A stretch of DNA of 64,000 nucleotides from contig NC_023035.1 in the NCBI RefSeq assembly GCF_000507245.1, positions 2,647,570-2,711,569 of the forward strand, in the 5' to 3' direction. Within the stretch, counting starts at the first letter, position 1. Each line of letters starts with the position of its first letter. The DNA comes from Salinispira pacifica (GTDB lineage: Bacteria; Spirochaetota; Spirochaetia; DSM-27196; Salinispiraceae). Below the pieces are notes generated by a model, which saw only the letters and a list, made by a program, of their open reading frames with translations, did no database searches and was not told the origin of the DNA. The position numbers and the translations under genes were made by a program. This document shows positions 1 to 64,000 of the stretch, piece after piece.

Positions 1-395
1 TTCTGGGTAGCCTGGGGCACCAGCTGGATTTTCCGGTAGAGATCTCTTGAACTGATTGTTGTGTCGGGCCCCAGAGGATTCCCCTGAATCTGCCGGGAGT
101 GCTGCTCCGGGGCTCCCCGCTGGATGGTACCCCAGATACTGTCGATCCGGCCGGACTGAATCTTTTCACGCTGGAGAATACATCGTGCCAGGGTGGTCTT
201 CCCGGATCCTGACTCACCGATGATGCTCAACACTTCCCCGGGGTAAAGATCCAGATCGATATCCTTCAGAGCATACAGGGACTGTGCGCCCATGCCTCCG
301 TATCCTCCGCTTTTATACTGCTTGGTGAGGCCCCGAATCCGCAGCAGCGGGGAATCCGCCCCGGTTCCGTTTGTCTTTCTATTCTTTTTATTCAT
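1..395 (-). CDS. oppF: Oligopeptide/dipeptide ABC transporter ATPase, OppF/DppF type (partial)
   Basis: Second ATPase of a peptide-type ABC importer, expected to power uptake from the cytoplasmic face of the membrane. Only the first 131 residues are in the window; the 3' end is cut off. A Walker A motif (GESGSGKTT) lies near residue 67 and a Q-loop (LVPQ) near the window edge. ATG at 395 overlaps the last 8 bases of the upstream oppD and follows a GGGGAG about 10 bases earlier, so translation is probably coupled. The residues between Walker A and the Q-loop are characteristic of the OppF/DppF family. The peptide or other substrate cannot be deduced. Confidence 0.85.
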   Translation of the reverse strand, partial: MNKKNRKTNGTGADSPLLRIRGLTKQYKSGGYGGMGAQSLYALKDIDLDLYPGEVLSIIGESGSGKTTLARCILQREKIQSGRIDSIWGTIQRGAPEQHSRQIQGNPLGPDTTISSRDLYRKIQLVPQATQ

Positions 396-1458
396 TAAAT
401 TGCTCCCCTGCCCCTGGAGCTCCGCTGTTTTTCCGGGTGGAATCCTTCTCCCCGTTACCTTTTTCAGGGTAGGGAAAATGGCAGCGTACCGCCCCGCCGG
501 TATCGGGAATCAGCTGGGGGAGCACTTCCCGGCATGTCTGTTGTGCACGGGGACAGCGGGGATGAAACGGACAACCGGGGGGAGGATCTGCAGGAGAGAC
601 CGCTTCCCCGGGAATAATTCGCAAGGGCCGCCCCCTGTCCCGAAGTGCAGGATGACTCTCCATCAGCATTCTGCTGTAGGGATGTCTGGGCATGGAAAAA
701 AAATCCCTGCTGTTGCGATATTCAACGGTATACCCTGCATAGAGCACTGCCACGTGGGAGGCAATCCGCTCTACGGTTTTCAAATCATGGGAAATATAGA
801 CGACTGTTTTCCCCATATTTCCTGCAATATCATGAAACAGGTCAAGGATCCGGGCCGCTGTGCGGCTGTCCAGAGCGGTAATGGCCTCATCGGCGATGAG
901 AACATCATTTTCCCCTGCAACAACACAGGCGATGACCAGGCGCTGCTGCATTCCGCCGGACAGTTCATGGGGAAAGGAGCGGAAAAACCGACGATCGGTG
1001 GGCAAATCCACCCTGCCGAGGATTTCCTGGGCCCGTTCAATTCTCTGCAGACGTGAATCTCTGCCTGTGAAGCCGGAAGCATAGCGAAGAACCTCGGTAA
1101 GATGCTGCCCGACCCGAAGACCGGGATTGAGGACCTTCTTGGGATCCTGGAAGATCATGGCAAATTTAGGGGATGTTTCACTGTCAGCTCCGTTGGTGCC
1201 GGGAGCCAGGTGGCGGCCGTTATACAGAACGTCACCACGCACTGTGAAATTACCGCCTCCGGGAAGCAGACCTGATATACCGCGCATGCTCATGGTCTTT
1301 CCCGAACCGCTTTCACCCACAATTGCGGTCACCTGTGCAGAGGGGATATTGAGGGTTATATCGTGAAGGACCGGGATTTCTCCGGAAGGGTGATGTGCTG
1401 ACATTTCAAGCCCGTGAATTTCCAGATCCGAATATCTATTTCGGGCTGTATTGCTCAT
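388..1458 (-). CDS. oppD: Oligopeptide/dipeptide ABC transporter ATPase, OppD/DppD type
   Basis: First ATPase of the peptide-type importer, 356 aa, usual length for the family. It has Walker A GESGSGKT (about residues 48-55), signature LSGGMQQR, Walker B VLIADEAITALD and the OppD C-terminal region with the Cys-containing motif GCPFHPRCP. The Walker B extension reads DEAITALD rather than the common DEPTTALD; the catalytic Glu is kept. The start is supported by GGAGG just upstream. It lies between dppB and oppF in one transcription unit, but the second permease normally found directly before it is missing. Family assignment is firm; substrate is unknown. Confidence 0.9.
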   Translation of the reverse strand: MSNTARNRYSDLEIHGLEMSAHHPSGEIPVLHDITLNIPSAQVTAIVGESGSGKTMSMRGISGLLPGGGNFTVRGDVLYNGRHLAPGTNGADSETSPKFAMIFQDPKKVLNPGLRVGQHLTEVLRYASGFTGRDSRLQRIERAQEILGRVDLPTDRRFFRSFPHELSGGMQQRLVIACVVAGENDVLIADEAITALDSRTAARILDLFHDIAGNMGKTVVYISHDLKTVERIASHVAVLYAGYTVEYRNSRDFFSMPRHPYSRMLMESHPALRDRGRPLRIIPGEAVSPADPPPGCPFHPRCPRAQQTCREVLPQLIPDTGGAVRCHFPYPEKGNGEKDSTRKNSGAPGAGEQFNE

Positions 1459-1525
1459 CTAACCTCCCCGGCATCCGTGTGGCCCGGTGTTGTACACAGC
1501 GGCCTTTCCGCTCATGCTGCAGCAA

Positions 1526-2455
1526 CTAAATCCTGCTCCGGGGATCCGCCAGTATCACCAGAAAATCCGCCGCAAAATTCACCACCGAAAAAATTACCGC
1601 AAACATAATAACAGTTCCCTGGATGAGAGGGAAATCCCTCATTTGAATTGCCTGTAGCAGGAGACGACCGGTGCCCCCCATACCAAACACCTGTTCGATA
1701 ATAATGGCGCCGCCAAGGAGATAGCCGAACTGGATTGCCGCCGGAATGGCAATGGGAATCATCGCATTGGGCAGGATATGGCGGAACAGCAGACGGCGCC
1801 TGGGTACTTCAAGCTGGGAAAGAAACTGCACATAGTCCCGGGAAAACTCCCGCAATACGGATGTTCGCACCAGTCTGGCCAGGAAAGCCGCCCGGCCCAG
1901 TCCCAATGCCAGGGCCGGCAGAATAAAATGCAGCAGGCTGGAGGATCCGAAGAGGGGAAACACCGGGATATAGACTCCGAAGAATAAGAGAAGAACAATT
2001 CCCAGCCAAAACTCGGGTATGGCCAGAAGAATATGAGAACTGCCCATGATCACGTGATCCGTGGGCTTCCGTCGGTTTGAAGCGCTGATAATACCTGCAG
2101 GAACGGCAATCATCAGGGCAATCAGCATGCCCAACACGGCAATTCCCAGGGTCACCGGCAGCCGTTCAGCCAGCAGTGTGATCACCGGCGTATCAGACTG
2201 ATAGGACGATCCGAAATCACCGCTGAAGCTGCCCCCTATCCACTGGAGGTACTGAACAATCAGGGGCTGATCCAGCCCGAGACGGGTTCTGATCTGCTCG
2301 AGCACCTGAGCATTCTTTGCCCCCTCCACACCTGCGATAATCCGGGCAGGGTCGCCGGGTATTACCCGGAGAAGGAAAAATACTGCGGTGCTTGCGATAA
2401 AGATGGTAAGTATGAGTCGGGAGAAGCGTCGAAGGACGACTTTCAGGATAGTCAC
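1526..2455 (-). CDS. dppB: Dipeptide/oligopeptide ABC transporter permease, DppB type
   Basis: Inner-membrane permease of 309 aa. It has an N-terminal membrane segment, the family element RVIPGDPA near residue 30, then five further hydrophobic segments and a cytoplasmic coupling region (around VQFLSQLEVPRRRLLFRHILPNA, shown in part). It ends in ADPRSRI, the normal C-terminus of the family, so the gene is complete. Such permeases work as a DppB/DppC pair; here oppD follows after only 67 bases and no DppC is encoded. No solute-binding protein precedes it either: the upstream neighbour is a cheY. The importer is therefore incomplete locally. Confidence 0.88.
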   Translation of the reverse strand: MTILKVVLRRFSRLILTIFIASTAVFFLLRVIPGDPARIIAGVEGAKNAQVLEQIRTRLGLDQPLIVQYLQWIGGSFSGDFGSSYQSDTPVITLLAERLPVTLGIAVLGMLIALMIAVPAGIISASNRRKPTDHVIMGSSHILLAIPEFWLGIVLLLFFGVYIPVFPLFGSSSLLHFILPALALGLGRAAFLARLVRTSVLREFSRDYVQFLSQLEVPRRRLLFRHILPNAMIPIAIPAAIQFGYLLGGAIIIEQVFGMGGTGRLLLQAIQMRDFPLIQGTVIMFAVIFSVVNFAADFLVILADPRSRI

Positions 2456-2492
2456 TGCATTCAGCAGAATTCAGTCAATCAGGTAGCAGCAG

Positions 2493-2930
2493 CTACTGAT
2501 TGAGACTGTTTACTATACGTTCCAGTACTTTTGCCCGGTCCAGGGGCTTCACAATATAATTTTTAGCTCCCTTCATCAGACTGTTTTTTACAAGATCGTT
2601 TTTTCCAAGAGCGGAAATCATCACAACCACTGCTTCCTTATCAAATTCAATGATCTTCTCCAGGGAAGTAACACCATCCATTTTGGGCATGGTGATATCC
2701 ATTGTGACAAGATCGATTTCAGGGTGCAATTCCTTGTATTTCTCCAGCCCTTCCTCACCGTCACCTGCAGTGGCAACTACGTCGAAACCGGCCGATGTAA
2801 GAATCTGATTCAACTGTTTTGCGATGAACATCGAGTCATCGACGATCAGTACTTTGTAAGGGGTCCCATCGGGCTTCAGTCCTTCGGGGTCTTTTTCATT
2901 GATGCTGGGAAAATCACCTTTACTTCTCAT
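2493..2930 (-). CDS. CheY-like single-domain response regulator
   Basis: Stand-alone receiver domain of 145 aa with a 25-residue N-terminal extension before the first beta strand (YKVLIVDDS). Phosphoacceptor Asp sits in VTMDITMPKMDG, the switch Ser in VMISALGK and the conserved Lys in YIVKPLD. There is no output domain, so it should act by protein-protein contact, most likely in motility or another two-component pathway. The SD is GAGGAG, 6 bases before ATG. A second, shorter CheY lies in the chemotaxis operon at 59 kb, so this is a separate receiver, possibly dedicated to another kinase. The neighbours do not identify its partner. Confidence 0.88.
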   Translation of the reverse strand: MRSKGDFPSINEKDPEGLKPDGTPYKVLIVDDSMFIAKQLNQILTSAGFDVVATAGDGEEGLEKYKELHPEIDLVTMDITMPKMDGVTSLEKIIEFDKEAVVVMISALGKNDLVKNSLMKGAKNYIVKPLDRAKVLERIVNSLNQ

Positions 2931-3073
2931 TGAAACTCCTCGATCCGTCCTCCTTATTAATGTAACCGATTTTATCTATTTTTGCCAGACACTTAGGAGA
3001 GATTTCCCGTCATAAAGATGCAAGCAGACATACATTTCCGGAACCCGGATCCGTAAGGAAATTCCTTCAGGAT

Positions 3074-4513
3074 TCACTCCGGGCTGAATTGCTGCTTCCA
3101 CCGGCTGAGGGTAGACTGGGATACATCCAGCAGTTTCGCAGCCCGGCTCTGATTCCCCCCTGCACGTTCAAGAGCCTGTTCGTACAGAAACTCCTCTGCA
3201 TCCTTCATATTGGGCATTTTATCCTTTCTGAGAAGCATGCCCCCGGGCCCCCGGGCATACTGTTCATCGTCCATAAGTTCCGATAATTCAGAGGAACCGT
3301 CACCGTCTTCCCCTGCCCTGTTCAGCAGAATATAATTTCGGATTACAGAGATATCCAGGGAACCAGGGGCGCTGGCAGTTACCATGTCATACATTAAGCC
3401 CTGCAGCTCCCGGACATTTCCGGGAAACGGGTAGGTCTTCAACATGGCGTAGAGTTCCGGCGGCGCCTTTACCTCCGGCCGGCCCATTTTTTCAAGAGCC
3501 TCTGCAAGAAAGGCATCCAGCAGCAAAGGGATATCATCAGTTCTGTCCCGCAGCGGCGGCAGTTCGATATGATGGGCGATCAGCCGGTAATACAGGTCTC
3601 TGCGAAAATCGCCTGATTCCTGCCGGGATTTCAGATTCGCATTTGTGGCGGCCACAATCCTTGCCCGGCAGGGAACCGGTGTATCCGATCCCAGGGGGAA
3701 GAATTCACCCTCCTGAAGCAGGCGAAGCAGTTTAATCTGGCTGTTCATACCCAGATCACCGATCTCATCCAGGAATAACGTGCCTTTTCCGGCCTGTTCA
3801 ATCAAACCTTTCCGCCCGTCCCCTCCTTCCGCTGCATCCGGGTTGTGATGCCCGAAGAGGGAATCGCTGAATACCGCATCATCCAGGCCGGATACATTAA
3901 TTGCCACGAAATCCCCCCCGGAATTTGCAAGTTCATGGAAGGCCCGGGCTATCAGTTCTTTGCCCGTACCGCTCTCTCCGGTTATCAGCAGGGGTTTCGG
4001 ACTCGGGATGATCGCCTCCATATACGCGAATATTTTTTTCATTTTCGGGCTGCGGGTGAGGATTTCCGAAAAAGCCCCGGGGTGGGAGAGTTCCCGGTCG
4101 GGACGCTCTGTTGAGAGGATATTCACTTCCTCTTTGAGTTCCCGAATGGTAAATGCATGCTCAACCGCAGTGAGCAGTCTCTCGGGATCCAGCGGTTTGG
4201 TAATAAAATCGAAGGCTCCAATCTTCATACACTCAACTGCAGTTTCCACCTTATCCTGGGCGGTGAGAATAATAACCGCTATATCAGGATGTTCCTCGTT
4301 GATTTTCAAAAGGAGATCATAGCCGTCCATCACCGGCATCATCAGGTCGCTGATCACCAGCTCGATGTCATGTTCCCGAATCAGACCGGCCGCATTCCGG
4401 CTGTCTTCACAGGGTATAACCCGATCATAGCCGTGTTCCCTGAGAATCATGGAGTACAATTCCACACTGGTATGTTCGTCATCAACAACGAGAATATTCC
4501 GGGTCATAGTCAC
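3074..4513 (-). CDS. NtrC-family response regulator with degenerate sigma54-contact loop
   Basis: 479 aa: receiver (residues 1-120; Asp in LVISDLMMP, Lys in ITKPLDP), AAA+ domain (Walker A GESGTGKE near 180, Walker B TLFLDEIGD, arginine-finger region ATNANLKS then FRRDLYYRL), and a C-terminal Fis-type helix-turn-helix (GGNQSRAAKLLDVSQSTLSR). The region that normally carries GAFTGA, between LFGH and the Walker B strand, instead reads HHNPDAAEGGDGRKG. GAFTGA contacts sigma54, so this protein may be an ATPase-type regulator acting without sigma54, or a degenerate one. No kinase gene is adjacent. It is divergent from the photolyase gene. Confidence 0.88.
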   Translation of the reverse strand: MTMTRNILVVDDEHTSVELYSMILREHGYDRVIPCEDSRNAAGLIREHDIELVISDLMMPVMDGYDLLLKINEEHPDIAVIILTAQDKVETAVECMKIGAFDFITKPLDPERLLTAVEHAFTIRELKEEVNILSTERPDRELSHPGAFSEILTRSPKMKKIFAYMEAIIPSPKPLLITGESGTGKELIARAFHELANSGGDFVAINVSGLDDAVFSDSLFGHHNPDAAEGGDGRKGLIEQAGKGTLFLDEIGDLGMNSQIKLLRLLQEGEFFPLGSDTPVPCRARIVAATNANLKSRQESGDFRRDLYYRLIAHHIELPPLRDRTDDIPLLLDAFLAEALEKMGRPEVKAPPELYAMLKTYPFPGNVRELQGLMYDMVTASAPGSLDISVIRNYILLNRAGEDGDGSSELSELMDDEQYARGPGGMLLRKDKMPNMKDAEEFLYEQALERAGGNQSRAAKLLDVSQSTLSRWKQQFSPE

Positions 4514-4584
4514 AGAATATTCAGAGTTTTGAAATAATTCAACTTAAACTTGCGCATCGCCTCTGAGCTTAGTAGGTTAAGCAG

Positions 4585-6084
4585 ATGAATATTCCCCCGT
4601 TTCAGGCACGAATTGAAGACTTTCCTCCGGAAGGTCAAAAGGACAGCGGATCAAGTATTGTATATTGGATGCAGTCGGCCCAGAGATTCGAAGATAACAT
4701 GGCGTTGAATTATGCGGCGGCGGAAGCAGAGCGTAATAATCTTCCGTTCCATATCATTTTCTGTCTGGATACATCCTACCCCGATGCCTCTGCCCGGCAT
4801 TTCTGGTTCATGATCCAGGGCCTGCAGGAAATTGCTGCAGAGTGCCGAAAAACCTCTGTGAATTTCAGTGTTCTCCCCGGAAGTCCCCCGGAGGTTTTTT
4901 CCAGAGAGGACCTGCACCGGCATCTGGGCGGAATCCGGCTTCTGGTCACCGAACGGTCCTATCTGCGGCACCTCAGGCTCTGGAGGAAGGATGTTGCCGC
5001 CCAGATTAACTCCAGGGGCGGCCGATTTATCCAGCTGGATTCTGAGGTGCTGGTTCCCCACAATCTGGTGAGTTCCAAAAAGGAGTATGCCGCCGCAACC
5101 ATCAGAAAGAAAATAACCTCCCAGTGGCTGCCCTATCTCCGGGGTGAACGGCATGAGCGGCAGTTTTATATGGGGCCCGTATCCGGGTATCTTTCAGAAA
5201 CACGGGAAAAAACAGAATCAGAGATTCCCCTCAGTCTGAACAATGAGGAATTGATACAGCTCACTTCCTATGATGATTTTACCGCCCTTCTTACACGCCG
5301 GGGCATGCACGCTCCCTCACCGGTTCCGGCTCCGGTGGATACGTTCAGAGGAGGAAGCAATGCCGCCCATGAAAGGCTTGAACGTTTTCTCAACGAAGAT
5401 TTTCCCCGCTACGGGGAAATCCGGAATGATCCTGGAAACCCTGTTCAAAGCGATCTCAGCCCGTATCTGCATTTCGGAATGATATCAGTACTGCGAATCG
5501 CATGGAGTACGGTGGAAGCAGCTGAGGATTTGCGTCAGTACCCCAAACGGAATTCCGAGGCAGTGCCGGATGAAAGTCTGGAAGCCTTCCTGGAAGAACT
5601 GATCGTGAGAAGGGAACTGGCCAAAAATTTTGTACGCTTTGAATCCAGATATGACAGCTATGAGGGAATCCCTGAATGGGCGGCTAAAAGCCTTGAAGAG
5701 CATGCCGGAGATCCCCGGGAGCATCTGTACAGTCTCAAGGAACTGGAGGAAGGGCGCACCTACGATCCCTACTGGAACGCATGCCAGTTGGAGATGGTAA
5801 AAACCGGCAAAATGCATGGCTACATGCGGATGTATTGGGGGAAAAAAGTTTTGGAATGGAGCAAGTCCCCCAGAGAAGCCTTTGAGCATCTGCTGTACCT
5901 GAATAACCGTTGGGAGCTGGACGGCCGGGACGAAAACGGATACACAGGAGTATCGTGGTGTTTCGGCACCCATGACCGGGGCTGGAAGGAGAGGCCGATT
6001 TTCGGCAAAATACGGTATATGAACGACAAGGGTCTGGAACGGAAATTCGACATCAAAAGCTATGCCCAAAAATGGCTGGATTAA
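4585..6084 (+). CDS. phr: Class II CPD photolyase (deoxyribodipyrimidine photolyase)
   Basis: Light-driven repair of cyclobutane pyrimidine dimers with FADH as cofactor. The 499-aa protein has an N-terminal Rossmann antenna domain (IVYWMQSAQRFEDN, about residues 25-40) and a C-terminal FAD-binding helical domain with class II hallmarks: QSDLSPYLHFG (near 290), ELIVRRELAKNF, YDPYWNACQLEM, GKMHGYMRMYWGKK, YLNNRWELDGRD and the terminal GWKERPIFGKIRYMN. These match class II enzymes rather than class I photolyases or cryptochromes. It is transcribed alone, divergent from the NtrC-like gene. It suggests a lifestyle with light exposure. Confidence 0.93.
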   Translation: MNIPPFQARIEDFPPEGQKDSGSSIVYWMQSAQRFEDNMALNYAAAEAERNNLPFHIIFCLDTSYPDASARHFWFMIQGLQEIAAECRKTSVNFSVLPGSPPEVFSREDLHRHLGGIRLLVTERSYLRHLRLWRKDVAAQINSRGGRFIQLDSEVLVPHNLVSSKKEYAAATIRKKITSQWLPYLRGERHERQFYMGPVSGYLSETREKTESEIPLSLNNEELIQLTSYDDFTALLTRRGMHAPSPVPAPVDTFRGGSNAAHERLERFLNEDFPRYGEIRNDPGNPVQSDLSPYLHFGMISVLRIAWSTVEAAEDLRQYPKRNSEAVPDESLEAFLEELIVRRELAKNFVRFESRYDSYEGIPEWAAKSLEEHAGDPREHLYSLKELEEGRTYDPYWNACQLEMVKTGKMHGYMRMYWGKKVLEWSKSPREAFEHLLYLNNRWELDGRDENGYTGVSWCFGTHDRGWKERPIFGKIRYMNDKGLERKFDIKSYAQKWLD

Positions 6085-6175
6085 CTCCGCCCTTCCGACT
6101 CCTCCCCGGTTGCTTCAAACACCTCTGTCAGCAGGGCGCCTGAAGCCCCGGGGATTCAGGTACTATGCAGGAAAA

Positions 6176-7810
6176 TCAGATCATCACACGCTGATGTCCG
6201 TGCCACATTTCATCCCGTAGCGCTCTTACTCTTTCGTCTTTCAAATACTCTTCGAAGGGCATCATCCGGTCTATAACACCCGAGGGAGTGAACTCGATAA
6301 TTCTGTTTGCAATTGAAGAAATAAACTGATGGTCATGGGAATTGAAAATAATCACCTCCTCAAAGGCTGCCAGGCCGTTATTGAGGCTGGTAATTGATTC
6401 CAAATCCAGATGGTTTGTGGGCTCATTAAACATCAGAACATTGGCGCCGCTGAGCATCATTTTGCTCAGCATGCAGCGCACCTTTTCGCCTCCGGAAAGT
6501 ACATTTACCGGCTTCAGTGCGTCCTCACCGGAAAATAGCATCCGCCCGAGAAAGCCCCGGACATATGCTTCATCCTGATCGGGACTGTATTGCTGGAGCC
6601 ATTCAAAAATGCTCTCGTTCCCGGTGAAATAGCTGCCGTTATCTTTGGGAAAATAACTGTTGGTGATAGTACTTCCCCATTCCACCGAGCCTGAATCCGG
6701 CTCAACCACTCCCGCCAGAAGATCAAAGAACATGCTTTTATGCTGATTCAGAGGCCCTACCAGGGCAACCTTGTCCCCCCGATGAATGGAAATGTCCAGA
6801 TTGCTGATTTCATTATCCCCGTCAATCTTCCGGCTCAATCCTCTGGCGTGCACCACTTCTTTCCCGCATTCCCGCTCCGCTTTGAAGGCAACGTATGGAA
6901 AGCGGCGGCTGGTTGCAGGAAGATCGTCAAGATTCAGCTTCTCCAGCATCTTCTTCCGGCTGGTGGCCTGCTTTGCCTTGCTTGCATTTGAACTGAATCG
7001 CTGAATAAAATCCTTCAGCTCCGCAGCCTTGTCTTCTGCCCGCCGTTTCTCATCCTTTTTCTGCTTTGCTACCAGCTGACTTGCCTGATACCAGAAATCA
7101 TAGTTACCCACATACATCCGGATATGGCTGAAATCAATATCGCAAATGTGGGTACACACCTGGTTCAGGAAATGTCTGTCATGGCTCACAACGATAACGG
7201 CGTTTTCAAATTTGCTGAGGAAATCTTCGAGCCAGTTGATGGATTCAAGGTCCAGATGGTTGGTGGGCTCATCCAGCAGAAGCACGTCAGGATTGCCGAA
7301 CAGGGCCTGAGCAAGCAGCACCCGTACTTTGGTGGGGCCGTCAAGATCCTTCATATCGCTGAAATGGAGATCCGTATCAATTCCCAGACCGGACAAAAGG
7401 ATTCCCGCTTCGGATTCGGCTTCATATCCGCCCATTTCACCGAAAACTCCTTCAAGTTCGGCTACCCTCATCCCTTCATCCTCGGTCATATCCGCCTTGG
7501 AGTAGAGTTCCTCCCGTTCAATCATTACATCATAGAGGGGCCGGTTTCCCATGATCACCGTATTAATCACCGAATATTCATCATAGGCAAACTGGTCCTG
7601 TTTCAACACGGAGATTCGTGCTTTTTTATCGACACTCAGCTCGCCGCTGTAGTTTTCTATTTCACCGCTGAGGATTTTCAGAAATGTGGATTTACCTGCA
7701 CCGTTGGCCCCGATCACCCCGTAGCAGTTGCCGGGGGTGAACTTAAGATTCACTTCCTTGAAAAGAGGCTTGGTTCCAAAACTCAATGAAAGGTCAGATA
7801 CTTGTATCAA
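6176..7810 (-). CDS. ABC-F family ATPase (YbiT-like) with degenerate second nucleotide-binding domain
   Basis: Soluble protein of 544 aa with two ABC domains and no membrane segments, as in the ribosome-acting ABC-F family. NBD1: Walker A GANGAGKST (near 36), signature-equivalent LDGPTKVRV, Walker B VLLLDEPTNHLD. The basic linker (about 240-310) contains KKDEKRRAEDKAAE, typical of the P-site tRNA interaction motif. NBD2: the Walker A position reads GPLNQHKS instead of GxxGxGKS, and Walker B reads VLMFNEPTNHLD, with Asn replacing the Mg-coordinating Asp, although LSGGEKVR and the catalytic Glu remain. NBD2 may bind or hydrolyse ATP poorly. Family is firm; precise role is not. Confidence 0.9.
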   Translation of the reverse strand: MIQVSDLSLSFGTKPLFKEVNLKFTPGNCYGVIGANGAGKSTFLKILSGEIENYSGELSVDKKARISVLKQDQFAYDEYSVINTVIMGNRPLYDVMIEREELYSKADMTEDEGMRVAELEGVFGEMGGYEAESEAGILLSGLGIDTDLHFSDMKDLDGPTKVRVLLAQALFGNPDVLLLDEPTNHLDLESINWLEDFLSKFENAVIVVSHDRHFLNQVCTHICDIDFSHIRMYVGNYDFWYQASQLVAKQKKDEKRRAEDKAAELKDFIQRFSSNASKAKQATSRKKMLEKLNLDDLPATSRRFPYVAFKAERECGKEVVHARGLSRKIDGDNEISNLDISIHRGDKVALVGPLNQHKSMFFDLLAGVVEPDSGSVEWGSTITNSYFPKDNGSYFTGNESIFEWLQQYSPDQDEAYVRGFLGRMLFSGEDALKPVNVLSGGEKVRCMLSKMMLSGANVLMFNEPTNHLDLESITSLNNGLAAFEEVIIFNSHDHQFISSIANRIIEFTPSGVIDRMMPFEEYLKDERVRALRDEMWHGHQRVMI

Positions 7811-8011
7811 TTGTTTCTCCAGATTTTTTATTTTTCCCGTGAACTGCAGTTTTGCCCTGCCGGGAGATTACTGCGGAGGATGCTATCGGCATCTGTATAA
7901 GCTATTGCATGAAAAGGGATTGTTACCGCCCCTCTTTGTAGATGAACTGGAGAGGAATGTCAATATGAGGAAATTCTCCGGGGAAGGATGCAGATTTTTA
8001 TAGCTGACAAA

Positions 8012-8040
8012 TTGCCTAAACATTACAAAACCAGTATATT
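8012..8040 (+). promoter_or_regulatory. Sigma70-type promoter of the HMA-domain gene
   Basis: TTGCCT (8012-8017), 17-bp spacer, TATATT (8035-8040). The ATG at 8047 starts only 7 bases after the -10 hexamer, so transcription would begin at or within a base or two of the start codon, implying a leaderless mRNA. No Shine-Dalgarno sequence is visible. Confidence 0.6.
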
Positions 8041-8046
8041 TTTCAT

Positions 8047-8337
8047 ATGTTATTCAAGAAAAAAGAGTCGAAAAACGAACCGATTATTGAAACCAAACAG
8101 GCACTACTGGATGTAGACGGCGCAACCTGTACAAGCTGTGTGTACACCATCGAACATGTGGGCAGAAAGATGAAGGGTGTGAAAGAATGCTACGTGGACA
8201 GAAACACATCACAAATTCAGCTTGAATATGACGGTGAACAGTCCACCCTTGACGATATTATTCAGCTGGTGGACAAGATCGGGTACACCGCAGTAGTCAA
8301 CCAGGCGGATTTATCCAGTCTGGACAATGACCAATAA
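8047..8337 (+). CDS. Heavy-metal-associated (HMA) domain protein, CopZ-like metallochaperone
   Basis: Small 96-aa cytoplasmic protein with one ferredoxin-like HMA fold. The metal-binding motif is GATCTSC (Cys separated by two residues), in the form T-C-x-x-C, after a lysine-rich N-terminus (LFKKKESK). The family binds Cu(I) or other soft metals and hands them to P-type ATPases or regulators. No ATPase or metal regulator is adjacent, so the metal is unknown. The next in-frame Met lies beyond the metal motif, so the first ATG must be the start although it lacks a ribosome-binding site; the promoter position suggests leaderless translation. Confidence 0.8.
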   Translation: MLFKKKESKNEPIIETKQALLDVDGATCTSCVYTIEHVGRKMKGVKECYVDRNTSQIQLEYDGEQSTLDDIIQLVDKIGYTAVVNQADLSSLDNDQ

Positions 8338-8369
8338 GTCCCCTTCCGTTGTTCTCCGGCATCGATGAC

Positions 8370-8399
8370 ACACAGCTGCGGCTTTCACTGAAGCTGTGT
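8370..8399. terminator. Hairpin between convergent genes
   Basis: ACACAGCT (8370-8377) pairs with AGCTGTGT (8392-8399) across a 14-nt loop, in the 93-bp gap between two convergent genes. There is no long T tract on either side, so it may be a weak or Rho-assisted transcription end. Confidence 0.35.
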
Positions 8400-8430
8400 T
8401 GCAAGACTCCCCGAATACGGCGGGATCTGC

Positions 8431-9816
8431 TCAACCGCTGATCCCGCTGATTTCATCCATATCCTCGGCGACTTCGCCCATATCCGCAGAAGAATTATGA
8501 TCCGCATTACCGGCTGCATTGGTCTGGGCTTTGGCGGATGTCTTGATCTTTGCAACATAGTCGTTCAGACGGTCAAGGCGTACAGCAAGAAGCCGGGCCA
8601 AAAGAATCCCGTAATGGGGCTGGGCTTTGATTGAGTTCACAAAGCTGTTTTTGCTGATTTTGATCAATCTGGCCTCACCGTGGGCTCTGACAGTTGCCGA
8701 GCGGGTATCCGATAGAAGAAATGACATCTCTCCCAGAAATAAATCATCCTGGTTCAGCCGTGAAACCAGCGTCTCGTCCCGGTAAATATTCAGCTGTCCG
8801 GAAACGATGTAATACATAAAGTTGGAAGCTTCTCCCTCCCGGAATATCTCATCTCCATCCTGGAAGATCATTTCATCCTGATCCTGAAAGATGGACGGGA
8901 TCATATTCACCGACTTTTTGTTATGCTCAACCTCAAAGCTTACTTCATTTCCCATATCATTGTAGCTGAGATTGTCGGTATAGATACCAGCCATCATAAT
9001 GCCCCGGCCGTGAAGCGCCATTTCGTCATGTTTTCTGGACATATGACTGCGCCAGTCGAAGCCCTTCCCTTCATCCCTGATAATATATTTGGATCTCTCG
9101 GGAGTAATGGTGTAGGAAAAATGCACACGGCGGTTCTTCACCCGTTCGTCCAGATTTTTATTCCGGATCAATTCGATAATATCTCCATGATCCTCAAGCC
9201 AGGCGGATTTCTCATTATAGCTGATGCTGCAGTTTCCGTGTTCCACGGCATTCATCAGCATCTCGAACAGCGCAACATGCAGCTTGTCTTTCAGCTCCAG
9301 ATCGATATACCCGATATTGTATAAATAGTTGGGAATAAGGTTGGCATAGGTACCCACATTAAACGGATCGTTATCCATGGTGAGGGATCCCGAAATGGAT
9401 TTCATAAGATATTTCTGCAGATCTCGTTGAAAAAGAATCTGACGGTTCTGTACAAGAATTTTCAGAACCCGGAAAAACCCTTTTACAAATTCAGACCGGG
9501 ACATTGTGGCCACCACATTCAGACTGGGCGTAACCTCTGTCATTTGACGACGCTCGGCACCCCGATGAACAAGAATGATCCCTCCATAGTGAAGCCAGGG
9601 GTCTTTTTTGATGGTTTCAAGTACTTCGCCGTGATCAATATTTTCATCAGAATAATTTAAAACATTAATTTCCGGCAATTCATACTTGAGAAATTCTATA
9701 GCTTCCTGCATTTCGGAAAAGAAATGAGGTTCAAAATAGTTGTTAAACTTGCTGCAAATCTGTGAGATGCGGTCGTTCAATTCCTGGTCGGAACTGAGAA
9801 CTGCCATTTTCTGCAT
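8431..9816 (-). CDS. Three-domain signalling protein: receiver-like, RsbW-type HATPase, cyclic-nucleotide-binding domain
   Basis: 461 aa. The N-terminal ~125 residues look like a degenerate receiver or effector-sensing domain without a clear phosphoacceptor. Residues ~150-300 hold an anti-sigma-kinase type ATPase: N-box ALFEMLMNAVEHGN and G-box RDEGKGFDW followed by HGRGIMMA. Residues ~310-410 hold a CNB domain with the phosphate-binding cassette pattern FLGEMSFLLSDTRSATVRA (GE and RSA). The tail is Asn/Asp-rich and probably disordered. The combination suggests a kinase or partner-switch protein gated by cAMP or cGMP. SD AGGAG precedes ATG by 6 bases. No sigma factor or antagonist lies next to it. 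A class III cyclase occurs at 41-43 kb. Confidence 0.82.
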   Translation of the reverse strand: MQKMAVLSSDQELNDRISQICSKFNNYFEPHFFSEMQEAIEFLKYELPEINVLNYSDENIDHGEVLETIKKDPWLHYGGIILVHRGAERRQMTEVTPSLNVVATMSRSEFVKGFFRVLKILVQNRQILFQRDLQKYLMKSISGSLTMDNDPFNVGTYANLIPNYLYNIGYIDLELKDKLHVALFEMLMNAVEHGNCSISYNEKSAWLEDHGDIIELIRNKNLDERVKNRRVHFSYTITPERSKYIIRDEGKGFDWRSHMSRKHDEMALHGRGIMMAGIYTDNLSYNDMGNEVSFEVEHNKKSVNMIPSIFQDQDEMIFQDGDEIFREGEASNFMYYIVSGQLNIYRDETLVSRLNQDDLFLGEMSFLLSDTRSATVRAHGEARLIKISKNSFVNSIKAQPHYGILLARLLAVRLDRLNDYVAKIKTSAKAQTNAAGNADHNSSADMGEVAEDMDEISGISG

Positions 9817-9971
9817 ATCGGCTCCTGCACATTTTTGAGACTTCTATCTTATCATAAGTGTCGGTTGAAACATAGGCGAACCTGACCGGAAAAGAGAGCT
9901 TCAGGGGGCGAAAATGAACGTGCAGTACCGGAGGGAAAACGTACGAAACAGCCCAAGCCGGCGTTTGATGC

Positions 9972-10003
9972 AAAAAAAACCGCCGATGTATGCATCGGCG
10001 GTT
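9972..10003 (-). terminator. Intrinsic terminator of rpsD
   Basis: On the minus strand AACCGCCGATG pairs with CATCGGCGGTT around a 4-nt loop, followed by a run of eight T. It lies 30 bases past the rpsD stop codon. Confidence 0.9.
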
Positions 10004-10033
10004 GGTGTGAACTGCGGCAGAACGCGGAGAATC

Positions 10034-10648
10034 TTACTTTGAGTAAAATTCGACGATAAGCTGCTCTTCCGCAATTGTGGGAATCATATCCCTGGTAGGC
10101 AGTACTGATACTGAGCCCTTGAGCTCATCTGCTTCCAGTGAAAGCCAGGGAGGTACGGGTCTGCCGCTGTTTTCAGCCAGATTATTCCGCACGAGCTCCT
10201 TGGAACTATTCCGCTCTTTGATGGTAATTACATCACCGGGGCGAACCTGAGCAGAAGGTACATTCAGACGGCGTCCGTTAACATATACATGACCATGCCC
10301 GACAAGCTGACGGGCCTGTGCCCGGCTTGCAGCCATTGTGAGTCGGTATACAACGTTATCAAGACGGCGTTCAAGGAGGATGAGCATGTTGTGACCGGCT
10401 ACACCCTTCATCCGCTTCGCTTTTTCGAAGATATTCCGGAACTGGCGTTCCGACAGCGCATATGCGAACTTTACCTTTTGCTTCTCGGCTAGCTGCCGAC
10501 CGAATTCAGACTGTCGCGGCCGGCTCTTTTTTGGCTCTCCCGGAGGAGCAGGCTTCTTCTTCAGAAGTCTGTCATATTTAGGGTTTCCGTAAATATTAAG
10601 CCCGAACCGGCGTACGATTTTACCTCTGGCAGTGCTGTTTCTTGCCAT
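10034..10648 (-). CDS. rpsD: 30S ribosomal protein S4
   Basis: Primary 16S rRNA-binding protein that nucleates assembly of the 30S body; 204 aa, the usual length. The N-terminal S4 domain lacks the zinc-binding cysteines found in some orthologues (MARNSTARGKIVRRFG). The S4 RNA-binding domain is at about residues 95-160 (ERRLDNVVYRLTMAASRAQARQLVGHGHV in part, then VNGRRLNVPS). The C-terminal EEQLIVEFYSK is typical. Here it stands alone with its own terminator rather than inside the alpha operon (rpsM-rpsK-rpsD-rpoA), as seen in several bacterial lineages. Confidence 0.97.
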   Translation of the reverse strand: MARNSTARGKIVRRFGLNIYGNPKYDRLLKKKPAPPGEPKKSRPRQSEFGRQLAEKQKVKFAYALSERQFRNIFEKAKRMKGVAGHNMLILLERRLDNVVYRLTMAASRAQARQLVGHGHVYVNGRRLNVPSAQVRPGDVITIKERNSSKELVRNNLAENSGRPVPPWLSLEADELKGSVSVLPTRDMIPTIAEEQLIVEFYSK

Positions 10649-10796
10649 ACGTACGTACTCCTTTAGACACTACGAAATTTACTTCCGCAGGCCGGTTTAG
10701 TGAGCTGCCAATGTAGCAGTCTCTTGTGTTTGCGTCAAGATCATCAGGCGCGGAACCTCGGTGCAGAGCATCGGGCCGGCAGCAGCGTTGGCGCCG

Positions 10797-12701
10797 CTAC
10801 TCTCCCCGGCCGATGATTTTTTTCAAGAACCCGCCGATCCCTTTGCCCTTGCCGGATGATTTTCCGGCGGCAGAGGATGATTGACTGTCGGCTCCACCGC
10901 TGCCTTTCCGTGAAGCATCGGCTGCGGCTTTATTTTTCCTGGAATCGGAGCGGGAGCCCTGGCCCTTCCGCTTCTGCTGGGCCTGGTTGTTCCGGTTGCT
11001 GCTCCCCTGAACCCTGTTTTGATTTTGCTTGCCCGGGGAAGCTGCCGCAGGAGAGCCGGACTGTTCTCTCTGATCATGTGTGCTGCGGGACTTTTTTTTC
11101 TGCTGGCTTTTTTTCTGGGTTTTCCGGGCGGACTTTTTGCCTTTCATGGCAAAATCTTCACCGTATTTTCGTGCATAGAAATCCAGCCGTTCCTGTTCGC
11201 TCATCTTGGCAGTGGGAGCAGCTGTTTGTGCAGGCTTCTTCCCACCACGGTGAGCAGGCTTTTGAGATTTCCGTTTTCCGCCTCGCTTTGAAGGAGAAGG
11301 GGCATTGCGCGTTTCACTATGCTGGGATTTAGCACCCGGGGCAGCGGGAGACTGCTGATTGCTTCGATGTTTCGATCCGCCGCCGGAAGATTTTCCCTGA
11401 GATCCCGAAGGCTTCCTTCTGCTATCGTTCCGTGAAGAAGACCGACCGCCCCTGGATGAGGGACGTCCTCCGCTTCTGTTCCCGCCCCGGGACGAACCGC
11501 GGCCGTAATCGGAATGGAACCGGGTTCCCCGGCTGCGGTCTTCAGCGATCAGATCTTCGGTAATATCCTCTGTGGGAATTTTACTCCCCATATACTGTTC
11601 AATTGATGATAAATTGTACACACTGCGTTCATCCGCAAGACTGACCGCAATTCCGGAATTCCCCGCACGTGCGGTTCGCCCGATCCTGTGCACATAATTT
11701 TCTGAATCCTCGGGAAGATCGTAATTAAACACCATTGCGAGATCGTCTATGTGAAGCCCACGGGCGGCCACATCTGTGGCGACGAGAAATCTGATTTGCT
11801 TGTTCTTTACTGCATTGATAATCTGCAGCCGCTTTTTCTGGGGCAGGTCACCCATTATGAACTCGGCGGTAAAATCGTTTGCCCTCAAGCGAAATGAAAG
11901 CTCTTCCGCCATCCGTTTGGTATTGGTGAAAAAGATCGCACTTTCGGGCTGATGTTTCCGGATCAGTCCCAACAAAAGCGACATTTTTTCATCCCGGCTT
12001 ACGTGATACAAGGTCTGTTTTACTGCATCCACGGTAATATGTTCCGGTTCAATTTCAATATCAACCGGGTCATTCATATGTTCCCATGCTATGTTGAGAA
12101 CCCGCGTTCCCAGTGTTGCGGAAAAAAGCAGAGTGCGCCGGTCCTGGGGTGACTTCATCCGCCTGAGAATCTTCTGGATATCGGGATAAAACCCCATATC
12201 AAACATTCTGTCAGCTTCATCGATTACCAGATAGGCAAAACGGCGGAAGTCGATCTTTTTCTGCTGCATAAAATCCAGAAGACGGCCGGGTGTACCAACA
12301 ATAAAATCAGGATTATCCGCCAGTTCCCGTTCCTGCTGGTTATACCCCACTCCGCCGTATATGGTGGTGAAGGAAAAATCGAGATGAGCGCCTAACAGTT
12401 GAGCTTCTTCATAGATCTGTACCACCAGTTCACGGGTGGGTGCGAGAATTAGCACCTGTTCCTGCTCCGGCTCCTGACCGTTGGCCTGGCTGGCTTGACG
12501 TGATTCCATGAGGGTTTGAAAAATGGATATCAAAAACGCGGCTGTTTTTCCGGTACCTGTCTGTGATTTGACGGTAACATCTCTGCCATTGAACACGGCG
12601 GAAAAGGTTTCTTCCTGTACAGGAGTGCATTCAGTAAAACCTGCAGCTTCTATTCCAGTCTGCAGATCTGGGTGCAAATTGTATTCGGTAAATTTCTTCA
12701 T
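10797..12701 (-). CDS. DEAD-box ATP-dependent RNA helicase with long basic disordered tail
   Basis: 634 aa. The core (residues ~1-370) has the Q motif (CTPVQEETF), motif I SQTGTGKT, Ia APTRELV, motif II VIDEADRMFDMGF, motif III FSATLG, motif V ATDVAARGLHIDD and motif VI HRIGRTARAG, the RhlE/RhlB-type set. From about residue 395 to the end the sequence is low complexity, rich in Ser, Gly, Lys and Arg (RGGRSSSRNDSRRKPSG), ending GGFLKKIIGRGE. Such tails promote nonspecific RNA binding and can drive condensation. It probably acts in ribosome assembly or RNA turnover at low temperature or high salt. Monocistronic, upstream of rpsD. Confidence 0.93.
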   Translation of the reverse strand: MKKFTEYNLHPDLQTGIEAAGFTECTPVQEETFSAVFNGRDVTVKSQTGTGKTAAFLISIFQTLMESRQASQANGQEPEQEQVLILAPTRELVVQIYEEAQLLGAHLDFSFTTIYGGVGYNQQERELADNPDFIVGTPGRLLDFMQQKKIDFRRFAYLVIDEADRMFDMGFYPDIQKILRRMKSPQDRRTLLFSATLGTRVLNIAWEHMNDPVDIEIEPEHITVDAVKQTLYHVSRDEKMSLLLGLIRKHQPESAIFFTNTKRMAEELSFRLRANDFTAEFIMGDLPQKKRLQIINAVKNKQIRFLVATDVAARGLHIDDLAMVFNYDLPEDSENYVHRIGRTARAGNSGIAVSLADERSVYNLSSIEQYMGSKIPTEDITEDLIAEDRSRGTRFHSDYGRGSSRGGNRSGGRPSSRGGRSSSRNDSRRKPSGSQGKSSGGGSKHRSNQQSPAAPGAKSQHSETRNAPSPSKRGGKRKSQKPAHRGGKKPAQTAAPTAKMSEQERLDFYARKYGEDFAMKGKKSARKTQKKSQQKKKSRSTHDQREQSGSPAAASPGKQNQNRVQGSSNRNNQAQQKRKGQGSRSDSRKNKAAADASRKGSGGADSQSSSAAGKSSGKGKGIGGFLKKIIGRGE

Positions 12702-12817
12702 ATTCGTTAGGAATATACAACAGAATGCATCATATGTATACAGTGGACGTATGCCCTCCCCATTGGATGAGCAATGATCGGGTAGAGAATGTGTCGGATA
12801 ATGTTGCGGGGAAAAAT

Positions 12818-13852
12818 TTACGAAAGTATTCCCAGGCTTTCCCGTGCAATAAACTGGGAATCAAAATACAGATGCTTCTCCAGCTTTCTCTCGTCCAGAA
12901 GATCGAAAAGCATTTGGGTGGCCGCTTTGCCGATTTCGAAACCGGGCTGAGCCATAGTGGTAAGCTTTGGATGGACCATGGACGCCTCCGGTATGTTGTC
13001 GAATCCGGTTACAGAGATATCGTCGGGTACAGAAACTCCCCTGTCCTGAAGCTCTTCCATTGCCCCTATGGCGGCGATATCGCTCATAAATGCCATGGCA
13101 GTGGGCCTGCCGGAAGCTCCTACTGTTTGTTCCAGGGCAGTCTGCGCAGCGTCTCTACCACCCTGCTCACTGGATTCGCAGTCATATACGGGGACGGTGT
13201 CAGGATCAATTCCGTTATCCCGGAGAGCCTTATAAAATCCTTCCAGTCGCCAATCTCTGGCTCCGGTATATATATGGTCTTCGCGTGTTTTTGCGTGTTC
13301 CAATGAAAAAATGGCGATACGTCGATGGCCTGCATTAATAATCTCTTCCATCATTCGGTATGCTGCCTTCTGGTCATAGGTATTCACGCCGGGGATATCC
13401 TGCGCCGGAGTACCGTCAATTGTTACGAAAGGAATGTGCCGCTGCTTGATCAATTGCACCAGCTTCATTTCCGGGTGGAGCCCCAGAGTAATAAAGCCGT
13501 CAACGGCGGCTGATCGCACCCCGTCAAATATTCGCCCCCTCAGGGGAGGTACAACGGTGAGAGAGTAGTCTTTAGCCTGGCAGGCTTCTCCGATTCCCAA
13601 AAGCAGCTGATTCATGTAGGGATTCAGAAACACCCTGCTGATTGCCTGAGGAACCAGGAATCCAATGGTGCCGATTTTCCGCATGGAGAGGTTTCGGGCC
13701 ACCGGATCAGGTACATAGCCCAAACTCTCGGCGATACTGAGAATTTTACTCCTGGTTTTCTTACTGATTCTGCTGGGGTCATTGAAAGCAAAGGAGACGG
13801 AGGTCTTTGAAAAACCTGAGGCTTTGGCAATGTCGTTAATGGTAACCCGCAT
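12818..13852 (-). CDS. LacI-family transcriptional regulator of the adjacent sugar ABC operon
   Basis: 344 aa: N-terminal LacI helix-turn-helix (TINDIAKASGFSKTSVSFAF, hinge VARNLSMRKIGTIGFL) and a periplasmic-binding-protein-like effector domain (about 60-340). It lies downstream of the MalEFG-type genes but after their terminator, with its own start region. A site AAACCGGTTT lies 36 bases before its start codon, and related sites precede the binding-protein gene at 17.3-17.4 kb, which suggests it represses both itself and the operon. The inducer is probably the transported sugar. Family is firm; sugar is unknown. Confidence 0.92.
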   Translation of the reverse strand: MRVTINDIAKASGFSKTSVSFAFNDPSRISKKTRSKILSIAESLGYVPDPVARNLSMRKIGTIGFLVPQAISRVFLNPYMNQLLLGIGEACQAKDYSLTVVPPLRGRIFDGVRSAAVDGFITLGLHPEMKLVQLIKQRHIPFVTIDGTPAQDIPGVNTYDQKAAYRMMEEIINAGHRRIAIFSLEHAKTREDHIYTGARDWRLEGFYKALRDNGIDPDTVPVYDCESSEQGGRDAAQTALEQTVGASGRPTAMAFMSDIAAIGAMEELQDRGVSVPDDISVTGFDNIPEASMVHPKLTTMAQPGFEIGKAATQMLFDLLDERKLEKHLYFDSQFIARESLGILS

Positions 13853-13887
13853 GGTCAGACCTCTTTCTATAGGAGTAGTATGTTACT

Positions 13888-13897
13888 AAACCGGTTT
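13888..13897. promoter_or_regulatory. Candidate LacI-type operator before the regulator gene
   Basis: Perfect palindrome AAACCGGTTT with central CG, the usual symmetry of LacI-family operators, within the extended match TTACTAAACCGGTT that is shared with 17353-17365. It is 36-45 bases upstream of the regulator start codon. Confidence 0.6.
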
Positions 13898-13910
13898 GTG
13901 TACAGCAGTA

Positions 13911-13941
13911 AAATAAGGAGGCTTCGAATCGAAGCCTCCTT
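13911..13941 (-). terminator. Intrinsic terminator after the sugar permease gene
   Basis: AAGGAGGCTTCG and CGAAGCCTCCTT form a 12-bp stem with a 3-nt centre, followed on the minus strand by ATTTTA. It separates the permease gene from the downstream LacI gene. Confidence 0.75.
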
Positions 13942-13965
13942 GTTTGTTGCTGCTATGATCCTGGG

Positions 13966-14886
13966 TTACCCTTTTACGGATCCCACAGTGAGCCCTGAGA
14001 TCAGCCAGCGGCTGGATGTAAGGAAAAGGATCATCACAGGTACAGAAACCATCAGTGCACCGGCGGAGAATTCACCCCACTGAGTCTGAAACTGCCTCTG
14101 CATGCTTTGAAGACCCAGAGGCCATGTGTAGAGTTCCGCCTGCTGAAGCATGATACGTGCAAGCAGGAAGTCATTCCAGGCCTGGGTAAAGTTAAACAGA
14201 AAGGCGATGGCCAGAGCAGGAGTACTCAAAGGAAGAATAATCCGGAAGAAGGCCTGCATACGGGTTGCACCGTCAACCATGGCCGATTGCTCAAGCTCTG
14301 TCGGTATGGAATCGTAATAGCCTTTCAGTATCCAAATTGAAAATGGTACAGATGAGACTGAATACGCCACCACCAGACCCCTCCAGGTATTGATCAGCCC
14401 CAATCGTGCGGAGATGATGTAAATAGGAATCATCAGCATGGCGAAAGGGATCATCTGTGTTGCAAGAAGAAAGATCAACGCAGGTGAACGTCCGGGAAAA
14501 TTCCATCTGGAAAATGCATAGGCCGATGTGGATGCAATCATTACCCCGATACTGCTGGTTGCAGTGGTAATTATCAGACTGTTCCATAACCATTTTACAA
14601 AATCCCTGTTGAAAAGAACATTGTAATAGTTCTGGAAGGTCGCATCCTCAGGAATTATCGCAAGTGATGTGGAAAGCAGCCGGTTACCGGGTCGAAGAGA
14701 AACGGTAACAATCCGGAGCACCGGATACACGGCAATAAACACAACAATCAGCAAAACGATATGGATTATCAGTCTTTTAAAGGGCGAATCACCCCGGGCA
14801 CGTTGGAAAAACCATCTGCCGAACCCGTATTTCTTCATTAAATCCAGCTCAGTGGGAGCTTTCATAGTAGTAGTCTGATCACTCAT
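13966..14886 (-). CDS. Sugar ABC transporter permease, MalG type
   Basis: 306 aa inner-membrane protein of the carbohydrate-uptake-1 family. It has an N-terminal cytoplasmic stretch of about 35 residues, then six hydrophobic segments. The EAA coupling loop is EQSAMVDGATRMQAFFRII (about residues 215-233) and the C-terminus ISGLTVGSVKG is typical of MalG-type permeases. It pairs with the MalF-type permease just upstream (1 base between genes). An ATPase is not encoded in the cluster, so it likely uses a shared MsmK/UgpC-type ATPase encoded elsewhere, as is usual for this family. Confidence 0.92.
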   Translation of the reverse strand: MSDQTTTMKAPTELDLMKKYGFGRWFFQRARGDSPFKRLIIHIVLLIVVFIAVYPVLRIVTVSLRPGNRLLSTSLAIIPEDATFQNYYNVLFNRDFVKWLWNSLIITTATSSIGVMIASTSAYAFSRWNFPGRSPALIFLLATQMIPFAMLMIPIYIISARLGLINTWRGLVVAYSVSSVPFSIWILKGYYDSIPTELEQSAMVDGATRMQAFFRIILPLSTPALAIAFLFNFTQAWNDFLLARIMLQQAELYTWPLGLQSMQRQFQTQWGEFSAGALMVSVPVMILFLTSSRWLISGLTVGSVKG

Positions 14887-14887
14887 A

Positions 14888-15955
14888 TTACTCTCCTACC
14901 GCCTTCGCAGCCGCAAGCCGCTTCTTCTCCTGACCTGACTGGAGCTGAAATCCGGTCACCTTCATGTAGAAAATAGTGAACAGAATCAGGATTACAAATA
15001 TCACCAGTGCAAACGCAGCGGCAAATCCGTATCTGCTGTATTCAAAGGCAGCTCTGAACAGGGCTGTTACAAGGATATCCGAAGACTCCAATTCCTGCTG
15101 GTTGATAAAGTAGGGAATGTTGAACTGGTTAAATGTCCAGATCACCCCCAGAATGATGGCCGGCGTCATAACAGGCTGCATCAACGGAAGCGTTATATTC
15201 CGTAATTGCTGAAATTTCGTGGCCCCATCCATCTCCGCAGCTTCATAGTAGGATGTATCGATGGATTGCAGTCCGCCAAGAAGTATGGCCGACATAAACG
15301 GAACCCCCAGCCACCAGTTGGTCAGGTTTATGGCGAAAAAGTTCCATGCAGGGTCGGTCATCCAGTTGATAGGATTCAACCCTATATTTCTCAGAATTAT
15401 ATTGAAGTATCCATATTCAAAGTTGAATTCACCTCTCCACGCCAGAACGGCGATTACCTGGGGTATAGCCCAGGGGAAAAGAATGAATGTCCGATACACA
15501 CCCCGTAATTTCATAGGACGGTTGAGCAGGGATGCAAGCATGAACCCTACCGTAACGTGGAACGATACCTGAATGAATGTCCAGGCGATTGTACGGGCAA
15601 AAACAGGCCAGAAGGTCTGTTGCTGTAGTATCGGTTTCGCAAAAACTGAAACAATGTTATCAAAAAACGGCTTGAAACCGTAACTCACAGAACCGGGACG
15701 TGTGGGAAATCTCCCGGCAAAGAGGTTTGTATCGCTGAACGCAATAACGAGATTATAAAAGATCGGATACACAACCAGCAGTGCCAGACCAATTGCTGCG
15801 GGTGCAACCAGCATAAACGGCAACGCATATTTATAGTTTAAAACTTTATACAAGAGATAATAGAGACTGATTTCCACAAGTACCATCAGCGCTGCAATGG
15901 CAATTATTGTGGGAATAACGTCCCTAAGACTCATTAATAAGAAGGACCAAGTCAT
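14888..15955 (-). CDS. Sugar ABC transporter permease, MalF type
   Basis: 355 aa, longer than a minimal MalF-type permease because of an extra N-terminal membrane segment (residues ~10-40) before the core beginning at YALPFMLVAPA. The EAA loop is EAAEMDGATKFQQLRNITLP (about 250-269). The C-terminal tail is lysine-rich. It forms the transmembrane pore with the MalG-type partner. It is separated from the binding-protein gene by a strong hairpin, which would lower its expression relative to the binding protein. The motif set is closest to maltose/maltodextrin-type systems, but the substrate is not certain. Confidence 0.9.
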   Translation of the reverse strand: MTWSFLLMSLRDVIPTIIAIAALMVLVEISLYYLLYKVLNYKYALPFMLVAPAAIGLALLVVYPIFYNLVIAFSDTNLFAGRFPTRPGSVSYGFKPFFDNIVSVFAKPILQQQTFWPVFARTIAWTFIQVSFHVTVGFMLASLLNRPMKLRGVYRTFILFPWAIPQVIAVLAWRGEFNFEYGYFNIILRNIGLNPINWMTDPAWNFFAINLTNWWLGVPFMSAILLGGLQSIDTSYYEAAEMDGATKFQQLRNITLPLMQPVMTPAIILGVIWTFNQFNIPYFINQQELESSDILVTALFRAAFEYSRYGFAAAFALVIFVILILFTIFYMKVTGFQLQSGQEKKRLAAAKAVGE

Positions 15956-15970
15956 GTGCTAATACCCCCC

Positions 15971-16008
15971 AAAAAAAGGGCACCGATAGGTTAGCAATAT
16001 CGGTGCCC
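15971..16008 (-). terminator. Terminator/attenuator between binding-protein and permease genes
   Basis: GGGCACCGATA (15978-15988) pairs with TATCGGTGCCC (15998-16008), an 11-bp stem with a 9-nt loop, followed on the minus strand by seven T. It probably permits partial readthrough so that binding protein is made in excess over permeases. Confidence 0.85.
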
Positions 16009-16045
16009 GTACCTTTTTAGCTTAGGACCAGATAATCCTTTCGGA

Positions 16046-17266
16046 TTACTGCATAGCCTCAATTGCATTTTCAGCAGCGGACTGCATGTTCGCAGCAGCC
16101 TCTTCAGGGCTGGTGGTTCCAGCAAGTACTGCATTCATTTCAGGCTTCATTGCGTCCCAGTTCGCGCGCATTTCAATTACAGAAGGCATCGGAGTACCGG
16201 TTGCCAGCTGAGCAGCAGAACCGCGGAGAATGGGGTCTGCACTTACCGCATCACTGTTAAGAGCTGAGAGTGAAGCAGGAAGACGCTTGAACATGTCCAG
16301 GATTTCAAGAAGGCTTTCGTCGCTGATCATGTAGTCGATGAATCCCTGAATTGCCTGAAGCTTAACGCCGTCAACACCTTCGGCAACCATGAAGTACTTG
16401 CCTGAAGTGTAAGGACGGGGGAAATCGCCGTTGGGAAGCTGGGGAATACGTGCTACACCCAGATCGTCGCCAAGGATTGCTTCGTAATCGCCGAGGCTCC
16501 AGTCACCGTTGATGATGTACGCGGCATTTCCTTCTTTGAAAAGGGTATCCATGGTTCCGTAGTCAGCTTCTGCGGGAGTAATACCGTATTCGAATTCCAA
16601 GTCAGCAAGGAACTGCAGTGTGTCAACCATTTCAGGAGTGTCCAGAGTGGGAGTAACACCGTCAGCTGCGAAAACGCTTCCGCCGTATCCGCCGAGGAAG
16701 GGTACCAGCCAGAAGGGCTCTACCGCATTATACACCAGACCGTAGTTTTCACCGTCGGTGAATTCCTGGCCGAAGTCGATAATTTCCTGGAACGTTGCAG
16801 GAGCTTCATCACCTACGATGCTCTTGTTGTACAGCAGCATGAGGTGGTTACCGCTGGTAATGGGCACTCCCCAAGTCTGACCGTCAAGAATAACGGATTC
16901 AACGTATTCGTCTGCATCATACAGGCCGTCAACGGGCTGAATCAGGTTGGCTGCAGTAAACGGACCTGCATGGTCGCCAACAGTCCAGAGCAGCTCAGGA
17001 GCTGTACCTGCAAGAGAAGCAGTCTGGAAGTCTTCACGGAGAGCTTCTGTGTCTTTCTGTACAACTTCAACGGTTACACCTTCAACCATTCCCATGTACT
17101 CTTCGGCACGCTCTACGATGTACTGATAAAATCCCTCGGATTCTCCTTCCTGAGTCCAAAGAGTGATGCTAACTTCACCGGCCGCACCAGCTTCTCCCTG
17201 ACCTTCGGCAAAAACTGCACCGAATGCCACGAAGAGTACAAGACCGAGTACTAGAAGTTTTTTCAT
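16046..17266 (-). CDS. Sugar ABC transporter solute-binding protein, MalE type
   Basis: 406 aa with a Sec signal peptide (KKLLVLGLVLFVAFGAVFA, cleavage near residue 20 before EGQ) and no lipobox Cys. The mature protein begins with the family-typical ISITLWTQEG-like strand and shows the MalE family element TSGKYFMVAEG and a C-terminal TSPEEAAANMQ. It should capture the sugar in the periplasm and deliver it to the two permeases downstream. It is acidic, which would fit a halophilic or marine host. It is first in the operon and preceded by the operator cluster at 17.32-17.44 kb. Closest family is maltose/maltodextrin binding; substrate unproved. Confidence 0.92.
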   Translation of the reverse strand: MKKLLVLGLVLFVAFGAVFAEGQGEAGAAGEVSITLWTQEGESEGFYQYIVERAEEYMGMVEGVTVEVVQKDTEALREDFQTASLAGTAPELLWTVGDHAGPFTAANLIQPVDGLYDADEYVESVILDGQTWGVPITSGNHLMLLYNKSIVGDEAPATFQEIIDFGQEFTDGENYGLVYNAVEPFWLVPFLGGYGGSVFAADGVTPTLDTPEMVDTLQFLADLEFEYGITPAEADYGTMDTLFKEGNAAYIINGDWSLGDYEAILGDDLGVARIPQLPNGDFPRPYTSGKYFMVAEGVDGVKLQAIQGFIDYMISDESLLEILDMFKRLPASLSALNSDAVSADPILRGSAAQLATGTPMPSVIEMRANWDAMKPEMNAVLAGTTSPEEAAANMQSAAENAIEAMQ

Positions 17267-17322
17267 GGTCTACCCCCTAAGTAGATTGCCCTTCTCCTGT
17301 TGAGAAGGAATTGCTCGTAATT

Positions 17323-17437
17323 TTACCGGTTGGCAACACGTGTAAAACGATTTACTAAACCGGTTAAGTTCTTCGAACATGCTAAATGCAGTAGGGGTAG
17401 CTGTCAACAAAAATTTTCACAAAAAAAACCGGTTTTT
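17323..17437 (-). promoter_or_regulatory. Operator cluster upstream of the sugar ABC operon
   Basis: Three copies of the CCGG-centred palindrome: TTACCGGTTG (17323-17332, degenerate), TAAACCGGTTAA (17356-17367) and the perfect AAAAACCGGTTTTT (17424-17437). The second shares 13 bases with the site before the LacI gene at 13.89 kb. Spacings of 33 and 69 bases would allow looping or cooperative binding. Confidence 0.6.
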
Positions 17438-17511
17438 GCAAAAGTCAGACCGCTTTCTTCAAAAGTGCCGGACAGGGGGTGTTTCGTATCAGAAAATACG
17501 ACGCTTCAGGA

Positions 17512-17943
17512 CTACTTTCTTTCTTCAGAGTCTGCATCCAGCTCCAGACTCAGGGAGTTGATGCAGTAGCGGAGACCTGTTGGATCGGGACCGTCGGGAA
17601 AAACATGACCCAGATGGGCATCGCAGGATGCACAGCGAAGCTCGATTCTCCGCATACCCAGACTGGTATCTTCACGCTCTACCACGGCATCGGATGAAAG
17701 GGGTTCGTAAAAGCTGGGCCAGCCGCAGCCGCTGTGATACTTGGTATCACTAGAGAAAAGCGGTGTCGAGCAATTGGAGCAAAGATAGACACCATCCCGC
17801 TCTTCAAGGTAATACTTTCCCGAAAACGGAGGTTCGGTGCCCCCCTCTCGGGTCACATGATACACATCGGGGTCAAGAATTTTCTTCCAATTCCGGTTAG
17901 CGGCTCCCCCGAGGGAGTCTGTTGATTCTTTTTTTCCTTTCAT
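17512..17943 (-). CDS. msrB: Peptide-methionine (R)-S-oxide reductase MsrB
   Basis: Repairs methionine-R-sulfoxide in proteins, using thioredoxin-type reductant in the cytoplasm. 143 aa, single domain. Zinc ligands are the pairs CSNC and CASC; the substrate-binding elements [11 protein letters not shown] and HLGHVFPDG are present; the catalytic residue lies in [11 protein letters not shown] as Cys (not selenocysteine or Ser). The start has a lysine-rich cytoplasmic N-terminus without signal peptide. No msrA is adjacent. It is monocistronic, tail-to-head with the sugar operon control region. Confidence 0.96.
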
Positions 17944-18144
17944 ACCCTGTAAAATCGTAATTGTTTCCGTCAGTGTCCAGATAAACCTGCAGGGTAACTG
18001 GCAAACGCCGGGAAATTTCAGTACATTTATAGAAAGAAAGCCCCTTTGTGAACGGAGTCTATCCTTTCACCCAAAACATCCGGCAAATCATTCTGCTTCA
18101 GATGGGAACGTTTTCATATGGGAAGAATAGAGAGGAGTCGACAG

Positions 18145-19299
18145 ATGGATTACAGCAAACAGATTCAAACCCATGAGCGGGAAATCACCATAAACAACAG
18201 CATTATCGATCAGGAATACTGGCACATCGGCAATGCTGCCCGGGAGAACCCCCAGCTACTCGACAGTCTCAACGAAGAGCAAAAGACAAGCTATTCCCCG
18301 CTGGTGGAAAAAAGCAATGAGCTCATCCAGCAGAAAACAGAACACAGTGAATATATAAAGGAAATAGAAGAGCTGCAGACCCATATTGCCGACCGGGAAA
18401 ACCACATCTCCGGTAAGGAACAGGAAAAGCTTGAATTGGAGCAGAATCTTCAGGAACAGCACAGAAAGGCCGGCATGGAAGCTTTTGAGCTGTACGCCGC
18501 ATCTCCAGAATTGTACACGTTGTATGCCGGGGCCTTCGGTAATCTTGATAACCTTTTCAGAGATAAATACAACCTGGAAAACAAGGTGCAGTCTCTCGAG
18601 GATCAGAACAAAACCGACCCTGTATTCAAACGGCTTGTTAACCAGACCAAGCTCCAGTTCCAGAAGAATCAGCTGAAAAACCTGGAGAAAAAGGTGAACG
18701 AAGGATTCACCCAAGCCGGATCAAAGCTTGCGGAAGAATGGCAAAATACCCCGGGTAACGACAAACAGTTGGAAAAAATTCTCACTCCCCTGCTGAAACA
18801 GCGTCATAAAATTCAGGAAGTGGAAAAAGCAATAGCAAAGCAGAGGTCCGAAATCGATGAAATCCAGGAAAAAATCCGTCAGCGGGCCGGCAGCCAGAAA
18901 CCCGGAGACCGCATCACAGATCTCCAACTGCGGATTTCGGAGCTGGATGAACAGCTGAGAGATAATCTGACCCGGGCGGGCCGGATCATCGCCGAATCAC
19001 TTCAGGATTCAGCACCGGAGCAGCTGAAGGAATTCATCGGCAACCTGAACAAACTGAAAAAAGAAAATGACAATAAACGGGAAATCATTCAACGGCTGAC
19101 GGCAGCCCAGAAAATCAAGGCACTTGAAGAGGAAAAAGATCGTTTTCAGCTTAAAAAGGATAAACTCACCCGACAGCTTGAAGATACCAGGGAACAGCTG
19201 AAAAAAGTTGATACCCAGCTGAATGATCTGGATAGCGAGATCCGGGAACAGGGGAAAATCCGGGGCAGCGAAAAGGATTTAGCCGAACAAAGCAGGTAA
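18145..19299 (+). CDS. Long coiled-coil protein of unknown function
   Basis: 384 aa, almost wholly helical with heptad-like Leu/Ile spacing and many Gln, Glu and Lys residues, for example TDLQLRISELDEQLRDN and RLTAAQKIKALEEEKDRF. No signal peptide, membrane segment or catalytic motif is visible. The ATG at 18145 is preferred to the in-frame one at 18118 because AGAGGAG lies 7 bases before it. It is soluble and could be a structural or scaffolding protein; segmented coiled coils of this kind are often filament-forming in spirochaetes, but that is inference. It stands alone, convergent with the broken nucleotidyltransferase gene. Confidence 0.7.
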   Translation: MDYSKQIQTHEREITINNSIIDQEYWHIGNAARENPQLLDSLNEEQKTSYSPLVEKSNELIQQKTEHSEYIKEIEELQTHIADRENHISGKEQEKLELEQNLQEQHRKAGMEAFELYAASPELYTLYAGAFGNLDNLFRDKYNLENKVQSLEDQNKTDPVFKRLVNQTKLQFQKNQLKNLEKKVNEGFTQAGSKLAEEWQNTPGNDKQLEKILTPLLKQRHKIQEVEKAIAKQRSEIDEIQEKIRQRAGSQKPGDRITDLQLRISELDEQLRDNLTRAGRIIAESLQDSAPEQLKEFIGNLNKLKKENDNKREIIQRLTAAQKIKALEEEKDRFQLKKDKLTRQLEDTREQLKKVDTQLNDLDSEIREQGKIRGSEKDLAEQSR

Positions 19300-19336
19300 T
19301 CCGGGAATCTGCCCGGTCAGGGAAAGAGTATCCAGG

Positions 19337-20550
19337 TCAGGTAAAAAACACATGAGTACGCAGCCAGTTGAGCAGCCTGATATGAGCCAGAATTCTCCGC
19401 TTCAATACCCGGCCTGCATTTCCCCGGGCCTCATATAGCCGACTGATGGTGTGTCTCACCCGTAAGAGCCGAATTCTCAACAGCGGATCAACTCCATTCT
19501 CCACCCTCAGACTGATAAATTGAAAAGCTTCCATCCATAACTCAAGGTGGAACATCCATGTTTCGGGAAAATCCAGTTCAGACTGCTCAGGCGAGCGCAG
19601 CAGGGACACTGCTTTGGGCAAAAAACCTTTCAGCAGTATGAGCCCCGGATACACCCGATCTGTTCCGTCGGCAGAGTCATTGTTCTCCGCCAATTCTTCC
19701 ATAAGCCAGATGAATTCATGAAGCTGAAGATCGATGGTGTCCTGGTGACGGCCCGCAGCCAGAAGCACGGCTTGGGCTATTTCCCGGAAAAATTTCCCCT
19801 GATGAATGAGCCTGCAGCCCCCCGGTTCCCGGGCAAGCAGATCCTGCTCAACTGCGATGACATCCAGGAGCCGCAGCCCCTGGTCGAGAAGCAGACTCCA
19901 CGCCAGCTTCGGATCCATATCTCTGCTGTTGCGGTAGCGACGGTTCAGCTTTCCCGCCAATTCCGGAGGGCCGTATATCACTGAACAGTTCCTGATGAGC
20001 CTCCGCCAGTTAAAGCGTTTGGGAATGCACATGAGCCTTACAGGTGTAATAATCGGCAGCAGGTCGATGGGGACAGAAAAAATCGCCTCATATTTTTTTA
20101 AAATACCGCGTATGGCATCATGACGCCCTGAGAATTTCATCCAGGAAACGATCAGTATATCGATATCTTCCGCAGGAGCTTCCCCGATTGACCAGACGCC
20201 ACGGCCGTGACCTTCAGCAACCCTTCGAGTCCCCCCTCGCCTCTGCCGTAATTTCCCCCAAGAATTACTGCATGGAGCTTCCCGGACAATTCGGTTGCGA
20301 TTTCCCTGCAAAGATCCTGAAGAATTTTATGCATTCGCCGGTTGAATGCCAAGGATGCATGTCGGGCATACACCGGTTCCCGGGTAAACTCAGGCGGGCG
20401 CCCCTGCTTTCGTATAAGCATATACATGTCAATGTAAAAGACCCCCGGGTAGATTTCCAGTGGAAAAACGAAAAAACTAGTATTTCCCCGGACATTGAAC
20501 TTTTCCGAAAAAACAGGAAACGGCATCAAATGACGGGAAATTTCCCCCAA
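19337..20550 (-). pseudogene. Nucleotidyltransferase-domain protein interrupted by a -1 frameshift
   Basis: Two overlapping frames together encode one protein of about 404 aa. The upstream frame (from 20550, possible TTG start) reaches AVILGGNYGRGEGG, the G-G-[ST/N]-x-G-R-G-E motif of Pol-beta type nucleotidyltransferases. The second catalytic element, EDIDILIVSW with its Asp pair, is in the other frame, which continues to 19337. The switch falls at a run of six C (20231-20236, six G on the coding strand); seven would join the frames exactly. The remainder is helical and not recognised. Either a true inactivation, a phase-variable tract or a sequencing error. It is last in the envelope operon. 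Confidence 0.7.
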
Positions 20551-20553
20551 GGA

Positions 20554-22467
20554 TCAGAATATGATGTTTCTCAACACCAAAACACGGGAATCGGGAGCAT
20601 CTGCACCGCCATCTTCCACCCCGCCTGCATCCCTGAGAACTATCCAGTACCTCCCGGGTCGCAAATCGTATCTCAGCTCGGGCTGGAGACTCACCTTATC
20701 CAGACTGCTTAACAGTTCGCTGCCCCGTTCATCCTCTATGGTAATAAGAATCTCCCCTTTGCTTTCACTGCGAAGCAGCCCTGATACCGGGAAGTCCGGA
20801 GTGAAGGGCAGGCGCAGAGGCAGGTCGTCCCGTTGGATGCGCAGACTGAATTCCGAATTCAGCCCCGAGAAATCGGCGGAATCGGCCTCCCCCTCTCCCG
20901 AAACATCCATGGCACGAAGTATGAGGTCGTGACTGCTCCAATCCACATCCAGCCCGGAGAGAGGAGGAACTTCGCCGGGAGTCACAGAGCTGTTTTGGAG
21001 AACCGCAAAAGAGGGATCTGAAGATGGGGTTCCCGGATGGAAAAAATGCCGGCGCCTCTTATGCATGAGCATTCCTTCCAGAAGCGTACGGATTTCCGAA
21101 GGCCGTTTTGGGCTAATCTGCTCAGGGATCGAATATGCCGAGAGAGGTAAACCCTCATCCGCATCCAGTTCCAGCACAGTCCCGGTTACCTGGTGGGCAA
21201 CCAGCAGGCTTCCGGAGTTCTTACCGGACTGCGCCCGCCCTCTGCTCAGCAGCACCCGCCCGGGGAAACTGCGCACCCAGCGGATGGAGCCCGTTTCCGG
21301 ATTGTATCCGTACACATAGCTGGGTTCAGAAGCCGTCGCTTCAGATACCGTGGAAAACGAATCGGTTGCGAACACCAGCGCTCCGCCGGCATCTATCATG
21401 CTTCGGGTATCCGGGAACGGCAGATCAACCTCAGTTTCAGCAACTGTTTCAGGGGCGAACTCTTCCTCGCCCATCTGGGAAATGCTGAATGACCGATAGG
21501 TCCCGTCGCTGAATAATGCATGAACCCTCCCGGACCGGTAGGCTCCCGCAAGGGCTTTTCCCTGTCCCAGACTCCGGTAATATTCCCGGCCGGTATGAGC
21601 ATCCACCAGACTGAACCATCCCCCTTCGCCGAGAAACAGAAGCAGCAGAGATTCATTCTGTCCGGGAGCATCACCCGGAGCGCCGAAAAGATTTTCAAGC
21701 TGCATCGCTCCCAGATATTTTATGGCTGCGGGATACTCTCTTCGCCACAGAGGGGCAGCCAGAGGAGCAGACAAAGGAGCAGCGGGACCATTCTCTCCCC
21801 CCAGGAAAAACACGGCAGCCTGGCCGTTGACGGTGGATATCACCCCCATTTCGCTATCCGCCAGGACTCCGAACGCGTTAACCCCTCCGGCGGGCATATT
21901 CAGAACCCCCGATTCATCTGAAAGAAGATTCAGATAAAAAACCTGACCGTTCGGGGAAAGTGACAGCAGTTTTCCGGCAATCAGGGCGGGGGGATAGGCC
22001 GGGACAAGCAAAGGATCCTCGCCGGCCTGTCTCAGTCGGGTGATCACCAGTTCCTCCCGGATTTCAGGAGGAAGATTACCGGTCCGGGAATCAGGGCGAA
22101 TCTGAAATGTATAAGGTTCATAGCTCAACCGGAAGGCATTGTCCAGGCTGTCATTTCCCTGACCACCGTCTGCGGCCTGACTTGTCTCCGCTGCCTGACT
22201 TCCGTCTGAGGTCTGACCGGCGTCCGCTGCTTGAGCATTGTCGGCTGTAACTTCCGCCGCCGTTTCAGAGACCTGGATCCAGGACGGCAGATGCCGCAGC
22301 CGGTGAACCAGCTCCTCAGGATCCATCTGTTCTCCCGCATCCTGGGACTCCGGCTCCAACCGTGTTGCCGTATCGGCATCTGAAACCTGCGATGCGTCGC
22401 CGCAGGAGATGAGGAAAAAAACTGATATGACCAGAAGGATGGCGCTAAACTTGTACCGGGGTTTCAT
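20554..22467 (-). CDS. Predicted lipoprotein with beta-propeller-like repeats
   Basis: About 637 aa. The start at 22467 is chosen because GGAGG lies 5 bases upstream; in-frame ATGs also occur at 22470 and 22479, the last overlapping the stop of the previous gene (TAATG). The N-terminus is a lipoprotein signal (KFSAILLVISVFFLISC), followed by an acidic, Ala/Gln/Asp-rich linker with repeats of QAADxGQ type (residues ~70-110). The body has repeated short beta strands of the kind seen in WD40/PQQ propellers (GSIRWVRSFPGRVLLS; GTVLELDADEGLPLS). It ends with a domain resembling a bacterial pre-peptidase or jelly-roll C-terminus (RYDLRPGRYWIVLRD). Function unknown; envelope location likely. Confidence 0.7.
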   Translation of the reverse strand: MKPRYKFSAILLVISVFFLISCGDASQVSDADTATRLEPESQDAGEQMDPEELVHRLRHLPSWIQVSETAAEVTADNAQAADAGQTSDGSQAAETSQAADGGQGNDSLDNAFRLSYEPYTFQIRPDSRTGNLPPEIREELVITRLRQAGEDPLLVPAYPPALIAGKLLSLSPNGQVFYLNLLSDESGVLNMPAGGVNAFGVLADSEMGVISTVNGQAAVFFLGGENGPAAPLSAPLAAPLWRREYPAAIKYLGAMQLENLFGAPGDAPGQNESLLLLFLGEGGWFSLVDAHTGREYYRSLGQGKALAGAYRSGRVHALFSDGTYRSFSISQMGEEEFAPETVAETEVDLPFPDTRSMIDAGGALVFATDSFSTVSEATASEPSYVYGYNPETGSIRWVRSFPGRVLLSRGRAQSGKNSGSLLVAHQVTGTVLELDADEGLPLSAYSIPEQISPKRPSEIRTLLEGMLMHKRRRHFFHPGTPSSDPSFAVLQNSSVTPGEVPPLSGLDVDWSSHDLILRAMDVSGEGEADSADFSGLNSEFSLRIQRDDLPLRLPFTPDFPVSGLLRSESKGEILITIEDERGSELLSSLDKVSLQPELRYDLRPGRYWIVLRDAGGVEDGGADAPDSRVLVLRNIIF

Positions 22468-22478
22468 CATTGCCTCCA

Positions 22479-24240
22479 TTATTGCTCTTCCCTCTGATCG
22501 GAACCGAAAATCCGGGAGAGGAGAAGGGATGAAAAGCTGTAGGGCGTAAACTCGACTTCCAGAAAATCACTCAGATCCGAAAGGGCGGCGGAAATATCAG
22601 CCTCCCCACCGGCACGTATCCCGGAATACAAATCCGATGCAAGGTGCAGCCAGTTTTGTTCCTTCAGACTCAATTGCTCCATAACCGGAAGCCCTTTCAT
22701 GGAATGGTAGAGATCAGCATAGAGCATGATTCTGCGGAACTGGGCCAGCTGTACCGCCGCTGGATCGGTGACTCTCTCCAGATCCCCGGAATCGGGAAAG
22801 GATTCCAGGATGCGAAGGAGAATCTCCGCAGAACGCAGCTCAGAGTCTTTGCCCGTTGTGAATTTCTGAGCCTTCAGGGGGAAAAACCCCGTTTGAATAT
22901 GCCAGATATCATCGGGATTCAGCCGGTCAACCTGGAGAGTGGCCTCTGCCCAGGATCTGATAAATTCCTTACCCCTTGATTCCTTGTGTATCAGTACCAT
23001 ATAGCGGCGGGCACGGCCCTGTTCCTGTATGCCGTCCAGAGCGGGTGCAGCCCCCCGCTCCCGCCGGGTGCCGGAGGGAGGTAAAGCTCAACATCATTGG
23101 TATCCACAGCCTGATCGGCAAGAACATAATTACGGAGAAAGTGAAGCTGTACCGCCTCGATATGGGCGGATCGGTCGGGATCATTCACATAGATGGGGTT
23201 TTCAAGCAGGCTCAGAAGGGACCAATAGGCGTCGCTGCGGGTCTCACTGTCGATTTTCAGTCTGGCGAGCAGCTGCCGGGGGGAATTTCAGGCCCCAGTG
23301 CCCCGTCAAGATTTCGCTGGGTTCTGCGCAGATTATCGACGTACCCACTCCAGGTTTGAGATGAACTCAACCGGTCATTGAAAAAATCCCGATGCAGAGT
23401 ACGATAATACACATATTCCGCATCTTCCAGAATCAAAGGAGCGCTCTCCTCCAGACCTGTAGAATAGAGAATTCTCACGGGGTCATCCACCAGAGGCTGG
23501 AATCCCGACCCCGCACTGAGTCTCCGGTCCAGAACCCTGCGATGGGCGGAGGAAGCTCTGGCATCTTCCAGAAGCTGTTCCAGCTGGGTGCTGCTTCCCG
23601 AACCCATGGCTGAAATCACAGTTGAGGCATCCATACCGTCACCGGATTCCGGCAGTGTAGACCAGAAACTGTAAGTTGGAGTAATGTCCGGCCTGAGAAG
23701 AGGCATTGCCTGGAGAAGGTTTTCCAGCAACCGCTTCCGGTCACCGGAACCGCTGCTGAAATCCGCTCCAAGATCGTCCAGTTCGGCAACAATTTTCAGC
23801 GCATCATTCGCCAAAGATATGAGATTGCGCTTCACACCACGGACCTCGTCGAGCATCCGGGAAGTCGGGGTCTCCGGGCTCCCATCTCCCCGGGATTGCT
23901 CCGTCTCAGGCCTCGTTCCTGCTGCATCCTCAGTTCCCGAATCTGCCGTGTCATTGTCCAGCAAACTGTGCAGGTATAATGCGGATGCGGAATTAACGTC
24001 CTGCCAGCGCCGGAGAGCCGTACCAAGCCGGGAATAGAGCGGGGATTCTTCGCCGCCGGCATCTCCGCTATCTGCAGATAGCCGGGTGCACAGCTGTATG
24101 GAGTCTTCTATATAATAATAGAGGGGAGCGGACCAGCTTGAGTCGGGGGTAAACGGATATGTTTCGTCCGCAAAAAGCCAATGTCCCGTAAAAAAAAGCA
24201 GGCCGGCAAATACCACACCGGCTATTCGTTGATGTACCAT
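22479..24240 (-). pseudogene. Exported protein gene broken by two -1 frameshifts
   Basis: Three frames join into one 587-aa protein if a base is added to each of two six-base runs: 23278-23283 (six C on the coding strand) and 23051-23056 (six G on the coding strand). Part one (24240-23257) starts with a signal peptide (GVVFAGLLFFTGHWLFA) and a helical, Ser/Asp-rich body. Part two reads RQLLARLKIDSETRSDAYWS through ELYLPPAPGGSGG. Part three (to 22479) continues AAPALDGIQEQGRARRYMVLIHK. The corrected length is an exact multiple of three. No domain is recognised. It is the first gene of the operon with the propeller lipoprotein and the nucleotidyltransferase. Divergent from rarA. Confidence 0.65.
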
Positions 24241-24271
24241 TCATAAACCACCTTGTGCTATAGTAACGGAC

Positions 24272-26524
24272 ATGAAACCGGAATCCAATGACCTTTTTAC
24301 CGGAAAGCCCGAGGATCATCAAGCTGGAGCCCCGGGCAGCGAACCTCTTGCAAGCCGTATGCGGCCCAGAACCATTCAAGAATTCGCCGGACAGGATCAT
24401 ATCCTTGCCCCGGGACGTCTGCTCAGACGGGCGATAGAAGCCGACCAGCTCAGTTCTCTCATTTTTTCCGGCCCCCCGGGTACCGGAAAGACCACCCTGG
24501 CAAGAATTATTGCGAATCATACCCAAAGCAGATTCCAGAGTCTCAACGCCGTTCTCACTGGAGTGAAGGATATCCGTGAGGCGATTGAGGAAGCCCAGAA
24601 TCAACGGAATTATTATAACACCAGAACCATACTTTTCATCGACGAGGTTCACCGCTGGAATAAATCCCAACAGGATGCCCTTCTTCCCTGGGTGGAAAAC
24701 GGCACGGTTATTCTCATCGGCGCCACGACCGAAAACCCGTTCTTTGAGGTTAACCAGGCGCTGGTCTCCCGAAGCAGAATATTTCAGCTGAAAAGCCTGG
24801 AAGCCCGGGATCTGGAACAGATATTTGATCAGGCCCTGAACGATCCCCTGAGGGGATACGGCAATTATGATATTGAAATTGATGATGATGCAAAGGAGCA
24901 CCTTATCTCATCCGCCCGTGGGGACGCCCGGAGTCTCCTGGGGGCCCTTGAGCTGGCGGTGGAGACCAGCGTCCCCGACTTTCCCCCTCCCCCGGGAAGC
25001 CGGATTCATATAGATATGGGCATTGCCGAGGACAGCATACAGCAGAAGGCGGTGCTGTACGACAAAAGCGGCGATTATCATTTTGACAGCATCTCCGCAT
25101 TCATCAAGAGCATCAGAGGATCCGATCCAGACGCTGCCCTGTACTGGATGGCCAAAATGGTAAACGCCGGCGAAAGTCCGTCATACATTTTTCGGAGAAT
25201 GCTCATCAGTGCAGCGGAGGATGTGGGGCTTGCGGATCCCCAGGCCCTGATTCAGGTCCAGTCCGCAGCCCAGGCCTTTGACAGGGTGGGTCTGCCGGAG
25301 GGGCAGTTTTTTCTGGCCCAGGCGGCGCTGTATCTTGCCACTTCGCCGAAAAGCAACAGCAGCCTCGGCTTCTTTGACGCTCTTGAGGCGGTAAAGGCCG
25401 AATCGGCAATGAGCGAAGTTCCCAACCATCTGAAAGATGCGAACAGAGACAAGGAAGGATTCGGCCACGGCAAGGGGTACCTGTATCCCCACGCCTACGG
25501 CGAGCATTGGGTGGCCCAGAATTATCTTCCTGAATCTCTGCGGGGCCGGGTGTTCTACCACGGAGGAAAACTGGGACTGGAAGGTGAACGCTACCCCCGG
25601 GTGCTGCGCCGCCGGGAACTGCAGCTTGAAGTTGAGGACGAACCTTTTCAGGAAGTGCTGAGTTATTCTGGAAGCAACAGCTCTTCTCCTGAGTATGCGA
25701 AACTCATGAAGCACGGATGGATAGAGCGCAGCCGGGGCTCGGGAAGCATCCGCTGGGAGGAATTGCGGAGCCGGTTGTTCGATTTCCTCCAGGAACACCG
25801 GGGGCTGACCAGACACAGCAGGCTTGGAGTGTTCGGCGGCCACATTGCCCCCCTTGTGTGGGAGGGATTGCGACGCTGCCGGGAAGGATTCTGTGCAGGT
25901 ATTTTTTCCGATGACGGAGAGAAGGAACGTTTCAACTACCTTGCCGCCCAGTTGCCGGAACTGGATGCCCCACTGGTGTTGGGAATGGATGATGAGAAAA
26001 CCGGACTTCCTCCCATGGACCTCCTTCTCATACACCGGAAACCGGGAAGAGGGCACCGGGAGATTTCGGCAGAAAAGAACCTACGGAAGCTCATTCTCCA
26101 CAATAATCCCCAGGCGGAAACGGCGGTGCTTGAGCCCGCCCTGGATGAAATGCCGCCGTTCTCCCTGTGGCTGACAGATGTTCTGGAGAGCCCCCGGGGA
26201 GCTGAATACCTGCCGGAAATGGATTCTGCGCTCATGGCTGCTTTTCAGGAAGCCGAACGGGCCCATTTCCGGAAATTCAGTCCGGACAGATCCCCCCAGT
26301 CTGGAAACGTTTCAAATATCATCACCCTGGACACCGGCAGGGTACCTGACCCGGGAAGTATAGGCTCCTGGCTTGCCAATGAAGACTACCGGAAGGGTTT
26401 GTTGGAACATCTGTCTGAAAATGAGCTGAAACGGATTGAACATGGTAGCGGAGGGTTGGCAGCATCGGACACCCGGACGGACCTTCCCAGCTGGAAACGG
26501 TATTACCGGATTATCGTTGAATAA
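24272..26524 (+). CDS. rarA: Replication-associated recombination protein A with long C-terminal extension
   Basis: 750 aa, against about 440 for a typical RarA/MgsA. Residues ~25-430 form the AAA+ clamp-loader-like ATPase: Walker [13 protein letters not shown], Walker [16 protein letters not shown], sensor [15 protein letters not shown], then the tetramerisation domain ending near [19 protein letters not shown]. RarA acts at stalled replication forks. Residues ~470-750 are an extra domain with a Rossmann-like start ([20 protein letters not shown]) and ...DLLLIHR, resembling a degraded methyltransferase or similar alpha/beta fold; this is inference. Divergent from the broken exported-protein gene with 31 bases between. 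Confidence 0.9.
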
Positions 26525-26577
26525 GCCCGGGACTGTAGTTTCGCCCATCTCCACCCCGCCCTTTTTCAGCCAATCGG

Positions 26578-26606
26578 TTGACAAAATGGATGCCTTGCTA
26601 TATATA
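26578..26606 (+). promoter_or_regulatory. Strong sigma70 promoter of the tRNA-His-Arg-Lys cluster
   Basis: Consensus TTGACA (26578-26583), 17-bp spacer, TATATA (26601-26606). Predicted start near 26613, about 7 bases before tRNA-His. Confidence 0.85.
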
Positions 26607-26619
26607 TAAGCGCTCACGC

Positions 26620-26692
26620 GGTGGATGTAGTTCAATGGTAGAGCGCCAGATTGTGGTTCTGGTTGTTGCGGGTTCAAGTCCCGTCATCCACC
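26620..26692 (+). tRNA. tRNA-His (GTG)
   Basis: Cloverleaf with acceptor GTGGATG/CATCCAC, TPsiC arm GGTTCAAGTCC and anticodon GTG in ATTGTGG. The base before the acceptor is G (26620), which can pair with C73 (26692) as the extra G-1 that identifies tRNA-His. Confidence 0.95.
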
Positions 26693-26747
26693 CTGATATT
26701 AAGGGTTTCTGCTGCCTGCTCCGGCGGGCGGCGGAAATACCTTCCAT

Positions 26748-26821
26748 GCGTCCGTAGCTCAGCTGGATAGAGTGCCGGACTTCGAATCCGTGGGTCGCAG
26801 GTTCGAATCCTGCCGGGCGCG
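26748..26821 (+). tRNA. tRNA-Arg (TCG)
   Basis: Acceptor GCGTCCG pairs with CGGGCGC; anticodon loop CTTCGAA gives TCG; TPsiC arm GGTTCGAATCC. No encoded CCA. Confidence 0.95.
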
Positions 26822-26865
26822 TATAGATCGGCTGATGCAATGTGTACAGCCGTCAATAACTTCAT

Positions 26866-26938
26866 GGGCCGTTAGCTCAGCTGGTAGAGCAGCAGACTCT
26901 TAATCTGCGGGTCGAAGGTTCGATCCCTTCACGGCTCA
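26866..26938 (+). tRNA. tRNA-Lys (CTT)
   Basis: Acceptor GGGCCGT pairs with ACGGCTC; anticodon stem GCAGA/TCTGC encloses CTCTTAA, anticodon CTT; TPsiC arm GGTTCGATCCC. No encoded CCA. Confidence 0.95.
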
Positions 26939-26941
26939 ACC

Positions 26942-26982
26942 AAGGGATGTTCGGGATATTTCCTCGAACATCCCTTTTTTTT
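26942..26982 (+). terminator. Intrinsic terminator of the tRNA cluster
   Basis: AAGGGATGTTCG pairs with CGAACATCCCTT around a 12-nt loop and runs into eight T. It lies 4 bases after tRNA-Lys. Confidence 0.92.
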
Positions 26983-27131
26983 ACCCCATTCACCTGTAAT
27001 GACAGATTTCCCGGGCTCGCTGGGTCTGCATAAATCCGTGGTTCTGGCAAATCCATACTTAGCTCCAAACTGGCCGGCCTGTTCAAACTGGCAGGCGGTT
27101 TTTTTCGGGGTATATTTTTTCCGGGGATATA

Positions 27132-27160
27132 TTGACACTTTTCCCCCCATTATTTATATT
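27132..27160 (+). promoter_or_regulatory. Strong promoter without an annotated gene directly after it
   Basis: TTGACA (27132-27137), 17-bp spacer, TATATT (27155-27160). Predicted start near 27167. The next feature is a hairpin region and a T7 run, 70 bases before a second promoter; see the small-RNA candidate. Confidence 0.65.
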
Positions 27161-27166
27161 CTGCCC

Positions 27167-27232
27167 TCAGTGAGACGGGCCGGTGCAGTACAAGCCCGTT
27201 TCAGCCGGTCAAGGTACCTGATTCATTTTTTT
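27167..27232 (+). ncRNA. Candidate small RNA of about 65 nt
   Basis: The region between two promoters holds a stem ACGGGC (27175-27180)/GCCCGT (27194-27199), further GC-rich self-complementarity (GGCCGG with CCGGTC) and a T7 run at 27226-27232. The T run follows only the short palindrome AGGTACCT, so termination is uncertain. It may instead be a leader from a tandem upstream promoter of tRNA-Leu. Confidence 0.25.
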
Positions 27233-27243
27233 GAAGAAGCATA

Positions 27244-27272
27244 TTGACCAAAGACATAAACTACTGTAGTAT
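27244..27272 (+). promoter_or_regulatory. Promoter of tRNA-Leu(TAG)-Gly
   Basis: TTGACC (27244-27249), 17-bp spacer, TAGTAT (27267-27272). Predicted start near 27279, 11 bases before the tRNA. Confidence 0.7.
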
Positions 27273-27289
27273 CTGCCATCGCAGTGTCT

Positions 27290-27371
27290 GCGAGAGTGGT
27301 GAAATTGGTAGACACGCTAGATTTAGGATCTAGTGCCGTACGGTGTGAGGGTTCGAGTCCCTCCTCTCGCA
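27290..27371 (+). tRNA. tRNA-Leu (TAG)
   Basis: Class II tRNA of 82 nt with a short variable arm. Acceptor GCGAGAG pairs with CTCTCGC; anticodon loop TTTAGGA gives TAG; TPsiC arm GGTTCGAGTCC. Confidence 0.95.
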
Positions 27372-27432
27372 TCCACTCTCAGCCAGAATCTGGCAGCCGG
27401 GGATAATCGGGTCTCCAATATGTTGCACACCT

Positions 27433-27505
<73 letters not shown>

Positions 27506-27515
27506 TACAATATTG

Positions 27516-27551
27516 AAGCGATCTGGTGAACTCCAGGTCGCTTTTTTTTTC
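27516..27551 (+). terminator. Intrinsic terminator after tRNA-Gly
   Basis: AGCGATCTGG pairs with CCAGGTCGCT (one G-U pair) around a 6-nt loop, followed by about ten T. Confidence 0.9.
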
Positions 27552-27660
27552 TAAACTGGCCCCGGAATCTGAAATCCGGTACACGATACCCCGGCGCAGA
27601 TCCTTGAGACCGGTTCACAGGCCATCGGCTAATAACCCCATCGTTCCTCAGGAGAAAGAG

Positions 27661-29013
27661 ATGATCGAATCAAAAAACGTTGAGAGACTTGAAAACAGCA
27701 AGGTGCGTCTTTCGGTAACCGTCGCAAAAGAGGCTGCTCAGAAAGAATATGACGGCCTGCTGAAGCAATATTCAAAAAAAGCTCATATCAAGGGCTTTCG
27801 CCCCGGCAAGGCTCCGGCAGCAGTTCTTGAACAGAAATTCGGCGACAGCATTCGGGTGGAAGCCGCTCAAAAGCTGATCGAGGAGAGTCTGAAGACGATT
27901 TATGAAGAAATCGATGAGAAGCCTCTTCAGTACGCCGCCCCGGAACTGGACGGGGAGCTGGAATTCAACCCCGGTCAGGAGTTCAAGTTCGCAGTAACCT
28001 ACGATATTTTTCCCGAAGTTGATGTGAAGGAAGCCGGCGGCATAACCGTGGAAGAGCCTCAGGTTACCATTGGAAAAGACGCCATTGAAGCGGAACTGAA
28101 GCAAATTCAGGAACAGAATGCCATTGTGAGCGAAAAATCCGAAGGTACCGTGGAAAAAGACAATATCATCACCATCAATTATTCCGAACTTGATGAAAAC
28201 GGTGAAGAGATCCAGGGAAGCAGCCGGGAGGATTACAGCTTCACCGTAGGAAGCGGATACAATCTCTATAAGATCGATGACGATGTTCTGGGTATGAAAC
28301 TTGATGAGGAAAAAACCTTCACCAAGAAGTACGGTGATGACGTTGACGACCCATCTCTGGCCGGAGAGACCAAAAATATCAAAGTAAAAGTTACCAAGAT
28401 CAAGGAGAAGGATCTTCCCGAGCTGGATGATGAACTTGCCCAAGACGTGGATGAGAAATACTCCACCCTGGATGATCTGAAAAAAGACATTAAGAAGCGT
28501 CTGGCTACCAACAAGGACAACCAGCTGCGGAAGGTGAAAACCGATGCCCTGGTTGAACAGCTGGTGGAAAAGAATCCCGTAGAGCTTCCCGACAGCATGG
28601 TTCAGGCCGAACTCAATGCCAACTGGCAGAATTTTATCCGTCAGTTCGGCGGCGATGAGAAAATGGTTGAATCTCTTCTGGGAGCCCAGAACAATACCCG
28701 GGAAACACTGTTCAATGAATGGCGCCCCGGCGCAGAACAGAGACTCAAGAGCCAGATCATCCTCTCCAAGCTCATTGAAGACCGGGAAATCGAGGCTTCC
28801 GACGAGGAAGTTGACACTGAAATCAAGAAAGTCGCCGATCAGAACAACATGAGCGAAGAAGAAGTGCGGAACTACTATCAGCAGAACCAGATGATGGAAT
28901 ACATCCGCCAGGACATCAAAGAACGCAAACTGGTGGACCGGCTACTGGAAGAGAATACCGTGAAGAAAGGGAAAAAAGTGAAGTATCTGGACTTCATTCA
29001 GTCAAATGCGTAG
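27661..29013 (+). CDS. tig: Trigger factor, ribosome-associated chaperone and prolyl isomerase
   Basis: 450 aa, standard size. The N-terminal ribosome-binding domain carries the signature GFRPGKAPAAVLEQKFG (about residues 43-59). The FKBP-type PPIase domain follows at about 155-245 and the helical C-terminal chaperone domain at 250-430. The true start is ATG 27661, with CAGGAG 8 bases upstream; the open frame extends 135 bases further upstream into the tRNA terminator and is not coding. It heads the tig-clpP-clpX-lon run, an arrangement common in bacteria, linking nascent-chain folding with degradation. It is very acidic overall. Confidence 0.97.
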   Translation: MIESKNVERLENSKVRLSVTVAKEAAQKEYDGLLKQYSKKAHIKGFRPGKAPAAVLEQKFGDSIRVEAAQKLIEESLKTIYEEIDEKPLQYAAPELDGELEFNPGQEFKFAVTYDIFPEVDVKEAGGITVEEPQVTIGKDAIEAELKQIQEQNAIVSEKSEGTVEKDNIITINYSELDENGEEIQGSSREDYSFTVGSGYNLYKIDDDVLGMKLDEEKTFTKKYGDDVDDPSLAGETKNIKVKVTKIKEKDLPELDDELAQDVDEKYSTLDDLKKDIKKRLATNKDNQLRKVKTDALVEQLVEKNPVELPDSMVQAELNANWQNFIRQFGGDEKMVESLLGAQNNTRETLFNEWRPGAEQRLKSQIILSKLIEDREIEASDEEVDTEIKKVADQNNMSEEEVRNYYQQNQMMEYIRQDIKERKLVDRLLEENTVKKGKKVKYLDFIQSNA

Positions 29014-29046
29014 ATTGTAGGGAAAATCAATTAACAGGAACTCAGT

Positions 29047-29652
29047 ATGAACGTACAAAATAACAATCTTGTTCCGGTGGTAATCGAGCAAACCGGTGTT
29101 GGCGAACGCAGTTACGACATTTACAGCCGGCTCCTGAAAGACCGCATTATTTTCCTGGACGGCGAAATACACGATATTAACGCAGACATAGTGGTGGCAC
29201 AGCTGCTGTTTCTGGAAAGCCAGGATCCGGATAAAGATATTTCCCTGTATATCAATTCGCCCGGCGGGTCGGTAACCGCCGGACTGGCCATTTACGATAC
29301 CATTCAGTACATCAGGGCGGACGTACAGACCATCTGTATGGGACAGGCTGCCAGCATGGCCGCCGTTCTGCTGGCCTCGGGTACGGCGGGAAAACGTCTG
29401 GCACTGCCCTCCTCCAGGGTGCTTCTTCATCAGCCCTGGGGCGGCGTTCAGGGTCAGGCCAGCGACATCGGTATTCAGGCCCGGGAAATGGTTCGACTGA
29501 AAAACCTGCTCATCGATATTTTCGTGAACCACAGCGGACAGGACCGGGATACGGTAATCCGGGATCTTGAGCGGGACTTTTTCATGGGCGCTGAAGAAAG
29601 CAAGGAATACGGCATCGTGGACAGTGTACTTGTCCGGGGGAAGAATGAGTAA
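29047..29652 (+). CDS. clpP: ATP-dependent Clp protease proteolytic subunit
   Basis: Serine peptidase that forms two stacked heptamers; 201 aa. The catalytic triad is visible: Ser in [14 protein letters not shown] (M-A-S form), His in [14 protein letters not shown], and Asp in [14 protein letters not shown]. The N-terminus VPVVIEQTG-like and [19 protein letters not shown] match the family. It begins 33 bases after tig and its last 8 bases overlap clpX, so ClpP and ClpX are co-translated. Confidence 0.97.
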
Positions 29653-30883
29653 AAAAACAGACAACAACAAATCATGTTCGTTCTGCGGCAAGCCCGGGGA
29701 TTATGCCCGAAGGCTTATCGCAGGACCGGGTGTTTACATCTGCGATGAATGTGTAAATGTCTGTAAGAAAATTCTTGATGAAGAAGAGGATGAGATCACC
29801 ACGGACTTCCTTGATGAAGTCCCCAGTCCTCAGGAAATCAAGGAATATCTGGATGAATATGTGGTGGGTCAGGACCCTGCAAAAAAGGTTCTCTCCGTGG
29901 CAGTGTACAATCACTACAAACGGATAACCCAGAAACATCATCTCGAAGACGATATTGAAATAGAAAAATCCAATGTTCTCATGCTGGGCCCCACCGGTAC
30001 GGGAAAAACCCTGCTTGCACGGACTCTTGCCCGGAAACTGAAGGTGCCGTTTGCAATAGCCGACGCCACCACCCTCACCGAGGCGGGTTACGTGGGGGAA
30101 GATGTGGAGAACATCCTGCTGAAGCTGTATCAGGCGGCGGGACAGGATGTATCAGCCACCGAACGGGGCATTATCTACATCGATGAAATTGATAAAATCG
30201 GCCGGAAGGGCGAAAATGTTTCCATAACCCGGGATGTGAGCGGTGAAGGTGTACAGCAGGCCCTGCTGAAAATCATTGAGGGCAGCATCGCATCCGTACC
30301 CCCCCAGGGCGGACGGAAACATCCCAGCCAGGAAATGATCAAAATCGATACCAGCAATATTCTGTTCATACTGGGCGGAGCATTTGTAGGCCTGGACAAG
30401 ATTATTGAAGGCCGAATTTCCGAACACCCCATGGGATTCGGAGCTACTGTGAAACCCAAACATGAGGATACGGCTGCATTGTTTAAATCCCTGCACCCCG
30501 ACGACCTGGTGAAATTCGGACTGATTCCGGAGTTCGTGGGACGTCTTCCCATCCATGTGGCACTGGACAAACTGCAGGAAGAAGATCTGGTACGAATACT
30601 TCTGGAACCCCGGAACTCCATCGTGAAGCAGTACACCGCCAGCCTGAAACTGGATGATGTTGAACTGAAATTCGATGAAGATGCGGTAAAAGCCATTGCC
30701 GGAACTGCTATCAGCAGAAAAACCGGTGCCCGTGGACTGCGTTCCATTGTAGAATCCACAATGATCGACATCATGTTTGACCTTCCCTCCATAGAAGGGG
30801 AAAAACAGGTTATTATTACCGAAGAAGTGGTAATCAACGGTACACGGCCGGAAATAATTCAGAAAACGAAGAAAACTGCCTGA
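29645..30883 (+). CDS. clpX: ATP-dependent Clp protease ATP-binding subunit ClpX
   Basis: 412 aa hexameric AAA+ unfoldase that feeds substrates to ClpP. The N-terminal zinc-binding domain has CSFCGK and CDEC pairs (residues ~10-45). Walker A GPTGTGKT, pore loop GYVGEDVEN, Walker [12 protein letters not shown], sensor 2 [10 protein letters not shown] are present, and the IGF loop that docks ClpP is seen as part of the family region. The start at 29645 is chosen because it begins [14 protein letters not shown]; an in-frame ATG at 29567 lies inside clpP. The overlap with clpP is 8 bases. Confidence 0.97.
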
Positions 30884-30908
30884 TACTTCCAATATAACGA
30901 GGCAGAAT

Positions 30909-33416
30909 ATGAAAATATTCACGAAACCAAAGGCTGGAGGGGCAGTAAACGAACTGCCCCTTATTGCCATTAAAGATCTTGTACTCTTCCCCCATTCCGC
31001 CAGCCCGGTGTACATCCAGAAATCCGCCGGGCTCAAATCTGTGGAACAGGCCATGTCCGGCAAGCGTCAGATCATGCTTGCCTATTTCAGCGGTGACGAG
31101 ACTGCCCTGAAGATGGAAAATCTGAACACAGTGGGTACGGTTGCCCGGATCGTCCAGGTGATGAAGCTGCCCAACAACAGCTCCCGAATTCTCCTGGAAG
31201 GAGTTGAACGGGGGGAAATTCAGAGCATACATCAGAATGACGGCATATTTACCGCCAAAGTGCAAAGCCTTTCTCTGGAGAACCAGCTCACACCGGATGT
31301 GGCAACCCGCATGCGGGCTCTTCAGGATAATTTCAAAACCTTCGCAAGAGACAACAAAAAAATTCCCCGGGAACTGCTTCAGGCCATCGGCAGAGCGGAT
31401 AACCCCCATAATCTCATTGATCAGATCCTCTCCCAGACCGGTATTCCCTATCAGCGAAAGCTTGAGTTTCTGAACCAGACCGACACCATTCAAAGGCTGG
31501 ATGACCTTGCCCTGGAGCTGGAATCGGAGACGGAGATTCAAAGTCTCCGCAAGGATATCAGCAAAAGAGTCAAACAGCGGATGGACGACAACCATCGGGA
31601 ATTTGTGATCAATGAACAGATCAAGGAGCTCAACAAGGAGCTGGGAAAGGAAGAAAGCGATCCTACCGGGGTGAAGGAACTGGAGCGGCATTTTGAGCAG
31701 GCCGACCTTCCGGAAGAAGTTCAGGCCAAGGTGGAAACCGAGCTGAAGCGGCTGAAACGCCTCCAGCCCATCAGCCCCGAGGCGGGAATTCTCCGGGGCT
31801 ACCTGGAATGGATTGCCGACCTTCCCTGGAATAATTTCAGTGAGGACCGGATCGACCTGGATGAAGCGGCATCCATTCTCGACCAGGATCATTACAACAT
31901 GAAGGAACCGAAGGACCGGATACTGGACTTCCTTGCGGTACTTCAGATGAAGCAGAACATGAAAGGTCCCATTCTCTGTTTCGTCGGACCTCCGGGAACC
32001 GGGAAAACCAGCCTGGGGAAAAGCCTTGCCCGGGCCATGGGCCGGGAATTTGTCCGTATCAGCCTGGGAGGTGTGAGGGATGAAGCAGAAATCCGGGGAC
32101 ACCGCCGAACCTATGTGGGCGCCCTGCCCGGTAAGATCATTCAGGGACTGAAGCGGGCCGGAAGTTCAAACCCCGTATTTCTTCTGGACGAAATAGATAA
32201 GCTCTCTTCCGATCATCGGGGAGACCCCAGTTCCGCACTTCTTGAAGTACTGGATCCGGAACAGAATAAAAACTTCGTGGACCATTACATGGAGGTGGCG
32301 GTGGATCTTTCCAAAGTGCTATTTGTCACCACCGCCAACAGCCTTCACGGAATTCCATATCCTCTCCTGGACCGGATGGAAATCATCCAGATCCCAGGCT
32401 ATACATCAATCGAGAAGAGTAAAATCGCCGAAGGATTCATAATCCCCAAGCAGCTGAAAGAACATGGTCTGGATTGGGCAGATGTAAAATTCTCCAAGGA
32501 AGCTGTCAAAACGGTGATCGACGGATATACCCGGGAAAGCGGCGTGCGGAATCTTGAGCGGGAAATCGCCAAGGCTCTTCGGAAAATCGCCCGCAAAGCG
32601 GTTGAGGACGGCATTATCCCCCCTCAGGAAGTATCTGACACCGATATCGACTCCGGGGAAGCAGAACCTTCAGAAACCGATCAAGCCGACAAAAGCGACA
32701 CTCCACAGGACGTCTCTGAACAGGATGCCGCTGAACAGGACGGCTCTGAACCAGACGATGCGGCACATCCGGAATTTAAATTCCATGTGGGTACCCGGGA
32801 TGTGAAAAAGCTGCTGGGCACCAGAAAATTCGACACGGATATTCTCTACAAGGATAATCCGGCGGGGCTCGTGTACGGGATGGCCTGGACAGAGCTGGGC
32901 GGGAAGCTGCTTCCCGTGGAAGCCATTATCCTCAACCCCGAAGGATCGGGAGATATGACTCTCACCGGCAGTCTGGGAGATGTTATGAAGGAGAGCGCCC
33001 GAATAGCTCTCTCGGTTGCCCGAAAAATCATCGAAGACGGTGTGCTGGAAGTGGAATCTGATATTGCAGTCAAGGCGGACATTCACATTCATGTTCCCGA
33101 AGGCGCCATCCCCAAAGACGGCCCAAGCGCCGGTATCACCCTCACAACTGCCCTGCTGTCCATCTTTAGCGGAAAACAGCTGCCCGAATTCACCGCCATG
33201 ACCGGTGAGATCACCCTGACCGGGAGAATCCTGCCGGTGGGAGGAATCAAGGAAAAAGTACTGGCCGCCCACAGAAACGGGTTCAAGACCATTCTGCTTC
33301 CGGCAAAAAATTCAAAGGATTACGAAGAACTTCCCCCGGAGGTGAAAAAAGCAGTCACATTTCATTTCGTAGAGGATATTCATCAGGCAATCTCACATAT
33401 TTTTCTTGCAGAATAA
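30909..33416 (+). CDS. lon: ATP-dependent Lon protease with acidic insert
   Basis: 835 aa single-chain AAA+ protease. N-terminal substrate-recognition domain starts LPLIAIKDLVLFPHS; Walker [13 protein letters not shown]; Walker B VFLLDEIDKLSS; proteolytic Ser in PKDGPSAGITL and Lys in GGIKEKVLAAHR. Between the AAA+ lid and protease domain (about residues 575-620) sits a 45-residue insert made almost only of Asp, Glu, Ser, Gln and Pro (QDVSEQDAAEQDGSEP), likely a flexible acidic linker. It follows clpX by 25 bases, so degradation genes are grouped. The insert does not disrupt the flanking conserved sequence. Confidence 0.96.
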   Translation: MKIFTKPKAGGAVNELPLIAIKDLVLFPHSASPVYIQKSAGLKSVEQAMSGKRQIMLAYFSGDETALKMENLNTVGTVARIVQVMKLPNNSSRILLEGVERGEIQSIHQNDGIFTAKVQSLSLENQLTPDVATRMRALQDNFKTFARDNKKIPRELLQAIGRADNPHNLIDQILSQTGIPYQRKLEFLNQTDTIQRLDDLALELESETEIQSLRKDISKRVKQRMDDNHREFVINEQIKELNKELGKEESDPTGVKELERHFEQADLPEEVQAKVETELKRLKRLQPISPEAGILRGYLEWIADLPWNNFSEDRIDLDEAASILDQDHYNMKEPKDRILDFLAVLQMKQNMKGPILCFVGPPGTGKTSLGKSLARAMGREFVRISLGGVRDEAEIRGHRRTYVGALPGKIIQGLKRAGSSNPVFLLDEIDKLSSDHRGDPSSALLEVLDPEQNKNFVDHYMEVAVDLSKVLFVTTANSLHGIPYPLLDRMEIIQIPGYTSIEKSKIAEGFIIPKQLKEHGLDWADVKFSKEAVKTVIDGYTRESGVRNLEREIAKALRKIARKAVEDGIIPPQEVSDTDIDSGEAEPSETDQADKSDTPQDVSEQDAAEQDGSEPDDAAHPEFKFHVGTRDVKKLLGTRKFDTDILYKDNPAGLVYGMAWTELGGKLLPVEAIILNPEGSGDMTLTGSLGDVMKESARIALSVARKIIEDGVLEVESDIAVKADIHIHVPEGAIPKDGPSAGITLTTALLSIFSGKQLPEFTAMTGEITLTGRILPVGGIKEKVLAAHRNGFKTILLPAKNSKDYEELPPEVKKAVTFHFVEDIHQAISHIFLAE

Positions 33417-33467
33417 GTTAGCCTTACCCTATACTTTAATGGAGAGCAGCTATTTGAGGAGGCAATT

Positions 33468-33893
33468 GTGGTAAACCTACGGAAGGCACTGGGTGTCGCA
33501 GTTTTTTTTCTGATTCTGGCCACATTCCCGCTTACATCCCAGGAAGTACCGGAAGAGAATTCATCGGTATACTATGTGAAAAGTCTTGTGATTAATCAGA
33601 TCGCCATCGGCGATTACGGCTACAGAGTTACCTATCTGAACGGCAGAGGCAGACTGCATAACGCCTACCTGCCCCACGAATGGTTCTCGGCAGCTGCAGG
33701 TCAGGGGGAGCAGATTGAAACCTGGTCCAAATCCGCACCGTATATGGAAGTCTATTACGAAAACGGAGCCTTTTCCCATGTGAGGATTTTTGTCATTCCC
33801 ACATATGACCACATCAGCTGGACGGTTCTCAGGGATGACGAGGACACCGAGCAGAACTTCACTGCGGATACGCTGGAAATCAACTACAACTGA
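33468..33893 (+). CDS. Small exported protein of unknown function
   Basis: 141 aa with a signal peptide (ALGVAVFFLILATFPLTS, cleavage near TSQ) and a mature domain of beta-type character (YYVKSLVINQIAIGDYGYRV; YMEVYYENGAFSHVRIFV). No Cys and no lipobox. The start is GTG at 33468, supported by GAGGAGG 4 bases before. It lies 51 bases after lon and 15 bases before nrnA, so it may be cotranscribed. It is not recognised; location is probably periplasmic. Confidence 0.75.
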   Translation: MVNLRKALGVAVFFLILATFPLTSQEVPEENSSVYYVKSLVINQIAIGDYGYRVTYLNGRGRLHNAYLPHEWFSAAAGQGEQIETWSKSAPYMEVYYENGAFSHVRIFVIPTYDHISWTVLRDDEDTEQNFTADTLEINYN

Positions 33894-33908
33894 GGCCAAA
33901 ACCCATAG

Positions 33909-34895
33909 ATGCAATATACGCCGGTCCCCCCATCTCTTATCGATTTAATCGCTACTCATGATCTATTCTATATAGTCTCCCATGTGGATCCCGACGGAGA
34001 CTGTATAGGTTCCAGTCTTGCACTGGGGGAATTTCTTACACGGCTGGGCAAAAGCGTGCAGTATTTTAACGAGGGGCCCTTCGGTCGAAGGGAGATCAAG
34101 GAGTTCGCCCACTTCTTCCACTCCGGTTTCAGCCGGGAGCATCGGCGCAATAAGGACAGTGCGGTGGCGGTGGTCCTGGACTGTTCCACTCTGGACCGTA
34201 TCGGTTCGCTGGCGGATGATGTGGCGGACATGACCACAGCAGTGATAGATCATCACAGCAGCGGCAGAGATTTCGGGGATGTGAAGTTCATTAACCCGAG
34301 CTGCCCATCCACTAGCCTTCTTGTCCAGCAGCTGATTGAAAGCCTTGGCGAAAAACCTACTCTGAAAGAATCCGAGTATATATTTTTCGCCTTCGCCACC
34401 GATACGGGCTTTTTTCGCCATTTGGGAGAAAATTCTCAGGCCAGTTTTCAGCTGGTTGCAAAGCTGGTGGAAGCCGGAGCTTCTCCTAGAAGGATGTATG
34501 AACAGATATCCAGCGGAGTAAGTCTGGAAAGCCGCCAGCATCTGGGAATGCTTCTCAACAGGGTTGAAAGCCATTTTCAGGGTAAATTCCTGTATACCTG
34601 GGAAAATCTTCAGGAGATCAACAGCTACGGTCGAACTAACCGGGACTCAGACAGTCTCTACCAGCAGCTGATGAATGTGGAAGGGGTTGAAATCCTGTTG
34701 GTACTCCGGGAAGAAGAACCGGGAAAGGCAGCCGGTAGCATTCGAACCCGCGAGGTCATAGATGCAGGCAAACTGGCAGCCCGTTTCGGCGGGGGAGGAC
34801 ATGCCCGGGCAGCGGGTTTTCTCAGCGATCTCAGCGTGGAAGAGACCCGTAAACAGGTATTTCCTGTTATCGAGAAGCTGCTCTCCTCGTTGTAA
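33909..34895 (+). CDS. nrnA: DHH/DHHA1 phosphoesterase, NrnA-like
   Basis: 328 aa, the size of bifunctional oligoribonuclease/pAp phosphatase NrnA. The DHH domain motifs are VSHVDPDGDCIGSSLAL (about 24-40), VVLDCSTLDRIG, DHHSSGRDFG and TDTGFFRH; the DHHA1 domain has the substrate-binding GGGGHARAAGF near residue 293. The family degrades short RNA oligonucleotides to mononucleotides and/or 3'-phosphoadenosine-5'-phosphate to AMP using divalent metals. Some members instead cleave cyclic-dinucleotide linear products, so exact specificity cannot be fixed here. It lies in a housekeeping run before a sigma-like gene and rdgB. Confidence 0.88.
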   Translation: MQYTPVPPSLIDLIATHDLFYIVSHVDPDGDCIGSSLALGEFLTRLGKSVQYFNEGPFGRREIKEFAHFFHSGFSREHRRNKDSAVAVVLDCSTLDRIGSLADDVADMTTAVIDHHSSGRDFGDVKFINPSCPSTSLLVQQLIESLGEKPTLKESEYIFFAFATDTGFFRHLGENSQASFQLVAKLVEAGASPRRMYEQISSGVSLESRQHLGMLLNRVESHFQGKFLYTWENLQEINSYGRTNRDSDSLYQQLMNVEGVEILLVLREEEPGKAAGSIRTREVIDAGKLAARFGGGGHARAAGFLSDLSVEETRKQVFPVIEKLLSSL

Positions 34896-35003
34896 GAACC
34901 GGAGCCGCACATGGATTCCTTACAGATATAAACATGTAAAAAGATCTTCGGAATACAATCAGGTCGGGTTTTTCCCCGGTTATGGTATTAAGGAGATATG
35001 ACC

Positions 35004-35876
35004 ATGAACCTTACACAGAAAGTGATTTGCTATCAGCGGGGAAGGTGGACTCTCACGGCACTTCTCCAGGACATCCGAATCCTGCTTACCAGGTGGCTGA
35101 TACGGGACTTTCACTGGTCCCAGGAAGATGCAGACGATTTCTTTTTCCAGATCAGACCCAAGGTGATTCGGCATATCCGACGTTTTCATTTTGAAAACAC
35201 AAGCTTCTCCCACTACCTGCGGAAAATGGTCAGCCGACAGGTGTACAGCTACCAGAGCGGCATACTTCAGAACAGAAAGCGCAGCGAGCACATAGCAGCT
35301 CATATCTCCCGCTCGTATTTGCCGGTTGTTTCGGGCCTTCATCTCCAGTATGAAACCCGGGAAGGGCTGTGGCCTGAGTCCCGCACTCCCGACGAGGAGT
35401 ACTTCAGAAAAGATATTTCCCGTCATATAGAAGAGGACGCCCGGGACGGCACAGATGACCCGGAACCACGGTTCATGGAGAGTGAAAAAAGAAACCTCCT
35501 GATCCACTCGCTGAAAGAGTCTATTCATTGGGATGATGCGGTAATCTCCCGTCTCAGCAGGGAAACGGGCATCAGCACCACCAGGATCCTGGGGTATCGG
35601 CAGGAACTGTTTACCTGCATTGAGAAAAAGCTGGAGAGAAAAAACAAGCTTCAGGATATTAACACAAGGAAATATCTGAAGCTCAGTTTCGGCCCCCAGG
35701 ACACAGCGCTTCAGGAGGGCAGAAGGGAGCGCTACCATCGATCCACTCAAAAACTGAAGCGATGCAGCATCAAACCCACTCACAGAGATATCGCAAACTG
35801 CACCGGCATTCCCAAAGGTACGGTGGACAGCAATCTTCATAAAGGTCTCAGAAGGAACTTGAAGGGCGGACATTAA
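35004..35876 (+). CDS. Divergent sigma-factor-like protein (region 2 and region 4-like)
   Basis: 290 aa. ATG 35004 is preferred over the ATG at 34998 because AGGAG (34991-34995) is 8 bases before it and only 2 before the other. Residues ~20-75 resemble sigma70 region 2 (SQEDADDFFFQIRPKVIRHI; FENTSFSHYLRKMVSRQ, the helix pattern with aromatic residues). The C-terminal segment THRDIANCTGIPKGTVDSNL resembles the helix-turn-helix of region 4, where GTVxSxLHRAR is typical. The middle ~100 residues are not recognised and overall length exceeds ECF sigma factors. No anti-sigma gene is adjacent. It could also be another DNA-binding helical protein. Confidence 0.5.
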   Translation: MNLTQKVICYQRGRWTLTALLQDIRILLTRWLIRDFHWSQEDADDFFFQIRPKVIRHIRRFHFENTSFSHYLRKMVSRQVYSYQSGILQNRKRSEHIAAHISRSYLPVVSGLHLQYETREGLWPESRTPDEEYFRKDISRHIEEDARDGTDDPEPRFMESEKRNLLIHSLKESIHWDDAVISRLSRETGISTTRILGYRQELFTCIEKKLERKNKLQDINTRKYLKLSFGPQDTALQEGRRERYHRSTQKLKRCSIKPTHRDIANCTGIPKGTVDSNLHKGLRRNLKGGH

Positions 35877-35894
35877 GCCGCTATTCTTAGCTCC

Positions 35895-36512
35895 ATGGAT
35901 ATACTCGTAGCCAGCAATAACCATCATAAAATCGAAGAATTGTCCCTCATTCTGCCGGGACACCACCTGATACCGGTGAACAGGTATCTGGAGGACTTCG
36001 ATCCCGAGGAAACCGGCAGCACATTCCTGGAAAACAGTCTGATTAAATCCCGCAGTCTCTTCCATCGCCTCTCCCCGGAGGACCGGGAAATCCTTGCGGT
36101 TCTCGCCGATGATTCAGGGCTTTCTGTGGATGCTCTGAACGGAAGACCGGGCATTTATTCATCCCGCTTCGGCCATCATGAAGCAGGACGTACACTCAGT
36201 TCGGAAGAACAGAATTCCCTACTCCTGGAAAAACTGGCCGGTCTTCCCCCATCCCGAAGAAGCGCGCGCTATATCTGCTGCATGAGTCTGATCCTGGATT
36301 CAAACCGGATATATACCGCTCAGGAAAGCTGGGAAGGCCGCATTGCCGCCACGCCATCTTCTGCCGCGGGCGGCTTCGGATACGATCCAATCTTCTGGCT
36401 TCCCGGGAAAGAGTGTACGGTTGCGGACATAAGCGCTGAGGAGAAACGTTTGCTCAGTCACCGGGGAAAAGCCGCCCGAGCAATAGCCGCAATGCTCCCG
36501 GATAATCCATAG
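35895..36512 (+). CDS. rdgB: XTP/dITP diphosphatase (RdgB/HAM1 family)
   Basis: Hydrolyses non-canonical purine triphosphates (dITP, XTP) to monophosphates, cleaning the nucleotide pool. 205 aa, normal length. Motifs: ASNNHHKIEE at the N-terminus, GSTFLENSLIKSR (the TFxENxxxK element), LADDSGLSVDALNGRPGIYS, AAGGFGYDPIFW and SHRGKA at the C-terminus. Start ATG 35895 is 19 bases after the sigma-like gene; the two may be cotranscribed. Confidence 0.95.
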   Translation: MDILVASNNHHKIEELSLILPGHHLIPVNRYLEDFDPEETGSTFLENSLIKSRSLFHRLSPEDREILAVLADDSGLSVDALNGRPGIYSSRFGHHEAGRTLSSEEQNSLLLEKLAGLPPSRRSARYICCMSLILDSNRIYTAQESWEGRIAATPSSAAGGFGYDPIFWLPGKECTVADISAEEKRLLSHRGKAARAIAAMLPDNP

Positions 36513-36622
36513 CCGGATTTCCCATCCACGTTATTCAGTGTTATATTGTTCTCATCAGTGCTGCGGCCGGTTCTCTTTGGTGGAGCAGGCATATCAGCAG
36601 AAACAAATTTTAGGAGAAGTCA

Positions 36623-38428
36623 TTGAGCGTAAATCCCACACGTGCACGGAAGGATGTTCCGGCACATGAAAAATGGAATCTGAACGCTCTGTTTCCCGAC
36701 GATGCAGCATGGGAACAGGGATTCGAAGACCTGAAAAACCAATATACAGAAATAGAAACCTACCGGGGCAGTCTGGCCGACGCACCGGAGAATTTGAGAG
36801 ACTGTCTGAACAGGATGTTTGAACTTGAAAAGCTGGGCGAACGGCTGGGATATTATGCCTTCTTAAAGATGACGGAAGATCAGGGTGACAGTGCCAGTCA
36901 GTCCCGGCAGGCACGGTTCATGCAGCTTGAAAGCAAAGTATCCGCTTCCATGAGCTTCATGACCCCGGAGATTCAGGAAATACCGGATTCAACCATGAAA
37001 GAATGGCTGAATCGTGATGATTTCACAGAATACCGCATATACCTGGAAAAACTGCTCAGATTCAAACCCCATGTGCTCTCCCCCGCCGAGGAAAAGCTCA
37101 TGGCCATGCAAAGCGAGTCTGCCCAGACAGCTTCCAAGACCTTCAGCGCACTTCTGGATGTGGATATGGATTTCGGTACGGTGAAAACTCCACAGGGCGA
37201 AAAACCCCTTACCAACAGCACCTTCGGAAGTTTCATGCAGAATCCTGAACGGGAGGTACGCAAGGAAGCCTACGGCAAGTACTACTCCCATCTGGATTCC
37301 CACAAAAACACCCTGGCCTCTTTGTACACCGGAAGCGTGAATCAGGACGTGTACCGTTCACAGGCCCGGGGCTATTCATCAAGTCTTGAGTACGCACTCT
37401 TTCCTGATAAGGTTGACCCCAAGGTGTATCACAACCTTGTGGAAACCGTGAACAAAAATCTTCCCTCGCTCCACGCATACTACCGGCTTCGAAAAGAAAA
37501 ACAGGGAATCAGCGACTACAGCCTCATCGACACCAAGGTACCGCTGATAGCAGATATCAAAATGGAACACAGCTATGATGAAGCCGTAGCAGTAATTGAA
37601 AAAGCCCTGCAGCCTTTAGGTGACGAATATGTAAGCACTCTTTCAAAGGGCCTGAGAGGCGGTTCCAACGGCGGCTGGGTGGATAAATATGAAAACAAGG
37701 GGAAACGCAGCGGTGCGTTCTCTGCCGGCAGTTTCTACGGTGAGCCGTATATCCTCATGAATTACAAGGAAGATCTTCTCCGGGATCTATTCACCCTGGC
37801 TCATGAGGGCGGACACTCCATGCATTCATGGTATTCATCCAGAAACAATCCGTTTCCCCATTACAATTACACCATTTTCGAAGCGGAAGTGGCCTCCACA
37901 TTCAACGAACAGCTGTTGTTTCATCATATGATGAGCAGCAACGATGATCCCAAATTGAAAGCTTACCTCATAAACAAGCGGATAGATGACATGATCGGAA
38001 CCATATTCCGTCAAACCATGTTCGCCGAGTTTGAACTGCGCTGTCATCAAATGGTTGAAAACGGCGAGGCCCTCACCGTCCAGAGTCTCCAGGACGAGTA
38101 TCGGAAACTTCTTGTGAACTATTTCGGGGAAGATGTTGAACTGCCCGAACTTTCAGCCCTGGAAGGATTGAGAATTCCCCATTTTTACCGGGCATTCTAT
38201 GTATACAAATACGCAACAGGTTTGAGTGCGGCTATCAGTCTCAGTCAAAGAGTTCTCAACGGGGGTGATACAGAACGGGAAGATTACTTCAAATTCCTGA
38301 AAAGCGGCGGCAGCCGGTTTCCTCTGGAAAGCCTGGCAGTGGCGGGAGTTGATATGTCCAGTCCCGAGCCCATCCAGAATGCGATGGATCTGTTTGATGA
38401 TCTGGTGAAAAAGCTGTCTGCATACTGA
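36623..38428 (+). CDS. pepF: Oligoendopeptidase F (M3 metallopeptidase)
   Basis: Zinc-dependent cytoplasmic peptidase that cleaves oligopeptides, 601 aa. The zinc motif HEGGH is in FTLAHEGGHSMHSWYS (about residues 389-404); the third ligand and helix are in the segment after NYTIFEAEVASTFNEQLL. The N-terminal domain (EKWNLNALFPDDAAWEQGF) is typical of the PepF clade. It uses a TTG start at 36623 with TAGGAG 8 bases upstream. It stands alone with a strong terminator. It may process peptides from uptake or from the Clp/Lon degradation products. Confidence 0.95.
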   Translation: MSVNPTRARKDVPAHEKWNLNALFPDDAAWEQGFEDLKNQYTEIETYRGSLADAPENLRDCLNRMFELEKLGERLGYYAFLKMTEDQGDSASQSRQARFMQLESKVSASMSFMTPEIQEIPDSTMKEWLNRDDFTEYRIYLEKLLRFKPHVLSPAEEKLMAMQSESAQTASKTFSALLDVDMDFGTVKTPQGEKPLTNSTFGSFMQNPEREVRKEAYGKYYSHLDSHKNTLASLYTGSVNQDVYRSQARGYSSSLEYALFPDKVDPKVYHNLVETVNKNLPSLHAYYRLRKEKQGISDYSLIDTKVPLIADIKMEHSYDEAVAVIEKALQPLGDEYVSTLSKGLRGGSNGGWVDKYENKGKRSGAFSAGSFYGEPYILMNYKEDLLRDLFTLAHEGGHSMHSWYSSRNNPFPHYNYTIFEAEVASTFNEQLLFHHMMSSNDDPKLKAYLINKRIDDMIGTIFRQTMFAEFELRCHQMVENGEALTVQSLQDEYRKLLVNYFGEDVELPELSALEGLRIPHFYRAFYVYKYATGLSAAISLSQRVLNGGDTEREDYFKFLKSGGSRFPLESLAVAGVDMSSPEPIQNAMDLFDDLVKKLSAY

Positions 38429-38436
38429 CACACATC

Positions 38437-38477
38437 ATCCGGCAGCACCCGCCTTGCTGGTGCTGCCGGATTGTACC
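38437..38477 (+). terminator. Intrinsic terminator after pepF
   Basis: A 13-bp perfect stem, ATCCGGCAGCACC with GGTGCTGCCGGAT around a 9-nt loop, then TGTACCATTTTTC. On the opposite strand no T run follows, so it serves pepF. Confidence 0.85.
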
Positions 38478-38496
38478 ATTTTTCTGGTATTTCTTC

Positions 38497-39060
38497 TTAT
38501 TCCACTGAGGTGTTTTGTCTCAAATAGACTTCCACAGAACGAATCCCTTCGGTTCCGTATGCCCTGCTCCGCTGATTCGCACGGACTGAGTGGGTCTGAC
38601 CGAGGAGATTTTTCAGTTCCACATCACCTTCTTCCACGACAAGATTTGAGCCGTTGAATGTAAAAACCGTTCCCCGGACACTTGCTGTGGCAACCGGACT
38701 CTGTATTTCGTACCGTATTCCCATATCTTCCGTATCGGCCTTTTTCACCCTGGATCGTAACCCGCCGCTTCGGACATACAGACTTGTGCTGCCCCCGTCT
38801 GTACCGTCATCGACAATATCAAAATCGCTGAGAGAGCGGACATCCACCTGATCACCGTTAATATCCAGGGACAGGCTGGCCCCCTGGGAGGCGAAAATCC
38901 GGGTTCCGGATTCTACGCTGCTGTCCGCTGTGAGAAGCTGCCAGCTTCCGTTTTCCGCCGCATGATACACACGCCCTTCCATCTCCAGTATGCCCACAGA
39001 ATTGGCACTCAATGCGGCTGCAGCCAGGAGCAGTGCAGAGATTACTATTGCGTTCTTCAT
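38497..39060 (-). CDS. FecR-domain secreted protein
   Basis: 187 aa with signal peptide (NAIVISALLLAAAALSA) and a FecR-type beta domain: GRVYHAAENGSWQLLTADSS, VESGTRIFASQGASLSL and VATASVRGTVFTF, the GTEF/GTVF signature (T-A-x-VRGT-x-F). The C-terminus is short. FecR domains here are not tied to iron; they often accompany CHASE2 adenylate cyclases as periplasmic ligands or modulators. The ATG at 39060 is chosen for the GGAGGTAGGT just upstream. It lies at the end of a three-gene operon whose divergent neighbour is such a cyclase. Confidence 0.88.
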   Translation of the reverse strand: MKNAIVISALLLAAAALSANSVGILEMEGRVYHAAENGSWQLLTADSSVESGTRIFASQGASLSLDINGDQVDVRSLSDFDIVDDGTDGGSTSLYVRSGGLRSRVKKADTEDMGIRYEIQSPVATASVRGTVFTFNGSNLVVEEGDVELKNLLGQTHSVRANQRSRAYGTEGIRSVEVYLRQNTSVE

Positions 39061-39075
39061 ACCTACCTCCAATTA

Positions 39076-40395
39076 TTAATACCTGTATTCCAAAGTGAAT
39101 TGAGCAAGGGGAATGTTCGCCTCCCCTCCCTGAATCAATATCCAGTCCATTTGAAGATCAAGTGCAAGATCCCGTGTAAAACGCTGTCTGAGTCCGATAT
39201 TTCCCCCTGCAGCAATAAAACCGGTACGGCTGTCAAAGCTCGAATCGTTTATCAGCCCCCGGCCCTGGGCAGTTTTTCCGGCTGCATAGACTCCAGCCCT
39301 CCACCCCAGGGCATTCCCGTATGCTCTGGAGCTTTGATACAACAGGCCCTCTGCATCCAGAGCGGAATACCATGTTCTGCTCTCAATAAAGTTGATATGT
39401 TCCGGAATAAACCCTACACCCTGGGGGAGGACAAAATCGCCGAACGAAGCAAAGCCTGTCAGCCCCAGCCTGGGTGCAAACTTGCCGTCGGGATACCCCC
39501 GAACTTCCAAAAGGGAGGCTGCAGAGTTTTCAAATCCGCCGGAAGAGGACAAGGAAGAAAATGAACCGAAAAACGTATAAAACATTCTCCGGCTGAGAGA
39601 ACCGGTCATTCCTGCGGAAATCGACAGATGATCCCTGTCCTGTTCCGGGGATTCACGTATCAGATCCCGATACACCGCTAAAACAAACGGACTCTGCCGG
39701 CCGATCAGTTCGGGGAAGAGCAGCTGAAGTCTTCCGGTCAGTGCTGAAGGGGCGAAATCCAGTTCCAGCCAGGGGGGAACCCCATCCAAACCCGGGAGGA
39801 GATCATCAGCAGGCAGTTCAGTCTCATCTGCAGACCCGCCTTCAGCAAGTACCTGCATCACCTCAGTCCGGGCATTTTCATTGAAGTCATTAAAGAGAAA
39901 ACCAGTGTAGCCAAGCCCCGCTTCTAATGAGATCAGTCGGCAAGTATAGACAATATTGATCCCGTCGAAGTTTATGGGTGAAAAATACCCCAGGGGATCG
40001 GTATTCATTACTCTCCCGACAGCAATAGAAGATGCAACTGCTGAACCCCCGGTTCCAACAGCCCGGTCACCCCCCAGCTTGCTCCCTGTAATCATTACCC
40101 GGTACAAAAACTGTGAAACTCCGGGAACCACTGATATGCCCGAATCCGAGAAATCAGCCCGGATACCCAGGTCGATATCCGTAAGAAAACCGGACTCATT
40201 GCTGCTGTACGGTTGAATACCCAATGAGTTGCTCGACTCCAAAACGCCACCGTTGATACTCGAGCCCAGGGATACTCCCTGTTTGCTTTCAAAATTAATT
40301 TGTTCGGGGTATGCATGAACCAGCATAAAGAACATTAAAAACATCATGATCGGCAGACGTTGTATTCCGGATTTGGCGTGTCCTGGTTGTATCAT
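39076..40395 (-). CDS. Predicted outer-membrane beta-barrel protein
   Basis: 439 aa from ATG 40395, which overlaps the stop of the upstream gene as ATGA and follows AGAAGG. Signal peptide: LPIMMFLMFFMLVHA. The rest alternates short hydrophobic strands with polar, Gly/Ser/Asp loops (GVSLGSSINGGVLESS; LGYTGFLFNDFNENA), and the last residues TLEYRY end in an aromatic, the usual mark recognised by the outer-membrane assembly machinery. No known porin family was recognised. It sits between a small exported protein and the FecR protein, so a surface or outer-membrane part of the same system is likely. Confidence 0.7.
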   Translation of the reverse strand: MIQPGHAKSGIQRLPIMMFLMFFMLVHAYPEQINFESKQGVSLGSSINGGVLESSNSLGIQPYSSNESGFLTDIDLGIRADFSDSGISVVPGVSQFLYRVMITGSKLGGDRAVGTGGSAVASSIAVGRVMNTDPLGYFSPINFDGINIVYTCRLISLEAGLGYTGFLFNDFNENARTEVMQVLAEGGSADETELPADDLLPGLDGVPPWLELDFAPSALTGRLQLLFPELIGRQSPFVLAVYRDLIRESPEQDRDHLSISAGMTGSLSRRMFYTFFGSFSSLSSSGGFENSAASLLEVRGYPDGKFAPRLGLTGFASFGDFVLPQGVGFIPEHINFIESRTWYSALDAEGLLYQSSRAYGNALGWRAGVYAAGKTAQGRGLINDSSFDSRTGFIAAGGNIGLRQRFTRDLALDLQMDWILIQGGEANIPLAQFTLEYRY

Positions 40396-40856
40396 AGAAT
40401 CCCTTCTCTCCATTGTTCATATCTGGAAATTATCCGTATCAACTGCCGTCCGTTCACATAATCAGAAGGCCTCGCTTCAGGATTGAAAATACGAATATAT
40501 TTTACGTCCCGGAAATAGCTGTCCGGGCTTTTGAATACACGAGCCGAAATGCTCAGCGGAATGGAACTATCAAGCTTTGCTAAAAGTTCTGCTAATTCTG
40601 CATTTGTCAGCGGATCATCGGGTCTTTCCACCAGTTGATCCTCTGAGTTTGCGGCAAAAATTTGATATGCCTGCGCACGGCTGATCTGTTCTTCATCGAT
40701 AACAGTTAAGAGAACAGAATCATCAATGGTGAATACACCGCCCGGTGTATTGATCATCGTACTTGCATCTTCAGCGAGTACCAGCGGTGCGGAAATCCAC
40801 ACTGCAATCAGCAGGAGGAACCACGTTTTGTAATATTTCAGTTGATTATTCTTCAT
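40392..40856 (-). CDS. Small exported protein, first gene of the FecR/barrel operon
   Basis: 154 aa with signal peptide (WFLLLIAVWISAPLVLA, cleavage before EDAS). The mature part is acidic and partly helical (NAELAELLAKLDSSIPLS) and ends with EQWREGIL. No domain was recognised. Start ATG 40856 lies 66 bases from the divergent cyclase start, a space that must hold both promoters. Translationally coupled to the barrel gene by ATGA. Confidence 0.75.
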   Translation of the reverse strand: MKNNQLKYYKTWFLLLIAVWISAPLVLAEDASTMINTPGGVFTIDDSVLLTVIDEEQISRAQAYQIFAANSEDQLVERPDDPLTNAELAELLAKLDSSIPLSISARVFKSPDSYFRDVKYIRIFNPEARPSDYVNGRQLIRIISRYEQWREGIL

Positions 40857-40922
40857 TTTAGCATCACCTTACGTGATAAGATATTGCCGAAATATACGCA
40901 ATTCAATAGGAAATAAGAAATT

Positions 40923-43391
40923 ATGATAAAAAATGCGTTTCGCCGCTTTATTGAACTGTTTCCCCTCCCCTATGCCGTGTATATCCTAACCCCCCTGATT
41001 TCCACCGCCCTGGTGGCAGCTCTTTTACATGCCGGTGCATTTACCGTGATGTCTCAGAATCTCTATGATCTCCTTCTGCCGTTGCGCCAGCCTGTGGAAC
41101 AGCGCTCTGAAATAGTATTCGTAGATATTGATGATCAAAGCCTGGAGCGCTTGGGCGAGTGGCCCTGGAAGCGAACTGAGATGGCCCGCTACCTGCTTGA
41201 ACTCAACAGCTTTTCCAGTGCTGCGGTAATTGTAGATATCAATTTTGATTTGCCCAGCAACAGAGGCGTGGCGGATTTTATTCGCAGGGGACTTACCGAG
41301 CAGGGGGTGGAGGTTGAAAATGTGCTGAACCAGGATGAAGATCCCCTTTTCGGAAACATGCTGAATAATATGGAAAACACCGTCGTTGCATCACTGGTTT
41401 TGGAGACTGGTATACGCGGCCCCCACCCCGGCATCAATTTTTCCCGTGGCGCCACCGGTTTCAGCAATATTATTCGGGACTCTGACGGAAAAATCCGAAG
41501 GTTTCGGCCATTTGAAGATGAAGAACCGGCCCTTGCCGTTGCCGGTTTTACCATGGGCAGCACAGATACACAAATTAGCCGCAGCCCCCGAAGTCTGAAA
41601 ATCGTGAACCGGAACGGAGGTTCTCAGCCACCCGCAACAATACCAGTGGAAGAGGATGGCAGCATCCTAATAGACTGGAGTGACAAGAATTATGAAGAAA
41701 GCTTTCTCCATGTGGGTTTTGATATATTTCCCACACTGATCAGGCTGCGGGAAGACCTTTGGTATAATATTCAGTTATTCCAGGATTATGAATTATTATC
41801 TCAGGAAGGTATCGGTCGGCAGGCTCTTAGCCTGCATGGTTCATCCCGGAACAAATTACTGGAAAGCGCCCTTGTATTTGATCCGGACATCCTCAGGGAT
41901 CATTACCGGTTTCAGGAAGCGGCCCGTGAACTCCTGGATTCCTTCCTCACTCCCGGAAACCTTAGCCGGATGATATCTTCATTACCCGAAAACCCGTATC
42001 ATAATCAGGGACTGCTCCCGGAGGAAGACCTGCGTTTTCTGTACAATCAATCCCGGGAGCTCTTAGACCGTATTATTGATATCCGCCAGGAACTTGAATC
42101 GCTGCTTCAGGATGCCTACGTTATTGTTGCATACTCGGCAACCGGAACAACAGATATCGGTTCACAGCCATTTCATTCAAGCTATGTGAATGCAGGAGTG
42201 CACGGTACGATACTCAATATGCTGCTGAAGGCACAAAGCGGGTACGACGGTTTTATCAGGACCCAGGAACCGTGGATCAATATACTGCTGGCAGGTTTTC
42301 TCTCGCTGCTGATCAGCCTTCTCATTCGAAGACGTCAGGCATCGCTTGGTCTCGGACTTTTGGCGGCAAATACTATACTTGCGGGACTGATCATTGTCAT
42401 CGGGTTTTCTGCTGCTGATATGTACTTCAATCCGGTCCTTCTGATCATACCTCAGCTGATCAGCGGAATTATCCTTTTCAGCCTTCAATTCATTGGAACC
42501 GAAGGAGAAAAGCGCTGGCTCTACCGGGCATTCGGCCATTACATTTCAAAAGAATTTATCGATATTCTTGTTGAACAACCGGAAAAACTCAAACTCGGGG
42601 GTGAGGAACGGGAAATGACCCTGATGTTCACCGACATCAAGGATTTTTCCGGCCTGGCACAGCTATTGTCTCCCACTGATCTGGTAGCCCTTCTTAATCT
42701 GTATTTTACCCGCATGAGCGATATTGTTCTGAATAACCACGGCACTATCGATAAGTATGAGGGAGATGCAATTGTCGCATTTTTCGGTGCCCCCCTGGAT
42801 GACCCTGATCATCGCATTAATGCGGTAAAAGCAGCAGTGGAGATTCAGAAGGAAACCCCGCGGTTGAAGGCTGAAATTATGGAACGTTTCAACATTTCAC
42901 GGGGCATAGACACCAGAGTGGGCGTCAATTCCGGTAAAGTACTGGTTGGCAATCTGGGTACAGAACGGAGAATGGACTATACCGCAATGGGCCTGGATGT
43001 AAATTTGGCCTCACGATTGGAAGGAGCGAACAAGCATGTAGGAACCTCCATCCTCATCAGCGATTCCACGTACCAGGGCCTTGATCAAAGATTTTTCAGC
43101 CGAACGGTTGGCGAAATCAAAGTTGCCGGTATTGATCACCCAGTGTCGTGTTACAACATTCGAGGCTACCGCAGCGAACAATCCACCATAAGCATAGAAG
43201 CCGGTGAATACCTGAATGAGGCAATATCGGCAATTATCCGGGGTGATATGGATGCTGCGGAAAAATCAATTCAAGCTGCCAAAATACGCGAGCCCGATGA
43301 TAGCTTCATACGGTATATTGAAGGGAAGATACATCTCCTGGAGAACGGTCGAATAGAAAGCATCTTCCCCCTGGATCTGAGCGTAAAATAG
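40923..43391 (+). CDS. CHASE2-domain class III adenylate cyclase
   Basis: 822 aa. A first membrane segment (residues ~15-40) is followed by a large extracytoplasmic CHASE2 sensor (~60-440; FVDIDDQSLERLGEWPWKR typical), then three membrane segments (~450-525), then a cytosolic class III cyclase domain (~545-730). Catalytic features: metal-binding Asp in LMFTDIKDFS and KYEGDAIVAFFG; adenine-selecting Lys in TIDKYEGD and Asp in RMDYTAMGLD, the pattern of an adenylate rather than guanylate cyclase; transition-state Asn/Arg in VNLASRLEGA. The C-terminus has a short TPR-like helical tail. SD AGGAAA. Makes cAMP in response to an envelope signal. Confidence 0.93.
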   Translation: MIKNAFRRFIELFPLPYAVYILTPLISTALVAALLHAGAFTVMSQNLYDLLLPLRQPVEQRSEIVFVDIDDQSLERLGEWPWKRTEMARYLLELNSFSSAAVIVDINFDLPSNRGVADFIRRGLTEQGVEVENVLNQDEDPLFGNMLNNMENTVVASLVLETGIRGPHPGINFSRGATGFSNIIRDSDGKIRRFRPFEDEEPALAVAGFTMGSTDTQISRSPRSLKIVNRNGGSQPPATIPVEEDGSILIDWSDKNYEESFLHVGFDIFPTLIRLREDLWYNIQLFQDYELLSQEGIGRQALSLHGSSRNKLLESALVFDPDILRDHYRFQEAARELLDSFLTPGNLSRMISSLPENPYHNQGLLPEEDLRFLYNQSRELLDRIIDIRQELESLLQDAYVIVAYSATGTTDIGSQPFHSSYVNAGVHGTILNMLLKAQSGYDGFIRTQEPWINILLAGFLSLLISLLIRRRQASLGLGLLAANTILAGLIIVIGFSAADMYFNPVLLIIPQLISGIILFSLQFIGTEGEKRWLYRAFGHYISKEFIDILVEQPEKLKLGGEEREMTLMFTDIKDFSGLAQLLSPTDLVALLNLYFTRMSDIVLNNHGTIDKYEGDAIVAFFGAPLDDPDHRINAVKAAVEIQKETPRLKAEIMERFNISRGIDTRVGVNSGKVLVGNLGTERRMDYTAMGLDVNLASRLEGANKHVGTSILISDSTYQGLDQRFFSRTVGEIKVAGIDHPVSCYNIRGYRSEQSTISIEAGEYLNEAISAIIRGDMDAAEKSIQAAKIREPDDSFIRYIEGKIHLLENGRIESIFPLDLSVK

Positions 43392-43497
43392 CCAGCTCAT
43401 ACGGCATTCCAGCCGGAAGAGCGAAATGGAAAGAGTGGGCAGAAATATACTGTCCGACTGCATGTCCACCGGGATCATCATAATACATTAAAACCTG

Positions 43498-43526
43498 TTG
43501 ACAGAAATCTCAGGGTTCGGTAATAT
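43498..43526 (+). promoter_or_regulatory. Promoter of tRNA-Leu(GAG)
   Basis: TTGACA (43498-43503), 17-bp spacer, TAATAT (43521-43526). Predicted start near 43533, giving a 43-nt leader before the tRNA. From the cyclase stop (43391) to here no other feature is seen. Confidence 0.85.
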
Positions 43527-43575
43527 CAGCCTCACATTCCATGCCTGAGCCGGATTCAGTCTGTTTCAGGTACCT

Positions 43576-43659
43576 GCGGTCGTGGTGGAATTGGTAGACA
43601 CGCTAGCTTGAGGGGCTAGTGGCCGCAAGGCCGTGCTGGTTCAAGTCCAGTCGACCGCA
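43576..43659 (+). tRNA. tRNA-Leu (GAG)
   Basis: Class II tRNA of 84 nt. Acceptor GCGGTCG pairs with CGACCGC; anticodon loop TTGAGGG gives GAG; variable arm GGCCGCAAGGCC; TPsiC arm GGTTCAAGTCC. Its last 18 bases (43642-43659) are repeated exactly at 43870 and 44098 and, degenerate, at 44326. Confidence 0.95.
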
Positions 43660-43704
43660 TCCGGGTCGTACCGCAGGCACTTTGTGCCGAGGAACGATCC
43701 CGTT

Positions 43705-43743
43705 AAAAAGGCTCAGTGACCCATAGGGTTGCTGAGCCTTTTT
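43705..43743 (+). terminator. Terminator in repeat copy 1
   Basis: AAAAAGGCTCAG pairs with CTGAGCCTTTTT, with an inner ACCC/GGGT stem and ATA triloop. A and T runs on the two sides make it bidirectional. Identical in copy 2. Confidence 0.9.
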
Positions 43744-43751
43744 ATTTTAGA

Positions 43752-43880
43752 GACTGGACTTGAAGCCCGACCTCATTCCGCGAATACGTGGAGCGGCGAG
43801 CCCCTTGGATGGGGCGAGTGAGGTCGGGACGGGTCGGAGGCCTGAGGCACGACGCCGAAGGCTGGAGACCAAGTCCAGTC
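43752..43880 (+). ncRNA. Structured multibranch element in each repeat (copy 1 shown)
   Basis: GACTGGACTTG (43752-43762) is exactly complementary to CAAGTCCAGTC (43870-43880), the tRNA-derived start of the next copy. Within this 11-bp closing stem lies CCCGACCTCA (43766-43775)/TGAGGTCGGG (43819-43828), which itself encloses CCGC/GCGG and GCCCC/GGGGC hairpins. The element is downstream of the terminator and would need readthrough or its own promoter. In copy 3 the right arm is degenerate. Whether it is transcribed is unknown. Confidence 0.35.
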
Positions 43881-43932
43881 GACCGCATCCGGGTCGTACC
43901 GCAGGCACTTTGTGCCGAGGAACGATCCCGTT

Positions 43933-43971
43933 AAAAAGGCTCAGTGACCCATAGGGTTGCTGAGCCTTTTT
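43933..43971 (+). terminator. Terminator in repeat copy 2
   Basis: Same 12-bp stem and inner triloop stem as in copy 1, at +228 bp. Confidence 0.9.
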
Positions 43972-44160
43972 ATTTTAGAGACTGGACTTGAAGCCCGAGC
44001 TCATTCCGCGAATACGTGGAGCGGCGAGCCCCTTGGATGGGGCGAGTGAGGTCGGGACGGGTCGGAGGCCTGAGGCACGACGCCGAAGGCTGGAGACCAA
44101 GTCCAGTCGACCGCATCCGGGTCGTACCGCAGGCACTTTGTGCCGAGGAACGATCCCGTT

Positions 44161-44199
44161 AATAAGGCTCAGTGACCCATAGGGTTGCTGAGCCTTTTT
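44161..44199 (+). terminator. Terminator in repeat copy 3
   Basis: Same stem at +456 bp, but the left A run is AATAA, shortening the A/T part of the stem by one mismatch; the T run on the + strand remains. Confidence 0.88.
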
Positions 44200-44461
44200 A
44201 TTTTAGAGACTGGACTTGAAGCCCGACCTCATTCCGCTAATACGTGGAGCGGCGAGCCCCTTGGATGGGGCGAGTGAGGTCGGGACGGGTCGGAGGCCTG
44301 AGGCACGACGCCGAAGGCTGGAGACCACATCCAGTGGAATGCCTTTACTCTCATACCGGCAAAGAGAAAAGGCCCCTGCTGAAAGATTCCTTTTTTCGCC
44401 CCCAGGTTTTCTGTATACTTATGTCCGTCGTCTCATCATTTTGTTGTTCTGAGGATAGAAA

Positions 44462-44626
44462 ATGCATATACGAAAACAACTTGAGCTGTCCGGATGGGGA
44501 CTGTTCACCCTTGGAAGCGCCGTGTTCCTGGTTGATAGTCTTCTCCAGGGGCATACAGTGGTCGCCATCGGAAGTGCAGCATTTTTTATTGGATGTGTAT
44601 TCTTTCTGGTTAGTGAGAAATTTTAG
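44462..44626 (+). CDS. 54-residue predicted membrane protein
   Basis: ATG 44462, with GAGG 7 bases upstream, opens a 54-codon frame ending at TAG 44624-44626. Two hydrophobic segments (WGLFTLGSAVFLVDSLL and VVAIGSAAFFIGCVFFLV) are joined by a short polar turn, and the ends are charged (HIRKQLE; SEKF). The pattern G-S-x-x-F-x-x-x in each segment recalls YrhK-type small membrane proteins, but this is tentative. A possible -10 TATACT lies at 44414-44419. It sits just after the tRNA repeat array, with the degenerate end of the array and nothing else between. Confidence 0.55.
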   Translation: MHIRKQLELSGWGLFTLGSAVFLVDSLLQGHTVVAIGSAAFFIGCVFFLVSEKF

Positions 44627-44672
44627 TACACTGGCTCCACACCAGGAATTTTCATACCCTTATGTTACGGCA

Positions 44673-45809
44673 TCAGCGGTATGCTTCCTCCATCACCTCC
44701 ATGTATGCGGGCTTGGGCTGCAAATCTTCATCGAAGAGCAGCGGCCAGTTTTTCCTTCCGGAAACGGGGTAGTTATCCAGCCATGTTTTCGCATCTGATA
44801 CTCCCCACAGGGTTACGGAGGTGACCATTCGGGCGTCTTTCCGGAGTACCTGGAAAGCCTCACCATAGCGTATTGCCTGAAGATCAAGCAGATTTTCAGG
44901 GGGCCGGGAATAGCGGCTTTCAATGTCTTCATGATGGTAGAGGGAAAAATCCATTTCGGTTACCTGAACCTCCAGACCCAGATCAGCAAATCGTTGGATG
45001 GCTGCATCCAGATGCTTTGCCGCATCTTCCATATAAATATTCCAATGCCCTTGAATTCCGATACCATCAACGGGTACCCCCCGTTCAATCAGCTGCCGCA
45101 ACAGTCTGTAGATTTTATCCTGCTTCACAGGATTGAGCACCGAATAATCATTTTAGAACAGCTTGGCATCAGGCATGACCTCACGGGCCAGAAGGAATAC
45201 CTCAGCTACATAATCATCCCCGAGAATATCCAGATACGGGCTGGGGCGAAGGAATTCGGCATGATCATCGGAAATTACTTCGTTTGCCACATCCCAGACA
45301 TCAATTACATCACCGTAACGTTGATACATTACGCTCATATGATCCCGTAAGCGTTCCAACAGAAGGTCTCTGCCGGCACGTTCACCATAGGAAGAAAAGA
45401 ACCACCCCGGGGTTTGCCTGTGCCAGACCAGGCAGTGCCCGCGCATACTCATTCCGTGAGTACGGGCGTAATCGGCTATTTCATCTGCGGCGTAAAAATG
45501 CCAGGTACCGTACCTGGGGTGAATAACCGAGGGTTTCATCTCATTCTCAGCAATGAGACTGGAAAATTCCCTGGAAAGCATATGTTTTGCAGAGCTGATG
45601 GTGGCGGAATTCACCGCTGCGCCCAGGGGAAAATATTCCGAATATGCCCCGGCCAGGCCATGCTCCCAGGAGGGAATTTCAGCTTTGCTGTCCACTGTTT
45701 GAATGCCGTCACCTCCCGGTACTGCCCCGGTGCCGGCACAGGAGATACTCAGCACCGGAAACAGGAGTACAAGGGCCGTTCCGGCCAGGATGCCGCCCGG
45801 TATTCTCAT
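44673..45809 (-). pseudogene. GH10 endo-1,4-beta-xylanase with in-frame TAA stop
   Basis: Reading through TAA at 45155-45153, 378 residues form a complete GH10 enzyme. N-terminal lipoprotein signal (LVLLFPVLSISC, lipobox Cys) then the TIM barrel: WHFYAADEIADYAR, GHCLVWHRQTPGWF, acid/base Glu in VWDVANEV, and, after the stop, nucleophile Glu in VQVTEMDF and terminal WGVSDAKTWL. The stop falls in KLF(*)NDYSV, where GH10 enzymes have LFYNDY, so TAC or TAT became TAA by one base. Without readthrough the product lacks the nucleophile. The start codon overlaps the GH43 stop by 4 bases. It would cleave xylan outside the cytoplasm. Confidence 0.88.
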
Positions 45810-47506
45810 AGCCGTTCCCCATGAGGACGCTCCGAACCGGAGTATTCCAGATAATCGAAATCCGCAGACAGCCGTTGACCGGAGACATCAAAACTTCCGA
45901 TACCCACATATGTTCCGGTAAAGCCCATGGGGTGAACATAGTCGTCGCTGAGTATTCCGGCATCAATTTCAGGCCCGATGTGCTTCCAGGCCTCACCATC
46001 CTGACGATAGCGGAAACGCATAGACCTGCCCCGGGTATCTACCCCGAGCCAGACAGGTCCGGGTTTAAGGTCTTTCTCCTGATCACCCAGAGGCAGATCG
46101 ATTCGGTTCAAATCGAAATTGATAATTCCCAGCCGCCGGGCACCATCCTGATCACTGATACGGAGAATACTCTGACAGGTTTCATCATAGCGGACAATGA
46201 GACCCGCCATCTGCTGAAAACTGGAAGGTTGGAACTCCACGCAGGTTTCAGCAGACCAGTGAAAGTGCTGCACTCTTCGCACCAGAATGCTTTGATCAAA
46301 GCGGCTCATCATGGATTCTCTACCCTGCAGACGCAGCCAGCCGGGACGGGATGACAGGTCGAAGTCTTCCCCGGCAGGCTTGCGAAGAGTGTTCAGCTTC
46401 AGGTCCCATGCTGATTCTTCAAAATCCTCACGCCAGTGCTCATCCCGCTTCACGGTTGCGGGCTTTACTCCGTCCCGTGCGGGAAAGGCAGTTGTAACAG
46501 GGGCTCCGGTCTCTTCCACGTAAGGCCATTGATCATTCTTCCAGATTACCCGCTGAATGGCAGTCTCTCTGCCCAGAGGACATTGGCCGCTGTCGTCCAC
46601 CGGACGCCCGCACAGATGCGCCAGCACCCATACATCGTCAGTCCAGGGCACTATGCTTCCATGCCCTGCCTTCTGCAGCCCGGAGTGAAGTGCCGGTTTC
46701 AGATCGGCAAAGCTGCCGAGGGATTCCCGTTTCCGGAATTCATCGATATCTGCAACTGAAGTCAACAGATGCTGCCGGGGGTGCAAATCATAGGGACCTT
46801 CCAGTTTCTTGCTCCGGGCCACTGTAACTGCATGGCTGTATGAGGTACCCCCTTCGGCCGTTACCAGATAATAGAATTCTCCCCGTTTATACAGGTGGGG
46901 TGCTTCGGTGAGCTTCAGGGAACTGCCCCGAAATATATTGCGTATGGGACCGACCATCTTTTTTTCCCAAGGGCTGTATTCCTGCAAAACGATGCCGGCA
47001 AAACTGTGTTTCCCGGGACGGTAGTCCCACAGTACATTCACAAGATACTTTCGCCCGTCATCGTCATGAAACATTGACGGATCAAACCCCGATGAGTTCA
47101 AAAACACAGGGTCGCTCCAGGGGCCGTTAATATTTTCAGCAGTAACCAGATAATTATGAACGTCCTTGAACCCCTCGGTCCCCCCCGCACTGGTGGCAGC
47201 TCCTGCCCAGTCCTTCACATCGGTAAATATCAGATGGAATTTCTCCCCGTCATGGCTCAATGCTGGAGCCCAGATCCCCCCGGATTTGGGATTTCCCCGC
47301 ATCATCAACTGGCTTTCCCGGGTCAGAGCGTAACCTATGAGCTTCCAGTCCTGAAGGTTTTTGCTGTGGTGAATGGGAACTCCCGGATAGTATTCAAAAC
47401 TGCTGTTGGCAATATAAAAGTCGTCGCCGACCCGGCAGATGGATGGATCAGGGTGGAATCCTGTGAGAACGGGGTTTTGAATTAGCAGTTCGCTGTTTTG
47501 GCTCAT
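45806..47506 (-). CDS. GH43 beta-xylosidase
   Basis: 566 aa, cytoplasmic (no signal peptide). The five-bladed propeller begins GFHPDPSICRVGDDFYI, with the catalytic base Asp in HPDPS, the pKa-modulating Asp in SGFDPSMFHDDDG and the acid Glu in LTEAPHLYKR. Residues ~350-560 form the beta-sandwich domain typical of GH43 xylosidases that carry a C-terminal concanavalin-like module (AETCVEFQPSSFQQMAGLIV). It removes xylose from the ends of imported xylo-oligosaccharides. It lies in one operon with the sugar transporter and GH10. It contains a seven-G tract (47180-47186) that is in frame. Confidence 0.92.
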   Translation of the reverse strand: MSQNSELLIQNPVLTGFHPDPSICRVGDDFYIANSSFEYYPGVPIHHSKNLQDWKLIGYALTRESQLMMRGNPKSGGIWAPALSHDGEKFHLIFTDVKDWAGAATSAGGTEGFKDVHNYLVTAENINGPWSDPVFLNSSGFDPSMFHDDDGRKYLVNVLWDYRPGKHSFAGIVLQEYSPWEKKMVGPIRNIFRGSSLKLTEAPHLYKRGEFYYLVTAEGGTSYSHAVTVARSKKLEGPYDLHPRQHLLTSVADIDEFRKRESLGSFADLKPALHSGLQKAGHGSIVPWTDDVWVLAHLCGRPVDDSGQCPLGRETAIQRVIWKNDQWPYVEETGAPVTTAFPARDGVKPATVKRDEHWREDFEESAWDLKLNTLRKPAGEDFDLSSRPGWLRLQGRESMMSRFDQSILVRRVQHFHWSAETCVEFQPSSFQQMAGLIVRYDETCQSILRISDQDGARRLGIINFDLNRIDLPLGDQEKDLKPGPVWLGVDTRGRSMRFRYRQDGEAWKHIGPEIDAGILSDDYVHPMGFTGTYVGIGSFDVSGQRLSADFDYLEYSGSERPHGERL

Positions 47507-47630
47507 TTTTCGGTACTTCCTTTATTCGTGTTTTTATTTGATAGTGAATTGATCCCGCCGAACCTGAATCCCGGCCGGCCAGGCAGCCATGACCAATCCC
47601 GGGCCGGCAGGATAGAGGACGTTCGCACCC

Positions 47631-48461
47631 TCAGCCCTTGATCGCTCCGACGGTCAATCCTTTGATTATTGACCGGCTGAAGATGATGACCACGATGATG
47701 ATTGGTATAATAGATATGGTTACCCCCAGATATATGGCTCCGAAATTTGATTCGTACAACCCCCGAATATTCGATACCACCACCGGCATGGGAAATTTTT
47801 TCGCCGAGTTAAGCAGCACCAGTGGAGTAAGCAGGTCATTCCACTTCTGAATAAACGTAAAGATCGACATTGTGGCAATGGAGGGCATGGCAAGGGGAAA
47901 TATGATCCGGCGGAAAATATACCATTCTCCTCCTCCATCGATGATTGCCGCCTCGATGAGTGAATCGGAAATCGATGATTCTATGTAGGCCCGGATGAAA
48001 AACACCATGGCGGCATGGGCCGCCGTGGGGATGATCAGCGGCAGATAGCTGTCAATCATTCCGATTTTACTGAGCAGATCATAATACCCGATCAGGCCCA
48101 ATTGCTGGGGAACCATCATGGTGCCAAGAATGATCCAGAACAGCACTTCCTTGCCCCTGAATTGGAACTTTGCAAATCCGTATGCAGTCATCGTGGAGAA
48201 GATTGCAGCAAGCACCACCGAGGGAACGGTGATAATCAGACTGGCAATAAACCCCTGCCAAATATTCACCTTGTCCTGGATTATTTGATAGTTTTCCAGC
48301 AGAGCTGAACCGGGGGTAAACCACACTCGCTGGGAGATTTCCACATTGGTATGGGTGGAGTTGATGATCATCATATAAAACGGAACTATGGAGAGAATTG
48401 CCATGAATACCAGGAATGCATAGAGAATGATCTTTTCCACCCGGGATTGTCGATAGATCAT
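47631..48461 (-). CDS. Sugar ABC transporter permease, MalG type (xylo-oligosaccharide operon)
   Basis: 276 aa, six predicted membrane segments; EAA loop EAAIIDGGGEWYIFRRIIFP (about 167-186), where the usual DGA is DGG; C-terminus IIKGLTVGAIKG. The start overlaps the end of the MalF-type gene by 4 bases. Given the GH43 and GH10 neighbours, it probably imports xylo-oligosaccharides, but the sequence alone does not show substrate. No ATPase gene is present locally. Confidence 0.9.
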   Translation of the reverse strand: MIYRQSRVEKIILYAFLVFMAILSIVPFYMMIINSTHTNVEISQRVWFTPGSALLENYQIIQDKVNIWQGFIASLIITVPSVVLAAIFSTMTAYGFAKFQFRGKEVLFWIILGTMMVPQQLGLIGYYDLLSKIGMIDSYLPLIIPTAAHAAMVFFIRAYIESSISDSLIEAAIIDGGGEWYIFRRIIFPLAMPSIATMSIFTFIQKWNDLLTPLVLLNSAKKFPMPVVVSNIRGLYESNFGAIYLGVTISIIPIIIVVIIFSRSIIKGLTVGAIKG

Positions 48462-49399
48462 AAGGAACCACCTTTGGATCGTTTTTTCCCGGACATAAAG
48501 CGGAAGGTAAAAATTGAGAAAAACAGAATCATAAAAAAGAGGGTGTATGCCACTGAGGCAGCATAGCCCACATTGAAGTTCTTGAAAGCCTGATTATACA
48601 GGTAGAGCACCATGGTTGTGAGGGCATTGTCCGGCCCGCCGCGGCCATCGGTCAGCACTCTGGGGATATCAAAAATCTGCAGGCCACCGATGAGCGATGT
48701 AATCAGCACATAGAGCATAATCGGCCGAAGCAGCGGAAATGTAATTCGAAAGAACACCTGGAATCGGGTGGCCCCATCGATATATGCAGCTTCGTATAAC
48801 TCTTCAGAAATAGAACTCAAACCTGCCATGAAGATTATCATGGTATATCCAAACCATTGCCACCATTGGATGAAGGATACTGTGGCCTGAGTGACTGTCT
48901 TTTTTTGCAGCCAGTAGATCGGTTCTTCAACCACCCCCATGCTCAAGAGGATGTGATTCAGGGTACCGTTCTGCCAGTCAAGCAGGACGGCGAAGAGCAC
49001 ACCGATGGATGCCGCGGTTACAAGGTTGGGCAAAAAATATAAGGTACCAAAGACATCTTTCCCTTTCACTTTCCATTCATAAAGGATCACCGCCAGCAGG
49101 AGAGCGAAGACCAGCTGAGGGATGAAGTTCATCAGCCAGATAAACCAGGTATTGAAGATCGACCGGAAAAAGATGGGATTTGTAAAAAGTCGCTGGTAGT
49201 TGGCCAGACCCACATATTCATTTTCAAATAAATTGACAGGAGAGGTAAAGCTTAAATTCAGGGTGTACAGCAGAGGATAAAGCTGAAATGTCAGCATAAT
49301 CAGGAAAAACGGCAGGATAAACAGGTATCCCTTGTTATTCCGATTGGAAAAAAAGCGTTTCCTGCTGCGTCCTTGGACGGTGCTTTTAGAAACATTCAT
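48458..49399 (-). CDS. Sugar ABC transporter permease, MalF type (xylo-oligosaccharide operon)
   Basis: 313 aa with six hydrophobic segments after an Arg/Lys-rich N-terminus (RSRKRFFSNRNNKGYLFILP). EAA loop: EAAYIDGATRFQVFFRITFP (about 215-234). Partner of the MalG-type protein with which it overlaps by 4 bases. The attenuator hairpin between it and the binding-protein gene suggests lower expression than the binding protein. Confidence 0.92.
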   Translation of the reverse strand: MNVSKSTVQGRSRKRFFSNRNNKGYLFILPFFLIMLTFQLYPLLYTLNLSFTSPVNLFENEYVGLANYQRLFTNPIFFRSIFNTWFIWLMNFIPQLVFALLLAVILYEWKVKGKDVFGTLYFLPNLVTAASIGVLFAVLLDWQNGTLNHILLSMGVVEEPIYWLQKKTVTQATVSFIQWWQWFGYTMIIFMAGLSSISEELYEAAYIDGATRFQVFFRITFPLLRPIMLYVLITSLIGGLQIFDIPRVLTDGRGGPDNALTTMVLYLYNQAFKNFNVGYAASVAYTLFFMILFFSIFTFRFMSGKKRSKGGSL

Positions 49400-49412
49400 G
49401 GAAATCTCCGCT

Positions 49413-49447
49413 AAAAATACCTTCCCGAAGGCGAAGCTTCAGGAAGG
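49413..49447 (-). terminator. Attenuator between binding protein and permease genes
   Basis: CCTTCCTGAAG pairs with CTTCGGGAAGG (11 bp, one G-U) around CTTCGC/6-nt loop, followed on the minus strand by TATTTTT. The layout repeats that of the other sugar operon at 15.97 kb. Confidence 0.75.
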
Positions 49448-49495
49448 AGGATTGCCGTCTCCGGCCTGAAGCCGGGGTACGGTTTTCGTTTGTCA

Positions 49496-50833
49496 CTATT
49501 CTTCGATAACCACTTCCACATCGGGAAGGATATCCGCCATCGCCGCCGTAAAACCATCGAAGGCTTCCTGTCGGGTTTTCTCGCCGTTGGCGTACAGTTC
49601 AACCTGGTCACCCCAGGCATTTTGGATCTGGAAGTCCCAGGGGCCGACACGGCTTACGTCAATTTTCTGGACTTCATTATAGAAATATTCATAGTGGTTT
49701 TGTCCGCCCAGGAATGGTTCGGCAAAATCATCCTTTATTTCTTCTACTACCGTGAGATTTCCCACAAAGTCACCGGTTTCCTCTGCCCAGGCTTTTGCAA
49801 ATTCCGGATTGGAACCCACATATTTGACAAACTGCCAGGCCAGATCTTTGTTCTCACTAAAACGGCTTACACCAATCCATGTTCCGCCCCAATTATACGG
49901 TGCCGGAGGTACTGCCAATCCCCAGTCCCCGGAGAATTCGGCTTCACCCGCATTGGCTTCCGGTTCTGCATTGGGTTTCAGCACATAATGGAGCCCCCAG
50001 GTGGGGAGAATATAGGAGAAAACCGAGGCATCGGCCATTCCGGAGAACCATGCCGGTGTCCAGGTTCCAATGCCTCCCTCTATTCCGTTTTCGCGCATTT
50101 CTTTGGCAAGATCCATATACTCTACCAGTGAAGGAGGAATGGTCAGGACTCCGTCTTGAACGTACGGTTCACTGCGTTGATTAAATATGAATTCAGACAT
50201 ATCGGAGAAGCCCGCAACCAGATATTTCTCTCCGTCATATTCGTCGCGAATCATTTCCCCAAGTTCGTAATACTTGTTAATATCACTGGTGTATTCGGAA
50301 ACAGTGTCCGGGTCATCTGTTCCAAGGACTTGTTCGGCAGTACTGCGGCGATAGAACATGGCTCCGGGAGTTGCCTGCCATGACAATGCGGTAATATCTC
50401 CATCGTCATTCCTGCTCAGATCCACAACGTACGGCACCAAATCATCTACCAGTTCTTCGGCATTGTAGGGAGCATCGGAAATGGGCTCCCAAAAGCCTGC
50501 TTCCACAAATTGACGAAAATATGCAGCCTCACCGGTGAATACATCAGGTACAGAGTCTCTGGAGCGCATCGTGGTAATCATCTTGTTGAGATACACCTCA
50601 TCATCGTTGGGAATTACCACAAATTCAACTTCAATACCGGGATATTCGGCATTGAAATGTTCAATCATTCCTCCAACTTCATCGGTGAACGACCATACGG
50701 TAATTTTTCCGGTCATCTCTTCAGGATTTGCAGAAACGTTTTGCTCCTGTTCGCCCTCAGCAGCAAGAGGAATTACTGAAAAAATCAGCAAAACAACCGT
50801 CAAAATACCGAGCACTTTTGTCTTAAACGACAT
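49496..50833 (-). CDS. Sugar ABC transporter solute-binding protein (xylo-oligosaccharide operon)
   Basis: 445 aa with signal peptide (VLGILTVVLLIFSVIPLAA, cleavage before EGEQ). The mature protein begins with the family strand GKITVWSFTDEVGGMI and shows the binding-protein fold with many aromatic residues. The C-terminal segment TRQEAFDGFTAAMADI is typical of CUT1 binding proteins. It is first in a five-gene operon ending in GH10. Strong SD AGGAGGAGC. A predicted promoter and an operator lie just upstream. Confidence 0.92.
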   Translation of the reverse strand: MSFKTKVLGILTVVLLIFSVIPLAAEGEQEQNVSANPEEMTGKITVWSFTDEVGGMIEHFNAEYPGIEVEFVVIPNDDEVYLNKMITTMRSRDSVPDVFTGEAAYFRQFVEAGFWEPISDAPYNAEELVDDLVPYVVDLSRNDDGDITALSWQATPGAMFYRRSTAEQVLGTDDPDTVSEYTSDINKYYELGEMIRDEYDGEKYLVAGFSDMSEFIFNQRSEPYVQDGVLTIPPSLVEYMDLAKEMRENGIEGGIGTWTPAWFSGMADASVFSYILPTWGLHYVLKPNAEPEANAGEAEFSGDWGLAVPPAPYNWGGTWIGVSRFSENKDLAWQFVKYVGSNPEFAKAWAEETGDFVGNLTVVEEIKDDFAEPFLGGQNHYEYFYNEVQKIDVSRVGPWDFQIQNAWGDQVELYANGEKTRQEAFDGFTAAMADILPDVEVVIEE

Positions 50834-50858
50834 AAGCTCCTCCTTGGTTTGTTTTTTA

Positions 50859-50880
50859 TTTGTATCTTTTTTTGATACAT
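50859..50880. promoter_or_regulatory. Operator of the GntR/LacI-type regulator, site 1
   Basis: TTTGTATC (50859-50866), seven T, GATACAT (50874-50880): an interrupted palindrome with arms TGTATC/GATACA. It begins at the predicted transcription start of the binding-protein gene. The first 14 bases recur at 50986. Confidence 0.6.
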
Positions 50881-50887
50881 TTATGGG

Positions 50888-50916
50888 ATATTAGCATGAC
50901 TATTTCTCCACGTAAA
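50888..50916 (-). promoter_or_regulatory. Promoter of the xylo-oligosaccharide ABC operon
   Basis: On the minus strand TTTACG, 17-bp spacer, then extended -10 TGC-TAATAT (50893-50888). Predicted start near 50881, so site 1 covers positions +1 to +22. Confidence 0.6.
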
Positions 50917-50985
50917 GAAAAATATCTTCGCTTTTACCGACTTTTCTCCGCAAAGCAAGGGATGAAATATAGATTTGTATTGATA

Positions 50986-51007
50986 TTTGTATCTTTTATT
51001 GAAATAA
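50986..51007. promoter_or_regulatory. Operator of the GntR/LacI-type regulator, site 2
   Basis: TTTGTATCTTTTATTGAAAT at 50986-51005 matches site 1 in TTTGTATCTTTT-TTGA; the right arm is degenerate. It ends 8 bases before the regulator start codon, consistent with autoregulation. Confidence 0.5.
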
Positions 51008-51014
51008 TGCATTC

Positions 51015-52139
51015 ATGAAACCAAAAAGCGGTCCCATTTACTTACAAATCGCCGAACGTCTGCTTTCCTTTTTTGGACAGGAGAGGTATGTCAAAGGAGA
51101 CAGGCTGCCCACCGAGTATCAGCTGATGGATATGTTCAGCGTAAGCCGCACCACAATCCGAAAGGCTCTGGACATACTGGAAGCACGGGAACTCATTTCC
51201 CGTACTCCGGGCAGGGGAACGTTTTACAGCGGGAAAGCTCTCTTCGAAAGCCAGACTCCGGAAAGTAAGACTCTGGGTCTGGTGAATTATTTTTTCATGG
51301 ATTATATCTACACAGAGATTATCAGAGGAATCGAAGATGAAGCCGAACGGGCGGGGTATTCCCTGATAATCGCAAACAGCAACCGAAACGAAGAACGGCA
51401 ACTGGAGTCCATTCAACGGCTGATAGATCAGCGGGTGGCAGGTCTGATAATAGAACCCAGAAGAAACCTGCAGCTGAATGAAAAGGATCCCCTGGCGGAG
51501 GAGATAATTAAGAATGCATCAATCCCCATAGTTACCACCCACTGGGGGATCAAAGCGAAAAGTCTCAGCACCGTCACCCTGGATGACGTGTATGCTGGAA
51601 AAGTTGCAGGGGAGTATCTTCTGTCCCGGGGACACCGCAATCTGGCATACATTTACAAAGAGGATATTCAGTCAGGGTATGACCGTTTGCAGGGATTTCG
51701 TCAGGCCGTGGAAAATGCAGGACTCTGCCTGGGCCCCGACCGTCTCTACCCCTTTAATGACGACGATGAGGCAAAAAACAATTTACAGGGCTACCTGCTC
51801 ACCTTAGAAGCTCTTGCTGATCCCGCAAACCGCCCCAGCGCAATTTTCTATTTCAACGACAATCTGGCCGTCCAGGGATACCGGGCAATTGCCGAGCTGG
51901 GGCTTCGCATTCCGGAAGATATTTCCGTGCTGGGTTTCGACGACCACAGCACAGCATCTATCGTGTCGCCGGCCCTCACCACCTTTGAACATCCCAAGTA
52001 TGACCTGGGACGCTGGGTGGCAAAAATCCTTATTGACGAAATCGAATACAAAGCCACAGCCTTGCCCATTAAGCTGATTTTCGAGCCCAAGCTCATTGAG
52101 CGGGGCTCGGTACATACAATTTCTAACGGGAAAACATAA
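51015..52139 (+). CDS. GntR-type HTH / LacI-type effector regulator (AraR-like)
   Basis: 374 aa. N-terminal winged helix of the GntR family ([20 protein letters not shown] and [17 protein letters not shown], residues ~1-72) fused to a LacI-type sugar-binding domain (~80-370; [20 protein letters not shown]). This chimera is the AraR subfamily, repressors relieved by a sugar. Divergent from the transporter operon and convergent with xylA, whose 3' end it overlaps by 17 bases. It probably controls the xylan/xylose genes, with xylose or a xylo-oligosaccharide as inducer. No clear SD before the ATG. Confidence 0.9.
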
Positions 52140-53463
52140 TCTGATTGATCAGATTTTCGATGAGTTCCTGCTTTCCGCTGATCCGGGGTATATCCTTGTT
52201 TTCCGCAGCAATGTTTCTCAGTTCCTCCAGAGTCAGCTCCCCCTTTTCAAACCTGGCTCCGGTGCCGCTGTTGAAATTTTCATAGCGGGCATCCCGGTAG
52301 CGTTTCACAAGCCCCCGGTCCATAATGGTCTGGGCAATTTCCAGGGCAAGGGCAAAACTGTCCATCCCCCCGATGTGTGCGTGAAATAGATCTTCCAGAT
52401 CGGTGGAATTCCTTCTGATATGTGCATCAAAATTCAGTCCTCCGGTATGCAGGCCGCTGTTCCCAAGCACCACCAGCATGGCTGAAACCGCATCATACAC
52501 GTCGGTGGGAAACTGGTCGGTGTCCCAGCCGTTCTGGGGATCTCCGCGATTGGCATCGATGGATCCCAAAAGCCCCGCATCTGCCGCCACCTGCAGGTCA
52601 TGGGCAAAGGATTTTCCTGCAAGAGTTGCGTGATTTCCTTCAATATTCAGCTTAAAATCCCCGTCCAGGCCATAGGTTTTCAGAAAACCGATAACTGCGG
52701 CGGCATCGCTGTCATATTGATGTTTTGACGGCTCCATGGGCTTGGGCTCGATGAGGAATGTGCCGGTGAAGCCGATCCTGCGGCCGTAATCCCGGGCAAT
52801 TTCCAGGAAGCGGGCCATATGTTCCAGTTCCCGCTTCATGTCGGTGTTGAACAGTTGGGTGTACCCTTCCCGTCCGCCCCAGAACACATAGTTTTCCCCG
52901 CCGAGCTTCACGTTCAGGTCCAGCATGGCCTTGATTTGGGCGGCTCCCCGGGCAAGTACGCGAAAGTCAGGGTTGGTGGCCGCTCCGTTCATGTATCGGG
53001 GATGGGAGAACAGGTTCGCCGTGTTCCACAGCAGCTTAATTCCTGTGGCCTTCTGGCGCTGCAGCAGCATATCACCCACCGCAGCAACATTGGACTCGTA
53101 GTCACTCACCGAATCGGCATCCGGGGCTGCATCCACGTCATGAAAGCAGTAGTAGGGGGCTCCCAGCTTACTGATAAACTCGAAGGCTGCATCTGCTTTT
53201 TCTTCTGCAGCAGCCAGTGGATCGGAATTGCTGTTCCATTCCCGTTCAATGGTACCTGCGCCGAAGGGATCCGCACCGGTGGCTGTCATGGTATGCCAAT
53301 AGGCAACGGCAAATCGCAAATGCTCCTTCATACTTTTGCCGGCGACGATTTTATTCTCATCGTAAAATTTGAATGAGAGGGGATTATCCGATGCCGGTCC
53401 CTCATATCCGATCTTCCCGATTCCGGGAAAATACTCTTTGTTTCCAGTATACACAGTACTCAT
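52123..53463 (-). CDS. xylA: Xylose isomerase
   Basis: Converts D-xylose to D-xylulose in the cytoplasm; 446 aa, group II type. Catalytic His in [12 protein letters not shown], the metal-binding Glu in [16 protein letters not shown], the His/Asp set in [17 protein letters not shown] and [17 protein letters not shown], and sugar-contact Trp in [10 protein letters not shown]. It follows xylB by 65 bases in the same direction, with SD AAGGAGC. The 3' end overlaps the convergent regulator by 17 bases. Confidence 0.97.
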
Positions 53464-53528
53464 ATCTGCTCCTTGTGTTCAGACTCAATCCGGAGAGGAA
53501 CTATTTCCCCGTCCGGAACCCTTTATGA

Positions 53529-55016
53529 TTATTGATATCGTGGTTTTAGCAGTTCCAGATATGCCAGATATTCAGCATATCCTTCCCGGTATTTCTTCCG
53601 GTCTTCCCCAGGCTCGATTCGGCGGGTTTCCCGGCTTTTAACATGGGGGGCGATTACATCTTCCATGGAGATATTCTTCCCGTTGTTGAGCAAATCCCGA
53701 TACCACAGGGCCTGCAGTGCGGCACCCATGGCTGCGCTGTCTGAGTGAACCGGCAGGGTGACCGGCAACTCCAGAATATCCGCAGCAATCTGCCGCCATG
53801 CCCGGGACCGTGAACCGCCGCCGGTAACCGTTATGCTGTCGGCTTTCATCCCAAGCTTTGCCAAAGAGTCCAGCCCGATCTTCAAACCGTAGATGGCAGC
53901 CTCCATGGAAGCACGGATGATGTGGGGTCCGTCGCTGTTGGCAAGAGTCATACCCTGAATGCTTCCCCTGGCCCGGGGAAGATTGGGGATTCGTTCGCCG
54001 GTGAAGTAAGGCATTACAATCAGACCATCCGAGGCCGGAGGAACCTGCTCAACCATTGAATCCAGTTCGCTCAGCCCGACCGAGAGCAGTTCCCGGAATT
54101 GCTCGGTGGCCACCGTACAGTTCATGGTGCACAGCAGCGGGAGCCATCCTCCGTTGGAGGAGCAAAATGCGGCGATGGTGCCCTCGGGGTCAACCACCGG
54201 ACTGGATGAGAACCCGAATAGAGTGCCGGAGGTTCCCAGACTCATGGTCAGGGAACCATCGGAAACAGCGCCGGTTCCAATGGCCGCCATCATATTATCG
54301 CCGCCACCGGCGGCCACGGGGATTCCCTCTGGAATACCGAACTCCTGCGACGCCTCTTTGGAGACCCATCCTGCTCCGGCCTCCGGTCCACGGGGTTCAG
54401 GCAGCATATCCGACAATCGATCATCCACCAGGCCGCAGATTTCCCTGTTCCAGCACCGCCGGCGCACATCAAACAGTCCGGTGCCCGATGCATCGCCGTA
54501 TTCCATGCGGTACTCGCCGGTGAGAAGGTAATTGATGTAATCATGGGGAAGAAGAATGTGCCGAACCCTGTCAAAAGCGCGGGGATGATTTTGTTTCAGC
54601 CACAGAATTTTACCGGCGGTGTACCCGGGCAGTATGGGGTTTCCCAGTTCATCAATGAGACGACGGCTGCCTCCAAAGGCCCGGGTAAGTTCATTGCACT
54701 GATCTACCGTACTGGTGTCGTTCCAGAGCTTCGCGGGATACACCGCCTGCCCCCCTTCATCCAGTGCCACCAGTCCATGCTGCTGACCGCTTACGGCGGC
54801 TGCCACAGCGCTTTGGCGGATCTCCGGGTCCACCGAATCCAGAGCTGCTTGTATCGCCTGGAACCACCACAGGGGGTCCTGTTCACTGGTGCCGTCCGCC
54901 TTGCTTGTCAACTGATGGGGGGCCGATGCCAGCGCCGCCACTTTACGGGCCTGATAGTCATAGAACATCACCTTGGAACTCTGGGTTCCCACATCGATGC
55001 CCAATACGGTCTGCAT
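53529..55016 (-). CDS. xylB: Xylulokinase
   Basis: Phosphorylates D-xylulose to D-xylulose-5-phosphate. 495 aa FGGY-family kinase: N-terminal GIDVGTQSSKV, substrate loop SGQQHGLVALD, GGGDNMMAAIGTGAV and the ATP-binding TGGGSRSRAWRQIAADIL. The Asp of GGGDN is the likely catalytic base. Strong SD AGGAGGGG. It precedes xylA and its promoter region is shared with the divergent AraC regulator. Together with XylA it feeds xylose into the pentose phosphate route. Confidence 0.95.
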   Translation of the reverse strand: MQTVLGIDVGTQSSKVMFYDYQARKVAALASAPHQLTSKADGTSEQDPLWWFQAIQAALDSVDPEIRQSAVAAAVSGQQHGLVALDEGGQAVYPAKLWNDTSTVDQCNELTRAFGGSRRLIDELGNPILPGYTAGKILWLKQNHPRAFDRVRHILLPHDYINYLLTGEYRMEYGDASGTGLFDVRRRCWNREICGLVDDRLSDMLPEPRGPEAGAGWVSKEASQEFGIPEGIPVAAGGGDNMMAAIGTGAVSDGSLTMSLGTSGTLFGFSSSPVVDPEGTIAAFCSSNGGWLPLLCTMNCTVATEQFRELLSVGLSELDSMVEQVPPASDGLIVMPYFTGERIPNLPRARGSIQGMTLANSDGPHIIRASMEAAIYGLKIGLDSLAKLGMKADSITVTGGGSRSRAWRQIAADILELPVTLPVHSDSAAMGAALQALWYRDLLNNGKNISMEDVIAPHVKSRETRRIEPGEDRKKYREGYAEYLAYLELLKPRYQ

Positions 55017-55111
55017 ATCCCCTCCTTAACCAGCCGGAATAATGGGATTATCAGGCGGAATATCAGGGAAATCCATAGACAGGAGTGATAAAACATACAT
55101 ATTATTGACAT

Positions 55112-55987
55112 ATGCATATCAAGGACGCAGTATTCGTGTATCATCTGCAAGAACCCGAGGATATCGACTGGCACGGGCGCTACCATTTCCACGGTGCTGA
55201 CGAGTACGAAATTCACTATTTTCTGGGCGGAGAAGGCAGTTTCCTCAACGGCTCCCGGAAGTATTCCCTTGAACCGGGCAGCCTCTTTATTTCACCTCCC
55301 GGGGTGAAACACCGTATTGAAACCAGCAATGTAAGCCATCCTGTTACCTACTATGCAATTCTCATGCAATTGGGGAGGGAAGATGAAGAAATTCAGGAAC
55401 TTTTCGCAGATGAGATCCGATGGAACCGAAAACACGCCATCGGGGATGGGTACCGGTTTTTCTTTGAAGAACTTCGGGAAAAAACCCTCTCTCCCAACTC
55501 CTACATCAGACGGTCCGCCATACATCAGCTGGTTTCTTTTATCTATGTACTGGCTTCCCGGGAGAAGCAGATGAACCTGGGAAATGCGGAAAACGCCCAT
55601 GTGGAAAAAGCATTGAGATTTCTGCAGCATCGGGTGTTCGCAAAAACGAATCTGCCCGCCCTTGCACGACACCTTAATCTTTCAGAGGAATACACCATTC
55701 GCCTGTTCCGGCACAAGCTGCGTACAACACCCATGAAATACCTGAAGAAACTCCGTATTGAGGCGGCCACCAGCATGCTGATTTCCAGCGACCGCCTCAT
55801 ATATTCCATTGCCGACCGGCTCCAGTTCAACTCCGAATTCCACTTCTCCCGAAGCTTCAAGGAGCATACCGGCTACTCACCCCGGCAGTACCGAAACAGA
55901 TACCGGCAAATTATCGGGGAAAGCCCGGAACACGAGTCGATTATTTACCTCAACGACCGCTCCAACCCCTCAAATACCACAGAGTGA
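55112..55987 (+). CDS. AraC-family transcriptional regulator
   Basis: 291 aa: N-terminal cupin sensor (HFHGADEYEIHYFLGGEGSF; EPGSLFISPPGVKHRI) and C-terminal double helix-turn-helix (ARHLNLSEEYTIRLFRHK; IADRLQFNSEFHFSRSF; TGYSPRQYR). It is divergent from xylB, so it probably activates xylBA in response to xylose or a related sugar; the sequence does not prove the ligand. The intergenic region (95 bases) contains ATATGCATAT around the start codon. Confidence 0.9.
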   Translation: MHIKDAVFVYHLQEPEDIDWHGRYHFHGADEYEIHYFLGGEGSFLNGSRKYSLEPGSLFISPPGVKHRIETSNVSHPVTYYAILMQLGREDEEIQELFADEIRWNRKHAIGDGYRFFFEELREKTLSPNSYIRRSAIHQLVSFIYVLASREKQMNLGNAENAHVEKALRFLQHRVFAKTNLPALARHLNLSEEYTIRLFRHKLRTTPMKYLKKLRIEAATSMLISSDRLIYSIADRLQFNSEFHFSRSFKEHTGYSPRQYRNRYRQIIGESPEHESIIYLNDRSNPSNTTE

Positions 55988-56015
55988 TACCCCTCAGGGC
56001 TTGTTCCGGCTATGC

Positions 56016-58435
56016 CTAGAAGTCTTCAAACTCATCGTCATTCAGTCTGATAATCTCTTCGGGGCTGATGTCGTTGTTTCCATAGCTGCCGGAACCTTCT
56101 CCGCTGCCCGTGCCGGCGGCTTTCCCGCCTCCCGAGCCTCCTGAGCCTCCGGAACGTCCCGGGCGTCCCCAGTCCGGAGCGGCAGCGGACCCACCGGCAT
56201 TCCGGGCACTGCGTCCACCGGTTTCGGCCCCGGATTCGCCGCCCCGGCTGGATGGCTTGACCCGTTCCCGGCACGGCCAGCCCCGCTTCCTGCTGAAACA
56301 GTCCGGTTTCCATGACTTTCAGTACGGGAATTGCCCCTGTCAAAACTTCGGGATCCGCCGTAGGGGCTGGAGTTTCCCGAACCGCCCGGCGTTCCAGATC
56401 CAGTGCGGGGTGTTGATTTGCCCGCGCCCGCTTCGATCAGCCTGGGCTGCCGGGTTTTTTCCAGTTTGAACATGGAGATCATTGCCTTGAGTTCGTTGGA
56501 CTGTGATGCAAGCTCTTCAGCTGCCGCAGCACTTTCCTCTGCGCTGGCGGTGTTGGACTGGGTCACTTCCCCGATCTGGTCCAGCCCTTCGGATATCTGA
56601 TCGATCCCCAGGGCCTGTTCGTTGCTGGCGGTGGCGATTTCTCCAAGGAAGGCGGTAACCTTGTTCACCCCTTCAACGATTCTGCTGAGCTGATCAGCGG
56701 TTTGTTCGGCGGCAGTGTTTCCCCGCTCAATAGAAGAGATGGAACTGTCCACCATCTCGGTGGTTTCCTTCACCGCTTCGGCACTCCGGGTTGCCAGATT
56801 CCGCACTTCCTCGGCAACCACACCGAAGCCTTTTCCGTATTTGCCCGCACGGGCAGCTTCCACGTTGGCATTCAGGGCCAGAAGATTAATCTGGAACGCT
56901 ATGTCATCTATGACCTTCACTACCTGACGGATCTGTTCTGATGAATTGTTGATATCCGCCATGGCCTGAACCAGCTGTTCCATTCTCTGGGAACCTTCTC
57001 CGGCGCTGTCTGATGCCTGGGAGGCAATGCCGTTGGCCTCTTTGGCATTATCCGCATTTTGCTGGGCCTGGGTATTAATTTGGTTCAGGGATGCGGATAT
57101 TTCCTCCAGGGAGCTGGCCTGTTCGGTGGCGCCCTGTGACAAGGCCTGGCTGGATTCCGATACCTGATCACTTCCGGTACTCACCTGGCTGACGGCAATG
57201 TTCACCTTGCTGAGCAGCTCATTCAGCGACGCTTTCATTTTCTGAAGAGAAGATCCAAGACTATCCCGTTCGCTGGATAAATTGATTTCCACACTGAAAT
57301 CACCCGCCGCAAACTGTTCAATTCTGTCCGCCTTGTATCGCAGGGATTCAACCATCTGCAGAACCGAGAGATAGACTCCTTCCGGTGAACGCTTGCTGGT
57401 ATGCTCAATCTCCAGATCGCCCTTGGAAATAGTATTCATGATTGTATCTATGACGGCGGGATCTGCACCCAGCTGCCGGAGAATGCTCACTGTGGTGTAC
57501 AATGCGATGATCACCCCGATCACCACAGCAGCCGCCGAGAGAATGATCACCAGGATCATGGTTCGCCGGTTATTGGCCTGGAGTCTCGGGCCCAGCTCAT
57601 CCTGCTCGGCGATTAATGACAGCTTCACTTCATCCACATCCTGGGCGATTTCCGGACCCAGGACATCCAGCTGGTTGTCCAGCAGATCATCCCTGTTTTG
57701 AAGAGACCGATATATTTGCTCAAATGCATCTTCGTACTCTCCAACCAGTTCACCGGTTCGTGAAAGCAGCTGCAATCGGCGTGAGTCATTCAACAGACCA
57801 TTCATGCTGTTCAAATATTCTTCTGCGGTGCCAAGTTCATTCCGGACAGCAGTGGCATAGCTCTCGTTACTGCTGTCCTCCACATATTCAATCACATGCA
57901 ATTCTGCAAGCAGCAGGGAACGTAACGCCATTGAGGCCTCATAGGCTGCATCCATATCGTCGTCGGCTTCGGATGTTGTGAGGATTTCTGTAAGATTGCT
58001 CTCCGCCCTGGTGCCCAGCACCTTAATGCTGTTTTCAAGCAGATCTTCAATGGTGTTCACTTCGTCATGAAGTCGGGTGAAGGCCTGGCCGTAGCTGGCA
58101 ACCCGGGAGTCGGCCTCCTGAATTTGAGCCTGACGCTCAGGCTCGGTAATCTCTGTCTTCGCCTGGGCCATGTCCCGTTCCATCTCATCAAAATACTCCT
58201 GATACTCCCGGTACTCGGCTTCATCTCCCTGGATAATAAAATCCTTCACATTCATCCGCGCCATAAGCATATTCGCCTGCAGCTCGCCTGCCAGATTGGA
58301 ATGTCTGGCAAGGGTCCGGTACTGGGTGAACCCGTCGGACGCCTCCATGAGGGAGAGTACGCTGAGAATCACCGCCAGAAGAAACACCGCAATTACCGCG
58401 ATAAACCCCGAGGTGATTTTTGTACGCATTGTCAT
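56016..58435 (-). pseudogene. mcp: Methyl-accepting chemotaxis protein with C-terminal frameshift
   Basis: The main frame ends at 56042 (797 aa). N-terminal membrane segment ([16 protein letters not shown]), long helical extracytoplasmic sensor (~35-300), second membrane segment ([20 protein letters not shown]), HAMP, and the signalling hairpin ([20 protein letters not shown] and [13 protein letters not shown]). After about residue 700 the frame turns into a Gly/Pro/Ala tail ending SAPKRLSD. In the alternative frame the tail ends [17 protein letters not shown] (stop 56018-56016), and EFEDF fits the CheR/CheB-tether pattern xFxxF. One extra G near 56240-56290 would join them. The signalling domain is intact, so the product probably works but without the tether. 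Confidence 0.75.
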
Positions 58436-58474
58436 AGTCTGCTCCTTGTTTGCTCCGACCCGGCCGTGAACCTG

Positions 58475-58927
58475 CTATTCTTCCAGACGGACGGAGGCCT
58501 GAAATATGTTTCCTTCGGCATCGAAAAAGAAATCGTGAAAATCTTCGGTATGCTCGAATTCTTCCTCATCAAATACAATCTGAGGAAATGAGATGTTATA
58601 CTTCGTGTTTTGCCCCAGAAGCTCCAGAAGAAAATTCCCCGCCAGTACGTTCAACACCTCAAGCAGGCAGTCATCAATCTGCCGGGGGGTCAAATCCTCC
58701 CAGGAGCCGCTGTGAATGGTCTCTGCAATTTTCTGCTTCAGTTCAAGAGGGAGATACAGAAGAAGCATTCCCCTCACCGGTCTGGTAATATCGATGTAGA
58801 TTAATTGACTCACCTTCGGGGATATTTCCCTGCTCTGTGAGGGCATCACATCCAGAAAGGCCATATTGAGAAAAGTTTCTTCTATTGCCCGAAGCATGGC
58901 GTCTTTCACCGTGTCATGAGAAATCAT
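58475..58927 (-). CDS. cheX: CheX-like chemotaxis protein
   Basis: 150 aa alpha/beta domain of the CheC/CheX class. It contains the conserved helix element with Glu and Asn, DDCLLEVLNVLAGNFL (E-x-x-N), which in CheX forms the phosphatase active site for CheY-P. The start overlaps the cheY stop by 4 bases (58924-58927). Spirochaetes usually use CheX rather than CheZ, in keeping with the order cheA-R-B-D-Y-X. It probably dephosphorylates CheY-P. Confidence 0.8.
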   Translation of the reverse strand: MISHDTVKDAMLRAIEETFLNMAFLDVMPSQSREISPKVSQLIYIDITRPVRGMLLLYLPLELKQKIAETIHSGSWEDLTPRQIDDCLLEVLNVLAGNFLLELLGQNTKYNISFPQIVFDEEEFEHTEDFHDFFFDAEGNIFQASVRLEE

Positions 58928-59298
58928 TTCATCTTCTCCAGAAACTCGGACACCTTCTGGGGTGATAGGGGTTTCTTGAGAATTCCTTCGATTTTGAAGG
59001 CTGAGAGCTCTTCTTCCAACGCCTCGTTTCCCAGGGATGAAATAACCAGGACCGGAAGATCCTTAATGCTGTCATGGCTTCGGATCTTTTTAATGAAGGT
59101 GGTACCGTCCATTTTGGGCATCTTAATATCCGAAACCACCAGATCCACCTTTTCCGTTTCAAGGAGGGTCAGGGCGTCCAGGCCGTCCTCCGCCTCAACA
59201 AACTCAATATCCGACTCTCCGGCCATCTGAAAACAGCGCTTAATAATCATCCTCGATGTATTCGAGTCATCAACAACCATTATCCGGGATAAATTCAT
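58924..59298 (-). CDS. cheY: Chemotaxis response regulator CheY
   Basis: 124 aa receiver. Asp pair and phosphoacceptor: VVDDSNTSR, LVVSDIKMPKMDG; switch Ser VISSLGNE; Lys ILKKPLSP. It lies between cheD and cheX, so it is the flagellar-motor signal of this operon, distinct from the longer CheY at 2.5 kb. Confidence 0.95.
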   Translation of the reverse strand: MNLSRIMVVDDSNTSRMIIKRCFQMAGESDIEFVEAEDGLDALTLLETEKVDLVVSDIKMPKMDGTTFIKKIRSHDSIKDLPVLVISSLGNEALEEELSAFKIEGILKKPLSPQKVSEFLEKMK

Positions 59299-59307
59299 CC
59301 TTCCCTC

Positions 59308-59784
59308 CTAGAGATTCCACTGATTTTTTGCATTGGAGAGAACCACCTCTCCGTCCTGTATATGCAGGGCAACCGTTCGGCTGATCTTGCCGCCGGTATC
59401 TTCCTTTATTACCCCCAATCCGTTCATCCAGAGAAAGCGCTTCGTTGCTACAACATTTCTCCTTCCGATATCAAAGGTTTTTTTCTCATCCATAATGCTC
59501 GCTCCTCCTGCAAGCTTTATTCTGATATTTTTCGGATGCGCCCCCTTCTTTCTCATTTCATCAACCAGCCTGGGCAATCCCGTATCAGCAAAGTAGCCTG
59601 GAGTCTTCCGGGCTTTTTCCGGATTCACCTTGGATTCGGGCAGAGCAATGTGCACCATGCCGCCCACCCGGGCATCGGGATCATACGCCAGCACCGCAAC
59701 ACAGGAGCCCAACGCATAGGTTTTGATAATATCCTGGGGCGAGGCTGACACCTTCATTTCACCAATTCCAACATCCAAGCGCAT
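59308..59784 (-). CDS. cheD: Chemoreceptor glutamine deamidase CheD
   Basis: 158 aa. Catalytic Cys in TYALGSCVAVLAYD and His in GGMVHIALPES, as in CheD deamidases that convert receptor Gln to Glu. ATG at 59784 abuts the cheB stop directly. CheD is often also regulated by CheC/CheX-type proteins and by CheY-P, and both are in this operon. Confidence 0.95.
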   Translation of the reverse strand: MRLDVGIGEMKVSASPQDIIKTYALGSCVAVLAYDPDARVGGMVHIALPESKVNPEKARKTPGYFADTGLPRLVDEMRKKGAHPKNIRIKLAGGASIMDEKKTFDIGRRNVVATKRFLWMNGLGVIKEDTGGKISRTVALHIQDGEVVLSNAKNQWNL

Positions 59785-60843
59785 CTATTTTTCCGCCTTC
59801 TGCATTTCCTGAAAACTTTGTATGATTCCGTCCACCATAAGATGAAGGGGAAGCTGCTTCTCAACCGCTCCCAGCTCCATGGCCACCTGGGGCATGCCGT
59901 ACACAACTGAACTGTCCCTGTCCTGTCCCAGGGTTCGTCCTCCTGCCTTGCGAATCTCCAGAAGACCCCGTGCGCCATCGCCTCCCATTCCGGTGAGGAT
60001 CACCCCCAGAACATTGCCGCCTGCACTGGAAGCCAATGAATTAAACAGCACATCCGCAGAGGGAATATGTCCGTTCACTTTCTCGCCTTGGGAGAGCCGC
60101 ACTTCATAGCGCCCTCCCGAGCGTTTGACTTCCATGTGCCTGGCTCCCGGGGCTACCAGAACCTGCCCCCGGAGAATTCGGTCGCCGTCGGCGGCCTCTT
60201 TCACGTTCACCTTGCAGACTTCGTCCAGCTTTTCCGCGAACATTCTGGTGAAGGTCGGCGGCATATGCTGTACGATCACCGTCCCGGGCATATCGGCAGG
60301 GAAGGCCTGGAGAATTTGCCGCAGGGCCACGGTGCCGCCGGTGCTGGCTCCCATGGCGAGAATTTTATCGGTACCGCCCACCAGAACCCTCTGCCGGCTG
60401 CCGGCCGGGGCCTGAACTTTGCGGTTCTTCCATGATGAAACATCGACCCGGGATGCAGCCTTCACTTTATCAATAAGGGTATCGATCATCTCTTTCAGCC
60501 CCACGCCGAAAGATGTGGACGGTTTGAGCACAAAATCCACGGCCCCGTATTCCAGGGCTTCCAGGGTAATCCGGGCCCCGGGCCCTGTCATGGCCGAAAC
60601 CATCACCACGGGAACCGGCTTCTGGGGCATGAATCGGCGCAGGAATTCCACACCGTCCATTTTGGGCATCTCCACATCCAGGGTAATCACATCCGGCTCA
60701 CGGTATACGATGAGATCCCTGGCCTGAAACACATCTGCGGCGGTTCCCACAATCTCAATTTCCGGATCTGACGAGAGTCCTTTTTCTATGATCTGTCGGG
60801 CCATGGCGGAATCATCCACCACCAACACTCGGATCCTGCTCAT
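59785..60843 (-). CDS. cheB: Chemotaxis protein-glutamate methylesterase CheB
   Basis: 352 aa. Receiver (~1-120; VITLDVEMPKMDG, VMVSAMTG, FVLKPS) and esterase domain (~165-350) with Ser in MGASTGGTVAL, His in VQHMPPTFT and Asp in GMGGDGARG. The start at 60843 is chosen for MSRIRVLVVDDS and its GGAGG upstream; the upstream frame continues 14 codons. Just one base lies between the cheR stop and this ATG. It demethylates and deamidates receptors when phosphorylated by CheA. Confidence 0.96.
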   Translation of the reverse strand: MSRIRVLVVDDSAMARQIIEKGLSSDPEIEIVGTAADVFQARDLIVYREPDVITLDVEMPKMDGVEFLRRFMPQKPVPVVMVSAMTGPGARITLEALEYGAVDFVLKPSTSFGVGLKEMIDTLIDKVKAASRVDVSSWKNRKVQAPAGSRQRVLVGGTDKILAMGASTGGTVALRQILQAFPADMPGTVIVQHMPPTFTRMFAEKLDEVCKVNVKEAADGDRILRGQVLVAPGARHMEVKRSGGRYEVRLSQGEKVNGHIPSADVLFNSLASSAGGNVLGVILTGMGGDGARGLLEIRKAGGRTLGQDRDSSVVYGMPQVAMELGAVEKQLPLHLMVDGIIQSFQEMQKAEK

Positions 60844-60844
60844 T

Positions 60845-61684
60845 CTACATCCTCCGCTGATACGCCGCCGGTGCGATAAATTCAAACTCGGTATTGGTTC
60901 TGGTTATTGATTCGCTATGACCGATACAGAGATATCCACGGGGTACCAGAAAGTCGTGAAATTTCTTTACCAGATTCCGGCGGGTATCCTGGTCAAAGTA
61001 AATCATCACATTACGGCAGAAAATCACATGAAACCGTCCCTTGAAGGGGAATTGATCATCAATAAAATTCAGGCGCTTGAAGAGTATGAGATTTTTCAGG
61101 CTGTCTTTTGCCATATATCCGCCGTCGCTGTGGGCTGTGAAATATTTGTTCACCAGATGGTTGGGAACCATCTCAAGCTTCTTCTTTTCATACCGCCCCC
61201 GGATAGCTGCGCCCAGGGCCTTGGTGCTGATATCGGTGGCAAGAATCAGGGGATGCCGGGGTTTCTCAGGCAGCCCTGGAAAGTGTTCCCTGAGTACCAT
61301 CGCCAGGGTGTAAGCCTCTTCCCCGGTGGCACATCCGGCGCACCACATGCGGTACGCTGCGGGATCTCCATTGAGAAAACGCTGGTCGATATCATTGAGA
61401 ATATGGGAGTTAAGAAGTTCGAAATGTCCTGTTTCCCGGAAAAAATATGTGTGATTGGTTGATATTTTATCGATGAGTTCAATCAGCATCATGCCGGTGT
61501 CATCGGTTTTGATATCCTGAAAATAGCGGGAGAAACTGTCATACCCCTTTTCCCTGAGCACCTTGTTGAGCCGGCCCTGGACCAGGCTCATCTTCTTTTC
61601 CGTAAGATGGATACCGAAGTTGCTGTATACCATTGAGGATATTTCCTGGAATTCATGTTTTTGGATGCTCACAATTCCGCCCAA
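60845..61684 (-). CDS. cheR: Chemotaxis protein methyltransferase CheR
   Basis: 279 aa SAM-dependent methyltransferase. Features: N-terminal helical domain (FQEISSMVYSNFGIHLTEKK), HTYFFRE, the SAM motif MWCAGCATGEEAYTLAM, ILATDIS and FHVIFCRNVMIYF. Start is TTG at 61684 with GGAGGGG 6 bases upstream, a good ribosome-binding site. Methylates receptor glutamates. The receptor tail that would tether it (EFEDF) is lost in the frameshifted mcp of this operon. Confidence 0.95.
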   Translation of the reverse strand: MGGIVSIQKHEFQEISSMVYSNFGIHLTEKKMSLVQGRLNKVLREKGYDSFSRYFQDIKTDDTGMMLIELIDKISTNHTYFFRETGHFELLNSHILNDIDQRFLNGDPAAYRMWCAGCATGEEAYTLAMVLREHFPGLPEKPRHPLILATDISTKALGAAIRGRYEKKKLEMVPNHLVNKYFTAHSDGGYMAKDSLKNLILFKRLNFIDDQFPFKGRFHVIFCRNVMIYFDQDTRRNLVKKFHDFLVPRGYLCIGHSESITRTNTEFEFIAPAAYQRRM

Positions 61685-61700
61685 CTATGACCCCTCCATC

Positions 61701-64000
61701 CTACTCAAGATTCGCTTTGATCAACGCTGCGCTGTCGATGATCAGACAGACTTCGCCGCTGCCCATAATGCTGCAGCCGGAAACCGCCCGCACATCTCCC
61801 ATGTATTCGGGCAGCGCTTTAAGAACCTGCTGATAGTTACCCATAATGCCGTCTACCCGGATGGCGATTTTCTGCTGATGAGCCTGGGTGATGATCATGA
61901 TTCCGTTATCCAACTCTGCAGGTTCTGACTCCGGATCCCCATCTCCCAGTTCATAAAAAGAGACCAGATCAACAACCGGAAACAGTTCGTTCCTGATCTT
62001 CAGCACGTAGCGGCCCGTTTCGGTCTGCACCAGCTCAGAGGATCGGGGATTGTGAAACTCAATAATGTCGGTGAGTGGAAGAGAAAACAGAGAGTCCTGA
62101 ACGGTGAACACAATGCCGTCGATAATGGCCAGAGTGAGGGGGATTTTTAAAATGAACTCTGTCCCTTCTCCTTCCACCGAGCTGATACTCACCTTCCCTC
62201 TGAGTTTCTCGATATTTTTTTTCACCACATCCATTCCCACGCCTCTGCCGGAAATTTCCGACAGCTGAGCGGCAGTGGAGAACCCGGGCTCGAATATGAG
62301 ATTGAACACCTCTTCATCGCCGAGATCATCGCCCTGATCGGCAATAATCCCCTTCTCCAGGCCTTTGTCCAGGATTTTCCGGCGATTCAATCCCTTACCG
62401 TCATCGATAATTGAGATCCAGATCTCATTGCCTTCATAGCGGGCCGATAGAGTAAGGTTTCCTGCTCCATTCTTTCCACTGCTGCGGCGATCGGCGGCGG
62501 TTTCAATGCCATGGTCAATTGCATTGCGGATAATATGAACCAGGGGATCGGATATTTCATCGATCACATTTCTGTCCATCTCCGTATCTTCACCGCTGAT
62601 ATGCAGATGGATATCTTTGGAAAATTTCCGGCTGAGGTCCCTCACCAGTCTGCGCATTTTATTGAAAAGCCCATCCAGGGGAATCATCCTGATGGACATG
62701 GTTAATTCCTGTATTTCCCGGGTGATTTTATTCAGGGATCCCGCAGCCCGGTTGAAATTTTCCAGGTTAAGCCCTTCCAGATCTTCGTTATGCAGAACCA
62801 TGGACTCGGCGGTGATCAGTTCACCCACCAGGTTGAACAATCTGTCAAGTCTGCCGGTGTCCACCCGGATATCCTGCCGGGCATGTTTCTTTCCCTTTGC
62901 AAGCTGCTTTTCAGCGGGAACCTGTTTTCCCTGACGCTCCAGGGCTGCGGCTATGTCCGACTCTTTCACAAGCCCCTTCTGAACAAGTATCTCCCCAACT
63001 TTCATATCCTGCTGCTGAAGGGCTTCATCCACCTGCTCCTGCTCCACCAGCTTCATATCGATCAGGATTTGACCCAGTTCGATATTCTCCTGCTGAAATC
63101 GGCTATCTCCGGGGGAGGCCCCGGTTGCTGCAGACGTCGGCTCCCGTTCTCCGGGGCTTCCGTCAGAGCGCTCAGCTGATGTTCCAGGGCCGGCCGAACC
63201 GTAGGCAGTCGGGATTTCAGCAGCAGCAGCAGTTGATTCCCGGGGAAGAACCAGACCGCTGCGGATGGCATCCACGGTTTTCAGAACAATAGAGATGTCG
63301 TCCTGCTCCAGAGTCTTCCCGGAACCCCGGAAGGTGTCCAGGAAGCTTTCCAGATCCATGCAGAGGGTTTCCGCATCGGCATACTGGAAGAATCCGGCAT
63401 TGCCCTTCACCGTATGGATGGCCCGGAACGCCTCATCGATGGATTCCGAGGCATCCTCTCCAGGCTCCAGATTCAGCAGACCGTTTTCCACCCGATCAAG
63501 AAGATCGCTGCTCTCGGAGATAAACCCTCCAAGCATCTGTTCGTCAAAAAGCTCCCCATATCCTTCGGGAATGACCGGCGGCGACGGTGTGAAAATATGA
63601 AACGGAGCATCCGCCGGTGCAGTACCGCTCGTTTTCCCTCCGGATGTACTTCCGGCCGTATGACCGGCATCTTCCGGATCACCCGGGGCCCGGGCCCTCC
63701 GGGACTCAAGCCTTGCGATAATACCGTCCACAGGCAATGTGCTGCCGGGTATGGTTTTCGCAGGCTTTCCGTTTTGTGCATCATACCATTCCTGGATTTC
63801 ATCCAACTGAGCAGCAAGAAGATCGGTTCCCTCAAGGAGAAGATCCGCCAGATCCGCATCCATGGATATCTGGCCCAGGCGTAAATCCTCCAGAAGATAT
63901 TCCATGCTGTGGGAAAGGCTCTGAATCCGCGGAAGATCCAGAAAGGAGGAAACCCCTTTGATGGTGTGCATTGCCCGGAAGATCTCCTCAACAATGGCAC
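61701..64000 (-). CDS. cheA: Chemotaxis histidine kinase CheA (partial, two HPt domains)
   Basis: The gene enters from the right edge without its 5' end; 766 codons are seen. The first visible HPt has FRAMHTIKGVSSF, and a second follows with FRAIHTVKGNAGFF, so the kinase has at least two phosphotransfer domains. Then comes a pair of ~30-residue units of type GEILVQKGLVKESDIAAAL, related to the N-terminal repeat of GspE/PilB ATPases. Dimer domain, ATP lid (N-box IIRNAIDHGIETA, G-box DDGKGLN, ISGRGVGMDVVKK) and CheW-like domain (LSLPLTDIIEFHN, shown in part) follow. The stop at 61701 is 17 bases before cheR. Phosphorylates CheY and CheB. Confidence 0.95.
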   Translation of the reverse strand, partial: AIVEEIFRAMHTIKGVSSFLDLPRIQSLSHSMEYLLEDLRLGQISMDADLADLLLEGTDLLAAQLDEIQEWYDAQNGKPAKTIPGSTLPVDGIIARLESRRARAPGDPEDAGHTAGSTSGGKTSGTAPADAPFHIFTPSPPVIPEGYGELFDEQMLGGFISESSDLLDRVENGLLNLEPGEDASESIDEAFRAIHTVKGNAGFFQYADAETLCMDLESFLDTFRGSGKTLEQDDISIVLKTVDAIRSGLVLPRESTAAAAEIPTAYGSAGPGTSAERSDGSPGEREPTSAATGASPGDSRFQQENIELGQILIDMKLVEQEQVDEALQQQDMKVGEILVQKGLVKESDIAAALERQGKQVPAEKQLAKGKKHARQDIRVDTGRLDRLFNLVGELITAESMVLHNEDLEGLNLENFNRAAGSLNKITREIQELTMSIRMIPLDGLFNKMRRLVRDLSRKFSKDIHLHISGEDTEMDRNVIDEISDPLVHIIRNAIDHGIETAADRRSSGKNGAGNLTLSARYEGNEIWISIIDDGKGLNRRKILDKGLEKGIIADQGDDLGDEEVFNLIFEPGFSTAAQLSEISGRGVGMDVVKKNIEKLRGKVSISSVEGEGTEFILKIPLTLAIIDGIVFTVQDSLFSLPLTDIIEFHNPRSSELVQTETGRYVLKIRNELFPVVDLVSFYELGDGDPESEPAELDNGIMIITQAHQQKIAIRVDGIMGNYQQVLKALPEYMGDVRAVSGCSIMGSGEVCLIIDSAALIKANLE

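Follow-up and report, generated by a model that had tools for sequence, protein, structure and literature searches.

A tRNA-Leu(GAG) repeat array of Salinispira pacifica belongs to a spirochaete family of folded units matched to their own tRNAs

In the window (the whole 64-kb stretch of Salinispira pacifica DNA that was analysed), a tRNA-Leu(GAG) gene (43576..43659, + strand; CCA not encoded) hosts a tandem array of three units starting at 43642, 43870 and 44098, i.e. spaced by exactly 228 bp (TRF: period 228, 3.0 copies, 98% matches, 43642-44335). The piece copied at every unit boundary is the 18-nt tRNA 3' end CAAGTCCAGTCGACCGCA, corresponding to tRNA nts 56-73 (43642..43659, +): it is exact at 43642, at 43870 (copy 1, 43870..43887, +) and at 44098 (copy 2, 44098..44115, +), and degenerate, reading CACATCCAGTGGAATGCC, at 44326, where the last copy ends the array (44326..44343, +). 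Each unit contains i) a terminator-like hairpin (43704..43744 in unit 1, with an A-run and a T-run; 43932..43972 in unit 2; 44160..44200 in unit 3; no strand assigned); ii) an inverted piece of the tRNA, hereafter the guide (43752..43764, 43980..43992 and 44208..44220; +), which in unit 1 reads GACTGGACTTGAA, is the reverse complement of tRNA nts 54-66 and in unit 3 still matches the tRNA perfectly; and iii) a predicted structured RNA that begins with the guide (43752..43880, 43980..44108 and 44208..44336; +).

The unit folds into a 129-nt, four-helix structure (-76.4 kcal/mol; z = -6.7 vs shuffles) with a closing stem P1 (GACTGGACTTG/CAAGTCCAGTC), in which the guide pairs with the tRNA 3' copy as the 3' strand, a P2/P3/P4 arm and a P5 arm. 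The match of the inverted piece extends 2 nt further into the T-loop of the real tRNA than into that of the copy. The unit length of 228 bp is made up of a usual unit, for which the spacing is ~180-190 bp, plus a separate dispersed repeat, a mini hairpin of ~41 nt (CGGGTCGTACCGCA-stem-GAGGAACGATCCCG) inserted in the trailer (43662..43702, +), with equivalents at 43890-43930 and 44118-44158 in the later units. An earlier note on this DNA had described the tRNA with its three 228-bp units, the 18-nt boundaries, one strong terminator per unit and a multibranch fold closed by the tRNA piece of the next unit; the tRNA call, TRF, the sequence and the folding energy all agree with that description.

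The DNA of the Leu(GAG) array occurs only once in the 3.78-Mb genome, and yet the array is one of many there, each matched to its own tRNA, which the earlier note had not mentioned. When the tRNA trailers of the genome were searched for stretches of the respective tRNA 3' end in either orientation, the same anatomy was found behind Pro(GGG) (five full units), Asn (five), Met (three), Leu(TAA) and Leu(CAG) (two each) and Pro(CGG) (several units of two alternating types), together with a truncated unit behind Val(TAC). At every such array the inverted piece and the direct copy were those of the array's own tRNA. With a covariance model, 27 units were found in the genome, located behind Leu (GAG, CAG and TAA), Pro (GGG and CGG), Asn, Met and a broken Arg tRNA.

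Beyond this genome, the same anatomy is present in many spirochaete families, together with an RNA-like fold that is conserved, covaries and reads in the same sense as the tRNA. The covariance model R1, built from eight units, matched in 35 of 61 relatives (many of them MAGs) and in 78 of 393 genomes across the phylum, these phylum counts being lower bounds because the filters were strict; units across Spirochaetota number in the hundreds, one of them behind tmRNA. In a GTDB scan limited to loci showing the pattern, the loci with a significant model score were, among the matches listed, all from named spirochaetes (including Breznakiella homolactica), and pattern-bearing loci of other phyla reached no significant score. 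Apart from the tRNA itself, no Rfam 15 family matched the units at gathering or relaxed thresholds; blastn against plasmids and phages gave no meaningful match, and a further model, R2, had no match in six pattern-scan loci from IMG/VR. No report of spirochaete repeats of this type was found in the open-access literature, and the family is apparently both previously unrecognised and mobile. Thus the search of spirochaete genomes and RNA databases proposed in the earlier note returned homologues throughout Spirochaetota and nothing from Rfam, and its scenario of an array absent from close relatives is false for the family as a whole. The family amounts to hundreds of structured RNAs in spirochaete genomes, all without an Rfam counterpart.

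The stems are strongly supported by compensatory change. In an alignment of 102 distinct units, which was fitted to the structure, 95.0% of cells pair vs 67.6% after shuffling, both sides are altered in 28 of 32 pairs, and the covariation score is 0.671 vs 0.170 for shuffled and 0.03-0.07 for slid alignments; in a structure-blind MAFFT alignment, double changes occur in 14 of 19 pairs. The covariance-model check on the stems therefore came out in their favour, and the lack of compensatory changes that the earlier note had considered does not apply to the family. Moreover, of the two strands, the sense strand gives the better fold in 56 of 59 units, so the functional form is likely RNA or the top DNA strand. 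Short unit variants without the P4 or P5 hairpin that keep the guide and the copy were also seen (loci L277, L279 and L297), and these may show a minimal core.

A tRNA or tmRNA gene lies upstream on the same strand for 100 of 115 unique units, most of the remainder being at contig ends or behind broken tRNAs, and first units usually lie 43-69 nt beyond the tRNA end. The host genes are those of Leu, Pro, Met, Asn, Arg, Gly, Ala, Thr, Val and Ser tRNAs and, at locus L246, tmRNA. The guide, 9-12 nt long, is complementary to the T-loop and the T-stem 3' strand of the adjacent tRNA (nts 54-65): across seven sites, 606 of 651 positions are Watson-Crick with the own tRNA, vs a mean of 361 and a maximum of 401 in 2000 permutations. 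By position, the match to the own tRNA is 100% at nt 57, 99% at nt 59, 96% at nt 63 and 86% at nt 64, vs 22-49% for other tRNAs (22% at nt 63), and it fades from nt 66. In 87 of 93 units at least 8 of the 9 guide positions match, while 16 or 17 of the 17 nts of the 3' copy (57-73) are the same as in the tRNA in 71 of 93; where the copy has drifted, the guide nearly always still fits the tRNA. In the tmRNA case (L246 1095-1643, genome G401) the guide GCGGGAGTCGAA likewise matches the tmRNA T-arm. Guide matching is thus tRNA-specific over 18 tRNA species plus tmRNA, and the members of a large RNA family bear the reverse complement of the tRNA in front of them. At one tRNA-Thr(CGT) gene (L302, genome G209) the register of the guide is shifted to about nts 45-57, directly before a constant GAAGCG, which suggests that guide and constant body can be separated.

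Several lines of evidence bear on how the units came to lie behind so many tRNAs: i) Related bodies occur behind different tRNAs of one genome, with clades of Leu(GAG), Pro(GGG) and Pro(CGG) (98/94), Leu(CAG) and Met (100/92), Met and broken Arg (100/100) and, in genome G036, Leu(GAG) and Pro(GGG) (96/88), in body trees that rest on ~100 columns and are therefore poorly resolved; ii) In body-similar pairs on different tRNAs (e.g. L086 on Arg and L244 on Val; L020 on Leu and L107 on Pro), the two guides can differ by 3-5 letters out of 9, and each is complementary to its own tRNA; iii) Copy numbers, which the earlier note had proposed to count in relatives, differ between closely related species, the tRNA-Thr shared by G209 and G213 being followed by one additional unit in G209; iv) Some 30 tRNA-Met sites of one genus carry a unit, an integrase-like gene or nothing; v) The duplicated segment at L272 runs from nt 57 through the terminator, and many arrays end in a 3'-truncated unit. 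None of these loci showed one clean insertion at a site that was otherwise empty, the G213 site already having a truncated unit. Together, the related bodies, the guide changes and the differences in copy number and presence or absence favour spread plus turnover.

On these sequence comparisons, we consider it about evenly poised that the units are mobile elements, short and non-coding, of a spirochaete family ('tRNA-3'-end guide elements') for which the Leu(GAG) array is one locus. Each unit consists of a trailer (often with a terminator), the guide, a conserved folded body of ~100 nt and a tRNA copy from nt 56/57 to the 3' end, with the guide:copy stem P1 closing the folded unit. Such elements would spread from one tRNA gene to another. 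During insertion, the guide, judging from its T-arm match, would pair with the T-arm and so set the end of the body beside nt 56/57, and the insertion would duplicate nts 57-73 (at L272 the terminator too) and leave the tRNA intact. Further insertion, or recombination between repeats, could lengthen the tandem arrays, whose distal units would decay or become truncated. If the guide does direct insertion, this would be a new route for non-coding sequence to find tRNA genes. Alternatively, the need to keep the P1 hairpin intact could be all that maintains the guide match, the copy being kept identical to the tRNA by recombination.

For the mobile-element reading, the mobilising enzyme would act in trans or be a host function, rather than a detectable reverse transcriptase, Y1 transposase or dedicated tyrosine integrase. 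Reverse transcriptase (RVT_1) does not track the units and many carriers have none (many of these genomes being MAGs and incomplete), on which ground RT-driven retrohoming was rejected. Y1 transposase is absent from the S. pacifica genome despite its 27 units and does not track the units elsewhere, and mobilisation of the IS200/IS605 or REP/RAYT kind was rejected accordingly. Furthermore, several carriers (e.g. G014, G017, G021, G024 and G025) have only two tyrosine recombinases, an adjacent pair that we take by its position as XerC/XerD-like, so that a dedicated tyrosine integrase seems not to be required in these carriers; the host Xer pair itself may act on the units. No dedicated integrase tracks the units, but repeated integration of a 228-bp circle, a hypothesis of the earlier note, may still apply. 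The S. pacifica genome itself has 13 reverse-transcriptase matches, about nine of which are nearly identical (465-aa frame; e.g. 255897, 1778245 and 1870061) and are perhaps group II introns; by co-occurrence they are unrelated to the units.

The likeness to the E. coli tyrT locus drawn in the earlier note is right and reaches further than was claimed. The tyrT/tyrV repeats, with the rtT RNA (Rfam RF00391; rttR, tpr), are tandem 178-bp units that restart with the tRNA 3' end, and the copy begins in the T-loop in both systems. In tyrV, we found that an inverted piece of the T-arm, GGGGAAGGAT, follows the tRNA at a distance of 59 nt, with the 3' copy at +159, i.e. 100 nt further, and a repeat every 178 bp; the chance of a 10-nt inverted match in the tyrV trailer space is estimated at p = a few in a thousand. 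The same anatomy is present in spirochaetes, where a T-arm piece in inverted orientation lies ~60 nt beyond the tRNA and pairs with the copy, and by this analogy the spirochaete units may be called rtT-like in layout. When the spirochaete models were run on the E. coli locus with filters off, the rtT units ranked first and aligned end to end in the sense direction, at scores of 6-10 bits that are not significant (10 bits under R2, E about 0.04 in 2.6 kb; E range 0.035-0.43), and in the reverse search the RtT model (RF00391) had no match in the 64-kb window. Homology is therefore not supported by the score, although register, strand and rank are right. The systems also differ in that one tRNA species was examined in E. 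coli vs 18 plus tmRNA in spirochaetes, and in that spirochaete units usually stand behind an intrinsic terminator.

A wider generalisation is rather unlikely in our estimate: a new class of minimal RNA-guided mobile elements, in which ~130-nt non-coding RNAs would home to tRNA and tmRNA genes by a 9-12-nt guide rewritten at every new tRNA, without reverse transcriptase, Y1 transposase or dedicated integrase, and of which E. coli rtT would be a distant or convergent member. With the spirochaete family, what had for decades been an oddity of a single E. coli tRNA locus becomes a general phenomenon that can be tested. Other known systems share traits with the units. Integron cassettes with attC and tRNA-targeting integrative elements are likewise repeated units at a fixed site, with hairpin ends and a restored target end; the spirochaete units differ in their conserved multi-helix body, and several carriers seem to need no dedicated integrase. 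Type V-K CAST homing guides and OMEGA/TnpB RNAs similarly place a short tRNA-matching guide beside a structured RNA, whereas the spirochaete units have in addition a long direct copy of the tRNA end.

Possible, if short of probable, is that the units are host-beneficial small RNAs of the rtT kind. The strong conservation of the structure in the sense orientation is consistent with this, as is a guide that tracks the tRNA where the copy has drifted. Moreover, P4 hairpin loops have GGA in 76 of 89 units, and CsrA is present in S. pacifica and nearly universal in carriers. A precedent exists in the E. coli rrn read-through sRNAs, which lie between dual terminators and are reported to bind CsrA and Hfq in vitro (PMC8144298). 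On the other hand, patchy presence, tandem amplification and hopping would be unusual for a housekeeping RNA, and the first terminator should limit transcription. P5 loops, furthermore, have CGA (48) as often as GGA (40), and CsrA is not expected to bind CGA loops; therefore CsrA binding is a possible property of the units but not a defining one, and a CsrA sponge as sole function was rejected because of this split. The CsrB/RsmB sponge RNAs (RF00018) likewise have GGA in many hairpin loops, but the spirochaete units differ in their defined four-helix fold, tRNA linkage and guide, and half of their P5 loops are without GGA; on the S. pacifica tRNA-Pro array, RF00018 scored 16-17 bits, below its cut-off of 71. 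If the guide does act on tRNA, this would be a new layer of tRNA control.

It is far less probable that the units were left behind by, or arose as by-products at the attachment sites of, tyrosine-integrase elements (prophages, integrative elements) whose attB is a tRNA 3' end. The copies do start in the T-loop, as do many tRNA attB cores, and behind several Treponema-like tRNA-Met genes the corresponding position is occupied by an apparent integrase gene. However, the folded body is conserved independently of integrase elements, and the five carriers named above have only the adjacent Xer-like pair. In the S. pacifica genome, no second, distant tRNA 3' copy lies within 20 kb of the arrays, and on this ground we also rejected the idea that the truncated last unit marks one edge of a large hidden element whose other half lies at a distance.

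More improbable still is a role as decoy attachment sites, with the 3' copies drawing integrating elements off the real tRNA: by eye, the sequence after the L301 unit resembles that beside integrase genes at other tRNA-Met loci, but the conserved body and the guide are left unexplained. Functionless tandem duplication by slippage, the account that would have been left had the refuting conditions of the earlier note applied, is scarcely credible and was rejected as a complete explanation because the homologous body is phylum-wide and strongly covarying and the guides match their tRNAs; the near-identity of the units of one array, and the difference of exactly one unit between G209 and G213, are accounted for by it as array growth only.

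Minor observations concern the surroundings of the units. In Treponema-like genomes (L275, L282, L283, L291, L293 and L298-L300), tRNA-Met is often directly followed by an apparent integrase ORF (MAKPYLIFKAHTG..., by eye); the same tRNA therefore serves integrative elements and units. In S. pacifica, intergenic tandem short repeats of the form 'gcatgggcgagcag-[stem]-cgaccagcccc' (L006 1190-1500, L007 1365-1690 and the Pro(CGG) array in L039) are another structured dispersed repeat of the genome. The mini hairpin with a conserved internal loop (CGUACCGCA - stem - GAGGAACG) looks like a small repeat family of its own, being found in tRNA trailers, inside units and even inside the broken tRNA-Arg (43662-43702, with +228 and +456; ~1500-1545 in both L006 and L007; L029, L030, L100, L117 and L118).
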